From Pseudomonadota bacterium (lineage in GTDB: Bacteria > Pseudomonadota > Gammaproteobacteria > Steroidobacterales > SZUA-146), in assembly GCA_039028935.1 (NCBI GenBank), contig JBCCHD010000003.1, positions 62,001 to 126,000 on the forward strand: a stretch of 64,000 nt of DNA. Reading direction: 5' to 3'. Made by a program: the position numbers and the translations under genes. This document shows, piece by piece, positions 1-64,000 of this stretch (its first letter is position 1; each line of letters starts with the position of its first letter). The notes beneath the pieces were generated by a model. It saw nothing but the letters and a program-made list of their open reading frames with translations. It was not told the origin of the DNA and made no database searches.

Positions 1-6
1 ATCGTT

Positions 7-1356
7 TTAATTCGCCGTCAGTGCTGCTGAGCGGCTATCTCGTGCCCAGTGTTCGCGCGCCTGCTGCGAGCTCAAGCTGGCGGCTAGATAACTTGCTACG
101 AGAAAAAACAGCGCCTGAATCGCAAAGGCCGTGGCGTAGGCGGGTGCGGTTGTGCCGACGATGAGGCGGATAACGTCGATCACGCCTGTACCCAGCAGTC
201 CACCGAGGCCAAATGCAATAGCCTGAGCTGCGCCCCATACACCCATGCGTAGGCCATCGCGCTGCCGTCGACCGCTGCTGACGAGGCTCATCATGCAGCC
301 AATCGCGGCGACGGCGAAAATGCCATTCGCTGTGCCAAGCCCAAACACGACTTGGCGAAGTGGCCAACCGACGCCCTCGAATGCGCCAAACGACAACATG
401 CCCAACGCGGCGGCTGATGCCAGGCATCCTCCGATCATGCAGCGCCTGAGTACGTCGTGTTTGCCTTTAGCGATGCCGCTACCGATTAATGCGACGAGCA
501 ACATACCGAGCAGTACGCCGCCATGTTGGACACCACCCAGTTTGGTCGACTCGCCTGGCGTGAAATCAAACACCGCGCCGGCGAAGGGTTCCAACAGTAA
601 ATCCTGCGCGCTGTAGGCCAGCATCGAGATAAACACAAATAAGGCGAAGCGACGGGTGAGCGGTTCGCTCATGACGTCGCGCAATGCGGAGAGAAATTCG
701 TCGCGCGAGGGTGCCGATTCGGCGCTCGTTGGATTGCCCAGAGTGGACGGCACTGATGCCCGTTTTTCAATGCCCGCTACCGCGAGCGTGGTAAACAGTA
801 CCGCGAGTCCGCCAACTGCCGCGGTGAGCCACACTAGTCGACCAAAGGTAAAAGGATCCAGCAGTTGACCGACGATGACGGTGGTGAGCACAAAGCCCAT
901 AATCATCATGACCCAGGTGATGGTTGCGGCAGCGGCGCGGCGCGAGGCACTGACCGTGGCGGCGAGTAACACCAGCAGCGAGGTGCCACTTGCACCGACG
1001 CCTGCGCCCACGAGTAAAAACGCGAGTGTCGCGACGATGACGCCCATCAAAGTGGAGTGCGCCATCACCAACGTCGACGCTGCCGCCAGTGTGCCACCAA
1101 GCGCCAGTACGACCATGCCACCGATGATCCACGGTGTGCGCGACCCGCCGCAGTCGGACGCGTAGCCGAACTTAGGGCGCAGTATTTGCACGGCGTAGTG
1201 AAGCGCGACCAGCGCACCCGGAAGCATGGCTGGCAATGCCAGCTCAACGACCATCACACGATTAAGCGTAGAGGTAGTGAGAACGACAATCGCGCCGAGA
1301 GAGGCTTGAATGACCCCCAGCCTGAAAATACCAAACCAGCCCAGCCCTGTCGTCAT
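7..1356 (-). CDS. PucC-family BCD transporter (MFS), bchP-bchG type
   Basis: Polytopic inner-membrane protein of 449 aa with about 12 hydrophobic segments. It belongs to the bacteriochlorophyll-delivery (BCD/PucC) branch of the major facilitator superfamily. The family signature LNRVMVVEL lies near residues 32-40 and is shared with the LhaA copy at 13529-14962 (LNRVMIVEL). Family members assist light-harvesting complex assembly, probably by handling bacteriochlorophyll. The start overlaps the bchG stop by 4 bp (ATGA), so the two are translationally coupled. This matches the bchP-orf428-bchG order of other purple bacteria, and bchP is expected just beyond the left edge. The gene is complete; its stop is at 7-9. 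Confidence 0.9.
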   Translation of the reverse strand: MTTGLGWFGIFRLGVIQASLGAIVVLTTSTLNRVMVVELALPAMLPGALVALHYAVQILRPKFGYASDCGGSRTPWIIGGMVVLALGGTLAAASTLVMAHSTLMGVIVATLAFLLVGAGVGASGTSLLVLLAATVSASRRAAAATITWVMMIMGFVLTTVIVGQLLDPFTFGRLVWLTAAVGGLAVLFTTLAVAGIEKRASVPSTLGNPTSAESAPSRDEFLSALRDVMSEPLTRRFALFVFISMLAYSAQDLLLEPFAGAVFDFTPGESTKLGGVQHGGVLLGMLLVALIGSGIAKGKHDVLRRCMIGGCLASAAALGMLSFGAFEGVGWPLRQVVFGLGTANGIFAVAAIGCMMSLVSSGRRQRDGLRMGVWGAAQAIAFGLGGLLGTGVIDVIRLIVGTTAPAYATAFAIQALFFLVASYLAASLSSQQAREHWARDSRSAALTAN

Positions 1357-2261
1357 GAGAGCAGCACCTGACGAATCGCAAATGCCGTGAATAACATTCC
1401 GCTGACATACAGTGTCACGCCAAATGCGCTATACCAGGTGGCGTATCGAATTGGGTTGCTCAAAAAGCGGCGCATCATCACAAGCTGCACGCCGAGCAAT
1501 GCGGTGACCGCAAGCGCATGGAAGGGCATGTCGATGTACACGAGTAGCGCAACGACCGCTACTTGCGCCAGCGCCATAATCACGCACGCAATGCGCGCGG
1601 CACCATCGGCACCGTGCAGCACGGGCAAACTGTTCACACCCATGCGCGTGTCGCCTTCGATGGCTTTAAAATCGTTGAGTGTCATGATGCCGTGGGCACC
1701 AACACTGTAAGCGAGTGCGGCGACAATCGAATGCCACGTGGGCAACATACCGCTGATCACCGCGGCGGCGGTAAACCATGGCAAGCCCTCGTAACAGATG
1801 GCCACCGCGCTGTTGCCCCACCAGCCATTCGCTTTGAGCCTGAGTGGTGGGGCGCTATAGACCCAAGCGAGAAGTAGGCCGACACACGCGGCGGTAAACA
1901 CCCAGGATCCGAGCACTGACGCCACGGCCAGTGAGAGCGCGGTCCAGATCAGAGCAAAATAAAACCCATGGCGACCCGGTACACGGCCTGACGGAATAGG
2001 CCGGTCGGGTTCATTGATCGCGTCAACGTGACGGTCATACCAGTCGTTGACGATTTGGCTGGTGCCACAGACGAGTGGACCGGCCAGCGCCACACCGCCG
2101 ACTACGAACCAGGCCCTCGAACCCAAAGTGGCACCGGAGGCGACCAGCCCACAGCTGAACGCCCACATGGGCGGAAACCAGGTTACGGGCTTGAGTAATT
2201 CAAGATACGCACGCCAGGTCGGCGCGCGACTATCCAGCATCGGCGAGGACGTGCGTTCCAT
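1353..2261 (-). CDS. bchG: Bacteriochlorophyll synthase (geranylgeranyl/phytyl transferase)
   Basis: Esterifies bacteriochlorophyllide a with geranylgeranyl (or phytyl) diphosphate, the last assembly step of bacteriochlorophyll. It is a 302 aa UbiA-family membrane prenyltransferase. The first Asp-rich motif, NDWYDRHVDAINEPDRP, is at residues 72-88, and a second, DFKAIEGDTRMGVNSLP, lies near residue 197. Length and the WFPPMWAF segment near the N-terminus fit BchG rather than UbiA or CyoE. It leads a minus-strand pair with the BCD transporter. A perfect PpsR palindrome lies 30 bp upstream of the ATG. Confidence 0.95.
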   Translation of the reverse strand: MERTSSPMLDSRAPTWRAYLELLKPVTWFPPMWAFSCGLVASGATLGSRAWFVVGGVALAGPLVCGTSQIVNDWYDRHVDAINEPDRPIPSGRVPGRHGFYFALIWTALSLAVASVLGSWVFTAACVGLLLAWVYSAPPLRLKANGWWGNSAVAICYEGLPWFTAAAVISGMLPTWHSIVAALAYSVGAHGIMTLNDFKAIEGDTRMGVNSLPVLHGADGAARIACVIMALAQVAVVALLVYIDMPFHALAVTALLGVQLVMMRRFLSNPIRYATWYSAFGVTLYVSGMLFTAFAIRQVLLS

Positions 2262-2267
2262 CCAATG

Positions 2268-2308
2268 ACCCTAGCGCTGAGGGGCCAATATGTCAATTTG
2301 AACTGACA
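2268..2308 (-). promoter_or_regulatory. bchG promoter with perfect PpsR operator
   Basis: The palindrome TGTCA-N8-TGACA (TGT-N12-ACA) spans 2291-2308, an exact match to the PpsR/CrtJ consensus. On the minus strand a TTGACA (-35, 2296-2291) is followed after 17 bp by a weak TAGGGT (-10, 2273-2268), so the operator overlaps the -35. The site lies between bchG and ppsR, so PpsR may repress bchG directly. Promoter activity is inferred. Confidence 0.75.
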
Positions 2309-2327
2309 GTAATGCTGGGTTTACAGA

Positions 2328-3740
2328 TTAGTCGCCGGCGGGGTCATCGGCATCGGGGTCACCGATGTCGAATCGGCGCAGCTTGACGTAGAGACTCTGC
2401 CGGGAAAGGCCCAGCATGTCGGCCGCTGAGGCGCGGTTATTCGAGGTCATCTTAAGCGCGGCTTCAATGCACAAACGTTCAATCAAATCAGTCGTTTCGC
2501 GCACTAGATCCTTGAGAGGCACGCGACCGACTAACTCGGTCATTTGTTCCAGAGACTGGCCGAGCGGCTGTTTGGCCATATCGTCGGTTCGTCGAGGTCG
2601 TTTAATGATTCGCCGAATCACGAACCCAAAGCACGGTATGTCACTTTGCAGCGCGGCCACCGCGGACAACTCAACATCGACCGGTGCCCCGAACTCAGGA
2701 TTTATCTGAGTGCCATACTGACGAACGACCCCTCTTTGCTGCAGGTTCTTACGCAACACGCCGACGTCGACGCCGGGACGTCCCAGCCAATTTTCTAGCG
2801 GCTGCAGCTTGATTTGCAGTTCGGACGTGACCTGGCACATTTCCATAAAGGCATCATTCGCCAACAAAATGCGCGCGTCGGGATCGACCACAACAAACGC
2901 GTCCGACGAATGCTCGATGATGTTCATCACCGTGCTGGAATGGTGTCCTTCAGCGCGCGAGCTGGCGTCGTTCGATTTGAGATGAATCAAAAAGAGCGAC
3001 GCGTCGTCCTGCCGCAACAGCTCGGCATTAAGCACGAAATGACTGCCGCGCTGGGTTTCTACCTTAATCGCCGCGCCTTGGCCTGTGGCGCGCACGCTCG
3101 CCAACAATTGTTCAATGCTATTGGCACTGTCTTCGATAAAAAACTTCCCGAAACGCTTGCTCACCAAATGTTTGACGGGCTGATCCAAATATTCGGACGC
3201 AGCGGGATTGGCCTCTACAATATCCCGGCCGTGCGCATCGACAATAAGGATTGCCTCTGACGACATCTTAAACAGCATTCGATAGCGCGTTTCGGCCTGA
3301 TACAGCCGTGCATAGTCGTCTTCCATCGAATGCTGCACGTCGAGCAGTTCTTGCTGCATGACCGAGAGCGCACGTAAATCGCGACCCATAACAATCTTGT
3401 CGCCATTGGATTTGACACTGAAAACGCGAAAGAGAATCGCGGTGTCGGCTTCTTCGTCTGTGGGTAGATTCACTTGTCGCCAACGTGATGGCGAGCGCTC
3501 AGGCGTCGTGCGAAGAAGCGCCTCGATTTTGGGTCGGCTCTCGATGGTGACGGTGTCGACCCAGGACCGACCGATCCAGGCGTTCAGATCGCCAAAAGCG
3601 GCCGCGCCTTGCTCGGCGAACGCGTCGACAATTACGCCCTCACCGTCGACAACAAGCGCCACGTCATTGGCTGAAGAGACGATTTGCGCAACGCCGGCTA
3701 CGTCCAGTTCCGACACGAATTCGGAGGCAATTGAAGTCAC
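2328..3740 (-). CDS. ppsR: PpsR/CrtJ transcriptional repressor (PAS-PAS-HTH)
   Basis: Redox- and light-responsive repressor of bch, crt and puc genes that binds TGT-N12-ACA. The protein is 470 aa: an N-terminal domain (about 10-130), two PAS domains (about 150-260 and 270-385), and a C-terminal Fis-type HTH (NNRASAADMLGLSRQSLYVK) near residues 432-451. The HTH is immediately preceded by LCIEAAL. That cysteine matches the position I recall for the redox-active Cys of Rhodobacter PpsR, and only two other cysteines exist (MEMCQV, IPCFGF). The GTG at 3740 is chosen because AGGA lies 6 bp upstream; a TTG at 3746 sits too close to it. Followed divergently from its own targets; ppaA lies upstream. 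Confidence 0.95.
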   Translation of the reverse strand: MTSIASEFVSELDVAGVAQIVSSANDVALVVDGEGVIVDAFAEQGAAAFGDLNAWIGRSWVDTVTIESRPKIEALLRTTPERSPSRWRQVNLPTDEEADTAILFRVFSVKSNGDKIVMGRDLRALSVMQQELLDVQHSMEDDYARLYQAETRYRMLFKMSSEAILIVDAHGRDIVEANPAASEYLDQPVKHLVSKRFGKFFIEDSANSIEQLLASVRATGQGAAIKVETQRGSHFVLNAELLRQDDASLFLIHLKSNDASSRAEGHHSSTVMNIIEHSSDAFVVVDPDARILLANDAFMEMCQVTSELQIKLQPLENWLGRPGVDVGVLRKNLQQRGVVRQYGTQINPEFGAPVDVELSAVAALQSDIPCFGFVIRRIIKRPRRTDDMAKQPLGQSLEQMTELVGRVPLKDLVRETTDLIERLCIEAALKMTSNNRASAADMLGLSRQSLYVKLRRFDIGDPDADDPAGD

Positions 3741-3784
3741 AAACAATCCTGTTCTAAGCGAATACCAAGCGCTTTTCTAACGGT

Positions 3785-4642
3785 TCACTGAAAACTCGAG
3801 GCGGTTCGGACCGCCTCCTCGCCGTCGTTGGCAAACCCATCCGCACCATAATCTTCCGCTTTGCGGTCCGTCTCCAAAAAGGCCCTTCCACCGACAAGAA
3901 TTCGCACGCCCTTGTGCGCGGACTGACGACGGATATTGCGGAGTAAACCGGCAAGCCGATCCAGGTGTCGGTCGGCCGAAATCGACACGCCAATGATATC
4001 AAATTCTTGTTCCGTCACGAGTTCAATAATGGCCTTTGTTGTGCCCGGTGCGCCGCTCCACACGTGCCACCCGGCACGGCGGAAAAACTCAACAACCATG
4101 AGGTGGCCGAAAGTGTGTTGTTCGCCCGGCATCGGCACGATCAGAGCGGATCGAGTGTGATCAGATTCTGACGTGGGATGCGCGCAAAAACAGGGGCTAA
4201 ACATGTGGAGTATCTGATGCATCCGCGCAACGCCGACCGTTACTTGAGTAAAGTCGCAGTCGTCGTCCTCCCACATGACGCCCAGACGGCGCGCGGCCGG
4301 CGCCAGCAGGGCCAAATAGATATCTCGAAGACGCGCGCCGTCGTCGACGAGCGTTGTAATGTAGCGGGTCGCGACATCGATGGTGTTATTGAGGATTAGC
4401 TCCACAAACGCGTCAACTTCGCCGGTCAGACGGGCGTTGTCCCAACTGTCATCGACGACGTCAGTGCTCGCCCGGGAATCGTCAAACATGACCAGCAGTC
4501 GCGGGATAATCTCGCCCTCAATCGTTTGGCTCAGCTGCGCCATTTCTGGTGTCAACCGCGCTCGTGAAGATGTCGATGCTTCGTCTTCTCTACCCATTGC
4601 TGCCCAGCACTCGTCGTTGACGCGTGACTCTTTAAACCCCAT
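3785..4642 (-). CDS. ppaA: PpaA/AerR-type cobalamin-binding antirepressor
   Basis: About 285 aa with a C-terminal B12-binding (SCHIC-like) domain, residues roughly 160-285. The E-x-H-x-x-G cobalamin signature is visible as E174-Q-H176-T-F-G179, after a helical cap carrying W124 (MWEDDDCDFTQVT). In Rhodobacter, AerR/PpaA binds a cobalamin and modulates PpsR/CrtJ. Lying next to ppsR and divergent from bchF is the standard PGC arrangement. The open frame extends to 4867, but that stretch overlaps the bchF promoter region, so the ATG at 4642 (MGFKESRV) is preferred. An ATG 15 codons further in is possible. Confidence 0.88.
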   Translation of the reverse strand: MGFKESRVNDECWAAMGREDEASTSSRARLTPEMAQLSQTIEGEIIPRLLVMFDDSRASTDVVDDSWDNARLTGEVDAFVELILNNTIDVATRYITTLVDDGARLRDIYLALLAPAARRLGVMWEDDDCDFTQVTVGVARMHQILHMFSPCFCAHPTSESDHTRSALIVPMPGEQHTFGHLMVVEFFRRAGWHVWSGAPGTTKAIIELVTEQEFDIIGVSISADRHLDRLAGLLRNIRRQSAHKGVRILVGGRAFLETDRKAEDYGADGFANDGEEAVRTASSFQ

Positions 4643-4779
4643 GGCCCGGCCCCCAATTCGCGTAATCGCTACTCGATCATACACACAAGCTTGGGTGCAT
4701 GTTGACGCGCCGCGCCATAACAAAGCGAACAGCCGTTTGGCTATTTCCCCAAAGTAATCAAACCCCGTAGGAATAAAAT

Positions 4780-4836
4780 TGTCAAGATAAATTGACGTAT
4801 GGTTTAGTTGACACTGTGTATAAAGCCCTCTAGATT
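4780..4836 (+). promoter_or_regulatory. bchF operon promoter with overlapping PpsR-like sites
   Basis: A sigma70-like promoter TTGACA (4808-4813), 17 bp spacer, TAGATT (4831-4836) precedes bchF. Two PpsR-like palindromes overlap it: TGTCA-N8-TGACG at 4780-4797 and CGTAT-N8-TGACA at 4796-4813, each one outer base off the TGT-N12-ACA consensus. The second covers the -35 hexamer. This promoter probably drives the long plus-strand bchF-to-bchO series. The same 240 bp must also hold the ppaA promoter. Confidence 0.7.
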
Positions 4837-4882
4837 CGGAGTTTGGTAACGACCCATCTGCAAACACCCGAAAGACGGTTCT

Positions 4883-5389
4883 ATGACCACCAAGTCTGAG
4901 AGTTCGGCGACATTGTATACGCCTGAGCAGCGCGCCCGACGCGACGCGACGCGCTGGACGCTGGTGCAGGGCGTGCTGGCGCCCCTGCAGTTTGGGGTGT
5001 TTTTAGTCAGCGTAGTGTTGGTCGTTATGGCGCTCGATGACCCGTCCTTGGCGCCTCATGCGACGCTGTCTGTTATCGTTAAGACATTGATTTTATACAC
5101 AATAATGATAACGGGCTCGCTTTGGGAGAAAGCGGTCTTCGGTCAATATTTGTTTGTACGCGCCTTTTTTTGGGAAGACGTGGTCAGCATGCTTGTTCTG
5201 GCCCTTCACACGGCCTATCTGTTGGCGGTGTGGCAGCAGTGGCTGCCGTTACGCGAGCAACTGCTGCTGGCGCTGGCCGCCTACGCGGCGTATGTGGTGA
5301 ATGCTGCTCAGTTCTTGCTCAAGCTTCGTAAAGCACGGCTGACGTCAAGCCCATCCCTGTCGCCGGCCACAGTGAGGGCCGGGCCATGA
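4883..5389 (+). CDS. bchF: 3-vinyl bacteriochlorophyllide hydratase
   Basis: Hydrates the C3 vinyl group to 3-hydroxyethyl in bacteriochlorophyllide synthesis. It is a 168 aa membrane protein with about four hydrophobic segments. The N-terminal RDATRWTLVQGVLAPLQFGVF block and the LYTIMITGSLWEKAVFGQY block are typical of BchF. It is the first gene of the plus-strand PGC series, directly after a PpsR-controlled promoter, and bchN starts 16 bp after its stop. Length is normal for the family. Confidence 0.95.
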   Translation: MTTKSESSATLYTPEQRARRDATRWTLVQGVLAPLQFGVFLVSVVLVVMALDDPSLAPHATLSVIVKTLILYTIMITGSLWEKAVFGQYLFVRAFFWEDVVSMLVLALHTAYLLAVWQQWLPLREQLLLALAAYAAYVVNAAQFLLKLRKARLTSSPSLSPATVRAGP

Positions 5390-5396
5390 ATAATAA

Positions 5397-6698
<1,302 letters not shown>

Positions 6699-6699
6699 T

Positions 6700-8239
6700 A
6701 TGAAACTAACGGTTTGGACTTACGAGGGCCCGACGCACGTTGGTGCGATGCGCATCGCCACCGCGATGGAGGGGTTGCATTACGTGCTCCACGCGCCGCA
6801 AGGGGACACCTACGCCGATCTTCTGTTTACGATGATTCAGCGTGACAACAAGCGTCCACCGGTAACCTACACCACGTTTCAAGCGCGCGATCTTGGCAGC
6901 GATACCGCGACGCTTTTTCAACAATCAATGATCGATGCATACGAGCGCTTCAAGCCCGACGCAATGATTGTCGGTGCGTCGTGCACCGCCGAACTCATTC
7001 AGGACGATCCCAATGGATTGTCGCAGGCGCTGAATCTACCGATTCCAGTGGTGCCGCTCGAGCTACCGTCGTATCAGCGCAAAGAGAACTGGGGCGCCTC
7101 CGAAACGCTCTATCATCTTATTCGTGCGCTGGCCGGCCCACACGCCCCCGCGCCCGGTAGCACCCGCGCTCCGATAACCGAGCGCGAAGCAGGAGTGCGG
7201 CCAAGCTGCAATTTGTTGGGGCCCACTGCGCTAGGGTTTCGTCATCGCGATGACGTAAGAGAGATCACAACTCTGTTAGATCAATTGGGTGTTGATGTTC
7301 ACGTGGTGGCGCCGATGGGGGCGACACCGGCCGACCTGGCCAACATTGGTGCCGCTGATTTTAACGTGCTCATGTATCCCGAAGTTGGGGACACCGCCGC
7401 GCGTTGGCTCGAGCGTACATTCAAACAGCCGACCGTGCGCACCGTGCCGATCGGTGTCGGTGCCACCCGGGATTTTGTGCAGGAAGTGGCCGCGCTTACG
7501 GGGCTTGACCCCGAGCCGGTGTTGGCCGGTGATCCGAGTCGTCTGCCTTGGTATTCGCGCTCCATCGATTCCACGTATTTGACCGGCAAACGCGTGTTCA
7601 TTTTTGGTGATGCAACACACGCAGTGGCCGCCGCACGAGTCGCGCACGAGGAGATGGGTTTTAAAGTCGTTGGGCTAGGAACATACAGCCGGGAGTTTGC
7701 GCGCGAAGTACGTGCCGCTGCCAAACTATATGACGTTGAGCCACTGATAACCGACGACTACCTCGAGGTGGAAGAGGCCGTTAACCGACTTCAGCCAGAA
7801 ATGGTGTTGGGCACCCAGATGGAACGCCACATCGCAAAACGTTTGGGGATTGGTTGTGCGGTGATATCCGCGCCGGTGCATGTGCAAGATTTTCCTGCGT
7901 CGTACTCGCCACAAATGGGGTTCGAGGGTGCAAACGTGTTGTTTGATACCTGGGTGCATCCGCTCATGATGGGGCTGGAGGAGCATCTGCTGGGTATGTT
8001 CCGCGAAGATTTCGAATTTAATGATGACGTGGCGCCTTCCCACCTTGGGGGTAAAACGCGGGTTGAAGCATCCGTCAAAGACCCGCAACCGTCACCGGAC
8101 GGTGACACAAGTTGGTCGGAAGACGCCGAAAAAGAACTGGGCAAGATTCCGTTTTTTGTGCGCGGCAAAGCACGTCGCAATACTGAGCAATACGCTCGCG
8201 ATAACGGTGTCACCACTATCACCACCGAGATTTTGTACG

Positions 8240-8265
<26 letters not shown>
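6700..8265 (+). CDS. bchB: Light-independent protochlorophyllide reductase subunit B
   Basis: NifK-like partner of BchN in DPOR, 521 aa. Asp36 (QGD36TYAD) occupies the position of the unusual aspartate that supplies the fourth ligand of the NB cluster in Rhodobacter DPOR. Further family blocks are [13 protein letters not shown] and [14 protein letters not shown]. The C-terminal ~60 residues are the usual small domain ([20 protein letters not shown]). The start follows the bchN stop (TAATATG); an open frame runs back into bchN, but the ATG at 6700 gives the conserved [16 protein letters not shown]-terminus. The 3' end overlaps bchH by 26 bp. Confidence 0.96.
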
Positions 8266-12830
<4,565 letters not shown>

Positions 12831-12831
<1 letters not shown>

Positions 12832-13532
12832 TGCACTCAAATACGTATCAACATCGTCGCCAAAAATTGACGACCTACTTTGATCAGACCGCAGCGGACG
12901 CCTGGTCGCAGTTAACATCGGATGCGCCGGTGGGTCGCGTTCGTGCGACGGTGCGAGCGGGACGGGATGCGATGCGCGCGCAACTGTTGAGCTGGCTGCC
13001 GGCGTCTTTGCAAGGAGTGCGATTACTGGACGCCGGTTGCGGTACCGGCGCGTTAGCCATCGACGCCGCCATGCGCGGTGCACATGTTTTGGCGGTTGAT
13101 GTGTCCTCGACCCTGGTCGATGTGGCGGCGCGTCGCACGGACGCTCAATTACTCGAGCGCATTGACTACCGCGTAGGCGATATGCTCGATGAGTCGTTTG
13201 GCGAGGTTGATCACGTGGTGGCGATGGACTCGTTGATTCACTACGATAGCGATGACATCGTCTCGATGCTGGGCACCTTGGCGGCGCGCACTCGACGTTC
13301 TATTTTGTTTACAGTTGCACCGCGCACACCGGCGTTGACGGTGATGCACGCGGTGGGTCGTCTGATACCTTATCGTGAACATCGGGCGCCAGCGATTGTC
13401 CCGGTGGCAGCGAGCGGGCTGCACGCGCGCGTTGCCGCTTCCCCGGTATTGAAGGGCTGGTCGCTCACCGACAGCCAACTGATCAGCAGCGGCTTTTATA
13501 AGTCACAGGCTTTTCGGCTGGAGCGTGTATGA
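12831..13532 (+). CDS. bchM: Magnesium protoporphyrin IX methyltransferase
   Basis: SAM-dependent O-methyltransferase that makes Mg-protoporphyrin IX 13-monomethyl ester. 233 aa. The SAM-binding motif I is LLDAGCGTGALAIDAAMRG near residues 64-82, followed by VLAVDVS. Position between bchL and lhaA is the conserved PGC order. The next enzyme in the pathway, the ring-E cyclase (AcsF or BchE), is not found in this window. Confidence 0.96.
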
Positions 13533-14962
13533 CCAAAACGCGCGACAAGGCGGCGAGTTTCTGGATGCAGGTGGGCAGTGGCTTGTTGCCGTTTGCCGAT
13601 GCGGCCAGTGACTCATTGCCCTTGTCGCGTCTTCTCCGCCTGGCGTTGTTTCAGGTCACGGTCGGCATGGCCGCGGTGCTGCTCACGGGCACATTGAACC
13701 GCGTCATGATTGTCGAATTGGGCGTCCCTGCCTGGTTTGTGGCGCTCATGGTCGCGCTGCCGCTTGTGGTTGCACCGTTTCGAGCGCTGATTGGCTTTCG
13801 TTCCGATATTTACTCGTCAGCGCTTGGCTGGCGACGCGTACCGTTTATCTGGATGGGTACGGTGTTGCAGTTCGGTGGTTTGGCCATCATGCCGTTCGCG
13901 CTCATTATTTTGTCGGGCGATACGCAGGGCTCGATGCTTACCGCGCAATTGGCGGCGGGCTTAGCCTTTTTGCTGGTCGGGTCGGGGATGCATGTGACGC
14001 AGACCGCCGGTCTAGCGCTCGCAACCGACCTTTGCCACGAGGAGCAGCGCCCGCAAGTGGTGTCGTTGTTGTTTGTGGTGTTATTGCTCGGCATGCTGCT
14101 TGGCGCTGCAGTGTTTGGCTGGTTGTTGCACGATTTCAATCAGGTACGTCTGATCAAAGTCATTCAGGGCGCGGCGGTGGTTACGCTTGTTCTGAACGTC
14201 GTGTCGCTATGGAAACAAGAGCCACGCGATCCCGCTCGCAATCAATTTGCACAAAATACGAAGCCCAGTTTTAAAGACGCCTGGCGTCAGCTTAATTCGG
14301 ATGCTCGCTCCGCTCGTTTGCTTGTTGCCGTGGCGCTTGGCACAGCCGGCTTCACGATGCAGGACATTTTGTTGGAGCCCTATGGTGGTGAGGTGTTGGG
14401 CCTCAGCGTCAGTTCCACGACCGCACTCACGGCGATATTAGCCGGCGGCACTTTGATCGCTTTCGCGCTGGCTGCGCGTCTATTGCATAGAGGTATTGAT
14501 GCGCACCGATTGGCCGCCTATGGCGCATTGGTGGGCGTGGTGGCGTTTGCCATTGTGTCGATCGTTGCAGGGTTGCGTATTCCTGGCCTATTTCGGGTGG
14601 GCGTCGCGTTGATCGGATTTGGCGGTGGCCTGTTTGTTGTGGGCACGCTTATCGCGTGCATGAACCAAGCACGTGAAGGTGGCAGCGGATTGGCGCTGGG
14701 TGCCTGGGGCGCGGTGCAGGCGACGTCGGCCGGCGTGGCAATGGCGCTGGGCGGTGCATTGCGCGACGGTGTCGGTGTGTTGGCTGAGAGTGGGGCGTTA
14801 GGTGATGCACTCGCCAATCCAGCGACCGGTTACTGCGTGGTTTACCAGCTCGAAATTCTTTTACTTTTCGCGACGCTTGCGGTGTTGGGGCCGCTAGCGG
14901 CGCATGCGGGTCGGCCAATGGATGCAAAAGCATCGGTTGGTCTGGCCGAGCTTCCCAATTGA
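13529..14962 (+). CDS. lhaA: LH1 assembly protein LhaA (PucC/BCD family)
   Basis: 477 aa, about 12 transmembrane segments, BCD/PucC branch of the MFS. The family motif LNRVMIVEL is near residues 57-65. LhaA promotes LH1 assembly, probably by delivering bacteriochlorophyll to the alpha and beta chains. Starts with a 4-bp ATGA overlap with bchM and is followed by puhA after 22 bp, the classical bchM-lhaA-puhA superoperon. It is the second paralogue of this family in the window. Confidence 0.94.
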   Translation: MTKTRDKAASFWMQVGSGLLPFADAASDSLPLSRLLRLALFQVTVGMAAVLLTGTLNRVMIVELGVPAWFVALMVALPLVVAPFRALIGFRSDIYSSALGWRRVPFIWMGTVLQFGGLAIMPFALIILSGDTQGSMLTAQLAAGLAFLLVGSGMHVTQTAGLALATDLCHEEQRPQVVSLLFVVLLLGMLLGAAVFGWLLHDFNQVRLIKVIQGAAVVTLVLNVVSLWKQEPRDPARNQFAQNTKPSFKDAWRQLNSDARSARLLVAVALGTAGFTMQDILLEPYGGEVLGLSVSSTTALTAILAGGTLIAFALAARLLHRGIDAHRLAAYGALVGVVAFAIVSIVAGLRIPGLFRVGVALIGFGGGLFVVGTLIACMNQAREGGSGLALGAWGAVQATSAGVAMALGGALRDGVGVLAESGALGDALANPATGYCVVYQLEILLLFATLAVLGPLAAHAGRPMDAKASVGLAELPN

Positions 14963-14984
14963 TGATGCGATCAGGAGGTTCGTC

Positions 14985-15755
14985 ATGAACGAGTCGATTG
15001 ACTTAGTAGAAATTTTATTCACATTGTTCTGGCTGTTCTTTTTCGGCCTGGTGTTTTATTTGCACCGCGAGGGCAAGCGCGAGGGGTACCCACTCGAATC
15101 GGATCGAACCGACCGTTCGGGTGGGCGCGTGAAGGTACAAGGTTTTCCTGCCGCGCCCCCTAAGAAGTCGTTTCTTGCGCCCTTAGGCGGTGTGGTTTAC
15201 GTGCCCCGGGATGAGGTCGAGCGGCCATTAGCCGCTGAACCCGCAGCACCGTATCCGGGCGCGCCGATGGTGCCTACCGGTAACCCGATGCTGGACGGTG
15301 TCGGCCCCGCTTCTTGGTCTGATCGGGCGGATGTGCCGGACAAAACTTTGCACAACGAGAATCGCATCGTGCCGATGCGGGTGGCGACCGATTTTGTGGT
15401 TATGGACCGCGATCCGGATCCGCGTGGTATGCAGGTTGTGGGTGCCGATGATGTGGTGGCCGGTACGGTTTCCGATGTCTGGGTCGATCGGGCGGAACCG
15501 CTCATTACGTTCTTCGAGGTTGACTTGGGCAGTGCCCACAATAACAAGCACGTGTTGCTGCCCATCGGGTTTTCGAAGATTCACGCGAAAAAGCGACAGA
15601 TCAAAGTACGCTCGATTTACGCATCGCAGTTTGCAGATGTGCCGGGACTGGCTTCACCGGATGAGATCACCCTGCGTGAAGAAGACCGCATCATGGGGTA
15701 CTTCGGTGGCGGCACATTGTACGCGGATGCGGCACGGCAGGAGCCGAAGTTATGA
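14985..15755 (+). CDS. puhA: Photosynthetic reaction centre H subunit
   Basis: 256 aa. A single N-terminal transmembrane helix (about residues 8-28, LFTLFWLFFFGLVFYLHREG) is followed by a cytoplasmic PRC-barrel domain, which caps PufL/PufM and conducts protons to QB. Family blocks include YPLESDRT, RVATDFVVMDRDPDPRGM and EPLITFFEVDL. The ATG at 14985 is supported by AGGAGG 6 bp upstream. Overlaps puhB by 4 bp (ATGA). Confidence 0.97.
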   Translation: MNESIDLVEILFTLFWLFFFGLVFYLHREGKREGYPLESDRTDRSGGRVKVQGFPAAPPKKSFLAPLGGVVYVPRDEVERPLAAEPAAPYPGAPMVPTGNPMLDGVGPASWSDRADVPDKTLHNENRIVPMRVATDFVVMDRDPDPRGMQVVGADDVVAGTVSDVWVDRAEPLITFFEVDLGSAHNNKHVLLPIGFSKIHAKKRQIKVRSIYASQFADVPGLASPDEITLREEDRIMGYFGGGTLYADAARQEPKL

Positions 15756-16402
15756 GCGAACCCATCAACGACGTGTACGCCACGGATAGCGAGTTTGAGC
15801 CGGTGCCAGGATTGCCGGAAGAGCTACCGGAAGGCGAACACATCCTATGGCAGGGTGCGCCAACTTTTCGCAACGTGGCGATCCACCAGCTGCATCTTCG
15901 CAAACTGGCGGTCTATTTTGTGTTGATTCTCGGTCTGCGTCACCTGTGGTTGGCCAGCTCCGGCCATGGTTTGATGACGGACCTTGCCGGCACAATGGGT
16001 CTGCTGGTTGCGGCGAATATCGCACTGGGCATTTTGCTGCTCATTTCCTATTTCATTGCCCGCACGACGCTCTACACCATTACGAATCGACGCGTGGTAA
16101 TGCGGATCGGTATTGCGCTGCCGATGCCGCTCAATCTTCCGTTCAGCGCGCTGAGCGGAGCGGATCTGCGATTACACCGAGATGGCAGCGGCGACATCCT
16201 ACTGCAGGTTGCCGATCGCAAGCGACTCAGTTACGTCGTGCTGTGGCCTCACTTGAAAATGCGAGGCCTGCTCAATGTGCAGCCAGCACTACGTAGCCTC
16301 AATGCGCCGCAAGAGGCTGCTACCACGCTCGCTGCGGCCATTGCCGAGACACCCAATGCGTTGCCGTCGTCGGAGATCGACGCGTCGCCGGTCGTTGCGT
16401 GA
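15752..16402 (+). CDS. puhB: Photosynthetic complex assembly protein PuhB
   Basis: 216 aa with a bacterial PH-like domain and about three hydrophobic segments. The region GEHILWQGAPTFRNVAIHQLH near residue 30 is typical of PuhB. PuhB assists reaction-centre assembly in Rhodobacter. Starts within the puhA stop and is followed by puhC after 10 bp. Confidence 0.93.
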   Translation: MSEPINDVYATDSEFEPVPGLPEELPEGEHILWQGAPTFRNVAIHQLHLRKLAVYFVLILGLRHLWLASSGHGLMTDLAGTMGLLVAANIALGILLLISYFIARTTLYTITNRRVVMRIGIALPMPLNLPFSALSGADLRLHRDGSGDILLQVADRKRLSYVVLWPHLKMRGLLNVQPALRSLNAPQEAATTLAAAIAETPNALPSSEIDASPVVA

Positions 16403-16412
16403 GGAGAAATCG

Positions 16413-16889
16413 ATGAACAGAACGCCGATGGAAAGACGCTTCCCGCCAATTATGGTGGGCGCCATGATCACTCTGGCGCTGATCGGTACGGGCTACAAAA
16501 GCTGGTTCGATCCCAACGGGCCGGCCGTATTGCCCGAGACCCCCATTGAAGCGTCAAGAGCCCTGCGCTTTGAGGACGTGAGCGATGGCCGTGTGGTTGT
16601 AATCGACGCGCAGACCGATCAGCCGATCGAGTATCTTGAGATCGGCACCAACGGCTTTCTACGTTCGACGTTACGTGGCCTAGCACGTGCCCGTGCACCT
16701 TATGGCCGCGGCGCCGAGACGCCCTTTGTGATTGAGCGCCGGATCGATGGTCAGATCTTGCTGATCGATCCGGTTACGCATCGCTTTTTGGACTTGCGGG
16801 CCTTTGGCAAGATTAATGCCGATGTCTTCGCGCGCTACCTTGATCGCGATAGTCCAAGTCCCGCCGTATCAACGGAGGCGCGACTGTGA
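16413..16889 (+). CDS. puhC: Photosynthetic complex assembly protein PuhC
   Basis: 158 aa with one N-terminal membrane anchor (about residues 10-28) and a periplasmic domain. The segment RALRFEDVSDGRVVVIDAQT is characteristic of PuhC, which is needed for normal reaction-centre/LH1 assembly. The ATG at 16413 is backed by GAGGAGA upstream. A GTG overlapping the stop (16886) opens a 31-codon Arg-rich frame that ends at 16981; it resembles no known protein and is not called. In most PGCs acsF follows here; it is missing. Confidence 0.92.
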   Translation: MNRTPMERRFPPIMVGAMITLALIGTGYKSWFDPNGPAVLPETPIEASRALRFEDVSDGRVVVIDAQTDQPIEYLEIGTNGFLRSTLRGLARARAPYGRGAETPFVIERRIDGQILLIDPVTHRFLDLRAFGKINADVFARYLDRDSPSPAVSTEARL

Positions 16890-16993
16890 CGCGATGGGCT
16901 TTCATTGCGAATACATGCCGACGTCCAGCGGGTAGGTCACGTCGATGCCGGCGCGCGCCAAGCAGGACGCGCGTCGGTTAGGCGGTTCGGGCG

Positions 16994-17758
16994 ATGACCT
17001 GGTTTGTGGCAATTGCCATCGCGGTTGCGATGTGGTGGCTGACGACCGTTGTGGCGCTCTATCGTATCGGTCTGCCCGCGTCCACGTATAGCCGCACCTA
17101 CGGCCTGGCAACTATCGTACTGCTGGTCGGCGTGGTAGCGGTCGCATTTAGTCTACGACTCCCGACCGTCCTAGGGGCGTATCTGGGCTTTACCGGCGCC
17201 CTATTGATTTGGAGCTGGCACGAGCTTAGTTACTACTTGGGTTTCATCACCGGCCCAGCACCTCGTGCTTGCCCTCCCAATCGTTCAACTGTTGAGCGCT
17301 TCGTCCATGGCGTAAGAGCGAGTTTGCATCATGAGCTTGCCATCATCGCCACCGCGCTATTGTTGTTTGTGATGGCGTGGCGCGCACCAAACCTCATCGC
17401 TTTCCATACGTTTTGTGTGCTGTGGCTCATGCGCTGGAGTGCCAAGCTGAATATTTTCTTTGGTGCCCGCAATGTGCACATGGAGTTTCTGCCGAGTCAC
17501 CTGCAATACCTTGCGACGTATATGTCCTCCCGATCAATGAATGCGCTGTTTCCGTTTGTTATGGCGGCAGCCGTGTTTGTCATTTACCAGCTTATCCGCA
17601 CGGCACAAGACGGCTCGGCCTATCTGGTAACGACCCATGCACTGCTCGCCACGCTGCTCTTTCTGGCGATTCTCGAGCACGTTTTGCTGATGGTGAAAGT
17701 ACCCGACGGCATTCTCTGGCGACTCGGCACCGGGTCCCGTGAGGCGAACTCCACGTGA
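16994..17758 (+). CDS. puhE: Photosynthetic complex assembly protein PuhE
   Basis: 254 aa, about seven hydrophobic segments and WHELSYYLGFITGP near residues 75-88, a hallmark of PuhE (DUF3623). Role in the photosynthetic apparatus is established only genetically. It lies 104 bp after puhC with no acsF between them. bchI follows; its preferred start is 34 bp after the puhE stop. Confidence 0.93.
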   Translation: MTWFVAIAIAVAMWWLTTVVALYRIGLPASTYSRTYGLATIVLLVGVVAVAFSLRLPTVLGAYLGFTGALLIWSWHELSYYLGFITGPAPRACPPNRSTVERFVHGVRASLHHELAIIATALLLFVMAWRAPNLIAFHTFCVLWLMRWSAKLNIFFGARNVHMEFLPSHLQYLATYMSSRSMNALFPFVMAAAVFVIYQLIRTAQDGSAYLVTTHALLATLLFLAILEHVLLMVKVPDGILWRLGTGSREANST

Positions 17759-17792
17759 GGGTTTTCATGCGCCGTTTACCGTCGATCTCCTA

Positions 17793-18830
17793 ATGTCCAA
17801 AGGCATGGACAGCTTTCCTTTTTCTGCCATCGTCGGACAGGACGACATGAAACAGGCACTGCTGATCAGTGCCATTGACCCAGGTATTGGTGGCGTGTTG
17901 GCGTTTGGCGATCGCGGTACCGGCAAGTCCACGGCGGTGCGCGCTTTGGCGGCGCTGTTGCCGAAAATCCGCGTGGTGAAAGATTGCGTCTATGGTGCTG
18001 AACCGCTGTCGGGTCGTTGCACCTGCGAGGCGTGTGCCGCGTTTGATCCGGGCAAGCCGCGTCTATCGCGACTTGTGCCGACACCTGTGGTCGATCTACC
18101 GCTGGGTGTTACCGAAGATCGCGTCATGGGTGCGCTCGATTTAGAACGAGCGCTGGCGCATGGCGAAAAAGCGTTTGAACCGGGGTTGCTGGCTCGCGCA
18201 AACCGGGGGTTTTTGTACATCGACGAGGTGAACCTGCTGGAGGACCACATTGTTGATCTGTTGCTTGATGTAGCGGCATCGGGTGAAAACCTTGTCGAGC
18301 GGGAAGGATTGAGTGTGCGACATCCGGCTCGATTCGTACTGATTGGAAGCGGTAATCCCGAGGAAGGCGAGCTGCGTCCACAGCTGCTCGACCGGTTTGG
18401 TTTGTCGGTGGAAATCACGACTCCGGTTGAAATCGATCAACGAGTAGACATTATTCGGCGGCGCGCGGAGTACGAATCCAATCCCGAAGTGTTCCGCAAG
18501 AAATGGTCGCGCAAAGAGGGCGCCGTGCGGCGCAAGGTCAGTCAAGGTCGTGCGCAGCTTGAACAGGTGAAAACGGGCGATCAGATGCTGACACGCGCTG
18601 CGGAGTTGTGCGTGGCGCTCAACACGGATGGTTTGCGGGGCGAGCTCACTCTCATTCGCGCCGCTCGCGCGCTTGCGGCACTAAAAGGAGACAAGCAGGT
18701 CGACGTTCATCACTTGCGAGCGGTTGCCGTACCGGCGCTCACCCACCGATTACGCCGAGCCCCGCTCGATGAAGCGGGTGCCGCGGTGCGCATCGAGCGC
18801 GCAGTGTCGGAGGTGCTAGGCGATGACTGA
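17793..18830 (+). CDS. bchI: Magnesium chelatase ATPase subunit I
   Basis: AAA+ ATPase of Mg-chelatase, which assembles with BchD and powers Mg2+ insertion by BchH. About 345 aa. Walker A is GDRGTGKST near residues 38-46 and Walker B LYIDEVNLL near residue 140; the arginine-finger region follows GSGNPEEGELRPQLLDRFG. The open frame extends to a GTG at 17739 inside puhE. The ATG at 17793 (MSKGMDSFPF) fits the family length, with an ATG at 17805 as alternative; neither has a clear Shine-Dalgarno. Overlaps bchD by 8 bp. Confidence 0.95.
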   Translation: MSKGMDSFPFSAIVGQDDMKQALLISAIDPGIGGVLAFGDRGTGKSTAVRALAALLPKIRVVKDCVYGAEPLSGRCTCEACAAFDPGKPRLSRLVPTPVVDLPLGVTEDRVMGALDLERALAHGEKAFEPGLLARANRGFLYIDEVNLLEDHIVDLLLDVAASGENLVEREGLSVRHPARFVLIGSGNPEEGELRPQLLDRFGLSVEITTPVEIDQRVDIIRRRAEYESNPEVFRKKWSRKEGAVRRKVSQGRAQLEQVKTGDQMLTRAAELCVALNTDGLRGELTLIRAARALAALKGDKQVDVHHLRAVAVPALTHRLRRAPLDEAGAAVRIERAVSEVLGDD

Positions 18831-20565
18831 TCCAGTTGAGACTGCGGGTACCAATCCTCCTGAGCACGCCGACGTGTTCGATGCCTTACAGGCTTTGCTT
18901 GTGTTCGCTGTTGATCCTGTTGGATTGGGATTGTGTGTTCGTGGTCGGCACGGACCGGGTCGGTCCGCGGTGCTGCGGGCGATCAAAAGCCTCTATCTCG
19001 ATACACCGTTTCGTAAGATTCCATGTCACATCGACGAGGATCGTTTGTTGGGCGGGCTTGATCTCGGTGCAACGTTGGCGGCCGGTAAGCCGCTTGTGAG
19101 TCAGGGTGTGTTGGCGTCCACGCATGACGGAGTGGCGGTGTTATCGATGGCCGAACGCTTACCCGGCCGCACGATTACGCATCTTGTGCACGCCATGGAC
19201 ACGCATCGCGTGCGGCTTGAGCGCGACGGTTTTTCGTCGATACTGCCCGCTCGTTTTGCAGTCGTTGCGCTGGATGAAAGTGGTGATGATGAACCCGGGC
19301 TGGATCCCAGGCTGGCTGATCGACTCGCACTGCAATTCGATGCCGATCGATTGTCGCCCGAAGCGGTCGATGAGTTGCCGCTTACGCCGGCGGATCTGCT
19401 TGCGGCCCGCAAAGGTTTGCGCGATGTGACGATGCCCAAGCGCGTGATAGAGGCGCTTTGCCGTACCGCGCTCGGACTGGGCATCACATCAATGCGAAGT
19501 GCAATGCAGTGTGTGCAGGCGGCTCGCGTGCTTGCCGCGCTGGGTGGTGAGACCGAGGTTGGGGATGAGCAGGCGGGTGCCGCCGTGCGTCTTGTCCTGG
19601 CCCATCGTGCCGTACAGCTACCTATTCCTGAGGCCGAAGAGGAATCGACCGAAGCTCCGCCGGATGAAAATAAAGCGGATGATTCCAACGCCGAATCGAC
19701 AGAGCAAAAACCGCTGGACGACCAGCTGATCGACGCGGCGATGGCGGCGCTACCGGACGGTTTACTTGAGCTGCTCGCCAGCGGCGCGCACCGGGAACGT
19801 AGTGCGCATGTTGCCCGTACGGGCGCGGCGGTGCAGGGTCCGCGTGGACGGCCGATCGGCGATATGCCGGCGAGTCGCGATGCGCGGCTCAATGTCTTGG
19901 CGACGCTCCGAACGGCTGCGCCATGGCAGAAGATTCGCGGTGCGGACAAGCGCTTAGCGATAAGACGCAGCGACTTTCGCACCACGCGCCGCAAAAGTAG
20001 CACGCAGTCGGTCAATATTTTTGTGGTAGACGCGTCGGGTTCTTCGGCCGCTCAGCGGCTGAGCGAGGTGAAAGGCGCGGTACAGCTGTTGCTCGGTGAC
20101 TGCTACGTACGTCGCGATCAAGTTGCATTGATTGCCTTTCGAGGCGCATCGCCCGAATTACTGCTCGCGCCGACACGTTCGCTGGTTCGCGCCAAACGCG
20201 AGCTGGCCAACCTGCCAGGTGGTGGTGCCACCCCGCTGGCAGGGGCGTTGGATGCGACTCGTGAGCTTGCGCGTCAAGTGACCAAGTCGGGGCAGCGACC
20301 AGTGGTGATTTTGCTCACGGACGGACGTGGAAACGTGGGTCGCGACGGCACACCGGGCCATGCGGACAGTGCTCAGCACACCGAAGCGGCCGCCCACGAA
20401 TTGCGAGCCGCCAGCGTGTCGACGTTGCTGGTGGATGTCGCAAAACGGCCGCGTGGCCGCGGCCGCGACCTCGCCGTTGCGCTCAACGCGCGGTATCTCG
20501 CGTTACCGTATGCGTCTTCGCAATCCATTGTCGAGGCGGTTCAGGCGTCGGGGGTTGCCGCATGA
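18823..20565 (+). CDS. bchD: Magnesium chelatase subunit D
   Basis: 580 aa. An N-terminal degenerate AAA+ domain (residues about 15-260; the P-loop region reads GRHGPGRSA) is followed by an acidic Pro/Glu-rich linker (about 268-305) and a C-terminal von Willebrand A domain with the MIDAS motif DASGS near residue 404. BchD forms the platform of the ID complex. Short overlaps with bchI upstream and bchO downstream (ATGA). Confidence 0.95.
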   Translation: MTDPVETAGTNPPEHADVFDALQALLVFAVDPVGLGLCVRGRHGPGRSAVLRAIKSLYLDTPFRKIPCHIDEDRLLGGLDLGATLAAGKPLVSQGVLASTHDGVAVLSMAERLPGRTITHLVHAMDTHRVRLERDGFSSILPARFAVVALDESGDDEPGLDPRLADRLALQFDADRLSPEAVDELPLTPADLLAARKGLRDVTMPKRVIEALCRTALGLGITSMRSAMQCVQAARVLAALGGETEVGDEQAGAAVRLVLAHRAVQLPIPEAEEESTEAPPDENKADDSNAESTEQKPLDDQLIDAAMAALPDGLLELLASGAHRERSAHVARTGAAVQGPRGRPIGDMPASRDARLNVLATLRTAAPWQKIRGADKRLAIRRSDFRTTRRKSSTQSVNIFVVDASGSSAAQRLSEVKGAVQLLLGDCYVRRDQVALIAFRGASPELLLAPTRSLVRAKRELANLPGGGATPLAGALDATRELARQVTKSGQRPVVILLTDGRGNVGRDGTPGHADSAQHTEAAAHELRAASVSTLLVDVAKRPRGRGRDLAVALNARYLALPYASSQSIVEAVQASGVAA

Positions 20566-21461
20566 CGGTCGTGGCACATCCGATGCGTGGCGCTACGTCT
20601 GAACGCATCGCTCAGCATGAGCACGTGTCGGCTAAGCGTATTAAACAAGTCGACACGCAGCGTGTGGGGTGGAGCGTCGCGCAATCGGGCCGTGGCCCTG
20701 GTCTGCTGTTCCTGCACGGCACGGGTGCGGCTAAACATTCTTGGCGCACGCTTGCGCCGCTCATCGATCACCGCTTTACCGTTTTCGCCCCCGATCTACC
20801 GGGCCACGGCGACAGTGAGATCTTTGATCCCTCAGTCATGTCGCTGGCCGAGATGGCTCGCGAGACCGGTGCGTTGATCGACGCGTTAAACGTCAGTCCA
20901 CAGGTTATCGTCGGCCATTCTGCGGGCGCAGCGTTAGCAATGCGACTGGTCTTGGATGGCTATGCCGCACCCTCAGCGATTGTATCGATTAATGGTGCAT
21001 TTATGGTCTTTGGTGGTGTCATCAACAGTGTGCTGGCACCGCTTGCGGGTCTGTGTTCAGGCAGCCGCCTGGTCACTCACGCATTGGCTCGAAAGGCGCG
21101 GGACTTGAATGCCGTCAAGCGTGTGATCGCCAGTACGGGCTCCAAGCTCGATGATGACAGCATCGCGCGGTACCGCGCGGTATTGCAAAAGCCCGCTCAC
21201 CTTGAAGCCACCTTCGCCATGATGGCCAATTGGGATTTGGGTACGCTAAGACACGACATGCGTCGCAATAGCATTCCGCTGCATTTACTTGTCGCAACAC
21301 AAGACGGTGCGGTGGAGCCGCGGCAAGGCGCCATCGTCGCGCGCGAATGTCCACATGCCACGCTTCAATACTTGCCGGGACTCGGTCACGTAGCGCATGA
21401 AGAGGCGCCCGAGCAAGTGGCGCAATATGTGCTTCAAATGGCACAACAGTGGGGAGGATAG
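20562..21461 (+). CDS. bchO: Alpha/beta hydrolase BchO
   Basis: 299 aa alpha/beta-hydrolase fold with HGTGAAKHSW (oxyanion region), the nucleophile elbow GHSAGAA near residue 111 and a late histidine in GLGHVAHEE. Encoded with the Mg-chelatase genes in most purple bacteria. It has been proposed to act in Mg-chelation or a hydrolytic tetrapyrrole step, but its exact reaction is not settled. Start overlaps the bchD stop by 4 bp. Confidence 0.92.
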   Translation: MTVVAHPMRGATSERIAQHEHVSAKRIKQVDTQRVGWSVAQSGRGPGLLFLHGTGAAKHSWRTLAPLIDHRFTVFAPDLPGHGDSEIFDPSVMSLAEMARETGALIDALNVSPQVIVGHSAGAALAMRLVLDGYAAPSAIVSINGAFMVFGGVINSVLAPLAGLCSGSRLVTHALARKARDLNAVKRVIASTGSKLDDDSIARYRAVLQKPAHLEATFAMMANWDLGTLRHDMRRNSIPLHLLVATQDGAVEPRQGAIVARECPHATLQYLPGLGHVAHEEAPEQVAQYVLQMAQQWGG

Positions 21462-21465
21462 TTCG

Positions 21466-22755
21466 GTGAGACGCACTAAAGATCACCCACAGCGCCTACG
21501 ACTCAACAACGAGGTGCACGCTCGGCCACCTGGCGAGATCAACGGGTCGAAACAGATTACCTATTTGGCATGGATGACCGAGGGCGATCAGGTGGACTTC
21601 GAATGGCAGCGGTTGACCAAGCTGTTGGAACATTTCGGCGTCGACATTGGCGAGCCGTCAAATCATGTGAGTGTGAATCTCGGTCCCTGTCATATGCGGT
21701 GGGAGCGCCATACGGAATTTACCCGTTTTACATTGATCGACAACGAACCGCTGGGTGAACCATTCGCCAAATCTGTGCTTCGCCATATTCCGCAGACGTG
21801 GCTCGACGAGTGCCAAAATCGTGTCATCGTTGCGACAGAGGTGGCGCAATTGATTGAACATGAACCGTCGCGCAGTTTCGGCGAAATCGCCGACCGTTTT
21901 TTTGATGGTAACGTTCTGGTGGGGTCGCAAATCGCCGAAGGCGCAGCCATTGCGCTCACTGACTTCGCCGTTCGGAGCGATGGTTATAGTCGGCTGTTGC
22001 TGATTAATGATGCGATGCCACCCCAGCAGGCCGGGCGCATGTTGCAGCGGCTACTTGAGATCGATACATACCGCATTATGACTCTGTTAGCGTTACCGGT
22101 TGCGCAGAGTTTGAATCCGTTTTTGAACGGTATTGAGGAAGAGTTAGTCGAACTCAGTGAAGCGCTGAGCGACAGTGATGAGCTCGACGAGCAACATCTT
22201 TTGGATGTGCTAACTAAAATGGAGGCGGTTAGCGAAAATCGGCAGCTTGCTACTGGCTATCGCTTTAGCGCAGCACGTGCCTACAACGACTTGGTTGATC
22301 GGCGTATCGACGAACTGCGCGAAGTGCGCATTCCTGGAAAGCAAACTTACCGCGAATTTACGCAACGACGCTTGTCACCCGCGGTGAAAACCTGCGACGC
22401 GATTGCCAACCGCCAACACTCGCTTGCGCTGAGGATGTCCCGTATTACAAAGCTGCTTTCAACGCGCGTAGATATCGCCCGGCAACAGCAGAATCAACAC
22501 CTTCTTGAGTCCATGGATCGGCGTGGTCGTGTGGCATTGCGCCTGCAACAAATGGTTGAAGGGTTGTCGATCGCGGCGATTAGCTACTACGTCGTAGGCC
22601 TTGTTCAGTATCTGGCCAAGGGGCTTGAAGCAGCTGGCTTTGGTGTCAATCCGACGGTAATCGTGGCGGCGAGTGTGCCGTTTATTGTGGTGATTGTGGC
22701 GGTAGCGACGTACACCGTGCGCAAGCGTATCGAAAGGGACACTAACCCAACTTGA
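21466..22755 (+). CDS. DUF3422 family membrane-anchored protein
   Basis: 429 aa. The N-terminal LNNEVHARPPGEI block near residues 12-24 is the DUF3422 hallmark. A soluble helical region follows, and two transmembrane segments lie at the C-terminus (ISYYVVGLVQYLAKGLEAAG and TVIVAASVPFIVVIVAVATY). Function is unknown. The GTG at 21466 has GGAGG 8 bp upstream and sits 4 bp after bchO, so it is in the same transcription unit. I do not know of DUF3422 as a usual PGC member; its place between bchO and crtB, where crtI might be expected, is notable. Confidence 0.85.
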   Translation: MRRTKDHPQRLRLNNEVHARPPGEINGSKQITYLAWMTEGDQVDFEWQRLTKLLEHFGVDIGEPSNHVSVNLGPCHMRWERHTEFTRFTLIDNEPLGEPFAKSVLRHIPQTWLDECQNRVIVATEVAQLIEHEPSRSFGEIADRFFDGNVLVGSQIAEGAAIALTDFAVRSDGYSRLLLINDAMPPQQAGRMLQRLLEIDTYRIMTLLALPVAQSLNPFLNGIEEELVELSEALSDSDELDEQHLLDVLTKMEAVSENRQLATGYRFSAARAYNDLVDRRIDELREVRIPGKQTYREFTQRRLSPAVKTCDAIANRQHSLALRMSRITKLLSTRVDIARQQQNQHLLESMDRRGRVALRLQQMVEGLSIAAISYYVVGLVQYLAKGLEAAGFGVNPTVIVAASVPFIVVIVAVATYTVRKRIERDTNPT

Positions 22756-22811
22756 CACTTTAACGAATCGTGCCCAACAGGCACTAATGCATCCACGCAA
22801 GGTGGTGACCT

Positions 22812-23759
22812 ATGAATAAACAATGGCAGGCGCTAAGCGCCACAGAAAAGCAGGATATTGCGCTATGTCGCGAAACCCTGCGGCAGGGATCTCAGTCGTT
22901 TTATGCGGCATCACTAATTCTACCGCGTGATGTGCGCGAGCCGGCGTCAGCGCTGTATGCGTTTTGTCGATTGGCCGATGACGCGATTGACGTGCCGGGC
23001 GATTCGACGGCAGCGGTCCGTGATCTTCACGCACGTCTGGACAGTATCTATGCCGGCGAGCCACAGCACGACCCGGTCGATCGCGCGATGGCGGCTGTTG
23101 TGCATCATTACTTTATTCCGCAAACGCTGCCCGCCGCCTTAATTGAGGGTTTCGAGTGGGATGTCGCGGGACGTCGGTATGCGACTCAATCTGACCTTTA
23201 CGACTACGCTGCTCGGGTTGCCGGCACGGTGGGCGCCATGATGGCGATGCTCATGGGTGTGCGCGCGCCAGATGTGTTAGCGCGCGCGTGCGACCTGGGG
23301 GTGGCAATGCAGTTAACGAATATCGCGCGAGATGTCGGAGAAGACGCACGCGCGGGAAGGCTCTATCTACCCTTGGACGCATTAGAACGAGTGGGAGTCG
23401 ATGCTGATGGGTGGCTTGACAATCCGGTATTCACACCCGCCATCGGTAACGTAGTGGAAGAGTTGCTGACCGCGGCGGACGCCCTGTATACGCGCTCGAC
23501 GTTCGGTATTGCCCAGTTACCGGTGCGTGCTCGACCCGGCATCTATGCCGCGCGTCGAATCTATGCCGAAATCGGTCGCGTAATCGAATCTCGTGGACTG
23601 GACTCGGTGTCTAGCCGAGCGGTTGTGACGCGGTCGCGCAAGCTGGCGCTCCTTGCGCATTCACTTTTATCGACGATAAAACCACGTGTACGTGACTACG
23701 CGCCGCCTTTGCGGGAGGTCGAGTTTTTGGTCGATGCGGCCTCGTCGGCTTATAGCTAA
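22812..23759 (+). CDS. crtB: Phytoene synthase
   Basis: Condenses two geranylgeranyl diphosphates to phytoene. 315 aa. The first Asp-rich motif DDAID is at residues 56-60 and the second is NIARDVGEDARAGRLYLP near residue 171. AAGGTGG lies a few bases before the ATG. The usual partner crtI (phytoene desaturase) is absent on either side: upstream is the DUF3422 gene, downstream the convergent crtC. Confidence 0.95.
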   Translation: MNKQWQALSATEKQDIALCRETLRQGSQSFYAASLILPRDVREPASALYAFCRLADDAIDVPGDSTAAVRDLHARLDSIYAGEPQHDPVDRAMAAVVHHYFIPQTLPAALIEGFEWDVAGRRYATQSDLYDYAARVAGTVGAMMAMLMGVRAPDVLARACDLGVAMQLTNIARDVGEDARAGRLYLPLDALERVGVDADGWLDNPVFTPAIGNVVEELLTAADALYTRSTFGIAQLPVRARPGIYAARRIYAEIGRVIESRGLDSVSSRAVVTRSRKLALLAHSLLSTIKPRVRDYAPPLREVEFLVDAASSAYS

Positions 23760-23854
23760 GGATCGGCGCATCGCGGCTATGACGCAGCACGTTTGCCGTC
23801 AAGTCAGTGAAAGGTCGATGCGACAATCGCGATAAGTTCTGCGCGTGTGGACCG

Positions 23855-24799
23855 TTAACGCACGAACGGAAACCGCATGCGAAACGGAATCAAGGTAGTT
23901 ACCCAATTTGCTCTAAATCGAGCAAGCGAGAGACTCTCGTGCATTGTGTGCGAACGGTCTGCGCCGGTGCTGAGCAGCGATCGCGCGTAAAAGGGTGTGT
24001 CTTCAAGCGTTTGACTGATCTTCGGTGATGCCATCAGATGCGCGGTTCGGGGTGCTCGCCATAGGCGCGTCGCCGGTAATTGGCACGCTACCGCCGGCTG
24101 GGATTTTGCAATTTGGCCATCGTCACGAATCTGCAGAGACAATGCCGACGGTGCGTCGTGACGATCACGCGCATGGTATTCAATACGCGTGTGGTCACGT
24201 TCGTGGGTTCGACTCCAGTGCCAGTCGTTAAACCCCTCGTGCAGCGGTTCATCGCCTTGGTTGCTGTCAAAGTAGCCATCGCCTGACCAGCGGATGTCGG
24301 GTTTTTCAAACTCAAGCTCAACGCGTGTACGTGGACTAACCGGCCACCAGCGATGCTGGCGGCGCGCATCAAGCTCGTACTCAGTGGATGTGAGGCTATG
24401 AGGATGGACGACGATGCGTCCTTGCACCTTGAACGGGAGCGGTGCGGCGCGATCGTTGACGATAATTTCAATCGCATCCTGTCGGTAAACCAATTGCGTG
24501 TTCCCAAGATAAAAATGATCGGCGCCTCGCTCAACCTTTGAAGGGTGTGGTTCAGTCATGACCCACCGAGCGTGTTGTCGAGAGTAGAGCGCGACATTGA
24601 TGGCGCAATACTGCATCGGGTCGGCGCGGCCGCGTGCGACTGCCCGTTTATAAAATGGGGAAAACACGCTGCCGACAAACGCGATCACCACCAGATGATG
24701 CTGGCCATCTGAACTACTCGCATCGAAGTACCACCATTTGTAACCCCGATCGAGCACCGGTGTATCGAAAGGCGGAAGTGGGGAAGGTGTGGTGATCAA
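23855..24799 (-). CDS. crtC: Carotenoid 1,2-hydratase (hydroxyneurosporene synthase)
   Basis: Adds water to the psi end groups of neurosporene or lycopene in the spheroidene/spirilloxanthin pathway. 314 aa, lipocalin-like CrtC family; signature blocks KWWYFDA near residue 21, FVGSVFSPFYKRA, and a pair of Trp/His motifs around FNDWHWSRTHE. The TTG at 24799 is taken as start because AGGAGA lies 6 bp upstream. Usually paired with crtD, which is not found here. Convergent with crtB, divergent from crtE. Confidence 0.93.
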   Translation of the reverse strand: MITTPSPLPPFDTPVLDRGYKWWYFDASSSDGQHHLVVIAFVGSVFSPFYKRAVARGRADPMQYCAINVALYSRQHARWVMTEPHPSKVERGADHFYLGNTQLVYRQDAIEIIVNDRAAPLPFKVQGRIVVHPHSLTSTEYELDARRQHRWWPVSPRTRVELEFEKPDIRWSGDGYFDSNQGDEPLHEGFNDWHWSRTHERDHTRIEYHARDRHDAPSALSLQIRDDGQIAKSQPAVACQLPATRLWRAPRTAHLMASPKISQTLEDTPFYARSLLSTGADRSHTMHESLSLARFRANWVTTLIPFRMRFPFVR

Positions 24800-24860
24800 T
24801 CGGGTCTCCTAGAGCGGGTGGGCATCAAACGTATACTTGTGCGAAGCAGCAAAATAATGG

Positions 24861-24942
24861 GTTGACGCGCCGAAAGCGGTTGACGCGCCGAAATTCGATG
24901 TCTATTGTAGTTTACAAGCAAAGATGACAACAAAAACTGACA
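24861..24942 (+). promoter_or_regulatory. crtE promoter, 15-bp direct repeat and tandem PpsR sites
   Basis: A perfect PpsR palindrome, TGT-N12-ACA, lies at 24899-24916. After an 8-bp spacer a degenerate copy TGACA-N8-TGACA lies at 24925-24942; this tandem 8-bp spacing is typical of PpsR-controlled promoters. Just upstream GTTGACGCGCCGAAA is directly repeated (24861-24875, 24879-24893). The second repeat's TTGACG, 17 bp and TATTGT (24903-24908) make a plausible sigma70 promoter whose -10 is covered by the first PpsR site. Confidence 0.75.
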
Positions 24943-24974
24943 CTTTAGCGTGTCTGACCACCGGAGTGTACGCT

Positions 24975-25844
24975 ATGGACCCGCAGACTCGTATCGACAC
25001 CGCGCTTGAACAGGCGCTTAGTGCCGCGCAACACGAGGATTGTCCGCCTCGTTTGCGAGAGTCGCTGTCGTATGCGGTATTCCCGGGTGGCGCGCGGGTG
25101 CGTCCCCGCCTTACGTTGTCGGTCGCCGCCGCGTGCGGTGCGTCAAACGACGCGGTAGTCGATGCGGCCGCTGCGGCGCTGGAGTTGCTGCACTGTGCGT
25201 CGCTTGTGCACGACGACATGCCATGCTTTGACGATGCGGATAAGCGTCGCGGTAAAGCCACGGTGCACCTGGCCTTTGATGAACGTATCGCGGTGCTGTG
25301 TGGGGATGCGTTAATCGTGACCGCGTTTCAATCCTTGGCAGAAGCGGCCGCATCTTCCTCCGCGTTACCCGAACTAATTCGACTCTTGGGCCAGGCTGTG
25401 AGCGTGCCACGGGGCATTGTGGCGGGTCAGGCCTGGGAGTGCGAGCCGGATGTGGCACTGGAGCGCTACCAGCAGCAAAAAACGGGCGCCTTGTTTGTCG
25501 CGGCCACTCGGCTAGGCGCGGCGGCAGCCGGGGTGGATTCGGCGCCGTGGGCGCGGTTGGGTGAGCGTATTGGTGAGGCCTATCAGGTGGCGGATGACAT
25601 TCTTGATGTGACCGCGAATCCCGATGAGATCGGCAAACCGGTGGGGCGCGATGCCGCCCGCCTCAATCCCAATTCTGTACTCGAGATGGGTATGGATGCG
25701 TCTGTGTTGAGACTAAAGAAACTCATAAAAGCGGCGGTCGGATCGATTCCACCCTGCCCTGGTCATGAAGCACTTCATGAAACCATAAAGATCGAAGCTA
25801 CCGCTCTGATGTCAGCGGCGCTTACTTGTCACGCCGCCGCCTAA
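24975..25844 (+). CDS. crtE: Geranylgeranyl diphosphate synthase
   Basis: Trans-prenyltransferase of 289 aa making geranylgeranyl diphosphate for carotenoids and the bacteriochlorophyll tail. First Asp-rich motif HDDMPCFDDADKRRGK begins near residue 79; the second is DDILDVTANPDEIGKPVG near residue 208. An ATG at 24924 is in frame but lies inside the PpsR sites; the ATG at 24975 has GGAG 8 bp upstream and fits the family. crtF follows after 9 bp. Confidence 0.94.
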   Translation: MDPQTRIDTALEQALSAAQHEDCPPRLRESLSYAVFPGGARVRPRLTLSVAAACGASNDAVVDAAAAALELLHCASLVHDDMPCFDDADKRRGKATVHLAFDERIAVLCGDALIVTAFQSLAEAAASSSALPELIRLLGQAVSVPRGIVAGQAWECEPDVALERYQQQKTGALFVAATRLGAAAAGVDSAPWARLGERIGEAYQVADDILDVTANPDEIGKPVGRDAARLNPNSVLEMGMDASVLRLKKLIKAAVGSIPPCPGHEALHETIKIEATALMSAALTCHAAA

Positions 25845-25853
25845 TTCATCGTA

Positions 25854-26975
25854 ATGCCATTGCGCGCGCTGCGCCTTCAGCTCCTTAATTTGCGCAACCA
25901 TTTGTTGGCAAGCCCGCGTTTTCGCCGTGCTGCCAGCGCGTTTTGGCCCACGCAGCGCATCGCACGGGCACGTGCCCGCGACGTATTCGATTTGGTTGCC
26001 GGTTTCACCTATTCGCAAACGTTGTTCGCCTGTATCGAGCTGGGACTATTGGCGTTGCTTCGTCGCGGTCCGCGCACAATACGCGCGCTGAGCGACGCGC
26101 TGTCGCTCGATGAGGACGCGACCCGCGCGCTTGCAGAAGCGGCGACTGCGCTGCGATTGCTGCAATCAACTGGCGACGATGAATATGGCTTGGGTGTGCT
26201 GGGGGCGGCTGTGGTCGATGACCAAGCCGTCCAAAATATGGTTACACATCATGCGCATTTCTATCGCGATATGGCCGATCCGATTGGGTTGTTAAAGGCG
26301 CGTCGACACGACACTGAACTAGCGGCGTATTGGCCCTACGCGGAGGGCAACGATGTGGCGATGGATGAAGAGGCCGTCGCTCGCTATACGGCGCTCATGA
26401 GTTCATCGCAGCCTATGATCTACGAGCAAGTGCACGCCGCCTTTCGGATAAATAATCATCATCATCTTTTGGATGTCGGCGGCGGGAATGGCGCGTTCGT
26501 CGTGTCTGCGGCTCAAATCGCACCGAGCCTTAAGCTCTCCTTGTTCGATATGCCGCCCGTTGCCAAATTGGCTGAGCAACACTTGGCTGCAGAAGGTCTC
26601 TCTAGTCGCGTCACCGTTCATGGTGGTGACTTTACGCGTGACGCGTTGCCGGAGGGGGCGGACCTCATTTCGCTCGTACGGATTCTGCATGACCACGATG
26701 ACGACGTGGTGCAAGCGCTGCTGGCTAATGTGTACCGCGCACTGCCGGCGCGTGGGCGGGTGTTGATTGCCGAACCCCTGGCGGCTACAGCGGGGGCACC
26801 GCGCATGGGGTCGGTGTATTTCACGTTTTATCTTCGCGCGATGGGGAGTGGACGACCCCGTCGTTTTGATGAACTGGCCGGCAGGCTCAAAGCGGCCGGA
26901 TTTATTGCGGTGCATCAAGAAAAAACGCCCATACCGATGTTGGCGAGCGTCATTCACGCTGTCAAACCCGGTTAA
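25854..26975 (+). CDS. crtF: Demethylspheroidene O-methyltransferase
   Basis: SAM-dependent O-methyltransferase, 373 aa, that methylates the hydroxyl group made by CrtC, giving the methoxy carotenoids of purple bacteria. An N-terminal dimerisation domain (AGFTYSQTLFACIELGLLA near residue 50) precedes the SAM-binding motif LLDVGGGNGAFVVSAAQ near residue 204. Position between crtE and bchC is the standard order. Presence of CrtC and CrtF predicts spheroidene- or spirilloxanthin-type carotenoids. Confidence 0.93.
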   Translation: MPLRALRLQLLNLRNHLLASPRFRRAASAFWPTQRIARARARDVFDLVAGFTYSQTLFACIELGLLALLRRGPRTIRALSDALSLDEDATRALAEAATALRLLQSTGDDEYGLGVLGAAVVDDQAVQNMVTHHAHFYRDMADPIGLLKARRHDTELAAYWPYAEGNDVAMDEEAVARYTALMSSSQPMIYEQVHAAFRINNHHHLLDVGGGNGAFVVSAAQIAPSLKLSLFDMPPVAKLAEQHLAAEGLSSRVTVHGGDFTRDALPEGADLISLVRILHDHDDDVVQALLANVYRALPARGRVLIAEPLAATAGAPRMGSVYFTFYLRAMGSGRPRRFDELAGRLKAAGFIAVHQEKTPIPMLASVIHAVKPG

Positions 26976-27019
26976 CGTCAGCTTTAGTTGACAACATAAA
27001 TAGTCAGCGTAAACTGACA
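26976..27019 (+). promoter_or_regulatory. bchC promoter with tandem near-consensus PpsR sites
   Basis: Two copies of the form NGTCA-N8-TGACA lie at 26976-26993 and 27002-27019, separated by 8 bp as at the Rhodobacter bchC promoter. In both, the outer T of TGT is replaced (C in the first, A in the second). TTGACA at 26988-26993 followed after 16 bp by TAAACT (27010-27015) could be the promoter for bchCXYZ-puf. Binding and promoter use are inferred. Confidence 0.7.
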
Positions 27020-27025
27020 CTTCTC

Positions 27026-28009
27026 ATGAAAAGCGAAATAATTAGCTCATCAGTTTCGGGGGAACTGCACGCGCTAAGAGCGCGGGCCGTGGTGCTCGAT
27101 GAACCGCACAAACTGTGCGTTCGCGAACTCGATCTGACGCCCCCTGGCCCCACCGATGTGGTGGTGGAAGTGGAGTGGAGCGGGATCAGCACAGGCACCG
27201 AACGATTATTGTGGTCGGGTCAGATGCCGATGTTCCCCGGCATGGGCTATCCCTTAGTACCCGGCTACGAGTCGGTGGGCCGTATTACACAGGCTGGCAG
27301 CCAAGTGCCAATGTCACCGGGTACTCGCGTATTTGTGTCGGGCGCCAGTTGTTTTGACGACGTTCGAGGCTTGTTTGGTGGTGCTGCCTCTCGTTTGGTC
27401 GTTCCGGCCGATAAAGTGATTCCAATCGATGAGACCCTCGAGCAACGGGGTATTTTGCTTGCGCTAGCGGCCACGGCAGTGCATGCGTTCAATCTCGATC
27501 GTGCGCCCGAGTTAATTGTGGGCCATGGCGTGTTGGGTCGGTTGCTCGCACGGGTAGCTGTGGCAAAAGGCGCCGATGCGCCAATGGTGTGGGAGATCGA
27601 CGAGGCGCGCTGCGATGGCGCAGTGGGGTATGACGTGTGTCATCCCGAACAAGACACGCGCACCGATTACACCTGTGCAATTGATGTCAGCGGTGCGCCG
27701 CAAGCACTCGATACCGTTATGGCGCATCTTGCGCGCCAGGGTGTTGTGGTGCTGGCTGGTTTTTATTCGGCACCTGTTTCGTTCGCGTTTCCGCCGGCGT
27801 TTATGCGCGAAGCCTCAATACGAATCGCCGCCGAATGGCAACCCAACGATTTGCTCGAAGCAACCGAACTGGTGAGCAGCGGAGCGCTATCGCTCGATGG
27901 GTTGATCACGCATCAAGCAAATCCACACGACGCACCAAGTGCGTATCGCACCGCGTTCAATGAACCGGCGTGTTTGAAAATGATTCTGGACTGGAGAGAA
28001 GTGGCATGA
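27026..28009 (+). CDS. bchC: Bacteriochlorophyllide a dehydrogenase
   Basis: Oxidises 3-hydroxyethyl bacteriochlorophyllide to the 3-acetyl form. 327 aa, medium-chain dehydrogenase family; blocks WSGISTGTERLLWSG and FPGMGYPLVPGYESVGR near residues 51-90 are diagnostic. The ATG at 27026 gives 13-15 residues more than Rhodobacter BchC as I recall it, and no clear Shine-Dalgarno precedes it; a non-ATG start near LHALRA is conceivable. Overlaps bchX by 4 bp. Confidence 0.94.
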   Translation: MKSEIISSSVSGELHALRARAVVLDEPHKLCVRELDLTPPGPTDVVVEVEWSGISTGTERLLWSGQMPMFPGMGYPLVPGYESVGRITQAGSQVPMSPGTRVFVSGASCFDDVRGLFGGAASRLVVPADKVIPIDETLEQRGILLALAATAVHAFNLDRAPELIVGHGVLGRLLARVAVAKGADAPMVWEIDEARCDGAVGYDVCHPEQDTRTDYTCAIDVSGAPQALDTVMAHLARQGVVVLAGFYSAPVSFAFPPAFMREASIRIAAEWQPNDLLEATELVSSGALSLDGLITHQANPHDAPSAYRTAFNEPACLKMILDWREVA

Positions 28010-29025
28010 GCGCAAGCGAAAAAGTCGCGGCGGTAGATACCGCTCAAATAAAAATGCGAAATGCGTTACGCGATGAGGCGGCCGTCGAGCCTGATCCGGT
28101 ACCGAGCGGAGAGCCGGCGAAAGAGACTCAGATTATTGCGATCTATGGCAAAGGAGGTATCGGCAAGAGTTTTACGCTCTCCAACCTCTCTTACATGATG
28201 GCGCAGCAAGGCAAGAAAGTGTTGCTCATTGGCTGTGACCCAAAGAGCGACACAACTTCGCTGTTGTTTGGTGGCCGCAGTTGCCCAACGATTTTGGAAA
28301 CGTCATTGAAGAAAAAAGAAGCCGGTGAAGAAGTGGCAATCGGCGATGTGTGTTTCAAGCGAGATGGGGTATACGCCATGGAGCTAGGCGGTCCCGAGGT
28401 CGGCCGCGGCTGCGGCGGGCGCGGCATTATTCACGGTTTCGAACTGATGGAAAAGTTGGGTTTCCATGAGTGGGATTTTGATTACGTGTTACTCGATTTT
28501 CTTGGCGATGTTGTGTGTGGCGGATTTGGGCTGCCGATTGCGCGCGACATGTGCCAAAAGGTGATTGTTGTCGGTTCCAACGATCTGCAGTCACTATATG
28601 TCGCAAACAACGTGTGCTCCGCAGTGGAGTACTTCCGTCGCCTTGGTGGCAACGTCGGTGTTGCGGGCATGGCGATTAATAAAGATGACGGAACGGGCGA
28701 AGCGCAAGCGTTTGCTGAAGCGGTGGGTATTCCTGTGTTGGCGGCCATTCCGGCGGATGAGGATATTCGCCGAAAGAGTGCCAACTACGAGATCGTCGGT
28801 ATGCCTGGCGGCGTCTGGGCGCCACTGTTCGAAGAGCTCGCTGTAAACGTGGCCGAAGCACCGCCGAAACAACCCACGCCGCTTGATCAGGACGGCTTGC
28901 TCAATTTATTTGATGGCGAATCGGTCGGGCGAGATGTGCAGCTTGAGCCGGCCACGCCCGCGGACATGTGTGGTGCCATGGCCCAAACCAAACCGTCACT
29001 TGAAGTGATTTACGACAGCGTGTGA
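28006..29025 (+). CDS. bchX: Chlorophyllide reductase iron protein subunit X
   Basis: NifH-like ATPase of chlorophyllide a oxidoreductase (COR), which reduces ring B. 339 aa. Walker A GKGGIGKS is at residues 48-55. Intersubunit cluster cysteines are C136 (GRGCGGRG) and C171 (GDVVCGGFG). The ATG at 28006 overlaps the bchC stop (ATGA); the open frame continues into bchC but lacks conservation there. bchY begins 3 bp after the stop. Confidence 0.96.
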   Translation: MSASEKVAAVDTAQIKMRNALRDEAAVEPDPVPSGEPAKETQIIAIYGKGGIGKSFTLSNLSYMMAQQGKKVLLIGCDPKSDTTSLLFGGRSCPTILETSLKKKEAGEEVAIGDVCFKRDGVYAMELGGPEVGRGCGGRGIIHGFELMEKLGFHEWDFDYVLLDFLGDVVCGGFGLPIARDMCQKVIVVGSNDLQSLYVANNVCSAVEYFRRLGGNVGVAGMAINKDDGTGEAQAFAEAVGIPVLAAIPADEDIRRKSANYEIVGMPGGVWAPLFEELAVNVAEAPPKQPTPLDQDGLLNLFDGESVGRDVQLEPATPADMCGAMAQTKPSLEVIYDSV

Positions 29026-29028
29026 TTT

Positions 29029-30540
29029 GTGACTGAAGCGAACAAAAAAACAACGGCTAAAAACCCGGACAAAACACCGAAGGGTGGCTGTCACGCCAAA
29101 GACGAAATGCGTCAGGCTGCGGCGGCCGCTGGCAAATCAGAAATGCTGGACCGCTACGCCAAAGACTACCCGATGGGACCGCACGACCAGCCTCAGAGCA
29201 TGTGCCCCGCATTTGGTTCTTTGCGCGTTGGGCTGCGCATGCGACGCACGGCGACGATCTTGTCGGGTTCCGCCTGCTGCGTTTACGGTCTGACGTTTAC
29301 CTCCCATTTCTATGGGGCGCGACGCACCGTCGGTTATGTGCCGTTTGATTCAGAGACGTTGGTAACAGGCAAGCTGTACGAGGACATCCGGGATGCGGTT
29401 CACGAAACCGCTGATCCCGAAAAGTACGACGCGATCGTAGTAACCAATCTATGTGTGCCGACCGCATCGGGTATTCCGCTACAGATGCTTCCGAAAGAAA
29501 TCGATGGTGTGCGCATCATCGGCATCGATGTGCCCGGATTCGGTGTGCCAACCCATGCCGAAGCGAAAGATATCTTAGCGGGTGCCATGCTCAACTACGC
29601 CCGCAACGAAGTGCAGGATGGGCCGGTTCAGGCACCACGTGAACAGAGCGATGGACGTCCGTCGGTTGCGTTACTCGGCGAGATGTTTCCAGCGGACCCG
29701 GTGAGTATCGGTCAGCTTTTAGAACCGCTGGGTTTGAATGCCGGGCCCGTTGTGCCCACTCGTGAGTGGCGCGAACTCTATGCTGCGCTGGACGCGCGAG
29801 CGGTCGCTGCGATTCATCCGTTTTACACCGCATCGTGCCGCGAATTTGAAGCGGCTGGTCGACCGATATTTGGTTCAGCGCCGATTGGCCACGACGGGAC
29901 GGCTGACTGGCTCGAAGCAGTCGGTAAAGCCTGCAACATCGATGAAGCAAAAATCGGCGCTGCGAAAGATCAGTTTTTACCGATTATCAAAGGCGCGCTG
30001 GCGGCGTCACCCATCAATGGACGAATTACCTTGTCGGGTTACGAGGGCTCTGAGCTCATCGTGGCGCGATTGCTCATCGAATGTGGTGCCGATGTACGCT
30101 ATGTCGGAACGGCTTGCCCACGCACCCCATGGTCGGACGCCGACCGCGAATGGCTCGAAGCGCGCAATGTGCATGTGCAGTACCGTGCGTCGCTCGAACA
30201 AGACGTTGGCGCCATGAAGGAGTTCAAGCCGGATCTGGCCATTGGCACCACGCCGGTGGTGCAAAAAGCGAAAGAGCTGGCGATCCCGGGGCTCTATTTT
30301 ACAAACTTGATTTCGGCGCGGCCGTTGATGGGTATTCCCGGGCCAGGCGCTCTGTCGCAAGTGATTAACGGCGCGATGGGGCAGAAAGGGCGCTTCGATG
30401 AGATGCGCGAGTTTTTCGAGGGCGTTGGGGCTGGCGATAAAGCCGGGGTATGGAGCGAAACACCGCCGGAACGGAAGCGCGTACATAAGCCGCTGCGTGG
30501 CCCCAAGAGCGCCAAGCTGGTCGCGGAGTCGGTGGTCTGA
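29029..30540 (+). CDS. bchY: Chlorophyllide reductase subunit Y
   Basis: NifD-like catalytic subunit of COR, 503 aa. Cluster-ligand regions are [11 protein letters not shown] near residue 64, the [11 protein letters not shown] segment near residue 84, and [11 protein letters not shown] near 145. Starts with GTG 3 bp after bchX. The first ~40 residues are polar, Lys-rich and probably disordered. Overlaps bchZ by 1 bp (TGATG). Confidence 0.95.
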
Positions 30541-31994
30541 TGTTGGTTCTCGATCACGATCGCGCGGGTGGCTACTGGGGTTCGGTGTATGTCTTTGCCG
30601 CCATTAAGGGCCTGCAAGTGATTATCGACGGTCCGGTTGGTTGTGAAAATCTGCCCGTCACGTCGGTGCTGCATTACACCGACGCATTGCCACCGCACGA
30701 ATTGCCAATTGTGGTCACCGGGCTTGGTGAAGAAGAGCTCGGTCAGCACGGCACAGAGGGTGCGATGAAACGGGCGCACGAAGTGCTCGATTCCGATATG
30801 CCAAGCGTGGTGGTCACCGGTTCGATAGCCGAGATGATCGGTGGTGGGGTGACGCCGGAGGGGACTAAGATCAAGCGCTTTTTGCCGCGCACGATTGATG
30901 AAGATCAGTGGCAGAGCGCCGATCGAGCGCTAACGTGGCTTTGGACCGAATTTGGCCCCAAAAAAGGCAAAGTACCGCCGCGCAAGAAGCGCGCGGACGG
31001 TGTGAAGCCACGCGTCAATATCATCGGCCCCAGCTATGGCTATTTCAATACACCGTCTGACCTGGCCGAAATTCGACGTTTGATCGAAGGTATTGGCGCA
31101 GAGGTTAATCAGGTGTTTCCGCTAGGCAGTCATACATCCGACGTGCGCAAGCTCGTCAATGCCGACGTCAACGTTTGCATGTATCGAGAGTTTGGTCGCC
31201 AACTCTGTGAGCAGCTGGAGCGACCGTATTTGCAGGCGCCAATCGGCTTGCATAGCACAACGAGCTTTCTGCGCGAACTGGGGTCTTTGCTGGAGCTCGA
31301 TCCCGAGCCGTTTATCGAGCGAGAAAAACACACCACGATCAAGCCGCTATGGGATTTATGGCGGTCAGTGACGCAAGACTTTTTTGCAACCGCCAGTTTT
31401 GCCATCGTCGCCAACGAAACGTACACACGCGGCGTGAGAAATTTTCTCGAAAATGACATGGGGCTGCCCTGCACTCTGGCCGAGGCGCGTAAGCCGGGCG
31501 TTAAGCCTAAGAACGACTTAGTTCGAGAATCATTACGCGACAATCCACCGCTCATTATGTTTGGTAGTTATAACGAGCGCATGTACTTGGCAGAGACGGG
31601 CTCAAAAGCGATGTACATCCCGGCGTCCTTCCCAGGCTCGGTAATTCGCCGGCACATCGGTACGCCGTTTATGGGTTACAGCGGTGCGACCTATCTCATT
31701 CAAGAAGTGTGCAACGCCTTGTTTGACGCACTGTTTCATATTCTTCCGCTCGGTACCGAACTCGATAAGGTTGAGCAAACACCGGTTCGCGTACTCCACG
31801 CAATCGAATGGGAAGATATCGCGAAAAAACGGCTCGACGAGATTGTCGAAGCGCGGCCGGTTTTGGTTCGCATCTCTGCGGCCAAACAGATGCGCGATGG
31901 GGCCGAAAAAATTGCGCGCGACGAGGGTCGCGAACGGGTAGACGTTGAGTGTGTAGAAATTGCTGCACGCAAAGTGAATCAGGCTGCTGCATAG
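30540..31994 (+). CDS. bchZ: Chlorophyllide reductase subunit Z
   Basis: NifK-like subunit of COR, 484 aa. The N-terminal [14 protein letters not shown] and [19 protein letters not shown] blocks are diagnostic and carry the cluster cysteine. Further family segments are [20 protein letters not shown] and [21 protein letters not shown]. It precedes the puf operon by 19 bp, so bch and puf messages are probably continuous. Confidence 0.95.
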
Positions 31995-32013
31995 AGCGGC
32001 CATCGGAGAGGGT

Positions 32014-32247
32014 ATGAATTCTGTCACAACCACATCGACTCTAAGTAAATCGCGCGTTGACGTGTCGTTTTTTGGTCGAGCGTTGTTTGCCGTGTTGTTT
32101 GCGGTGCTGCTGCCTGTCGCGCTGATTGCGGCTGCGACGGGGTGGCGTTGGCAGCCTTGGTCGCCAGGTGTCCAGGGTTACCGGAACTTTCTTGTAGAGG
32201 CGAAAATAGCCGCGCGTATTGCAACGGAGACGGCATTGTCGCTTTAA
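32014..32247 (+). CDS. pufQ: PufQ-position small membrane protein with LH1-beta-like C-terminus
   Basis: 77 aa, one transmembrane helix at about residues 22-43 and a good Shine-Dalgarno (GGAGAGG). Position between bchZ and pufB is that of pufQ, which affects bacteriochlorophyll formation in Rhodobacter. The segment WRWQPWSPGVQGY (residues 44-56) closely parallels WQWRPWFPGVDGY of the neighbouring LH1 beta (45-57), and IA-x(4)-W aligns in front, but the bacteriochlorophyll-ligating His of beta is Ala here. It could therefore be PufQ, or a beta-chain paralogue unable to bind pigment. I am confident it is a real puf-operon gene, less so of the name. Confidence 0.72.
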   Translation: MNSVTTTSTLSKSRVDVSFFGRALFAVLFAVLLPVALIAAATGWRWQPWSPGVQGYRNFLVEAKIAARIATETALSL

Positions 32248-32255
32248 GTATTTCG

Positions 32256-32322
32256 CTAGACGCGTAAGCGTCTGGTGATTTTCCCCGCCGTGCGGGATTT
32301 GTGCGGTAACGGCCGAAAGGCC
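32256..32322 (+). repeat. Three RNA hairpins between pufQ and pufB
   Basis: Three successive inverted repeats fill the 95-bp gap. The first is CTAGACGC-GTAA-GCGTCTGG (32256-32275, one G-U). The second is CCCGC-CGT-GCGGG (32284-32296). The third is GGCC-GAAA-GGCC (32311-32322), with a GNRA-type loop. None has a T run, so processing or mRNA stability of the pufBA segment is more likely than termination. Confidence 0.6.
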
Positions 32323-32342
32323 AAGTCATAAGGAATACTACT

Positions 32343-32573
32343 ATGGCTGAAAATGGAAATGCGGGGGGCAGCATGTCCGGTCTTTCCGCAAACGAAGCGA
32401 AGGCGTTCCATCGATTTTTTATGATGGGCATCATCGCATATGTCGTGATAGCAATCATTGCGCACTTTTTAGTGTGGCAGTGGCGCCCATGGTTCCCCGG
32501 AGTCGACGGGTATGCGTCATTAACGGATAGCGTTAACGCTATCTCAAACTTCGTGTTTACGCGATTCACATAG
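32343..32573 (+). CDS. pufB: LH1 antenna beta chain
   Basis: 76 aa. The core SGLSANEAKAFHRFFMMG leads into one transmembrane helix; His41 (AHFLVWQWRPW) is the axial ligand of B875-type bacteriochlorophyll. After the aromatic WQWRPWFPGVDGY motif the protein continues for 19 residues (ASLTDSVNAISNFVFTRFT), longer than the short tails I know for LH1 beta. Inner-membrane antenna around the reaction centre. AAGGAA precedes the ATG. Confidence 0.95.
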   Translation: MAENGNAGGSMSGLSANEAKAFHRFFMMGIIAYVVIAIIAHFLVWQWRPWFPGVDGYASLTDSVNAISNFVFTRFT

Positions 32574-32583
32574 GAGAAATGTT

Positions 32584-32802
32584 ATGTGGCGTATTTGGTT
32601 GATGTTTGACCCGCGCAGAATGATGATCGCACTGACCGTTTTTCTCGCGGTACTGGCATTCTTCCTTCACTTTCTGGTTTTGAGTACCGACCGATTCAAT
32701 TGGGTCGAAGGTACGACTAAAGCAGCATCAGTGATCGAGGTGCCGGCTATGGACGACGTAACGTTTCGCGTTACGGAGAGTTCACTGCAAATTGTTAGCT
32801 AG
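32584..32802 (+). CDS. pufA: LH1 antenna alpha chain
   Basis: 72 aa. MWRIWLMFDPRR N-terminus, one transmembrane helix, His29 (FFLHFLVL) as pigment ligand and W40 (DRFNW) as the usual hydrogen-bonding aromatic. The C-terminal tail after residue 41 is about 31 residues. Begins 10 bp after pufB with GGAG in between. Followed by a strong hairpin before pufL. Confidence 0.96.
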   Translation: MWRIWLMFDPRRMMIALTVFLAVLAFFLHFLVLSTDRFNWVEGTTKAASVIEVPAMDDVTFRVTESSLQIVS

Positions 32803-32815
32803 ACAAGGTGTAGCT

Positions 32816-32844
32816 GGCGGCCCACTCGCTTAGCGTGGGTCGCC
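32816..32844 (+). repeat. pufA-pufL intercistronic hairpin
   Basis: GGCGGCCCAC pairs with GTGGGTCGCC across a 9-nt loop, a 10-bp stem with one G-U pair. No T run follows. In Rhodobacter a hairpin at this place protects pufBA mRNA from 3' decay and sets the excess of antenna over reaction centre; the same role is inferred. Confidence 0.75.
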
Positions 32845-32883
32845 TGCTGCATCACCTAATTGACTGACACAATTTTTTGACAG

Positions 32884-32912
32884 GCTGCATGGTGCAGCGT
32901 GTCCGCTAGCGG
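32884..32912 (+). repeat. Second hairpin and palindrome before pufL
   Basis: GCTGCA-TGG-TGCAGC (32884-32898) is a perfect 6-bp stem. It is followed at once by the 10-bp palindrome CCGCTAGCGG (32903-32912), whose last bases form part of the pufL Shine-Dalgarno (GGAG, 32911-32914). This structure could modulate pufL translation; that is inference. Confidence 0.5.
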
Positions 32913-32922
32913 AGATGAAGCC

Positions 32923-33747
32923 GTGGCAATGCTAAGTTTTGAAAAGAAATACAGAGTTCGCGGGGGCACGCTGATTGGCGGCGATCTGTTTGATTTCTGG
33001 ATGGGGCCGTTTTACGTCGGTTTCTTCGGGGTGCTGACCGCATTTTTCGCGCTGTTGGGTACAGCGCTAATATTTTATGGGGCGGCACTCGGGCCGACCT
33101 GGAACATATGGTTGATCAGCATCGATCCGCCGCCGATTAGTTATGGACTCGGTATGGCGCCGCTGCAGGAGGGCGGGCTTTGGCAGATCATCACGCTCTG
33201 TGCGATCGGCGCGTTCGTGTCGTGGATGCTGCGTGAAGTCGAGATCTGTCGCAAGCTCGGTATGGGCTATCACGTGCCGTTTGCGTTTGGTGTCGCGATT
33301 TTCGCCTATGTGACGCTCGTTGTGATTCGGCCGGTGCTGATGGGTGCATGGGGGCATGCGTTCCCGTACGGCATCATGAGTCACCTCGACTGGGTGTCGA
33401 GCACAGGCTATCGCTACCTGAACTTTCACTACAATCCCGCGCACATGATCGCCGTATCGTTCTTTTTCGCAACGACACTGGCACTTGGGCTACATGGCGG
33501 CGCCATTCTGTCGGGTGCTAATCCGAAAAAGGGTGAGCGTGTGAAAACGGCGGAACATGAAAACACGTTTTTCCGCGACACGATTGGCTACTCAATCGGA
33601 TCATTGGGTATTCACCGGCTCGGCTTGTTTTTGGCGCTGAGCTCGGGAATCTGGAGCGCCATTTGTATTGTCATCAGCGGTCCGCTTTGGACGCGCGGTT
33701 GGCCGGAGTGGTGGAACTGGTGGCTGGCGCTACCGATTTGGAGTTAA
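32923..33747 (+). CDS. pufL: Photosynthetic reaction centre L subunit
   Basis: 274 aa, five transmembrane helices. Counting the start Met, H154, H169 and H174 lie in the pigment-binding region ([13 protein letters not shown]), H191 (GLHGG) is the first iron ligand, and a later H in LGIHRLGL is the second. The GTG at 32923 is chosen: GGAG lies 8 bp upstream and it gives [12 protein letters not shown], matching the Rhodobacter MALLSFERKYRV. The ATG at 32929 and a GTG at 32899 are alternatives. Confidence 0.97.
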
Positions 33748-33762
33748 TGGGGTATCCGGATC

Positions 33763-34683
33763 ATGGCAGAATATCAAAATATTTTTACGCGAATTCAGGT
33801 TCACTCTGGTGGTGAAGAAAGCGTGCCGTTTGAAGGCGGCAGCTGGGTACGCCAACTGGGACCTTATCTTAACTATTGGCTGGGCAAAATTGGTGATGCA
33901 CAGATCGGTCCGATCTATCTCGGCGGTTTGGGTGTTGCGTCATTGTTGTTTGGTTTTATTGCGTTCGAAATCATCGGACTCAATATGTGGGCATCCGTAA
34001 ACTGGGATCCACTCGAATTTATTCGACGTCTTCCTTGGTTAACGCTTGATCCACCGGCGGCAAAATACGGCTTAGGCATTCCGCCCATGAATGAAGGTGG
34101 TTGGTGGCTACTCGCAGGCCTGTTCCTCACGATCTCTATCTTGTTGTGGTGGGCTCGAATGTATCGGCGAGCGCGGGCACTCGGCATGGGCACGCATGTG
34201 GCCTGGGCGTTTGCCGCAGCGATCTGGCTGTACCTGGTGCTGGGTTTTATCCGTCCACTTATGATGGGGAATTTTTCGGAAGCGGTGCCGTTTGGTATTT
34301 TCACCCACCTTGATTGGACCAACGCGTTTTCATTGCGCTATGGCAACCTGTTCTACAACCCCTTCCACATGCTCTCGATTGCGTTCCTGTATGGATCGGC
34401 GTTGCTTTTTGCCATGCATGGCGGGACCATTATTGCGACTGAGCGTTATGGTGCACACCGGGAGCTTGAGCAGATCTTGGATCGCGGTACAGCGGCCGAA
34501 CGCGGTGCCTTGTTTTGGCGCTGGACGATGGGTTTCAACGCCAGTATCGAGTCGATTCATCGCTGGGCCTGGTGGTTCGCTATTTTATGCCCGCTAACCG
34601 GTGGCATCGGTATCTTGCTCACTGGCACCGTGGTTGATAACTGGTATTTGTGGGGACTTGAAAACGGTCTGGCCGCGCCATAG
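33763..34683 (+). CDS. pufM: Photosynthetic reaction centre M subunit
   Basis: 306 aa, five transmembrane helices. Iron-ligand regions FAMHGGTII and ESIHRWAWW, and the HRELEQI glutamate, are present, as is NPFHMLSI around the special-pair pocket. The C-terminus ends shortly after [10 protein letters not shown], without a long tail. It is the last gene of the operon: no pufC (tetrahaem cytochrome) or pufX follows, only hairpins and a terminator. Confidence 0.97.
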
Positions 34684-34708
34684 CGATCAGACTGACACCG
34701 TGCATCCC

Positions 34709-34808
34709 GTAGTCGGCACCACACCGGCTACTTAAAGGGTGCGACAACCCGAGCAAACCATGTTTGCTTTCATCATCACATTGCCCTGCTTCGGCAGGGC
34801 TTTTTTTT
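34709..34808 (+). terminator. Hairpin array and Rho-independent terminator of the puf operon
   Basis: Three hairpins follow pufM. GTAGTCGG/CCGGCTAC (34709-34731, one G-U) and AGCAAAC/GTTTGCT (34752-34768) lack T runs and may stabilise the message. GCCCTGC-TTCG-GCAGGGC (34783-34800) followed by eight T residues is a strong intrinsic terminator and marks the end of the photosynthesis cluster. Confidence 0.92.
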
Positions 34809-34948
34809 GTCTGCGAACTGCTGATCACGCGGGAGCTATCAGGGCGGATTGCGCGGAACGGCCCTCGCTCGCTCATGAAATGAACCGGTCTGCCGCTTTT
34901 TAGAGGTCGAAAATTATGGGTAAAATCGACATTTTTGCTTTTTAATAT

Positions 34949-34964
34949 AGGCACTTATATTGCT
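34949..34964 (+). promoter_or_regulatory. Sigma54-type promoter upstream of VPLPA-CTERM gene
   Basis: AGGCAC-N5-TTGCT fits the -24/-12 consensus TGGCAC-N5-TTGCW with one mismatch and the required GG-N10-GC spacing. It lies about 200 bp before the ATG of the VPLPA-CTERM gene. PEP-CTERM genes are often controlled by the sigma54 activator PrsR, which makes this match more credible. Confidence 0.6.
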
Positions 34965-35039
34965 TTGGTTGTCGATGGTCTAAATGCCGCGTGACACGAC
35001 GCTCAGTGGGCCTTTGCTAAATCGGAATCAAATGTATAA

Positions 35040-35054
35040 TGAGAATCATTCGCA
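35040..35054. promoter_or_regulatory. Fur-box-like palindrome
   Basis: TGAGAAT-C-ATTCGCA closely matches the 7-1-7 Fur consensus TGATAAT-N-ATTATCA. It sits between the sigma54-like promoter and the VPLPA-CTERM start, so iron could modulate that gene. Binding is not shown. Confidence 0.5.
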
Positions 35055-35163
35055 AATATGCGGGTGCTGACGGGTGCGACGTTAAGACTGTGCAATACGG
35101 TCAACACGGCGTGTCAGCAATATACAGCGAACAATGACAATAATATTTTTTGGAGGGTTCCCT

Positions 35164-35841
35164 ATGTTATTTCGCAAGTCTTTGATGACTGCTATGGCGC
35201 TGATGGTCGCAAGTGCCGGCAGTCAGGCGTTTGCCGCGTTTCAGGATCCAGCAACCGCCAGTTGGGGTGGCTGGGATCGCAATACTGGTGCAACGATCTA
35301 CGTGCATTGGGATGATTTTGCCTACGATCCCGATCCGGCACCGGCTTTAACGGACGGTACTCCTGACGTTAACAGCTATGGCGTTGCTATCGCCGGTGTT
35401 ACGGCCAACAACCCCACAACACTCGTTACGAGCACGGAGAACCTGTACACCCCAGCGGGGCCAGCAAACTTCACCGTGTCGGTCATTGCCGATGTGCTGT
35501 TGGATGAGAGCGCAAATGGTGTGACCGTGGCGCTGCAGTTGGCGACGCTCGGTACGCAGCTGGATGCCTCAAGCGTGTTTCTGACCGACGGGGTGAACAG
35601 CCCGATCATTCCGGATTCAGCTGAGTCTAGTTTCTCTGCTGGCTTTACGGAGTGGCTGTTCTTGTGGAACCTGGATGCAGACGTATCGACCTACTTCTTC
35701 AACTTCAGCTCCATGACCAATAATCTGTCACTCGCCGCAGTATCGGTCGACATCGGTCCTTCACCTGTGCCTGTACCGGCTGCCGTGTGGCTGTTTGGCT
35801 CAGCGCTGCTCGGCCTCGGCGCGATGCGCAAGAAAGGGTAA
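35164..35841 (+). CDS. VPLPA-CTERM sorting-domain exported protein
   Basis: 225 aa. A signal peptide (about residues 1-23, ending SQAFA) precedes a beta-rich secreted domain of unknown function. The C-terminus carries a VPVPAAVWLFGSALLGLGA motif, hydrophobic helix and basic RKKG end, the tripartite signal processed by an exosortase. Such proteins reach the outer surface or extracellular matrix. GGAGGG 6 bp before the ATG supports the start. Transcription probably begins at the sigma54-like promoter; a strong terminator follows. Function of the body is not recognised. Confidence 0.85.
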   Translation: MLFRKSLMTAMALMVASAGSQAFAAFQDPATASWGGWDRNTGATIYVHWDDFAYDPDPAPALTDGTPDVNSYGVAIAGVTANNPTTLVTSTENLYTPAGPANFTVSVIADVLLDESANGVTVALQLATLGTQLDASSVFLTDGVNSPIIPDSAESSFSAGFTEWLFLWNLDADVSTYFFNFSSMTNNLSLAAVSVDIGPSPVPVPAAVWLFGSALLGLGAMRKKG

Positions 35842-35867
35842 ACCTTAACTGGTTTTTACCGCCTCAG

Positions 35868-35901
35868 ACGGGCTGCTTCTTCGGAAGCAGCCCGTTTGTT
35901 T
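35868..35901 (+). terminator. Rho-independent terminator after the VPLPA-CTERM gene
   Basis: ACGGGCTGCTTC-TTCG-GAAGCAGCCCGT forms a 12-bp perfect stem with a UUCG tetraloop (35868-35895), followed by TTGTTTT. Confidence 0.9.
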
Positions 35902-36019
35902 TGCGCGATCAAAAACCACGCGAACTGTGTGCCGAGCAGAGAGTGCAAATCATTGGTTTTTATTATGAAAAAGCGTTAAATTAACACCTCGCATACCGGT
36001 AATTACAAGGTTGAACACT

Positions 36020-36703
36020 ATGTCATCGAATTTCTCTCGCGTCAGCGCACTGTCGCTGGCCCCGATCAAAAATATCTCACTGGTTTTGACGGCGCTTGCC
36101 GTGTTGTCATTGAGCGCCTGCGGTGGTGGCGACGACGCGAAATCAGCGGCTAATGCCGTCAAGGACGACATGGCTAAAGCAGCGGAAACGGTTAAGGAAG
36201 AAGTTGCCGACGTGGTTGACGATGTTAAAGAGGAAGTGGAAAAAGCCATGGACGACATGGACCACAGCGCGATGTCAACCGAACCGCCAACAGCTGTCGG
36301 CGGGGATGACGGTGATCCGTGCAACATTACCGTGACGGTGGGAGACGCGATTGCGTTCAGCACCGATGCCATCAGCGTACCGTCATCGTGCGGTACGGTT
36401 AACGTCACACTCACGCATACCGGCAAGCTGCCCGCCCAGGCGATGGGGCACAACTGGGTGCTGCTACCGGAAGACTCGTTGGCCGAAGTCGCGGGCGCGG
36501 GTATGGGCTCGGGTCTTGAAGGGAACTACTTGCCGGCTGATGAGCCGCGTATTGTGGCCGCGACCAAAATTATCGGTGGTGGTGAGAGCGCATCGGTCTC
36601 CTTCTCACTCGACAAACTCGAAGACGGGCGGGACTACATTTTCGTCTGCACGTTCCCCGGTCATTGGAACATCATGAAGGGCACATTCTCGGTGAGTGGC
36701 TAA
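36020..36703 (+). CDS. Azurin-type blue copper lipoprotein
   Basis: 227 aa. A lipoprotein signal ends in the lipobox LSAC (Cys34). A charged, helical stalk (about residues 38-85) tethers an azurin domain (about 98-227). All type-1 copper ligands are visible: H144 (MGHNW), C210 (VCTFPGHW), H215 and M219; C101/C124 fit the azurin disulfide. It should be a membrane-tethered periplasmic electron carrier. ATG 36020 is preferred to the TTG at 36011 because AAGG lies 9 bp upstream. Own terminator follows. Partner redox enzymes are not known; the nearby reaction centre lacks pufC, which makes it a candidate donor. Confidence 0.92.
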   Translation: MSSNFSRVSALSLAPIKNISLVLTALAVLSLSACGGGDDAKSAANAVKDDMAKAAETVKEEVADVVDDVKEEVEKAMDDMDHSAMSTEPPTAVGGDDGDPCNITVTVGDAIAFSTDAISVPSSCGTVNVTLTHTGKLPAQAMGHNWVLLPEDSLAEVAGAGMGSGLEGNYLPADEPRIVAATKIIGGGESASVSFSLDKLEDGRDYIFVCTFPGHWNIMKGTFSVSG

Positions 36704-36723
36704 ACCTCACGTTGAGCAGAAAC

Positions 36724-36756
36724 GGCCGGCTTGCTTCGAGCGAGCCGGCCTTTTTT
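36724..36756 (+). terminator. Rho-independent terminator after azurin gene
   Basis: GGCCGGCTTGCT-TCG-AGCGAGCCGGCC, a 12-bp stem with one G-U pair, followed by six T residues. It also touches the 3' end of the convergent pxpC. Confidence 0.9.
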
Positions 36757-37696
36757 ATGGCGGCTGCTGTTGATCGAGAAAGGTGTGGATCAACACGTTC
36801 GCTGCTCGCCGTATGGCGATAGCCTGCTCCACCGTCACTTCCAAAAACCACAGCGCATCACCTGGTCTGGCTTGTGCCAATTGATCGATGTCGGCTGAAA
36901 TCACGGTCGCGATTTTGGGGTAGCCGCCGGTGGTCTGATGGTCGGCCATGAGCACCGTCGCGTCTCCGTTACCCGTCACTTGAACCGTGCCCCGCACCAG
37001 TGCTTCGGACGGTAAGGCCAACGATGTGTTGATCGACAGCGCTGGTCCAACGAGCTGAATACCCATCCGATTGTAATGGGGTGTGATTGTAAACGGCTCC
37101 GAGCAAATTGCCTCGGCAGACGCTTCAGCGAACGCGTCGATTTGCGGTCCCTTAACAACCCGCGCCACCTGATTGAATGCCGCGAAATGTGGGACGCTCA
37201 ATGGCCGGTGCCATGTCGACTCCACGTGAGCGTCATCCAGTGTCAGTACGTCGCCTTGCCGGAATGGATGGCCGCAGAGTCCGGAATCCAAATGCGTTGC
37301 ACGACTTTCTAACCAGATGGGCGCATTGATGTTCGCGCAAAAACCAATATACGCCCAACTCCCTTTTTCGCCTGCCTGTACCGACAGAGTTGATCCCTCT
37401 TTGAGCTCGAAAACCGACCAGGGTGGCTGTTCAATGCCATCGATGTGCACGCAAAACTCACCTCCGGTGACACCTGTGGTGATATTGCCCGCTTGGCATG
37501 TGAGCGAAACGCCCTGTGCGGACACTTCGATGGCGCTAAAGTTGTCCGCTTTTCCGAGTGCGCGATGCAGAGTGGCAAACGCCAGGCGATCCATGGGTCC
37601 GGACCTCGGTACACCGAAGCGCATGTGACCGGGACGACCGGTATCCTGCACCGAGACGCCGGGTCCAACCTGGTCGAAGTGAAGTGTGGCGCTCAT
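36755..37696 (-). CDS. pxpC: 5-oxoprolinase subunit C (KipA/biotin-dependent carboxyltransferase type)
   Basis: 313 aa. PxpC works with PxpA and PxpB to cleave 5-oxoproline to glutamate using ATP. Family blocks GPGVSVQDTGRPGHMRFGVPRSGPMD (N-terminal third) and GYPKIATVISADIDQLAQ near the C-terminus are clear. The frame is open to 37861, but the ATG at 37696 starts the conserved domain and overlaps the pxpB stop by 4 bp. Last gene of a minus-strand operon peptidase-pxpA-pxpB-pxpC. Confidence 0.9.
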   Translation of the reverse strand: MSATLHFDQVGPGVSVQDTGRPGHMRFGVPRSGPMDRLAFATLHRALGKADNFSAIEVSAQGVSLTCQAGNITTGVTGGEFCVHIDGIEQPPWSVFELKEGSTLSVQAGEKGSWAYIGFCANINAPIWLESRATHLDSGLCGHPFRQGDVLTLDDAHVESTWHRPLSVPHFAAFNQVARVVKGPQIDAFAEASAEAICSEPFTITPHYNRMGIQLVGPALSINTSLALPSEALVRGTVQVTGNGDATVLMADHQTTGGYPKIATVISADIDQLAQARPGDALWFLEVTVEQAIAIRRAANVLIHTFLDQQQPP

Positions 37697-38385
37697 GCGT
37701 GATCGAGTGTGTCGAGTTCGTGGAGCGATACGCGTCGAAAGCGAATCGAACTGCCCACTGGAATTGGAAATGGATCTGCGGATTGGCCGCGCAGAAATCG
37801 AAAGGGCGAGAAGCCGACACGCCACCAACCTGCTGGCATAGTCAACGTGGTTACCAGGCACTGTGGTCCGGCTATGATCACACTGCCGGCCGGAACGCCG
37901 CTAACCGGAGTGGGCTTGCGGGGCAATTGAATGGACGTGGGGACACCGCGCATGTACGCATAGCCCGGCGCAAATCCATAAAGACTCACATGGTAGTCGC
38001 CGCTTAAATGGATATTGATGATGGCGTCGCGGCTCATGCCGAGCGAATTGGCTAAGACAGCCAGGTCATTGTCATGCGGTCCGTCGTAGCAGATGGGCAC
38101 GTCATAATGTGGCGCCACCGGTATCGCGTGCGCGTCGTCCAATTCGAGTAGGTCTAGCTGCGCGCAAATCGACGCGTAGTCGGTAATTGCAGCATCGTAG
38201 CCAATAAACAGCGAAGTATAGGAGGGGATGGTTTCCGTGACGCCGGGAAGCTCGGCGGCGAGTATCGCACGATCGGCGGCTTGTACGGTGTGTTCCGCGG
38301 CCTCGGAGATGGCTTGATCAACTCGCATAAGCACGCCGACATCGGCAACGGGTACACACTCGAACTGGCGTAGCACTAACGGCAT
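37693..38385 (-). CDS. pxpB: 5-oxoprolinase subunit B (KipI type)
   Basis: 230 aa. The GFAPGYAYMRGVPTSIQLPR block near residue 140 and the PVGSSIRFRRVS end mark the KipI/PxpB carboxyltransferase-like family. Lies 15 bp after pxpA and overlaps pxpC. Some relatives are annotated as KipI inhibitors of a sensor kinase; the intact pxpABC set here favours 5-oxoprolinase. Confidence 0.9.
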   Translation of the reverse strand: MPLVLRQFECVPVADVGVLMRVDQAISEAAEHTVQAADRAILAAELPGVTETIPSYTSLFIGYDAAITDYASICAQLDLLELDDAHAIPVAPHYDVPICYDGPHDNDLAVLANSLGMSRDAIINIHLSGDYHVSLYGFAPGYAYMRGVPTSIQLPRKPTPVSGVPAGSVIIAGPQCLVTTLTMPAGWWRVGFSPFRFLRGQSADPFPIPVGSSIRFRRVSLHELDTLDHA

Positions 38386-38400
38386 GAGGGCAGCGTCGGA

Positions 38401-39183
38401 TTACTCAGTCGCGTGACAAAACGGTTGTATAGCAACCCCTGCCTGCTGCAATCCGTCCCGAACGCCTTTGGCCATTTGCACAGCGACGGCGCTATCGCCG
38501 TGCACGCAGATCGACTCCGCCCTGAGCTCGACCTCGCCCCCGTCGTGAGTGGGCATGCGACCGGTCTGAATAAATTGAGCGAGTCGTTCGATCGCGAACG
38601 GTACATCGTGTATAAGGTCGCCCGCCTGGCCTCGGGGAATCAGGCCGCCCTGCGCGGTGTAGCCGCGGTCAGCAAAGATCTCACAGACCGCGACGATGTG
38701 ATGAGCGTCCGCTGCTTTGACCAATTCCGATCCGGCAATGGCCAATACGCGCGGATGCTCGGGCATGACGGCTTTTACGGCGCGCGCGATTGCGTTGGCC
38801 ACCGCTCGGTCCTCTGCGGCCCAGTTGCCCAGCGCGCCATGCGGCTTAACGTAGGCCACGTGGGTGCCCGCTAGTGCTGCGATGCCGCGTAGTGCGCCCA
38901 CTTGCGATGCCACTAGACGTTCGATGTCTCGCTCGCTAAGTGGCAGCCGTCGTCGTCCAAAGCCCTTTTTATCTTCAAAACCAGGGTGTGCGCCGACCGT
39001 GACGCCGGCTTTGGCGGCGGCGGACACGGTATGGAACATGGTGTCACTGTCGCCGGCATGGCCACCGCACGCAATGCTGGCGGACGTCACGATGTCCAGC
39101 ATGGCGAGATCGTCGCCCATTTTCCAGGGCCCGAAGCCCTCTCCCAGATCGGCGTTGAGATCGATGCGCATCGGCTGGGTCAT
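38401..39183 (-). CDS. pxpA: 5-oxoprolinase subunit A (LamB/YcsF family)
   Basis: 260 aa. The N-terminal IDLNADLGEGFGPWKMGDD and the SIACGGHAGD block are diagnostic of LamB/YcsF proteins. Hydrolyses the activated 5-oxoproline made by PxpBC. The ATG overlaps the upstream S9 peptidase stop by 4 bp, so both are translated together. Confidence 0.93.
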   Translation of the reverse strand: MTQPMRIDLNADLGEGFGPWKMGDDLAMLDIVTSASIACGGHAGDSDTMFHTVSAAAKAGVTVGAHPGFEDKKGFGRRRLPLSERDIERLVASQVGALRGIAALAGTHVAYVKPHGALGNWAAEDRAVANAIARAVKAVMPEHPRVLAIAGSELVKAADAHHIVAVCEIFADRGYTAQGGLIPRGQAGDLIHDVPFAIERLAQFIQTGRMPTHDGGEVELRAESICVHGDSAVAVQMAKGVRDGLQQAGVAIQPFCHATE

Positions 39184-41210
39184 TTGCTGCGGTACTTCTC
39201 GAACCAGGCCAGAATATGATCGATCTTGGTAATGAGTTGGCTGGGTCGTCTGGCGATGAAGTGGGAGGCATCGGGTATTTCAACCAACGCTGTGTCGACA
39301 TCGCGAAGCTTTAAGGCATGGTAAAGCTGCTTCGATTCGGACAAAGGTGTGCGCAAGTCGTTAGTGCCCACCATTACCAGCGTCGGCGTCTCGATATTGC
39401 CCACGAGCGAAAGTGGTGAATACTTCATATAGGTCTCGAAGTTCTCCCAGGGCTGGCCTGGGTAGCGGTAGTCGGCGTAGCGATTGTAATTGTCTGCCAC
39501 CAGCGTTTTGCTCACCCAATTCATAACCGGTTTGATGACGGCAGCGGCCTGAAAGCGATTATTCTTGCCGATCATCCAGGCCGTCATAATGCCGCCCGCG
39601 CTACCCCCTGTGACATACAGTTGATCCTCACTGGTCAGACCTTTTTTGATGAGCACATCAACGCCGTCCATCACATCGTGATAGTCGTCGCCAGGGTAGT
39701 TGTGATACAGCAAATTACCAAACGCCTCGCCATAACTCGTGCTACCGCGTGGGTTCGGATAGAACACCAGGTAACCCGCCGCCGCGTAGAGCTGAATTTC
39801 CGGTGAGAACCAAGGGCCGTAATTAAGAATTGGACCACCGTGGTTCTCGATCAGCAGAGGATAGGTTTTTCCAGACTGATAGCCGGGCGGCTTAACGATC
39901 CACCCTTGAATGTCTCGTTCGTCAACACTGGATTGATACCAGATTTCTTCGACTTCACCGAGCGTACGATCCGCCAATAGCGCCTCGTTGAACGCGGTGA
40001 GGAGCCGTGGTTCACCGCGGCCGTCGGTAACCGCTAATTCGGCGGGACGGTAGGGTGTGCCGTGAGTAAATGCAATAGTGTTGTTCTTTGCCACGGAGAA
40101 TGCGCCGCCGCTGTAGGGGCGACCGATCGAGACACCGCCCACGTTCTGTGTGATGTCTCGATAGCGGCCGCGCAATGACACAAATCCGACTTTGGTGTCG
40201 CCATGATCGTTGTACTGCACAAACAGCCCGTTGCCGCGGCTATTCCACGCAATGGCGCTAATGCTGCGATCAAGGTCATCAAGCAATGTTTGCGTATTGC
40301 GGCCGTCGGCATCCATCACATGGAGTCGCATCAGCTGGTAGGTTTGAATCCGATCTTCAAAACTTAAGTACGCAATTTTCTTGCCGTCGGGGGACACTTT
40401 CGGATGTTGATCAGGTCCGTTGCGGTCGGTTAATGCATCGATTGCGCCGTCCTCGAGCGCCACACGATAAATCTCCGAATTTCGATAATTGCGTTCCCAG
40501 TCGACATTGCGATTGCCGGAAAAGACTAACGCCCGACTGTCGGCTGTCCATTGTGGTGTGCCGCTGTGTTGAAAATTACCGTGTGTGATTTGGCGTGCCG
40601 TGCCGCCGAGCGGTGAAATGACAAAATAGTGTTGGTATCCAGGCTCAATAAAGCCCGCGCCATCGCGTTCGTGATTGAGACGCGTGGTGACGCGCGGCTC
40701 TTTGGCCCAGTTGGCGTCGTTGGGTTTGGGTGGCGCTTTGACCAGCACCGGTGGTTTCTCAGGCACGAGCATGGAAAACGCGAGGTGCTGTCCATCCGGT
40801 GACCAGCTCAAACCGGAAGGGGTACGATCCAGTTGCGACAGGCGCATGTTCTTGCCGCTTTTGATCCAATGCACAAACAGTTCGGTGCCGTGTTCGGTGC
40901 CGGTCGTATAGGCCACGCGGTCACCATTTGGCGACCAGGTCGCATTGGCTTCATTGGCATCGCGACCGGTGAGTGGTTCATTGTTGGTGCCGTCGATATT
41001 GATAATCCAAAGTCGAGCGGTGCGCTTATCGGTCATGATGTCCATGCCGTTGCGTGTGTACACCACGCGGCTACCATCCGGGGAAATCACTGGGTTTGAT
41101 ACCCACTGGAGCGCAAACACATCCATGCGGTCGAATGGGGCTTTCGATTGCGCGTAGCCAGACGGACAGAGCGCAAGCGAAAGAAAGAGCGCCGTGAAGA
41201 GTAATCGCAT
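39180..41210 (-). CDS. Secreted S9-family prolyl oligopeptidase-like peptidase
   Basis: About 676 aa. A signal peptide (MRLLFTALFLSLALCPSGYA) is followed by a WD40/TolB-like beta propeller (about residues 30-400) and a C-terminal alpha/beta-hydrolase peptidase domain. The catalytic triad is Ser537 (GGSAGG), Asp618 (GTNDLRTP) and His650 (DASHF). It should cleave short peptides in the periplasm. ATG 41210 is preferred for the clean signal peptide; in-frame ATGs at 41222 and 41240 exist. It heads the operon with pxpABC, which suggests release of pyroglutamate or pyroglutamyl peptides that PxpABC then degrades (inference). Confidence 0.9.
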   Translation of the reverse strand: MRLLFTALFLSLALCPSGYAQSKAPFDRMDVFALQWVSNPVISPDGSRVVYTRNGMDIMTDKRTARLWIINIDGTNNEPLTGRDANEANATWSPNGDRVAYTTGTEHGTELFVHWIKSGKNMRLSQLDRTPSGLSWSPDGQHLAFSMLVPEKPPVLVKAPPKPNDANWAKEPRVTTRLNHERDGAGFIEPGYQHYFVISPLGGTARQITHGNFQHSGTPQWTADSRALVFSGNRNVDWERNYRNSEIYRVALEDGAIDALTDRNGPDQHPKVSPDGKKIAYLSFEDRIQTYQLMRLHVMDADGRNTQTLLDDLDRSISAIAWNSRGNGLFVQYNDHGDTKVGFVSLRGRYRDITQNVGGVSIGRPYSGGAFSVAKNNTIAFTHGTPYRPAELAVTDGRGEPRLLTAFNEALLADRTLGEVEEIWYQSSVDERDIQGWIVKPPGYQSGKTYPLLIENHGGPILNYGPWFSPEIQLYAAAGYLVFYPNPRGSTSYGEAFGNLLYHNYPGDDYHDVMDGVDVLIKKGLTSEDQLYVTGGSAGGIMTAWMIGKNNRFQAAAVIKPVMNWVSKTLVADNYNRYADYRYPGQPWENFETYMKYSPLSLVGNIETPTLVMVGTNDLRTPLSESKQLYHALKLRDVDTALVEIPDASHFIARRPSQLITKIDHILAWFEKYRSK

Positions 41211-41336
41211 GGCATTTTCCATTGGTGAGCAAAACGCCACTATACCATCGTGCTTGAAGGGTCAGGACGTTTGCCGTTGCGCCGTGCGAGTGGGTGGCTT
41301 TATGCTTTGACTTGGGTTTTTAAAAGAAAGAGCGCT

Positions 41337-42341
41337 ATGACGCATACGGGTCTGATCGATGCGATTGGCAACACGCCGCTGATCCGTCTTAACACGGTGT
41401 CCGCCGCGACTGGCTGCCACGTTTTTGGCAAAGCCGAATTCATGAATCCAGGTGGCTCGGTCAAAGATCGAACTGCATTGGGTCTGGTGCTCGCGGCGCG
41501 CAAATCCGGCGCGCTGAAAGAAAGGGGTGTCATCGTTGAAGGCACGGCTGGCAATACCGGTATCGGTCTTGCGATGGTCGGCGCCGCGCTCGGACATCGC
41601 ACGATCATTGTTATGCCCGATAATCAAAGTCGCGAAAAAATCGATGCATTGCGCTCATTTGGTGCGGAGGTGCGCCTAATTCCCGCAGTGCCTTACAAAA
41701 ATCCGAATCACTTTGTGCACACGTCTGAGCGCCTGGCCCAGGAATTGAATGCGCACCAACCCGGTAGTGCGTTTTTTGCTAATCAGTTTGAAAATCTCGC
41801 GAATCGTCACATTCACGAAACGACGACCGCGGAAGAAATTTGGCGTCAAACAGACGGCGCGGTCGATGGTTTTGTGTGTGCCGCGGGAACCGGCGGCACG
41901 TTGGGTGGTGTGGCGCGAGTGTTGAAGCATAAAAAACCCTCAGTCCGTGTGGCGTTGGCTGATCCAGGCGGGTCTGGACTGCACCACTATTTCGCGCATG
42001 GAGAACTAAAAATTGAGGGCAGTTCGATTTCCGAAGGAATCGGCAACAGTCGTATCACCGCGAATTTGGAGGGCGCGCCGATCGACCAGAGTTTTCGCAT
42101 TGTCGACGAGGAAGCCATACCGATGGTGTACACGTTAATTCGAGAAGAGGGTTTGGCGTTAGGTAGTTCGAGCGGCATCAATGTGGTGGCGGCGCAAAGG
42201 CTGGCCGAAGAACTTGGGCCAGGGCACACGGTGGTGACGATACTGTGCGACGCGGCGGCGCGTTACAAAGAGCGTTTGTTTAATCGCGAGTATCTGACGT
42301 CGAAAGGCTTGACGCTACCGGACTGGTACACCTTGGCCTAA
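41337..42341 (+). CDS. cysK: Cysteine synthase A family (O-acetylserine sulfhydrylase)
   Basis: 334 aa PLP enzyme of fold type II. The PLP lysine is in NPGGSVKDRTA near residue 44, and EGTAGNTGIGLAMVGAALGH and the GTGGTLGGVARVLK phosphate-binding loop follow. Makes cysteine from O-acetylserine and sulfide. The frame is open to 41250, but the ATG at 41337 gives the conserved MTHTGLIDAIGNTPLI. A relative acting as cystathionine beta-synthase or desulfhydrase is possible. Convergent with ilvY. Confidence 0.88.
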   Translation: MTHTGLIDAIGNTPLIRLNTVSAATGCHVFGKAEFMNPGGSVKDRTALGLVLAARKSGALKERGVIVEGTAGNTGIGLAMVGAALGHRTIIVMPDNQSREKIDALRSFGAEVRLIPAVPYKNPNHFVHTSERLAQELNAHQPGSAFFANQFENLANRHIHETTTAEEIWRQTDGAVDGFVCAAGTGGTLGGVARVLKHKKPSVRVALADPGGSGLHHYFAHGELKIEGSSISEGIGNSRITANLEGAPIDQSFRIVDEEAIPMVYTLIREEGLALGSSSGINVVAAQRLAEELGPGHTVVTILCDAAARYKERLFNREYLTSKGLTLPDWYTLA

Positions 42342-42347
42342 GCGATC

Positions 42348-43202
42348 CTAACGGGCGATCGCCCAAAGCGCATCGACAAGCCGGTTTCGACGGTTTTTGC
42401 GTAGCGCGAATAGGCCAACTTCGAGTGGTTTGAGCACTGGGCGGATGGGCAATACTCGAACGCGATCCCGAATCGGACTGTTATCGAGCACGATTCGCGG
42501 CACCACACCCACGCCGCTGCCCAGGCTCACCATGCTGACAATAGCCTCGTTTCCAGCAACCTGCGCGGCCACATCTGGTGACAGCCGTTGTTGTCGAAAC
42601 CATCGCGTCACGCGCTCGCGCGCGACACCACGCTGCGGCAAGATCACGGGTCCATCAATGCGATTGGCGCCGCGGCGCGTGCCCGTCTTGGGGGCGATGA
42701 ACACCAGCGGCGTGGTGGCAATGGTCTTAAAAACCAAACCTGCTGGCATCGATGCCGGCCGCGCACCGATGCTGACCAATGCCTTGCCCGATTGCACTTG
42801 CTCCACCGCGAGCTCCGGATCGCCGGTTTGCAAGGCTAAGCGTATCCCGGGGTGTTGTGTGCGCAGCTTGGCGAGCAGGTCAAATAAAAAACTGTAGCTC
42901 GCCGTCACGGAGCTGTAGAGCTGCAACGTGCCGGTGAGCTGGCCGCTCTCATGCTGGAGCGAGTTATGGAGTGAGCGCCAAAGTGCGCGCGCTTCTAAGG
43001 CGTATTGTCGAAAAAGCTCACCTTCGCGCGTCAACGTCACGCTGCGATTGTCGCGCTCAAATAGCGTGGCGCCCGCGTCCTGCTCGAGCTGCTTGATCGC
43101 GCGCGTGAGTGTCGAAGGACTCATGTGGCACGCATCGGCGGCCCGCCCAAAGTGAAGGGTGTCGGCGAGCGTCAAAAACGCGGTAAGGGCACGCATGTCC
43201 AT
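42348..43202 (-). CDS. ilvY: LysR-type activator IlvY
   Basis: 284 aa. N-terminal winged HTH (DMRALTAFLTLADTLHFGRA, then CHMSPSTLTRAIKQLEQ) and a C-terminal substrate-binding domain. Its divergent arrangement with ilvC is that of enterobacterial IlvY, which activates ilvC in response to acetohydroxy acid substrates. Intergenic space to the ilvC coding start is 119 bp and contains an inverted repeat. Confidence 0.88.
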   Translation of the reverse strand: MDMRALTAFLTLADTLHFGRAADACHMSPSTLTRAIKQLEQDAGATLFERDNRSVTLTREGELFRQYALEARALWRSLHNSLQHESGQLTGTLQLYSSVTASYSFLFDLLAKLRTQHPGIRLALQTGDPELAVEQVQSGKALVSIGARPASMPAGLVFKTIATTPLVFIAPKTGTRRGANRIDGPVILPQRGVARERVTRWFRQQRLSPDVAAQVAGNEAIVSMVSLGSGVGVVPRIVLDNSPIRDRVRVLPIRPVLKPLEVGLFALRKNRRNRLVDALWAIAR

Positions 43203-43204
43203 GA

Positions 43205-44338
<1,134 letters not shown>

Positions 44339-44814
44339 CAAGCAACCGGCTGGCGCTGGCCGGTGGGCGTGGTCGCCGTTGAACTTCGCTGCGTTCGATT
44401 TTGTTGCGCGATGATCGAACGGGGAAGCGTAAAGGCTGGTCAGCAGGTCTCGGCGTGACTTTGCTGCGTCGCAACGTTCCCATTGTGAGCACGTGCCCGG
44501 GCAAGGGTCGGCTGCGTCCGGTTGAACATCAGGGCGCGAGCAAAAACTGGCCCAACGGCCGGTAGTTAGGTGCCGGTCAGGCCACAGAAGAAAACAGCGA
44601 GGTCTTCACCGCTCGCCTCGGATGATTTGACAATAATGAAATTTCCCGACTTTATGTAATAAATCCTACAATTTTTAATATCTTACGCGACTGCTAAGCG
44701 TTCTGCAGGGTAGCGCTCAACGGCCGGTTGAGGTATCTTTTTAAGACACGCTCGCGCCGAGCTGCGCGACAAAATAATAACGACAACACTAACGATAAAA
44801 TTCAGGGTAAGAGA
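44339..44814. other. Non-coding stretch between ilvC and a VPLPA-CTERM gene
   Basis: 476 bp without a convincing gene. The first ~290 bp are GC-rich; an AT-rich segment at 44625-44690 may hold a promoter (TTGACA at 44627-44632, 18 bp, TTTATG), which is only a weak candidate. No T-run terminator for ilvC was found, though ACCGGC-N8-GCCGGT (about 44345-44364) could form a hairpin. Confidence 0.4.
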
Positions 44815-45432
44815 ATGAAGAATTTCAAACTGATGTTAGCCACGCTGCTGATGGCGTTCAGCTCGGCAACATTCGCCGCGTCGATGACGTTTGAGCTTGG
44901 CAATCACGAAGACGGCGCGCTGTACGATGGTGTGACCAATCCCTACGGGCTGCGTCTGGACGATTCGGGCCAGACCTTCACCGTTGGCGACAATCTACCT
45001 GCCACGTTTACCGGCGCCTCATTGTTTTTGACGTTTGATCCCGATGATCTGGCGGCTGGCGCCGTGCTGTCGGGCACGATCGTCGACAACGCCAATGGCG
45101 GCGCGTGGGTGGTGAACTACACGCTATCAGATTTGACCGCGGCGCCGAACGGCGGCTTCATTGCGCAAACCGGCATCGGTACGCTAACGGAAGTGGGCGG
45201 CACAACGGTGTTCGACCTCATCGGGAAATCGAACGGAACCGGCGCGTTCATTTTTGACAACGATGGCCACCGTCTCGGAACGAGCGATGGTTGGGTGGGT
45301 CGCGGCTGGGTAGAGGGTTATGGCAGCGCCAATGACTTCCTTGTCATTGCCACACCAGTTCCCCTTCCGGGCGCCATCTGGATGATGGGCGCCGCAGTGA
45401 TCGGCTTATTCGGTGCTCGCCGCCGACGCTAG
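44815..45432 (+). CDS. VPLPA-CTERM sorting-domain protein, tandem copy A
   Basis: 205 aa: signal peptide (about 1-22, ending TFAAS), a secreted beta-rich body with HEDGALYDGVTNPYG, and a C-terminal VPLPGAIWMMGAAVIGLFG sorting segment ending in RRRR. Same length as the gene at 45874 and highly similar along its whole length, including DGWVGRGW, so the two are a tandem duplication. Presumed exosortase substrate at the cell surface; function unknown. ATG 44815 has AGGG 8 bp upstream. A terminator follows. Confidence 0.88.
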   Translation: MKNFKLMLATLLMAFSSATFAASMTFELGNHEDGALYDGVTNPYGLRLDDSGQTFTVGDNLPATFTGASLFLTFDPDDLAAGAVLSGTIVDNANGGAWVVNYTLSDLTAAPNGGFIAQTGIGTLTEVGGTTVFDLIGKSNGTGAFIFDNDGHRLGTSDGWVGRGWVEGYGSANDFLVIATPVPLPGAIWMMGAAVIGLFGARRRR

Positions 45433-45458
45433 TCCGGTCACACTAAACGACACAGAAG

Positions 45459-45489
45459 AGCCCGCCGTTTGTGCGGGCTTTTTTGTTTT
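45459..45489 (+). terminator. Rho-independent terminator after copy A
   Basis: AGCCCGC-N7-GCGGGCT stem followed by a T-rich run (TTTTTTGTTTT). Confidence 0.9.
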
Positions 45490-45873
45490 GCACGGATCCC
45501 GACGCTGACTTTCTGGTGAATCGTTGAGGATCGACGGGGAATCTCAGTCCGGCCGGCGCGTCGTCCGCGCGTCGGAGACGCCTGCCAGCCGCGACGGATT
45601 GGCTCGATTGGTGCGATGCGAAAAAGACTGGCCTGCCAGACGGTTAGTTTTCCATGCTCGATACGTGACAAAAAGCGAGCGGTAAGTGGTGACCCAAATC
45701 CACTTTACAATAATTCTATTCTGTTAAGTTGAGCCTGGAAATCGTTTCATTTTTAACGGCTTGCACCAAATTAGTGTGTAAAAAAAACTGGCAGTGAGGA
45801 GCGGGTTATTGTAATGTCACGTGACACGCTCGCATCAAATGATGCCTCGAATAAGACAAACAGGGTACTCACC
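45490..45873. other. Non-coding stretch between tandem VPLPA-CTERM genes
   Basis: 384 bp. TGGCTC-N5-GTGCG at about 45600-45615 has GG-N10-GC spacing but three mismatches to a sigma54 promoter, so it is only a weak candidate. AT-rich segments around 45700-45790 lie before copy B. An in-frame ATG at 45814 exists but the signal peptide begins at 45874. No gene seen. Confidence 0.4.
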
Positions 45874-46491
45874 ATGAAAAATATAAGAATGGTTCTTGCT
45901 GCGCTTCTGATGGCGTTCAGCACCGCGACATTCGCGTCAACAATGACTTTTACCGTCGGCGACCATGAAGACGGTGTGCTGTATGACGGCGCCACAAACC
46001 CATACGGTGTCCGTGTGGATGACACTGGCCAGCTTTTTTCGACCGGCGATAATCTGCCCGGTGCCTTTGGTGGCGCGTCGGTTACGCTGAGTTTTGACCC
46101 AACGGATCTGGCGGCGGGTGCTGTTTTGATCGGTACGGTGATCGATAACGCTACCGGCACAGCGTGGGAGATCGATTACGTACTGTCTGACTTGTCGGCG
46201 GCAGCCAACGGCGGGTTTATCGCTCAGATGGGTGTCGGCACACTCACCGAAATCGGCGGTAGCGGTATGATTGACCTCATCGGCGAATCGAACGGCACAG
46301 GCGTGTTCGTCTTCGATAACGATGGTTTCCGTCTTGGCGCGAGCGACGGCTGGGTAGGCCGTGGCTGGTTCGCTGGAAGCGGTTCGGCGAACGATATCCT
46401 GATTGTCGCCACACCGGTTCCGCTGCCCGGCGCGATCTGGATGATGGGCGCTGCACTGCTGGGACTGACCGGTCTTCGCCGACGTCAATAA
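45874..46491 (+). CDS. VPLPA-CTERM sorting-domain protein, tandem copy B
   Basis: 205 aa, paralogue of the preceding gene at 44815-45432: signal peptide MKNIRMVLAALLMAFSTATFA, body with HEDGVLYDGATNPYGVR, and C-terminal VPLPGAIWMMGAALLGLTG sorting segment with RRRQ end. Likely exported and processed by an exosortase encoded outside this window. Divergence between copies is spread evenly, suggesting an old rather than recent duplication. Function unknown. Followed by a perfect terminator hairpin. Confidence 0.88.
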   Translation: MKNIRMVLAALLMAFSTATFASTMTFTVGDHEDGVLYDGATNPYGVRVDDTGQLFSTGDNLPGAFGGASVTLSFDPTDLAAGAVLIGTVIDNATGTAWEIDYVLSDLSAAANGGFIAQMGVGTLTEIGGSGMIDLIGESNGTGVFVFDNDGFRLGASDGWVGRGWFAGSGSANDILIVATPVPLPGAIWMMGAALLGLTGLRRRQ

Positions 46492-46512
46492 AGAAGGTCC
46501 AACTGAATAATA

Positions 46513-46538
46513 AAAGCCCGCTTAAGCGGGCTTTTTTT
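46513..46538. terminator. Rho-independent terminator after copy B
   Basis: AAAGCCCGC-TTA-type palindrome with GCGGGCTTT and a T7 run; the A run on the other side means it could also serve the convergent PEP-CTERM gene. Confidence 0.9.
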
Positions 46539-46624
46539 ATGTGGGTGACCGGTGGTCACTCCTCGACCGATCGTGGTGTTCTTATTCGGTCGAAAGACGA
46601 GGCGTCACGCCGGTCGAGTGATGA

Positions 46625-47263
46625 CTAGGCCTGGAGGCGTGAACGTCTTGCGAGAACAAGCCCGAATAGGCCGGTGCCGAACAGGATGAGCATGCCAGGC
46701 TCAGGGACGGTTGCGGCTCTTAGATTGTCCACTGACAATGCCATCCACGTGTCGCCGCCATCGATACTAAATCGACCGCTTTGTCCGCCGTTGCAGCAGG
46801 CTTCGGCCCAATAAACATCCAGGACGTTGGTGCCATCGAAAAGAGCGGCGCCATGACTCAGTAACGTCTCGCCGGTGCGCGTCCAGTTGTAGCCCCACCA
46901 TAGGTCCGTCGCGCGTTGCTGCACGAGCGTATTGTTCATGTACAGCGCGCCGCCGAACCCCGCGTCGGGTGCGATCTGAAAGAGGATGTTGTCCAACGCG
47001 CTGGCGTTGAACTCAACGCGAAGGTGTGAGTGATGGTGCGAACCGGGCGCTCGAATATTGGTGAGCGAATCAATCTCGATCGTTGTGATTGCCGAGGTTT
47101 GGGCGTTCCACGAAGCGAGATAATCCGTGTTGTTCACACCCGAGTTCGTATGACGAACTTCATAGGTGATCAACGTTGCCATCGCGCTGGTGCTCACCAG
47201 GGCGGTAACCGCGATGAGGAGCGGTTTGATGGCACTGCGCAGTCGGCGTATGTAAATTGACAT
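46625..47263 (-). CDS. PEP-CTERM protein with CCxG motif
   Basis: 212 aa. Signal anchor (about residues 8-30), a secreted domain with a double-cysteine segment ACCNGGQSG near residue 163, and a C-terminal VPEPGMLILFGTGLFGLVLA sorting signal followed by RRSRLQA. The CCxG motif matches a recognised subgroup of PEP-CTERM proteins. ATG 47263 is chosen; the frame continues upstream to 47341 but that crosses the sigma54-like promoter. Function beyond surface export is unknown. Confidence 0.85.
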   Translation of the reverse strand: MSIYIRRLRSAIKPLLIAVTALVSTSAMATLITYEVRHTNSGVNNTDYLASWNAQTSAITTIEIDSLTNIRAPGSHHHSHLRVEFNASALDNILFQIAPDAGFGGALYMNNTLVQQRATDLWWGYNWTRTGETLLSHGAALFDGTNVLDVYWAEACCNGGQSGRFSIDGGDTWMALSVDNLRAATVPEPGMLILFGTGLFGLVLARRSRLQA

Positions 47264-47314
47264 AGTTCTTGGCCTTTTGTTAACTAATTCATGGGGTTGT
47301 GTCGGATTCAATAG

Positions 47315-47330
47315 TGCAAGAGCCATGCCA
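47315..47330 (-). promoter_or_regulatory. Sigma54-type promoter of the PEP-CTERM gene
   Basis: On the minus strand TGGCATGGCTCTTGCA matches TGGCAC-R-N4-TTGCW with a single mismatch and correct GG-N10-GC spacing. It lies about 50 bp before the ATG at 47263. The remaining non-coding sequence up to the antiporter gene (47331-47632) shows nothing else clear. Confidence 0.68.
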
Positions 47331-47632
47331 GTAAACGGCAATGTGAACGCGGCGAGTGACTTGCGGACGGCGCTCTTTTTTATGGTGAGTCAAATTCGTT
47401 TGACGTGTAAATTATCGCGTCACTCCCGGTGAAACATAATAGAATAGTGAAGACTAACCGCGTCCGGTTGAGGTGACTTAATACGAAGCCAACACGCATG
47501 CTGTACGACGTATCGTGCAGCGTGAGTTGGCCGCAATCGTTGAGCAACATGGTCACCGTTTAACTAGGCCGCTTGTGGGACTCACACACCCCACCATGAC
47601 CAGACGTTCCCACTCACACTGCAGAGAACCCA

Positions 47633-49510
47633 ATGACCGATTTCTTATTGTTAGCGTTTATTTTTTTGATTTCCGGTGTGATCGCCGTACCGGTCGCTTC
47701 GCGGCTCGGACTCGGCTCGGTGCTGGGCTACCTCATTGCCGGCATCGTAATCAGTCCGCTGCTCGCCTGGCTGCACGTCGATGTCATTTCCATTCAGCAC
47801 TTCGCCGAATTCGGCGTAGTGATGATGTTGTTCTTAGTCGGGCTTGAACTCGAACCCAAGTTGTTGTGGTCGATGCGTTCGCGGTTGCTCGGGTTGGGTG
47901 GCGGCCAGGTCGCCCTGACCACCGCGGTGGTTATGGCCGTAAGTTTGGCGTTGGGGCAGACATGGACGGTGTCATTGGCAATCGGACTGGTGATGGCCTT
48001 GTCGTCGACGGCCATTGTGCTGCAAACGCTCAGCGAGAAAGGGCTGATGAAAAGTGATGGCGGTCAGTCGAGTTTTTCGGTCTTGCTGTTTCAGGACATT
48101 GCGGTGATTCCAATGCTCGCGTTAATTCCACTGTTAGCGATGCCCGAGTTGGTTGACACGCTAGCGCAGGATTCACATGGCGGAGAGGGTGGTCACGGCG
48201 CCGGTTTTAGTCTGGTTGACGGCCTGCCGGGTTGGGCTGCGGCGCTGGTTACGCTGGGCGCCATTGCGGCGGTGGTGGTGGTCGGTTCGTTTTTAACCGG
48301 GCCGATTTTTCGTTTCATTGCTGACGCTCAACTTCGCGAGCTGTTTGTCGCGACGGCGTTAATGATTGTGATTGGCATTGCGTTGCTCATGTCGATGGTG
48401 GGTTTGTCTCCAGCACTCGGTACTTTTCTGGCCGGTGTGGTGCTGGCAAACAGTGAATACCGACACGAGCTTGAGAGTGATATCGACCCGTTTAAAGGAT
48501 TGCTTTTAGGGCTGTTCTTCATGACCGTTGGAGCCAGCATCGACTTTGGACTGCTGGCCGATAACGTGGGGATGATTGTCGGCCTGACTCTGGGTCTTAT
48601 GGTCCTCAAGATTGCTGTGCTGTACGTCATGGCGGTGATATTCAAGATTCGTGGCCCAGGCCGATGGTTGTTTGCTCTTGGACTGGCCCAAGCGGGAGAG
48701 TTTGGGTTTGTACTGCTGTCGTTCACGGTCGCAAACGCTGTGATACCGGCGGCGCTTGCCGATCAATTGCTGCTAATTGTGGCGTTGTCGATGCTACTGA
48801 GCCCCGCGCTCTTTATTTTATACGATCGGGTCATCGCGCCGCGCTTTTCAAATGCCGAAGAACGCGAGATGGATGAAATTGATGAACAAAGCCACATCAT
48901 TATCGCTGGACATGGTCGTGTTGGTGGAATCGTTAACCGCATTCTACGCGGCAGTGGCTTGGCCCCGACTGTGATGGACTTCAGTTCAAAGCAGCTGGCT
49001 ATGATTCAAAAATTTGGCATGCACGCGTACTACGGGGATGCGACGCGGCCGGACCTTCTGCATGCTGCGGGCATCGCCGACGCGAAGCTCCTAGTCATTG
49101 CCATCGATGACAAAGAGCAGATTACGCAGCTGACCAAGTATGTGCTGCACCACTACCCTAAGCTCCATGTTGTCGCGCGTGCTGTTGACCGCAACCATGT
49201 CTATGACCTGTGGTATGCCGGCTGTCGCGACATTATTCGTGAAACATACGATAGTTCGCTGCGAATCGGGCGCTCTGCGTTTGAAGCGCTGGGCCATTCG
49301 CGAGAGCAAGCCGAACGAATGGTGGACGTATTTAATGATGTCGACCAGAGCATCATGCGAACCGCCGCCAATCACTATGACCCAGAAATTCCGATTGAAG
49401 ACAACGAGATCTATATCCAGAAAATTCGCGAGATGCGCGACGAATGGGAAACAGACCTCAAAAACCGCATGTTAGCGATTGTGGCTGAGGGGGAGGCGGA
49501 ATCAGCGTAA
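47633..49510 (+). CDS. Kef-type CPA2 monovalent cation:proton antiporter
   Basis: 625 aa. About 12-13 membrane segments (residues 1-395) of the Na/H exchanger CPA2 type, with the motif GLELEPKLLWSMR near residue 69, then a cytosolic TrkA-N/Rossmann domain (about 415-530, IIAGHGRVGGIVNRIL). Closest in layout to KefB/KefC/YbaL. Probable K+ efflux or pH homeostasis; glutathione gating cannot be judged. The ATG at 47633 opens straight into the first helix. msrB follows by 61 bp. Confidence 0.88.
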   Translation: MTDFLLLAFIFLISGVIAVPVASRLGLGSVLGYLIAGIVISPLLAWLHVDVISIQHFAEFGVVMMLFLVGLELEPKLLWSMRSRLLGLGGGQVALTTAVVMAVSLALGQTWTVSLAIGLVMALSSTAIVLQTLSEKGLMKSDGGQSSFSVLLFQDIAVIPMLALIPLLAMPELVDTLAQDSHGGEGGHGAGFSLVDGLPGWAAALVTLGAIAAVVVVGSFLTGPIFRFIADAQLRELFVATALMIVIGIALLMSMVGLSPALGTFLAGVVLANSEYRHELESDIDPFKGLLLGLFFMTVGASIDFGLLADNVGMIVGLTLGLMVLKIAVLYVMAVIFKIRGPGRWLFALGLAQAGEFGFVLLSFTVANAVIPAALADQLLLIVALSMLLSPALFILYDRVIAPRFSNAEEREMDEIDEQSHIIIAGHGRVGGIVNRILRGSGLAPTVMDFSSKQLAMIQKFGMHAYYGDATRPDLLHAAGIADAKLLVIAIDDKEQITQLTKYVLHHYPKLHVVARAVDRNHVYDLWYAGCRDIIRETYDSSLRIGRSAFEALGHSREQAERMVDVFNDVDQSIMRTAANHYDPEIPIEDNEIYIQKIREMRDEWETDLKNRMLAIVAEGEAESA

Positions 49511-49571
49511 GTGCCTCTTGAAGTTTGGTGTTTCGACCGCACTTTACTATGCACACTGCCGGAGAACCGAC

Positions 49572-50018
49572 ATGCTGAAATGGGATGATGTGCTCGCCCT
49601 TGCGCAGGGTGACAACCTGGCACCAGATCGTCGCGTTGAAAAATCGATGGATGAATGGCGCGCGTTGCTCACGCCAGAACAGTTCGCCATTACGCGCCAG
49701 AAGGGCACGGAGCGTCCGTTCAGTTCGGATGCCTGCAGCCTGTTCGAGCCGGGGCAGTACAATTGCGTGTGTTGCGGCGCCGCCCTGTTTGATTCCAGCA
49801 CGAAGTTCGAATCCCACTCGGGCTGGCCATCCTTTGACCAGCCTCTAACGGATAACGCAGTGGCGTACCATGCCGACCTCTCTCACGGTATGGCGCGCAT
49901 CGAAGCAGTGTGCAATACGTGTGACAGTCACTTAGGCCATGTGTTTCCCGACGGGCCGCCGCCCAGCGGTCTGCGCTACTGCATTAATGCGTTGGCGCTT
50001 GCCAAGCAGGCCGCTTAA
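49572..50018 (+). CDS. msrB: Peptide-methionine (R)-S-oxide reductase
   Basis: 148 aa. Reduces methionine-R-sulfoxide. Zinc-binding CxxC pairs are C65-x-x-C68 and C114-x-x-C117; the catalytic Cys is C137 in GLRYCIN. HSGWPSFDQP is the substrate block. GGAGAA lies before ATG 49572; a longer frame reaches 49479 within the upstream gene. Convergent with the GGDEF gene, 8 bp apart. Fits an oxidative-stress theme with ahpCF nearby. Confidence 0.94.
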   Translation: MLKWDDVLALAQGDNLAPDRRVEKSMDEWRALLTPEQFAITRQKGTERPFSSDACSLFEPGQYNCVCCGAALFDSSTKFESHSGWPSFDQPLTDNAVAYHADLSHGMARIEAVCNTCDSHLGHVFPDGPPPSGLRYCINALALAKQAA

Positions 50019-50026
50019 CGACTGCG

Positions 50027-51523
50027 TTACATTTTAACGCTTTGATTGCGGCCGTTTCGTTTGGCTTCATAGAGCGCTTTATCGGCGCGTGCAAACACGG
50101 ATTCGGGCGTGTCATCTTCTCGAAAGTCCGTTACCCCACACGATGCGGACACCGACACCGGTTGGCCCTTGCACAAAAAATTTGCGGCGTGAATGCGCTC
50201 GCGGATCTGTTCAATTTTGCCTAATGCACTGGCTATGTCGGTTGAGGGGAACAAAGTGACGAACTCCTCGCCACCGATTCGCGCGACAAAATCTTCCGTG
50301 CGCGTAGACTGCGATAACATGGCCGCGATCACTTTCAAGACGCGATCGCCTACCTGGTGGCCATAGGTGTCGTTTATGCGTTTGAAATGATCGACATCCC
50401 AGATGGCGAACGTTACGGGTTGCCCATGGCGCCGCCATCGCTGGCATTCCTCTTGCAATCGCTCGGTATAGGCCAAGCGTGAGTGCACACCGGTGAGTGT
50501 GTCGTGCATCAGGCGTCGTTCGTGATGGCGACACTGCTCCGCGAGCTGCGCAGTGCGCGATTTAAGCTGATTCACTTCTTCACGCAGTTGTTGATTTCGT
50601 TCGCTAGCCTGGGCGGCACGCAGCGTCTCGCGTTCACGGAATTGCCGGAGCTGATCCGCCACCGAGTCGAGCCGCTGTTGCACGCGCGCTTTTAGGTCGA
50701 CGGTGTCACGCGAATGATCAATGTCCTGTTTCAGTCCGCCAAAGTGACGCTCAACGTCGACTTCCAGGGCAAGCGTGTCGCGCTCTCGCGCCTGCCGCTC
50801 CTGTTCACTACCCTCGGCCCAGTGCTCAAACTGTGCGAGCTGTTGTGTGACCTGCTCTAGAAACTGCTCGAGTTCTTTCTTGTCCTTGCTGACGGAGTCG
50901 ATGACCTGGCGCACGGCGACCGCCAAGTTCATCAACAGTGTATCCATTGATTCGTTCGATAATCCCGCATCGATTTGTTGCTGCAAGGATGCGACAGCCA
51001 GCTCGAGTTCAGGCACGCCACTCATGTGTCGAGCGAGCGCACTGAGCACGTCGCCGAGGGTGCTTTCGGTAGTGTCCGCGTCATCAGCCTCGGTGAGCAG
51101 GTCATTCAACTCGCTCGCCAGGTCTTTAAGCGCTTGGGCGCGAATGATGCCCGTGTCCGACTCCCAGCCCTCAATGAATTTCTTTTGCAGCGGTGTATCG
51201 AGCGGCAGACTCGTGACGAATCCAGTCAGGTCAGCGTTTTCGTCAACGGTAATCTGCTTTTCGTGACGCATGACTTCGGCGGCTAGACCATCGAGTTCTC
51301 CTTCCAAAGCATGGGCCGGTTTACCGTTTTTGAGCACCTCGAGAATGGTGTTGAGGTAATCGTCGACTCGCGCGTCGCGGCCCATGGCCGCGATGGCTAG
51401 GCGAACCGCCACGCCTCGGAGGGCGGTTTCTTCCTGTTCCCAGGCCCCCTCCTTTTGATCGAGCTCGCGCAAAAGTTGGCGATACTTCGATTTCCAGTCA
51501 TCCAGGCTGATGGCTTCGGTCAT
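50027..51523 (-). CDS. Diguanylate cyclase (GGDEF) with coiled-coil N-terminus
   Basis: 498 aa. Residues about 1-325 are mostly helical and coiled coil with no recognised sensor; residues about 335-498 are a GGDEF domain with active-site GGEEF (ARIGGEEFVTLF) and the DVDHFKRINDTYGH substrate block. Expected to make cyclic di-GMP in the cytoplasm. No RxxD inhibitory site was seen just before GGEEF. No EAL domain. Confidence 0.92.
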   Translation of the reverse strand: MTEAISLDDWKSKYRQLLRELDQKEGAWEQEETALRGVAVRLAIAAMGRDARVDDYLNTILEVLKNGKPAHALEGELDGLAAEVMRHEKQITVDENADLTGFVTSLPLDTPLQKKFIEGWESDTGIIRAQALKDLASELNDLLTEADDADTTESTLGDVLSALARHMSGVPELELAVASLQQQIDAGLSNESMDTLLMNLAVAVRQVIDSVSKDKKELEQFLEQVTQQLAQFEHWAEGSEQERQARERDTLALEVDVERHFGGLKQDIDHSRDTVDLKARVQQRLDSVADQLRQFRERETLRAAQASERNQQLREEVNQLKSRTAQLAEQCRHHERRLMHDTLTGVHSRLAYTERLQEECQRWRRHGQPVTFAIWDVDHFKRINDTYGHQVGDRVLKVIAAMLSQSTRTEDFVARIGGEEFVTLFPSTDIASALGKIEQIRERIHAANFLCKGQPVSVSASCGVTDFREDDTPESVFARADKALYEAKRNGRNQSVKM

Positions 51524-51711
51524 GCGCGGTTCCAGACAATCACTCCCCTTTGGTTAGCGGCCGAAAACCGAAAAACATGAGAACGATGACGTGCCGCCGG
51601 TTTGATCCAGGGCGCGATGGCCGCGGGGCTTCATCACGCCGTGGACACTGTGAATTGGCTTCCCTCAAGCCATCAGCATTGGAGCAGGGTACGGGCCTGC
51701 CCATCCTGGCG

Positions 51712-52014
51712 TTAGCTCAGGTCATCGGTGGCTTCAATCAAAAAATGGACGCTATGGGAGCCCGCTGTTCGAGCTTCTAAGTGCGGTATGTAGTCCGGGT
51801 CGCTCATGAAATTCAGCGCCGCCTCTTGTGTTGGCCATTCGATGATGATGCGCAGCGCCGCCGGCTGTGACTCGCCTTCGATTTGCTGGTGTGCGGCGGT
51901 GCGTGCCAAATAGCGGCCGCCGTGTTTGGTGACGAGCTGATTGGCGGGCCCGATGTAGTCGGCAACCCAGGCGTCGGTGGTGGGGGTGACGGCCAGTACT
52001 GAGTAAACGGTCAT
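51712..52014 (-). CDS. DUF1330 family protein
   Basis: 100 aa, EthD-like dimeric ferredoxin-fold (DUF1330). Blocks HGGRYLARTA and the IEWPTQEAALNFMSDPDY segment are typical. Function unknown. Single gene between the cyclase and ahpC. The 188 bp between it and the GGDEF gene hold nothing recognisable. Confidence 0.85.
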   Translation of the reverse strand: MTVYSVLAVTPTTDAWVADYIGPANQLVTKHGGRYLARTAAHQQIEGESQPAALRIIIEWPTQEAALNFMSDPDYIPHLEARTAGSHSVHFLIEATDDLS

Positions 52015-52346
52015 GTGTCTGCTCCTAAATTGGATAAGTAAGAGGCGCCGCAGAGATCAATCTTGATAGGACGCGATAGACACAGGGTATTGGTATAGTA
52101 AAAACAGATAAACAGGTCTATACGAGTTTTAATATATTGAAAAACCGAATAATAAGAGAGCGAATCAGGACTAAAGGGCCTTTGGAGGTCGATGTTGGGC
52201 GCCGGAAGCGGTGGCGTGAGCGCGACCTCAAGGAGGGCAATAGAAAGAGACTATCAAGAGCATAAATACAATCAATTTCAAAAATGACCGAGCGACCAGT
52301 ATTCTAAGCCCATCTTTTCAACAACCCGACCTAAGGAATTTTCAAG
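52015..52346. other. ahpC upstream region
   Basis: 332 bp with no gene. An AT-rich stretch at about 52075-52150 has several ATAG and CTAT tetramers, but they do not fit the ATAG-N7-CTAT spacing of OxyR sites. The ahpC promoter must lie in this region. Confidence 0.4.
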
Positions 52347-52910
52347 ATGGCGTTAATCAACACGAAAATTAAACCCTTCAATGCCTCGGCGTATCGCCAG
52401 GGCGAGTTCGTTGAGGTATCCAGCGACGATCTCAAAGGCAAGTGGGCGATCTTTTTCTTCTACCCAGCTGACTTTACGTTTGTCTGTCCCACCGAACTGG
52501 GAGACCTGGCCGATCACTACGCGGATCTACAAGGACGCGGCGTCGAAGTGTACTCAGTGTCGACCGACACGCACTTCACGCACAAAGCCTGGCACGACGC
52601 CTCCGACACCATCGGTAAGATTCAGTACACCATGATTGGCGATCCAAATGGCGAGATCACGCGCAACTTTAAGGTGATGCGCAAAGGTCAGGGCTTGGCG
52701 GATCGCGCCACGTTTATCGTCGATCCTGACGGCATTATCCAGGCCATGGAAATCACGGCAGAGGGTATCGGCCGCGACGCCGCGGAACTTGTGCGCAAGG
52801 TTAAAGCGGCACAATACGTCGCTGCCCACCCGGGCGAAGTCTGCCCTGCGAAGTGGCAGGAAGGTGAAGAAACACTCGCACCTTCACTGGAGCTTGTCGG
52901 CAAGATCTAG
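52347..52910 (+). CDS. ahpC: Alkyl hydroperoxide reductase, peroxiredoxin subunit
   Basis: 187 aa 2-Cys peroxiredoxin. Peroxidatic Cys in [16 protein letters not shown] (about residue 47) and resolving Cys in [15 protein letters not shown] near residue 166. Reduces organic peroxides and H2O2, recycled by AhpF, encoded 120 bp downstream. Full length, preceded by AAGGAA. Confidence 0.97.
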
Positions 52911-53030
52911 CCGCTGACGAACGCTGTCAGCAGCACGGCAGGACGCAGGGTCGGCAGGATGCCGACTCTGCTTCCGGCCCACCATCCGCGCTCAACACCG
53001 AACAGAGATACACCAATCAAGGACTCCACT

Positions 53031-54611
53031 ATGTTAGACGCAAACATCAAACAGCAGCTCAATACGTACCTTCAAAATTTGGTGCAGCCCATCGAGCTTG
53101 GACTCGCGCTCGACGATTCCAATAAGGCGCGCGAGCTTGAAAACCTGGCGAATGAGATTGCTGGGTTGAGCGAGTATGTGAGTGTTAAGACGATCAATGA
53201 GCAGGAAGGTCGTCGACCACTCATGAGCGTTGGTGCAGTGGGTGAGACGGCGCGCATTCATTTCGCTGGCGTGCCGTTGGGCCATGAGTTTACGTCGCTC
53301 GTGCTCGCACTTCTTCATAGCGGCGGACATCCACCCAAAACTGAGCAGACGCTGCAGGATCAGATTAAGTCACTCGATGTATCGCTTCGGTTCGAAACCT
53401 TTGTCTCACTGTCGTGCAAAAGCTGTCCGGATGTGGTGCAAGCGCTCAACCTCATGGCGGCTCTGAATCCGAATATTGAACACACCATGATCGATGGTGC
53501 GTTATTTCAAGATGAAACCGAAGAAAAAGACATTCTGGCTGTGCCGGCGGTGTACCTCAACGGTGAACACTTTAGTCAGGGCAGACTGACACTCAATGAA
53601 ATCCTAGCAAAAGTTGACACAGGTGCTGCGGAACGGGCGGCAACGGAACTTAATGACAAGGCGCCTTACGACATGCTGGTGCTGGGTGGTGGTCCGGCTG
53701 GCGCGGCAGCGGCAGTGTATGCCGCCCGCAAAGGTATTCGCACGAGCCTGGTTGCCGATAAGCTCGGCGGCCAGTTACTCGATACGCTGGGCGTGGAGAA
53801 TTTTGTCTCCATCAAGCAAACGACCGGCTCCGAGTTAGCCAATAATCTTGTGCAGCACATCAACGACTACGAAGTGGATGTGATCGAAAACCAGCGTGCC
53901 AGCGCTTTGACGCGCGGCGATTTTGTCGAAATTGAACTGGAAAGCGGCGCGACCCTGAAAAGTCGTGCAGTAGTGCTTGCCACAGGGGCCCGCTGGCGCG
54001 AACTCAATGTTCCTGGTGAACACGAATACCGCGGTAAGGGAGTCGCCTACTGCCCGCACTGCGATGGCCCCTTGTTTAAGGGCAAGCGAGTGGCGGTTGT
54101 GGGTGGCGGCAACTCAGGCATTGAGGCGGCGATTGATCTGGCCGGCATCGTTGATCACGTCACTGTGCTGGAGTTTGCCGACAAACTGATCGCCGATGAG
54201 GTATTGCAACGCAAGGCGCGGTCATTGCCCAACGTTGACATTATTTTGAACGCGCAAACGACGGAAGTTACCGGCGACGGGAGCCGAGTGAATGGCCTTG
54301 TTTATACCGATCGGGTGAGCGGCGAGTCACAAACCGTCACGCTGGCTGGCGTGTTCGTGCAGATCGGTTTGATTCCCAATACCGAGTTCTTGCAAGGGAG
54401 TCTTGCTTTGTCTGACCGTGGCGAAATTGAGATCGATGACCGAGGCCAAACTTCGATGAAGGGTGTTTATGCGGCCGGTGATGCCACCACAGTACCTTTT
54501 AAACAGATTGTCGTGGCGTCCGGCGCCGGGGCTACGGCCGCGCTCGGCGCATTCGATTATTTGATTCGCGAATCGGCACCGGATCAAGACGTGCAGGAAG
54601 ACGCCGCTTAG
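53031..54611 (+). CDS. ahpF: Alkyl hydroperoxide reductase subunit F
   Basis: 526 aa flavoprotein that transfers electrons from NAD(P)H to AhpC. The N-terminal double thioredoxin-fold domain has C129-x-x-C132 (LSCKSCPDV). FAD-binding [17 protein letters not shown] comes next, the redox-active [13 protein letters not shown] near residue 345, and NAD-binding [18 protein letters not shown] 53031 follows AAGGA; the frame extends to 52959 without conservation. Confidence 0.97.
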
Positions 54612-54662
54612 CCCGTTGCGATGTACGGTCAATTGGAGGGTGGTTTTGGCGAGTCGCGTCGC

Positions 54663-54860
54663 TTAGAGGTCAATGTGCATGACGGGCGCAACGCAATTGA
54701 CGGTGGGCATGGAAGCCGACCGAGCAATGGCAGAAGGGCTGGTTAACGCCTCTTCCACGGGCTTGCGAGTGTAGTCATTCACCTTGGTCCAAACCGCCAG
54801 ATCCGAAAGCGCCAGTGCGGCCAGCGCAATAAATAAAAATATTTCCCGTGTCGTAAACAT
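54663..54860 (-). CDS. Small membrane protein downstream of the Fur-box gene
   Basis: 65 aa: one N-terminal hydrophobic helix (EIFLFIALAALALSDLAVW) and a short polar tail with a single Cys (VNCVAPV). GGAGA precedes the ATG on the minus strand. It starts 31 bp after the 167-aa gene at 54892-55395, probably in the same unit. Not recognised; possibly a small subunit of a membrane complex. Confidence 0.6.
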   Translation of the reverse strand: MFTTREIFLFIALAALALSDLAVWTKVNDYTRKPVEEALTSPSAIARSASMPTVNCVAPVMHIDL

Positions 54861-54891
54861 GGTTTTCTCCGGCCGGTTGCGCATGCTCCGG

Positions 54892-55395
54892 CTAATGCAT
54901 AGCGATCGGATCGGGGTTAGCCGACGATCGTAGCGACGGTTCGATCGAGGTCGTCGCGTGTTCAAAATGAAGACCGCGTCGCGCAAAGTCACGACATAGA
55001 TCGGCGGCACTGAGTAAGAACTGTCCCTGAAAGCCCTCGTCGACCAGCGAATTGCAGTACGCTTTGGCATTCATGACATTACCGTCGTACAGCGCATCTA
55101 ATACCTGCAAGATTGCCTGCTCACGTTGATCGATAAATCGTTGACAGACCGGCGGCCACGTTTTGATCGTTGCGCGCTGCTCCGATAGACAGACGGCGAG
55201 CTCGCATAAATTAAGGTAGCCCTGATCGAGCCCGGCCTGCGAAAAGCTTTGCCAAACGCAGGGTAGCGAGGCGGTACGATGACCCGACGCAACGGGATAC
55301 AAATGCCGCAATCCCCACACCGTTAGCTGTGCGCCAATCGGTAAGGTTAGAAACAATGGAGGCTGGTTAAGGTCGTTCTGGATCAATGGGGTCAC
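54892..55395 (-). CDS. Uncharacterised protein with a Fur-box upstream
   Basis: 167 aa, no recognised family. No signal peptide or clear membrane helix; six cysteines (C46, C64, C69, C84, C113, C133 approximately) in a mostly helical sequence, which could bind metal or form disulfides. The GTG at 55395 is the longest start; a TTG nine bases further in follows AAGG. A 7-1-7 Fur-like palindrome lies about 55 bp upstream, so expression under iron limitation is suspected. Sits next to ahpCF but on the opposite strand. Confidence 0.6.
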   Translation of the reverse strand: MTPLIQNDLNQPPLFLTLPIGAQLTVWGLRHLYPVASGHRTASLPCVWQSFSQAGLDQGYLNLCELAVCLSEQRATIKTWPPVCQRFIDQREQAILQVLDALYDGNVMNAKAYCNSLVDEGFQGQFLLSAADLCRDFARRGLHFEHATTSIEPSLRSSANPDPIAMH

Positions 55396-55890
55396 CTTGC
55401 AACTGCTGTTGACCCCTCGATGTTAATGCGAATGAATCTTATTTACAAGTGAGAATTATTCTCGAATTGATGACATAACGTCTGACCCGTGAACCTGACA
55501 GCGCGTCAGCAACCTCGCGTGGCAACCGACCCAAACGGCGGACGGTTCGCTGGACACAATATCTTGTAACCGTTTGATAGCGAACTACTAAATACGGGAT
55601 TGCAGGCGCCTGTGGGCCGTCTCCCGCCTCGTCCGTACGTACCCAGTCGTCGCCGCGCTGAGTCGGCATGAATTGTTAGGCTCGGCTCTGGGCTGATCGC
55701 TGTTGGCACGCGTGTTGCGCGAAAGACCATGGGCGGTCCATGGGATGTCGGATTCCTCTTTAAGAGGGGAAAACCGTCGTCTAAACAGCGACATAAACTC
55801 GTCGATAGTCGGTGTTGACGCCCGGTAAATGGCGGGGTCGACGCGATGCACGGTGCGGCGAGTTCATGGCGGTTGTCTTGCGTGCTGAGA
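55396..55890. other. Non-coding stretch before the MATE gene
   Basis: 495 bp between the 167-aa gene and the 3' end of the MATE gene. Apart from the Fur-like palindrome nothing is recognisable; the open frames in it have no family features. Confidence 0.4.
55450..55464. promoter_or_regulatory. Fur-box-like palindrome
   Basis: TGAGAAT-T-ATTCTCG, containing the perfect palindrome GAGAAT-T-ATTCTC, fits the 7-1-7 Fur consensus. It precedes the 167-aa gene. A similar TGAGAAT core occurs at 35040-35054. Confidence 0.65.
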
Positions 55891-57270
55891 CTATTCGGCC
55901 ATAACGCGCGCGATTGCTTCGGGAGTCTTCCAACGCCCGTGCCACAAGCGGCCCACAAACACGATAGCGATGGCGAAAATCATGAAGCAAAATGCGATCC
56001 AAGACGCTTTTGCCCCAAGATTCCAGACGCGAATAATCAAAAACTGCGCGACTAACATCGCCCAATGCAACGAGACGGACGCCACCATGATCCATCGAGT
56101 GTCTCCTGCGCCGCGCAATATGCCGCTTGATACTAAGATCACGGCATCGGCAACCAGGTAACTGGACAGACCGATCATCATGAAGGCGGTCAACTCACGG
56201 ATGGCAGTAAAGTCGCCTGTCGGTGGTGCGAAGACTTCGACCAGAGGATAGCGAAACACAATGTACGCTAATGCCAGCACGCCGGCATACAACATGGCGA
56301 CCGAGAAGGCCGCCGTGGTCACTTCATTGACGCGCGTCATATCGCCACGCCCCACGTAGCGGCCCACCATGCTGATGATGCCGACATTTAGACCGATTAA
56401 TGGAATGAACGAGAGAATGTCCCAGTTAAAAACGATGGCCGCGGCCGCGCCCTCTGTGATGCCGTAAGACTGGAACATCAACAAAAAGAGATTAAACGCC
56501 GCGACATTCAAAAAGAGCTCGAGACCAGAGGGAAAACCGAGCCGCCAGTAGCGTTTAAGAATACGCGGTTCCAATGTGAACGAGCGCATGACGCCAAACG
56601 CGTCACGGTGTTTCTTGCGAAAGTAAAACCAGGCGAAGAGCGAAAACGACAAAACGGTGGCGACAACGGTTGAGATGGCCGCGCCGGCAATCCCCAATTC
56701 TGGAAAACCGAATTTGCCAAAGGCCATCGCGTAGCACAGCGGCACGTTAATAATGAGCCCAAACACATCGCAGATCATCACAATGTGCGTGCGACCAATG
56801 CCTGCGAAATAGGACGATAACACCACTTTAGCAAGCGTAATGAGAATGCCTGACATAAGGATCAGGTAATACACGCGTTCTAAAGCGACCTGTTCGGGTG
56901 GGTGATCCATGCTCTCGAACACACCAGCGACCAAAAAGGTGATCAACGTCAGAAACGGCAAGCTCATCAGCGTCATGATCCAGCCCTGCGTCACGACTTT
57001 TGTGCACTTTTCGACTTCATCTGCGCCAAGATACTGCGCGGCCATGGCGTTGGCGTAAGAGAGCAACCCGATGAAAAAACTGAAAGAGAAAAAGGCCGCG
57101 ACGCCACCACCCATTGAGGCGGCGATGTGCACTGGATCGATTTGGGACATGAAATATCGATCAGTGAAAATCATAACGGCGAACGCGCCCTGCGACACTA
57201 CCATTGGCAGCGCCAGTTTCAGTAGTTCGATCGTGGTGCGTCGATCAAAATAGCGACCGATTGAATTCAT
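55891..57270 (-). CDS. MATE-family multidrug/Na+ efflux transporter
   Basis: 459 aa, 12 membrane segments in two MatE halves; LALPMVVSQGAFAVMIFTDRYF near the N-terminus and RLGFPSGLELFLN at the start of the second half are typical of NorM-type pumps. Exports cationic compounds in exchange for Na+ or H+. ATG 57270 (MNSIGRYFDRR) chosen; the frame continues to 57360 without conserved sequence. Confidence 0.9.
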   Translation of the reverse strand: MNSIGRYFDRRTTIELLKLALPMVVSQGAFAVMIFTDRYFMSQIDPVHIAASMGGGVAAFFSFSFFIGLLSYANAMAAQYLGADEVEKCTKVVTQGWIMTLMSLPFLTLITFLVAGVFESMDHPPEQVALERVYYLILMSGILITLAKVVLSSYFAGIGRTHIVMICDVFGLIINVPLCYAMAFGKFGFPELGIAGAAISTVVATVLSFSLFAWFYFRKKHRDAFGVMRSFTLEPRILKRYWRLGFPSGLELFLNVAAFNLFLLMFQSYGITEGAAAAIVFNWDILSFIPLIGLNVGIISMVGRYVGRGDMTRVNEVTTAAFSVAMLYAGVLALAYIVFRYPLVEVFAPPTGDFTAIRELTAFMMIGLSSYLVADAVILVSSGILRGAGDTRWIMVASVSLHWAMLVAQFLIIRVWNLGAKASWIAFCFMIFAIAIVFVGRLWHGRWKTPEAIARVMAE

Positions 57271-58027
57271 GGGTTTGTCACCGCGTGCGTGATGTGGATA
57301 GTCGGTTGTTGTCCTCAGGCGTGATTCTACTGCCGGAACACCGAGCAACGCTATCCACAATTACCTTGGCCGTTTTGCTCGATGTGCCGAGCATAAAAAG
57401 GCGTGATGGTGTCCGCTCACCCGCGCGTACTGATACGGCCGAGCGATCGCCGTGACCGATCACGGGGTCAACAATCAAAAAGAGTGGGCACAGGGTTCAG
57501 TGGTATGGGATAAACCGCCAAACAGCGTGCGATATCTCGATGCGTTGTCGTTTGGGTGGAGGCAGGAGGCGACACAAAAGGCGGCGCCAACGGAGTTCGG
57601 TGTCTGGCAGGGAAGCCGTGTCGCGTCGTTCGAGCCGCGTCATGAATGCGAACCACTCAGTAGTGATGGTAGGCCTGTGCTGTCGGACTGCTGAGGCGAT
57701 AGGGCCAACGGTATAGCGTTGCAATATCGTCACAAATTGTCACAACAAAACGTTGGTGTGTGGCCATAGGGTAACGCCACATTCTGTGACGATCTGCCTA
57801 ACGTAAGTGCATCGCTAGAACCGAAAGGCGTTTCGGGGTTGATCGCTTAAACAGCGTGAATACAGCGTTTTACGCTCCCCCGATATTCGTCGCCATAAGA
57901 CAAGCGGTGTGCAGCAGGCAACGTCGCTTCTTATCCACAACGGCTTGGCGATAGCTCAATCGACAGGGAGAGAGGCAAGTTTAGTCGCTTGAGATATGTA
58001 AAACGGACGCTGTTTTGCTGACGAAAT
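57271..58027. other. Long non-coding stretch with three TATCCACA motifs
   Basis: 757 bp without a convincing gene. It holds TGTGGATAG (57293-57301), CTATCCACA (57351-57359) and TTATCCACA (57931-57939). The last is a perfect DnaA-box sequence; the first two form a 9-bp inverted repeat 49 bp apart. GTCACAAATTGTCACAA lies near 57728-57745. No dnaA, dnaN or gidA gene is nearby. Confidence 0.5.
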
Positions 58028-59995
58028 ATGTCAACATTACAGTGCAGGTCACAAAAGATCCGCCCTAGGGAATGGCGCGATCGAATAAGAATTTGGGTAC
58101 AGATTATGGCTTTTCAAATCGCATTAGAAGCGGCGCTTGCGCCTTTTATTTTCTTTGGTTGTGAGGTCGCTGCACTGGATCACAATACGATGCAACGGGC
58201 GTCGGATGTGGGCTCGAGCGAGTGCGTGGTGGCACAACCGTTGGCGGCCATTGATCGATTGAACACCGCTCGTTTAGGGGCCTGTTCCATCACAGGGCAG
58301 TCGGCCAGCAAACAGCCAGTTAATAGTCCGATCGGTTCACCGCACATCGGTGACCTGCCCGGAGGCAATTTGGGCGGTGTATTTACCGGCTCGCAACCCG
58401 GTGGCGCGATCAACCCTGCACCGCCTGGTGTTAATGCGCCTGCCGTCACCCTCATCGCTAATCCCAGCACGATTCAGACCGGACAAACCGCGATGCTGGT
58501 TTGGGAAGGACGCAACGTGGACCGGTGCGTTGGCGGAGGCGGCTGGTCCGGCGAACGTAACACGACTGGCACCGAGTCGACGACAACGCTTTCTGACGAC
58601 ACCACTTACACGCTTCGCTGTGATGGGCCGAACGGTCAAATAGTCGGCAGCGTGGTGGTTAACGTATTTAATCCTAACCCACCACCCACGCTGAGCTTTA
58701 GTGCCAATCCGGCGACCATCGATGGCGGCACGGCGTCGACATTGTCCTGGTCTGCCAGTAACGCGGATTTTTGCGTGGCTAGCGGCGGTTGGAGCGGTAT
58801 GCAAACCCTGGTTGGTTCGCAATCGACCGGTGCACTCAACGAAACGAGCACCTACACATTGGCATGCGCCGGATCCGGTGGGTGGGTGTCCGACACCCTT
58901 GTCGTAACGGTCGATGGGGCACCTGCGCCGCCCGCGGTGTTTGCCAAAAATTCGATCGATACGGATCGAGCCCCGTGGGGTAAGAACTTAGCTGACGTCG
59001 ACGGGGATGGCGAACTCGATATCCTGACCGGCGGTGGTTTACTGGGCTCGGATGTGTACTGGTATCGCTCGCCGAATTGGGAGCGTTTTCAGATCGGCTC
59101 CGTTGGTGGAGGTGACGATCTTCAGGCCGGTGACATCAACGGCGACGGCGCAATCGATATCGTTGTCAATCGGGACCCGATTGCGTGGTATGAAAACCCC
59201 GTTGGCTCGGGCGGTAACGTTGAAGATCCATGGCTGGCCCATACGATCGTACCCTATCGCTCGCACGACATTGCACTGGTTGATATGAATAGCGACAACA
59301 AGCTCGACGTGGTCGTTCGTTTCGCTGGGGTCACGTTTGGCACGACGCGGGTGTTTCTGCAAGGCGCAACGCCAGATACCTGGACCACGGTGATTCTCAG
59401 TAACGATTCCAACGGCACGGGCGGACTGAAAGTGGCTGACATTGATGATGACGGTAAACCGGATGTCCTCGGCGACGGCTATTGGCTGCGGCAACCGGAT
59501 GGCGATATCACGGTTGGCGGTGACTGGCAGCGTTACCCGATCGGTGACTGGCCGGCCGGTTCAAGTATCGACGCGGCCGATCTCAATGGTGACGGCAACA
59601 TCGACGTAACGCTCGCGGTGTCGGAAGTGGGAGTCGGCGAATTTTCGTGGTTTGAAGCGCCCGATGATCCACTGACCCAGCCCTGGATTCGACATGTGAT
59701 TGACAGCTCGGTGGAAGACGTTCATCGACATCACCTTGTCGATCTGAATAACGATGGTCAGCTCGATATTCTGTTTGCCGAGATGTTCCAGTCACAAACC
59801 GATCGCGTTGGTGTGTATTACAATGACGGTAACGCGGAAAGTTGGACGCTTGATATTCTTGAAACGCATGCGTCGCACAACCTCGCCATCGGGGATATCG
59901 GAAACGATGGCGACATCGACTTTCTGGGGTCTAACTGGCAGCTCAATGCGCCTGCGGGTGGTGATATATTCCTTTGGATTAACGAGTCTAACTGA
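58028..59995 (+). CDS. Exported Ig-like/FG-GAP (VCBS) repeat protein
   Basis: 655 aa. A hydrophobic segment at about residues 27-47 may be a signal. Two Ig-like repeats follow (about 145-215 and 222-295), each with a CVGGGGWSG or CVASGGWSG turn and a paired Cys. Then come at least five FG-GAP/VCBS-type calcium motifs of the form DxDGDGxxD (DVDGDGELD, DINGDGAID, DIDDDGKPD, DLNGDGNID, DLNNDGQLD), forming a likely beta propeller. Probably secreted adhesive or carbohydrate-binding. No Shine-Dalgarno at 58028; an ATG at 58106 is an alternative. A terminator follows. Confidence 0.82.
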   Translation: MSTLQCRSQKIRPREWRDRIRIWVQIMAFQIALEAALAPFIFFGCEVAALDHNTMQRASDVGSSECVVAQPLAAIDRLNTARLGACSITGQSASKQPVNSPIGSPHIGDLPGGNLGGVFTGSQPGGAINPAPPGVNAPAVTLIANPSTIQTGQTAMLVWEGRNVDRCVGGGGWSGERNTTGTESTTTLSDDTTYTLRCDGPNGQIVGSVVVNVFNPNPPPTLSFSANPATIDGGTASTLSWSASNADFCVASGGWSGMQTLVGSQSTGALNETSTYTLACAGSGGWVSDTLVVTVDGAPAPPAVFAKNSIDTDRAPWGKNLADVDGDGELDILTGGGLLGSDVYWYRSPNWERFQIGSVGGGDDLQAGDINGDGAIDIVVNRDPIAWYENPVGSGGNVEDPWLAHTIVPYRSHDIALVDMNSDNKLDVVVRFAGVTFGTTRVFLQGATPDTWTTVILSNDSNGTGGLKVADIDDDGKPDVLGDGYWLRQPDGDITVGGDWQRYPIGDWPAGSSIDAADLNGDGNIDVTLAVSEVGVGEFSWFEAPDDPLTQPWIRHVIDSSVEDVHRHHLVDLNNDGQLDILFAEMFQSQTDRVGVYYNDGNAESWTLDILETHASHNLAIGDIGNDGDIDFLGSNWQLNAPAGGDIFLWINESN

Positions 59996-60016
59996 TTCAC
60001 GCAAAACCTCGCTTAG

Positions 60017-60046
60017 AAAAACGCCCGCGTCGCGGGCGTTTTTTTA
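60017..60046. terminator. Rho-independent terminator after FG-GAP gene
   Basis: ACGCCCGC-GTC-GCGGGCGT stem flanked by A5 and T7, so it can act in both directions, also serving the convergent sugar porter. Confidence 0.9.
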
Positions 60047-60165
60047 TGCGTTGACTCAGTGTTAAAAGTTCGAGCCTTACCGTGTCCGTGGGGTGGCGCT
60101 CCGATTGACGTTCGCAGGTTAAGCGCGTTCGGACTGTGTGGTCAGGATGAGCCCATAACCTGGAC

Positions 60166-61722
60166 CTAAGCGGCAAGTTCGAGCTCAAGCTGCTCGAGTG
60201 ACTTGCCACGCGTTTCGGGCATGAGCCAAACCATCAGCATAAGAAATACTACGGCCGAGGCGGCGTAAAGCATAAAGGTACCGGCACTACCCAGCGTCGC
60301 CAGCTCCCATGGGAAAACGAATTGCACCAGCCAGGATACGCCGCTGTTCACCGTTCCCATTAGGGCAATGCACAGCCCTCGAATTCGGTTTGGGAAAATT
60401 TCAGAAAACAACACCCACATCACGGGGCCCAACGAAAAGGCGAACGATGCGACGAATCCCATAATGCCAATTAGGATGATATTGGCGTTCATGTGGACGG
60501 CGGCTTGAATAATGGCGGCCTCGTGTTTGACCAGTGCGGTTTTTCCAATGACGGCTTCCGCCGCGGCTTTAAAGGCAACATCATTTTCAAAGCGCTGCCC
60601 GACAAGTGGCTCAAGGCCGCTGAGGCTGTGTTGATCCGACAGCATGACAAATTGCTCGATCGGAAGCTCATAGTACGCGGCATAAAACCCATACGCCGCC
60701 AGCGCCATACTGACCGCGACGCCCGCCAGCCCAGCGAGCATTAACGGTTTACGGCCAATTTTATCGATCAAGGCGATCGCCAGTAGCGTGAATACGACAT
60801 TGATGAGACCGACATAGGTTGCTTGGGCAAACGCGGCATTTGTTCCAACACCACTTTGCTCAAAGATAGTCGGCGCATAAAAAAACACGACATTTATGCC
60901 GCTGCTTTGTTGCGCAACCCCCGCTATGAGTCCAATCACAAGTACTCGTCTCAGTTCGGGGCGAAACAGGTCGCGAATTTTTCCGATCAGCCGATCCGTA
61001 GCATCCACGGAACTGGCAGCGATGCGCTGCACGAGATCGTCGATCTGTCCGGCTGGTGCGATCCGCGCTAATATTCGGCGCGCCTCGTCGGTACGGTTCT
61101 GCAGCACGAGATAGCGCGGGCTTTCGGGTGCGAGCAGCATAAAAAAGAAATACGCCAGTGCAGGTAGCGCCTCCAATCCAAGCATATAGCGCCAGGCGTT
61201 GTGTTCGAGTGATAGCGCTAACGCCAGGTCGGACTGGCCCTGGCTAAGATTTAGAATGAAGTAGTTAGCAAAGTATGCGGCGGAAAAACCGACCACAATA
61301 TTGAGCTGATTGATCGATACCATGCGACCACGAAGATGCGCCGGTGCTAGCTCCGCAATGTAGATGGGCGCTAGCATCAGCGTACCGAAGGCCAGCCCGC
61401 CAATAAATCGGGCAATCAAAAGCGTAGTGGCATCGGGAGCCAGTGCGGACGCCACTGCAGACACTGAGTAAAGCACAGCAAGTCCGAGCATGACTTTTTT
61501 ACGGCCGATGTAGTCTGCCAACGGCCCAACAACGAGTGCCGCGACTATCGCCCCCAAACTGGGTGCACTGACAATGGCGCCAATCCACCATTCGTTTAGC
61601 GCAAAGTCATTGCTGACAAAGCCGACGACGCCGGAAATGACGGCGGCATCAAAACCAAACAGAAAACCGCCAAGTGAAATGATCGTTGCGTAGAATAAGG
61701 CGGTGCGGTCGGTGGGGTTCAT
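60166..61722 (-). CDS. Sugar porter family MFS transporter
   Basis: 518 aa, 12 transmembrane segments. Sugar-porter signatures GGFLFGFDAAVISG near residue 18, PLADYIGRKK, the RFIGGLAFG block, PIYIAELAPAHLRGR near residue 121, QQSSGINVVFFYAP in helix 7, and the closing PETRGKSLEQLE. A long loop (residues about 345-405) between helices 9 and 10 is unusual for bacterial XylE-type porters. Imports a monosaccharide, probably with protons. Divergent from the epimerase gene. Confidence 0.92.
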   Translation of the reverse strand: MNPTDRTALFYATIISLGGFLFGFDAAVISGVVGFVSNDFALNEWWIGAIVSAPSLGAIVAALVVGPLADYIGRKKVMLGLAVLYSVSAVASALAPDATTLLIARFIGGLAFGTLMLAPIYIAELAPAHLRGRMVSINQLNIVVGFSAAYFANYFILNLSQGQSDLALALSLEHNAWRYMLGLEALPALAYFFFMLLAPESPRYLVLQNRTDEARRILARIAPAGQIDDLVQRIAASSVDATDRLIGKIRDLFRPELRRVLVIGLIAGVAQQSSGINVVFFYAPTIFEQSGVGTNAAFAQATYVGLINVVFTLLAIALIDKIGRKPLMLAGLAGVAVSMALAAYGFYAAYYELPIEQFVMLSDQHSLSGLEPLVGQRFENDVAFKAAAEAVIGKTALVKHEAAIIQAAVHMNANIILIGIMGFVASFAFSLGPVMWVLFSEIFPNRIRGLCIALMGTVNSGVSWLVQFVFPWELATLGSAGTFMLYAASAVVFLMLMVWLMPETRGKSLEQLELELAA

Positions 61723-61829
61723 CGAAACGAGTTCCGGTGGTCGCGGTAAGGCGGGCGATGCTAGTCGTGTTCAGCCACACTGTAAGTGTCTACAATTCGA
61801 ACTTCAATACGTCGGTTATGGAATAGATA

Positions 61830-62813
61830 ATGAACACCCATTCGCTTCCTGATATCCACGCTTGTGAAATCGTATCGCACTCGGGTCTGCGCCTGAGGGT
61901 ACTGAATCTTGGAGCTACCTTGCAGTCAGTCGAGGTGCCGACGCACGCCGGTGTTCTAAGCGCAATACTCCAACATGAGCGGATCGACAACTATCATACG
62001 GACACTGTCTTTCTGGGTAATACGATTGGACGCTATACCAACCGCATTAAGGCCGCGAATTTTGCGTTGGATGGGAAAGCGGTCTTGCTGGATGCCAATG
62101 AAAACCCGGCAGGCAATTGCCTACATGGCGGTGACTGGGGGTTTCATCGGCGTTATTGGTCGCTTGAGCGTGCGCCTGATGGTCAATCCATCACCTGTTT
62201 TTATCGGTCGGCGCACGGTGAATGTGGTTTTCCCGGAAATCTCGATGTGACGGTCACGTATCGACTCATCGGGGAGTATGGTTTTGGCATCGAATTTGAA
62301 GCTCATACCGATCGCGATACGGTGGTGAGCTTAACTAATCACGCTTATTTCAATCTTGATTTAATCCCAACAACTATCGATACGCATTCGCTCGCTGTGT
62401 ATGCAGGCGCCTATACGCCCACTGATAAACACCTTATTCCAACCGGGTCGATCTGCGATGTGTCGCACACCCGATTCGATCTGCGTGAGCAGTCCTCGCT
62501 CGATCGTGCGGAAAATGCTGGTGTGTTCGATCACAACTTTGTGTTACCAAACGTTGGCGGGCGATTGCAGCGGGCGGCGGAACTGCGCGGCGCGGACGGT
62601 ATCGGCATGGTGTTTTACACAACCCAACCAGGTCTGCAGGTCTATACCGGGGAGTATCTGACAGAGCCGTTTGTGCCGCGTCAGGGCCTTTGCCTTGAGA
62701 GTCAGTGTTTTCCTGATTCCCCAAATCAGGCTGACTTTCCCAGCGCCGTGGTGCGTGCCGGTGATACCTACCGGGCGAACAACGTCTACGAATTTTCGGT
62801 CGGAACCCTTTAA
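61830..62813 (+). CDS. galM: Aldose 1-epimerase (galactose mutarotase)
   Basis: 327 aa. NCLHGGDWGFHRRYW near residue 94 carries the first catalytic His, TNHAYFNL the second, and YTGEYL near residue 272 the catalytic Glu. Interconverts alpha and beta anomers of hexoses. Divergently paired with the sugar porter 107 bp away, suggesting joint use of an imported sugar. Confidence 0.93.
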   Translation: MNTHSLPDIHACEIVSHSGLRLRVLNLGATLQSVEVPTHAGVLSAILQHERIDNYHTDTVFLGNTIGRYTNRIKAANFALDGKAVLLDANENPAGNCLHGGDWGFHRRYWSLERAPDGQSITCFYRSAHGECGFPGNLDVTVTYRLIGEYGFGIEFEAHTDRDTVVSLTNHAYFNLDLIPTTIDTHSLAVYAGAYTPTDKHLIPTGSICDVSHTRFDLREQSSLDRAENAGVFDHNFVLPNVGGRLQRAAELRGADGIGMVFYTTQPGLQVYTGEYLTEPFVPRQGLCLESQCFPDSPNQADFPSAVVRAGDTYRANNVYEFSVGTL

Positions 62814-62913
62814 CGCCGTAGCGATCCAAAGACAGGCGCGCCAGAAACTACTGCCGATTTTAGGCCAGTCTGCGCATCGAGGGTGTCGCACGCGCGTTCA
62901 TACAGGGGGCAAT

Positions 62914-64000
62914 ATGGATAAGATTAAGTGGACGGCGTTGCTGCTAGTGCTGCTAAGCGCGGGTTTGTTGATTTTACAACAGAGCAAAGTTGGCGATTCG
63001 GGGCAGATTGCATCGGATAATGTGCTGGTGACGACGTATCTTGAGGCGGATCAACGTTGGCGCGACAGGCTTGAGGAAATCAGCGCCGGGCCGGGCACCT
63101 ATGAAGAAAAGGATCCTCAGCTGGAAGTGGTGCGACAACAACGGCCGGATGCAGAGCCGGCTGTGTCCGCTGCGATACGCTTAACACAGTCCGATGCGTC
63201 GCTTGACGACAAGACGCGCGCTGCCGATTTTTTAATCTATCGTGCGCAAGGTGCGGAACATCGCGATGAGGCGATTCTCAAAGGCATGAAGGCCATGGCC
63301 AAGCTCGACGCCGATTATTCGGAATGGCAAAAGGCGCTGCTTCTTGCCGATATCTACATGCCTCCGGGATTCAACACAACACTGGATGCGTTCTTCGAAG
63401 AATTCGACACGTACGTGTCACAGCCTAACGCACGCGCCGCGGCTCGCTATCATGCCGCTATGCGACGCATGATGCTCGCCAATCGAGGCGACGAAGCGGT
63501 GGAGGTTCGCGCGGCGCATCGTGCGCGGGCGCTCGAGCTGGCGCAGGGATTGAGTGTGGGGGTAGAGAACGACACATTAATGAGGCGACAGCCCCCTGAT
63601 CAAAAGGGTGAGCGTCAGCCTTATCCGACCTTTTCGGTTGCGGAGAAAGAGTTACTGTTTTTGTTGAACGCGGTGACGCTGGGTCAGCCTCTACCTAACG
63701 TCGAACAACCCGCGATCGAGGGTCACACAGATTCACTGGCCGCGTACCGAGGCCGCACGGTGCTGCTGGATTTTTGGGCGACCTGGTGTTCGCCGTGCAT
63801 CGACGCGTTGCCAACCCTCGACACGTTAAAAGCCGAACTTCCCGATGAGAAGTTTGAAATTATCTCCATCAATACAGACGCAGAGTTGGAAACGCTGAGC
63901 CGTTTTCTAAACGAACGGCCAATGCCATGGGTACATTGGTATGTGGGCGAATACTCCCCTTGGTTGCAGCAGTGGTCGATCCGCGGCTTCCCCACGTATA
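62914..64000 (+). CDS. TlpA-like thioredoxin-fold protein, truncated by the window edge
   Basis: At least 362 aa; no stop before the right edge. An N-terminal signal anchor (WTALLLVLLSAGLLIL) is followed by a helical, Arg-rich domain of about 240 residues and a C-terminal thioredoxin-like domain. The latter has the redox motif WCSPC (near residue 289) after VLLDFWATW and reads RGFPTY at the edge. Periplasmic thiol-disulfide reductase or cytochrome-maturation-like role is inferred from the fold. The start was found by reading the sequence; GGGGGC lies just upstream. Confidence 0.85.
   Translation, partial: MDKIKWTALLLVLLSAGLLILQQSKVGDSGQIASDNVLVTTYLEADQRWRDRLEEISAGPGTYEEKDPQLEVVRQQRPDAEPAVSAAIRLTQSDASLDDKTRAADFLIYRAQGAEHRDEAILKGMKAMAKLDADYSEWQKALLLADIYMPPGFNTTLDAFFEEFDTYVSQPNARAAARYHAAMRRMMLANRGDEAVEVRAAHRARALELAQGLSVGVENDTLMRRQPPDQKGERQPYPTFSVAEKELLFLLNAVTLGQPLPNVEQPAIEGHTDSLAAYRGRTVLLDFWATWCSPCIDALPTLDTLKAELPDEKFEIISINTDAELETLSRFLNERPMPWVHWYVGEYSPWLQQWSIRGFPTY

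Follow-up and report, generated by a model that had tools for sequence, protein, structure and literature searches.

A PufQ-like protein at the head of a gammaproteobacterial puf operon probably belongs to a family related to the LH1 beta chain

The window, a stretch of 64,000 nucleotides, carries a puf operon whose first gene encodes a 77-aa protein. This protein is probably a diverged gammaproteobacterial PufQ of an LH1-beta-related family, that is, the product of a pufB duplicate that turned into a pigment-supply or assembly helper. For PufQ in general, the evidence leans toward the reading that it is a paralogue of LH1 beta. It would have arisen as a tandem pufB duplicate in which both histidines changed to Arg, it would now act as a colourless pigment-supply or assembly factor, and the gamma group of PufQ-like proteins and Rubrivivax ORF2 would keep an ancestral WxWxPW patch. 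Because they keep it, these two groups would document the transition. A prior statement of homology between PufQ and LH beta was not found in the literature searched. PufQ has been called enigmatic, and Bauer and Marrs, as cited in PMC5725709, compared it with reaction center (RC) helices.

The puf operon of the window

The gene order is bchZ, pufQ-like gene, pufB, pufA, pufL, and pufM. The features around the pufQ-like gene are:

30540..31994, + strand: bchZ, the upstream neighbor (assigned from its position and from inspection of the sequence by eye; related loci have the same order)
32005..32012, + strand: putative ribosome-binding site GGAGAGGG (GGAGAGG just 5' of the pufQ-like start, read in the sequence)
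32014..32247, + strand: pufQ-like gene, 77 aa, first of the puf operon (ORF and translation; same-position orthologues; clade with PufQ)
32053..32136, + strand: predicted membrane-spanning helix, residues 14-41 (AlphaFold2, alignment A5, pLDDT 82-87 at residues 21-40)
32077..32079, + strand: Arg22, opposite the second conserved LH1 beta His (position -18; His23) in the position table
32131..32133, + strand: Ala40, aligned with His41 of LH1 beta, the bacteriochlorophyll ligand, in the position table
32143..32181, + strand: LH1-beta-like patch WRWQPWSPGVQGY, residues 44-56 (BLASTP 9/13 to own pufB; W44, R45, W46, P48, and W49 invariant in alignment A1)
32188..32241, + strand: predicted C-terminal helix, residues 59-76, with E62 and A63 of the PufQ tail (AlphaFold2; both residues invariant in A1)
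32253..32278, + strand: intergenic RNA hairpin in the gap between the pufQ-like gene and pufB (fold of 32235-32345 at -39.3 kcal/mol, z = -3.0 against shuffles)
32343..32573, + strand: pufB, LH1 beta, with His23 and His41 present (PF00556 1.8e-8; NF040862 4e-20)
32584..32802, + strand: pufA, LH1 alpha (PF00556 4.5e-14; NF040861 2.7e-18)

The pufQ-like gene occupies the PufQ slot: it opens the operon, with bchZ before it and pufB after it. The end of bchZ (31994) is separated from its start by 19 bp, and its own end is separated from pufB by 95 bp. The hairpin in the latter gap perhaps confers different mRNA stability on pufQ and pufBA. A single membrane helix and a conserved C-terminus, in which E62 and A63 are invariant, are predicted with low to moderate confidence, as the mean pLDDT of the whole AlphaFold2 model is only 69.6.

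The pufB/pufA pair is the only one in the source genome, where a search at E<=1 gave no further LH genes. Directly 3' of pufM, at 34683-36703 of the window, there is no pufC. The + strand genes after pufM appear by eye to encode a PEP-CTERM-type exported protein and then a cupredoxin-like protein. The RC cytochrome family was not found in a search of the genome that was run without a positive control, and the window protein was unmatched in plasmid records.

The LH1-beta-like patch and the histidine positions

The initial annotation had reported the 77-aa ORF at 32014-32247 and a patch in it that parallels the adjacent LH1 beta chain, and both are real. A BLASTP comparison of the window protein with its own pufB product returned one segment (residues 44-56 on 45-57; E=1e-7 for that single comparison), in which WRWQPWSPGVQGY and WQWRPWFPGVDGY are identical at 9/13 positions and similar at 11/13. 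The ungapped register from the Trp places I38-A39-A40 opposite I39-A40-H41 of the beta chain. Thus, the annotation had correctly read that His41 is replaced by Ala in the window protein, with IA just before. The same register places Arg22 opposite His23, a point that was absent from the annotation.

Comparison of groups of sequences puts these replacements in context. At the position of the pigment ligand (position 0), beta chains have His in 98/98 sequences, PufQ proteins outside Rhodobacteraceae have Arg in 20/24 and His in 1/24, the gamma group has Arg in 10, Ala in 2, and Ser in 1, and proteins encoded between pufB and pufA have Gln in 15/16. At position -18, His is again found in 98/98 beta chains, Arg or Lys in 18/24 of the other PufQ proteins, and Arg in 12/13 of the gamma group. 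The beta set was picked by a pattern with both histidines, so its two 98/98 counts follow from how it was chosen, unlike the Arg and Gln counts. In other words, both beta histidines are replaced in the PufQ family, mostly by Arg. Since Arg is usual at the ligand place across the family, the Ala of the window protein is a local state. The annotation had further suggested that this protein arose from, or mimics, a beta chain that cannot bind bacteriochlorophyll. An origin from a chain unable to ligate the pigment through a His is supported by the sequence profiles described below, but it is not a peculiarity of the window protein, as it would apply to the whole PufQ clade.

Is the patch a sign of common descent? 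An alternative is that an unrelated PufQ gained WxWxPW either convergently, at the membrane interface, or from the adjoining pufB through gene conversion. This alternative is considered unlikely, although two observations speak for it. In the single comparison with the window's own pufB, significance is confined to the patch, and a wider likeness needs profiles. Moreover, the patch is missing from most alphaproteobacterial PufQ-position proteins. The Trp at +9 occurs in 2/24 of the non-Rhodobacteraceae PufQ proteins, against 13/13 in the gamma group, 16/16 in the proteins between pufB and pufA, and 95/98 in beta chains. The motif is therefore not universal in PufQ; its universality would have counted against the reading of the annotation. 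In the gamma group, the Pro and last Trp of the patch are kept in 13/13 sequences. Evidence against the alternative is that Arg at +5 is likewise found in 13/13, yet Arg is not among the common beta residues at that position. Further evidence comes from two relatives (L005 and L006) whose own beta chain ends right after WRPWF. Their Q protein runs on through a stretch containing GY into a tail, and since it extends past the end of the beta chain, it is not a recent copy.

Relation to PufQ

The Pfam PufQ model (PF05398) did not match the window protein at E<=10, and nothing in the genome matched it above threshold. NCBIfam gave no match either, and plain PufQ by Pfam or NCBIfam was ruled out as an identity. 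The model itself is narrow, because it misses 15/18 PufQ-position proteins (it matches only 3/18) and its clear matches are essentially from Rhodobacteraceae. In a search of 399 genomes from the phylum, strong matches to it came from one family, f71, and are PufQ sequences of the Rhodobacteraceae type.

A search for relatives identified ten clear orthologues within the order (L002-L011; E 5e-14 to 1e-6), which sit upstream of pufB wherever the locus shows pufB. W44, R45, W46, P48, W49, E62, and A63 are invariant in the ten sequences of alignment A1; of the patch, the relative L011 keeps only the Pro and last Trp. Counterparts also occur in two named MAGs (L121 and L092). With the profile of the gamma group, E-values of 1e-12 to 1e-16 were obtained for other proteins in the PufQ position. 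In hhalign, the gamma group reached 99.1% with the alpha/gamma PufQ set and 49% with Rhodobacteraceae PufQ directly, and the latter two reached 72.7% with each other. The window protein groups as a member of the PufQ clade in a tree of the aligned sequences.

The window protein shares with the PufQ of Rhodobacter sphaeroides and R. capsulatus (PF05398), a regulator of ferrochelatase, the slot between bchZ and pufB, the size, one membrane helix, and a helical tail. Their grouping runs via alpha/gamma intermediates. The window protein differs in that it has no PF05398 match, carries the WxWxPW patch, and lacks the ITPxIF tail. Furthermore, the ferrochelatase of the source genome is without a YDYWSM stretch, unlike that of Rhodobacter.

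Profile evidence for a relation to LH1 beta

The profile comparison of PufQ with LH1 beta that the annotation had called for was run with six groups: the gamma group, other PufQ proteins (the alpha/gamma set), Rhodobacteraceae PufQ, the proteins between pufB and pufA, LH1 beta, and LH1 alpha. Profiles were searched against 7281 ORFs of the loci and reversed decoys. The alpha/gamma PufQ profile, which is mostly patch-free, matched LH1 beta down to 1.5e-11, with 51/104 below 1e-3; the best decoy was at 0.21 and the best LH1 alpha at 1.4. In hhalign against LH1 beta, the alpha/gamma PufQ set scored 96.0%, the gamma group 98.5%, the proteins between pufB and pufA 98.6%, Rhodobacteraceae PufQ 1.4%, and LH1 alpha 0.9%.

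The likeness extends along the chain. With the patch (residues 44-56) masked, the gamma group still scored 87.9% against LH1 beta and found LH1 beta at 5.2e-9, with the best decoy at 0.24. This result answers the annotation's other proviso, that similarity to LH1 beta might not go beyond the aromatic patch. When every Trp-bearing sequence was removed, the alpha/gamma PufQ set scored 59.5% against LH1 beta and found it at 9e-7. That masked and patch-free profiles still match beta specifically argues against mimicry or gene conversion.

Another alternative is that the likeness to LH1 beta reflects mere shared hydrophobic composition of one-helix membrane proteins. The sequences are short, and the 1.4% of Rhodobacteraceae PufQ would fit such a reading. 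Nevertheless, it is very improbable, because no comparable match came from LH1 alpha, the RC L and M helices, the reversed ORFs, or the rest of the PDB. The LH1 alpha control gave 0.2-2% in hhalign, and 31 windows of 75 residues from RC L and M gave at most about 2% against the gamma group, the alpha/gamma PufQ set, the proteins between pufB and pufA, and LH1 beta. Rhodobacteraceae PufQ reached 12.8% with RC L, a value reminiscent of the old comparison with RC helices but no support for it. Against all PDB chains, the ten-sequence gamma profile found LH beta first, at 1e-13, and the matches listed are LH beta or antenna chains. Likewise, a profile of 18 diverse PufQ-position proteins against the whole PDB returned LH beta for all of the top 27 matches (best 2.5e-9), with the first non-LH chain at 0.099. 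In single-sequence searches, LH1 beta was the only significant match for L140, a patch-free PufQ (6.5e-4), and for L139, a His-retaining PufQ (...FAHFMPKKWRGW...; 1.8e-6); L069 found nothing.

The 18-sequence profile was also searched against 369 gammaproteobacterial genomes, where the clear matches lay in puf loci and were pufQ, ORF2, or LH beta genes. Weaker matches look like chance. The one that was checked, L158 at 1.1e-4 in an unrelated genome, lies in a non-coding-looking frame and is a chance match. The NCBIfam pufB model matched one PufQ at 6e-7 and 6/17 ORF2 proteins.

The PufQ family thus appears, from sequence comparison, to be related to LH1 beta over the segment ahead of the membrane, over the membrane helix, and, in the gamma subgroup, also over the WxWxPW interface patch. 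The profile match to LH1 beta (PufB; PF00556, NF040862) is nearly full-length, covering 69 columns, and the helix pattern F-11, A-4, A-1, W+4, W+6, P+8, W+9 is common to both. However, the window protein has Arg22 and Ala40 in place of the histidines, a basic N-terminus, a longer conserved tail, and a place in the PufQ clade. Neither PF00556 nor NF040862 matched it, whereas its own pufB matches both. LH1 beta was therefore ruled out as its identity, as it has no ligand His and no LHC match.

Survey of puf loci, Rubrivivax ORF2, and the tree

Scanning GTDB species genomes for PufL yielded 80 puf loci, whose contents were tallied by hand. A PufQ-position protein was present between bchZ and pufB (or pufL) in 36/80 loci. 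In 19/80, from Burkholderiales or betaproteobacteria where named, pufB and pufA were instead separated by the gene for a 74-aa protein. Neither was present in 25/80, one of which was cut off, and the two co-occurred in 0/80.

Features common to the PufQ-position proteins, which come from Rhizobiales, Methylobacterium, Halieaceae, Competibacteraceae, and other groups, are E(F/Y)R ahead of the helix, F..FL..A, and the tail S(V/I)(F/I).EA+..A....P(F/Y).F.

The 74-aa protein is LH1-beta-like with mostly Gln at the ligand position (L100:3440-3661, L084:3428-3661, and 17 other Burkholderiales-like loci). It corresponds to ORF2 of Rubrivivax gelatinosus, which lies upstream of pufA, is of unknown function, and has been compared with PufA (PMC12817894). 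The Rubrivivax protein at the place of ORF2 matched LH1 beta chains at 6.7e-11 in a single-sequence search and also matches PufQ profiles. ORF2 and its counterparts share with the gamma group one beta-like helix, the lack of the His (Gln in 15/16), and invariant W+6 and W+9, and the two groups reach 98.5% in hhalign. The ORF2 group differs from the gamma group in its place in the operon, its tail (GVKAAVYTFMSHL), and its own branch in the tree. The mutually exclusive distribution of ORF2 and PufQ suggests that they share a role. A beta-chain origin, if true, would also give ORF2 of Rubrivivax a name.

The tree is based on 48 ungapped columns because the protein is short and has one helix. In it, LH1 beta was monophyletic (97.2/91), as were the proteins between pufB and pufA (82.2/96), and the gamma group together with the other PufQ proteins formed a PufQ side (94.4/79). 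The ORF2 group lay between beta and PufQ. As the tree is unrooted, its splits do not show the direction of change. The simplest reading is that the gamma and ORF2 groups have retained an ancestral patch.

Proposed origin and function

How would a beta chain have become PufQ? In the proposed sequence of events, pufB would have duplicated next to itself, giving rise to the PufQ family, and the duplicate would have lost pigment ligation and been recruited as a co-transcribed helper. As in Rhodobacter, this helper would channel porphyrin and pigment toward LH1/RC chains as they are made. Its beta-like face would allow contact with LH1 alpha or the assembly machinery, but would take up no pigment.

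Deletion of pufQ in Rba. sphaeroides left about 6% of bacteriochlorophyll, and PufQ co-purified with ferrochelatase and carotenoid (PMC5725709). Older work cited in the same paper describes PufQ as binding bacteriochlorophyll precursors and affecting LH assembly. The interaction with ferrochelatase and the need of PufQ for normal bacteriochlorophyll are known for Rhodobacter only (PMC5725709). By family membership, a related role in supplying bacteriochlorophyll to nascent LH1/RC chains is most likely for the window gene. Only the parallel with Rhodobacter PufQ makes an assembly or pigment-supply role plausible (PMC5725709). Rhodobacteraceae PufQ, the sole one with genetics, has no direct match to LH1 beta, being linked through alpha/gamma PufQ at 72.7% only.

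The transfer of the ferrochelatase mechanism is uncertain. Y58 of Rhodobacter ferrochelatase, a suppressor residue, is said to mark PufQ-containing organisms. It probably lies within YDYWSM, a Tyr-containing stretch of Rhodobacteraceae ferrochelatase. Gammaproteobacterial ferrochelatase lacks this stretch with or without a pufQ-like gene, and the Y58 correlation was dropped as a link.

A different possibility is that the window protein is a permanent RC-LH1 subunit, a colourless beta-like chain that closes or opens the ring (a gap subunit) or lies between ring and RC. A beta-like helix with an interface patch and no ligand would suit such a subunit. So would the single pufB/pufA pair of the genome, since it would take a further chain to break the ring, if it is broken at all. 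Such complexes are known to contain small additional helices, as with PufX, protein-W, and gamma. This possibility is nonetheless rather improbable, because the PDB LH chains that were retrieved carry LH1 or LH2 beta or antenna annotation and, 8k5o_4 aside, none was identified as such a protein. Rhodobacter genetics also favour pigment supply (PMC5725709).

Chain 4 of PDB entry 8k5o (8k5o_4) is a 105-aa protein present as a single copy in an LH1-RC entry and annotated as an antenna alpha/beta domain protein. It matched PufQ profiles weakly (0.016) and could be a candidate beta-like extra subunit. The paper on the Halorhodospira halochloris LH1-RC (PDB 8K5O) reportedly names single-helix proteins G and Q. 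The entry is ascribed to that species (PMC12817894).

A beta-chain origin of PufQ would give a structural hypothesis for its contact with nascent antenna. It would also bear on membrane topology. With a topology like that of LH1 beta, PufQ would have its conserved tail in the periplasm, whereas the published prediction places the contact of this tail with ferrochelatase in the cytoplasm, which makes for a direct, testable conflict. Charge (the positive-inside rule) is similar on both sides of the helix and does not settle the topology.

Additional observations in the puf loci

Some LH1 beta chains have long, PufQ-tail-like ends (DAKDVAVATIAIAFSA, DQAKVLAQTYVPFAF) in loci without PufQ (L065:3441-3668, L095:3400-3660, L103:3446-3673, and L090:895-1179). 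Homology between PufQ and such tails (L065, L090) gave E 0.17-0.56, which is not significant, so tail-only homology is not claimed. The gammaproteobacterial PufQ-slot protein at L139:1096-1341 retains the His (AHFMPKKWRGW) and is a possible intermediate from LH1 beta to PufQ.

In Halieaceae, four PufQ-like genes follow bchZ (L069:3617-3850, L101:3652-3882, L125:3391-3651, and L127:3623-3883), with pufL directly next and no pufBA between. None of the four belonged to the profile that detected it; for L069 and L101, this was the gamma profile. As pufQ has been reported absent from Halieaceae (PMC3176799, PMC12654162), these four loci, which are not from the strains of those papers, would qualify that statement.
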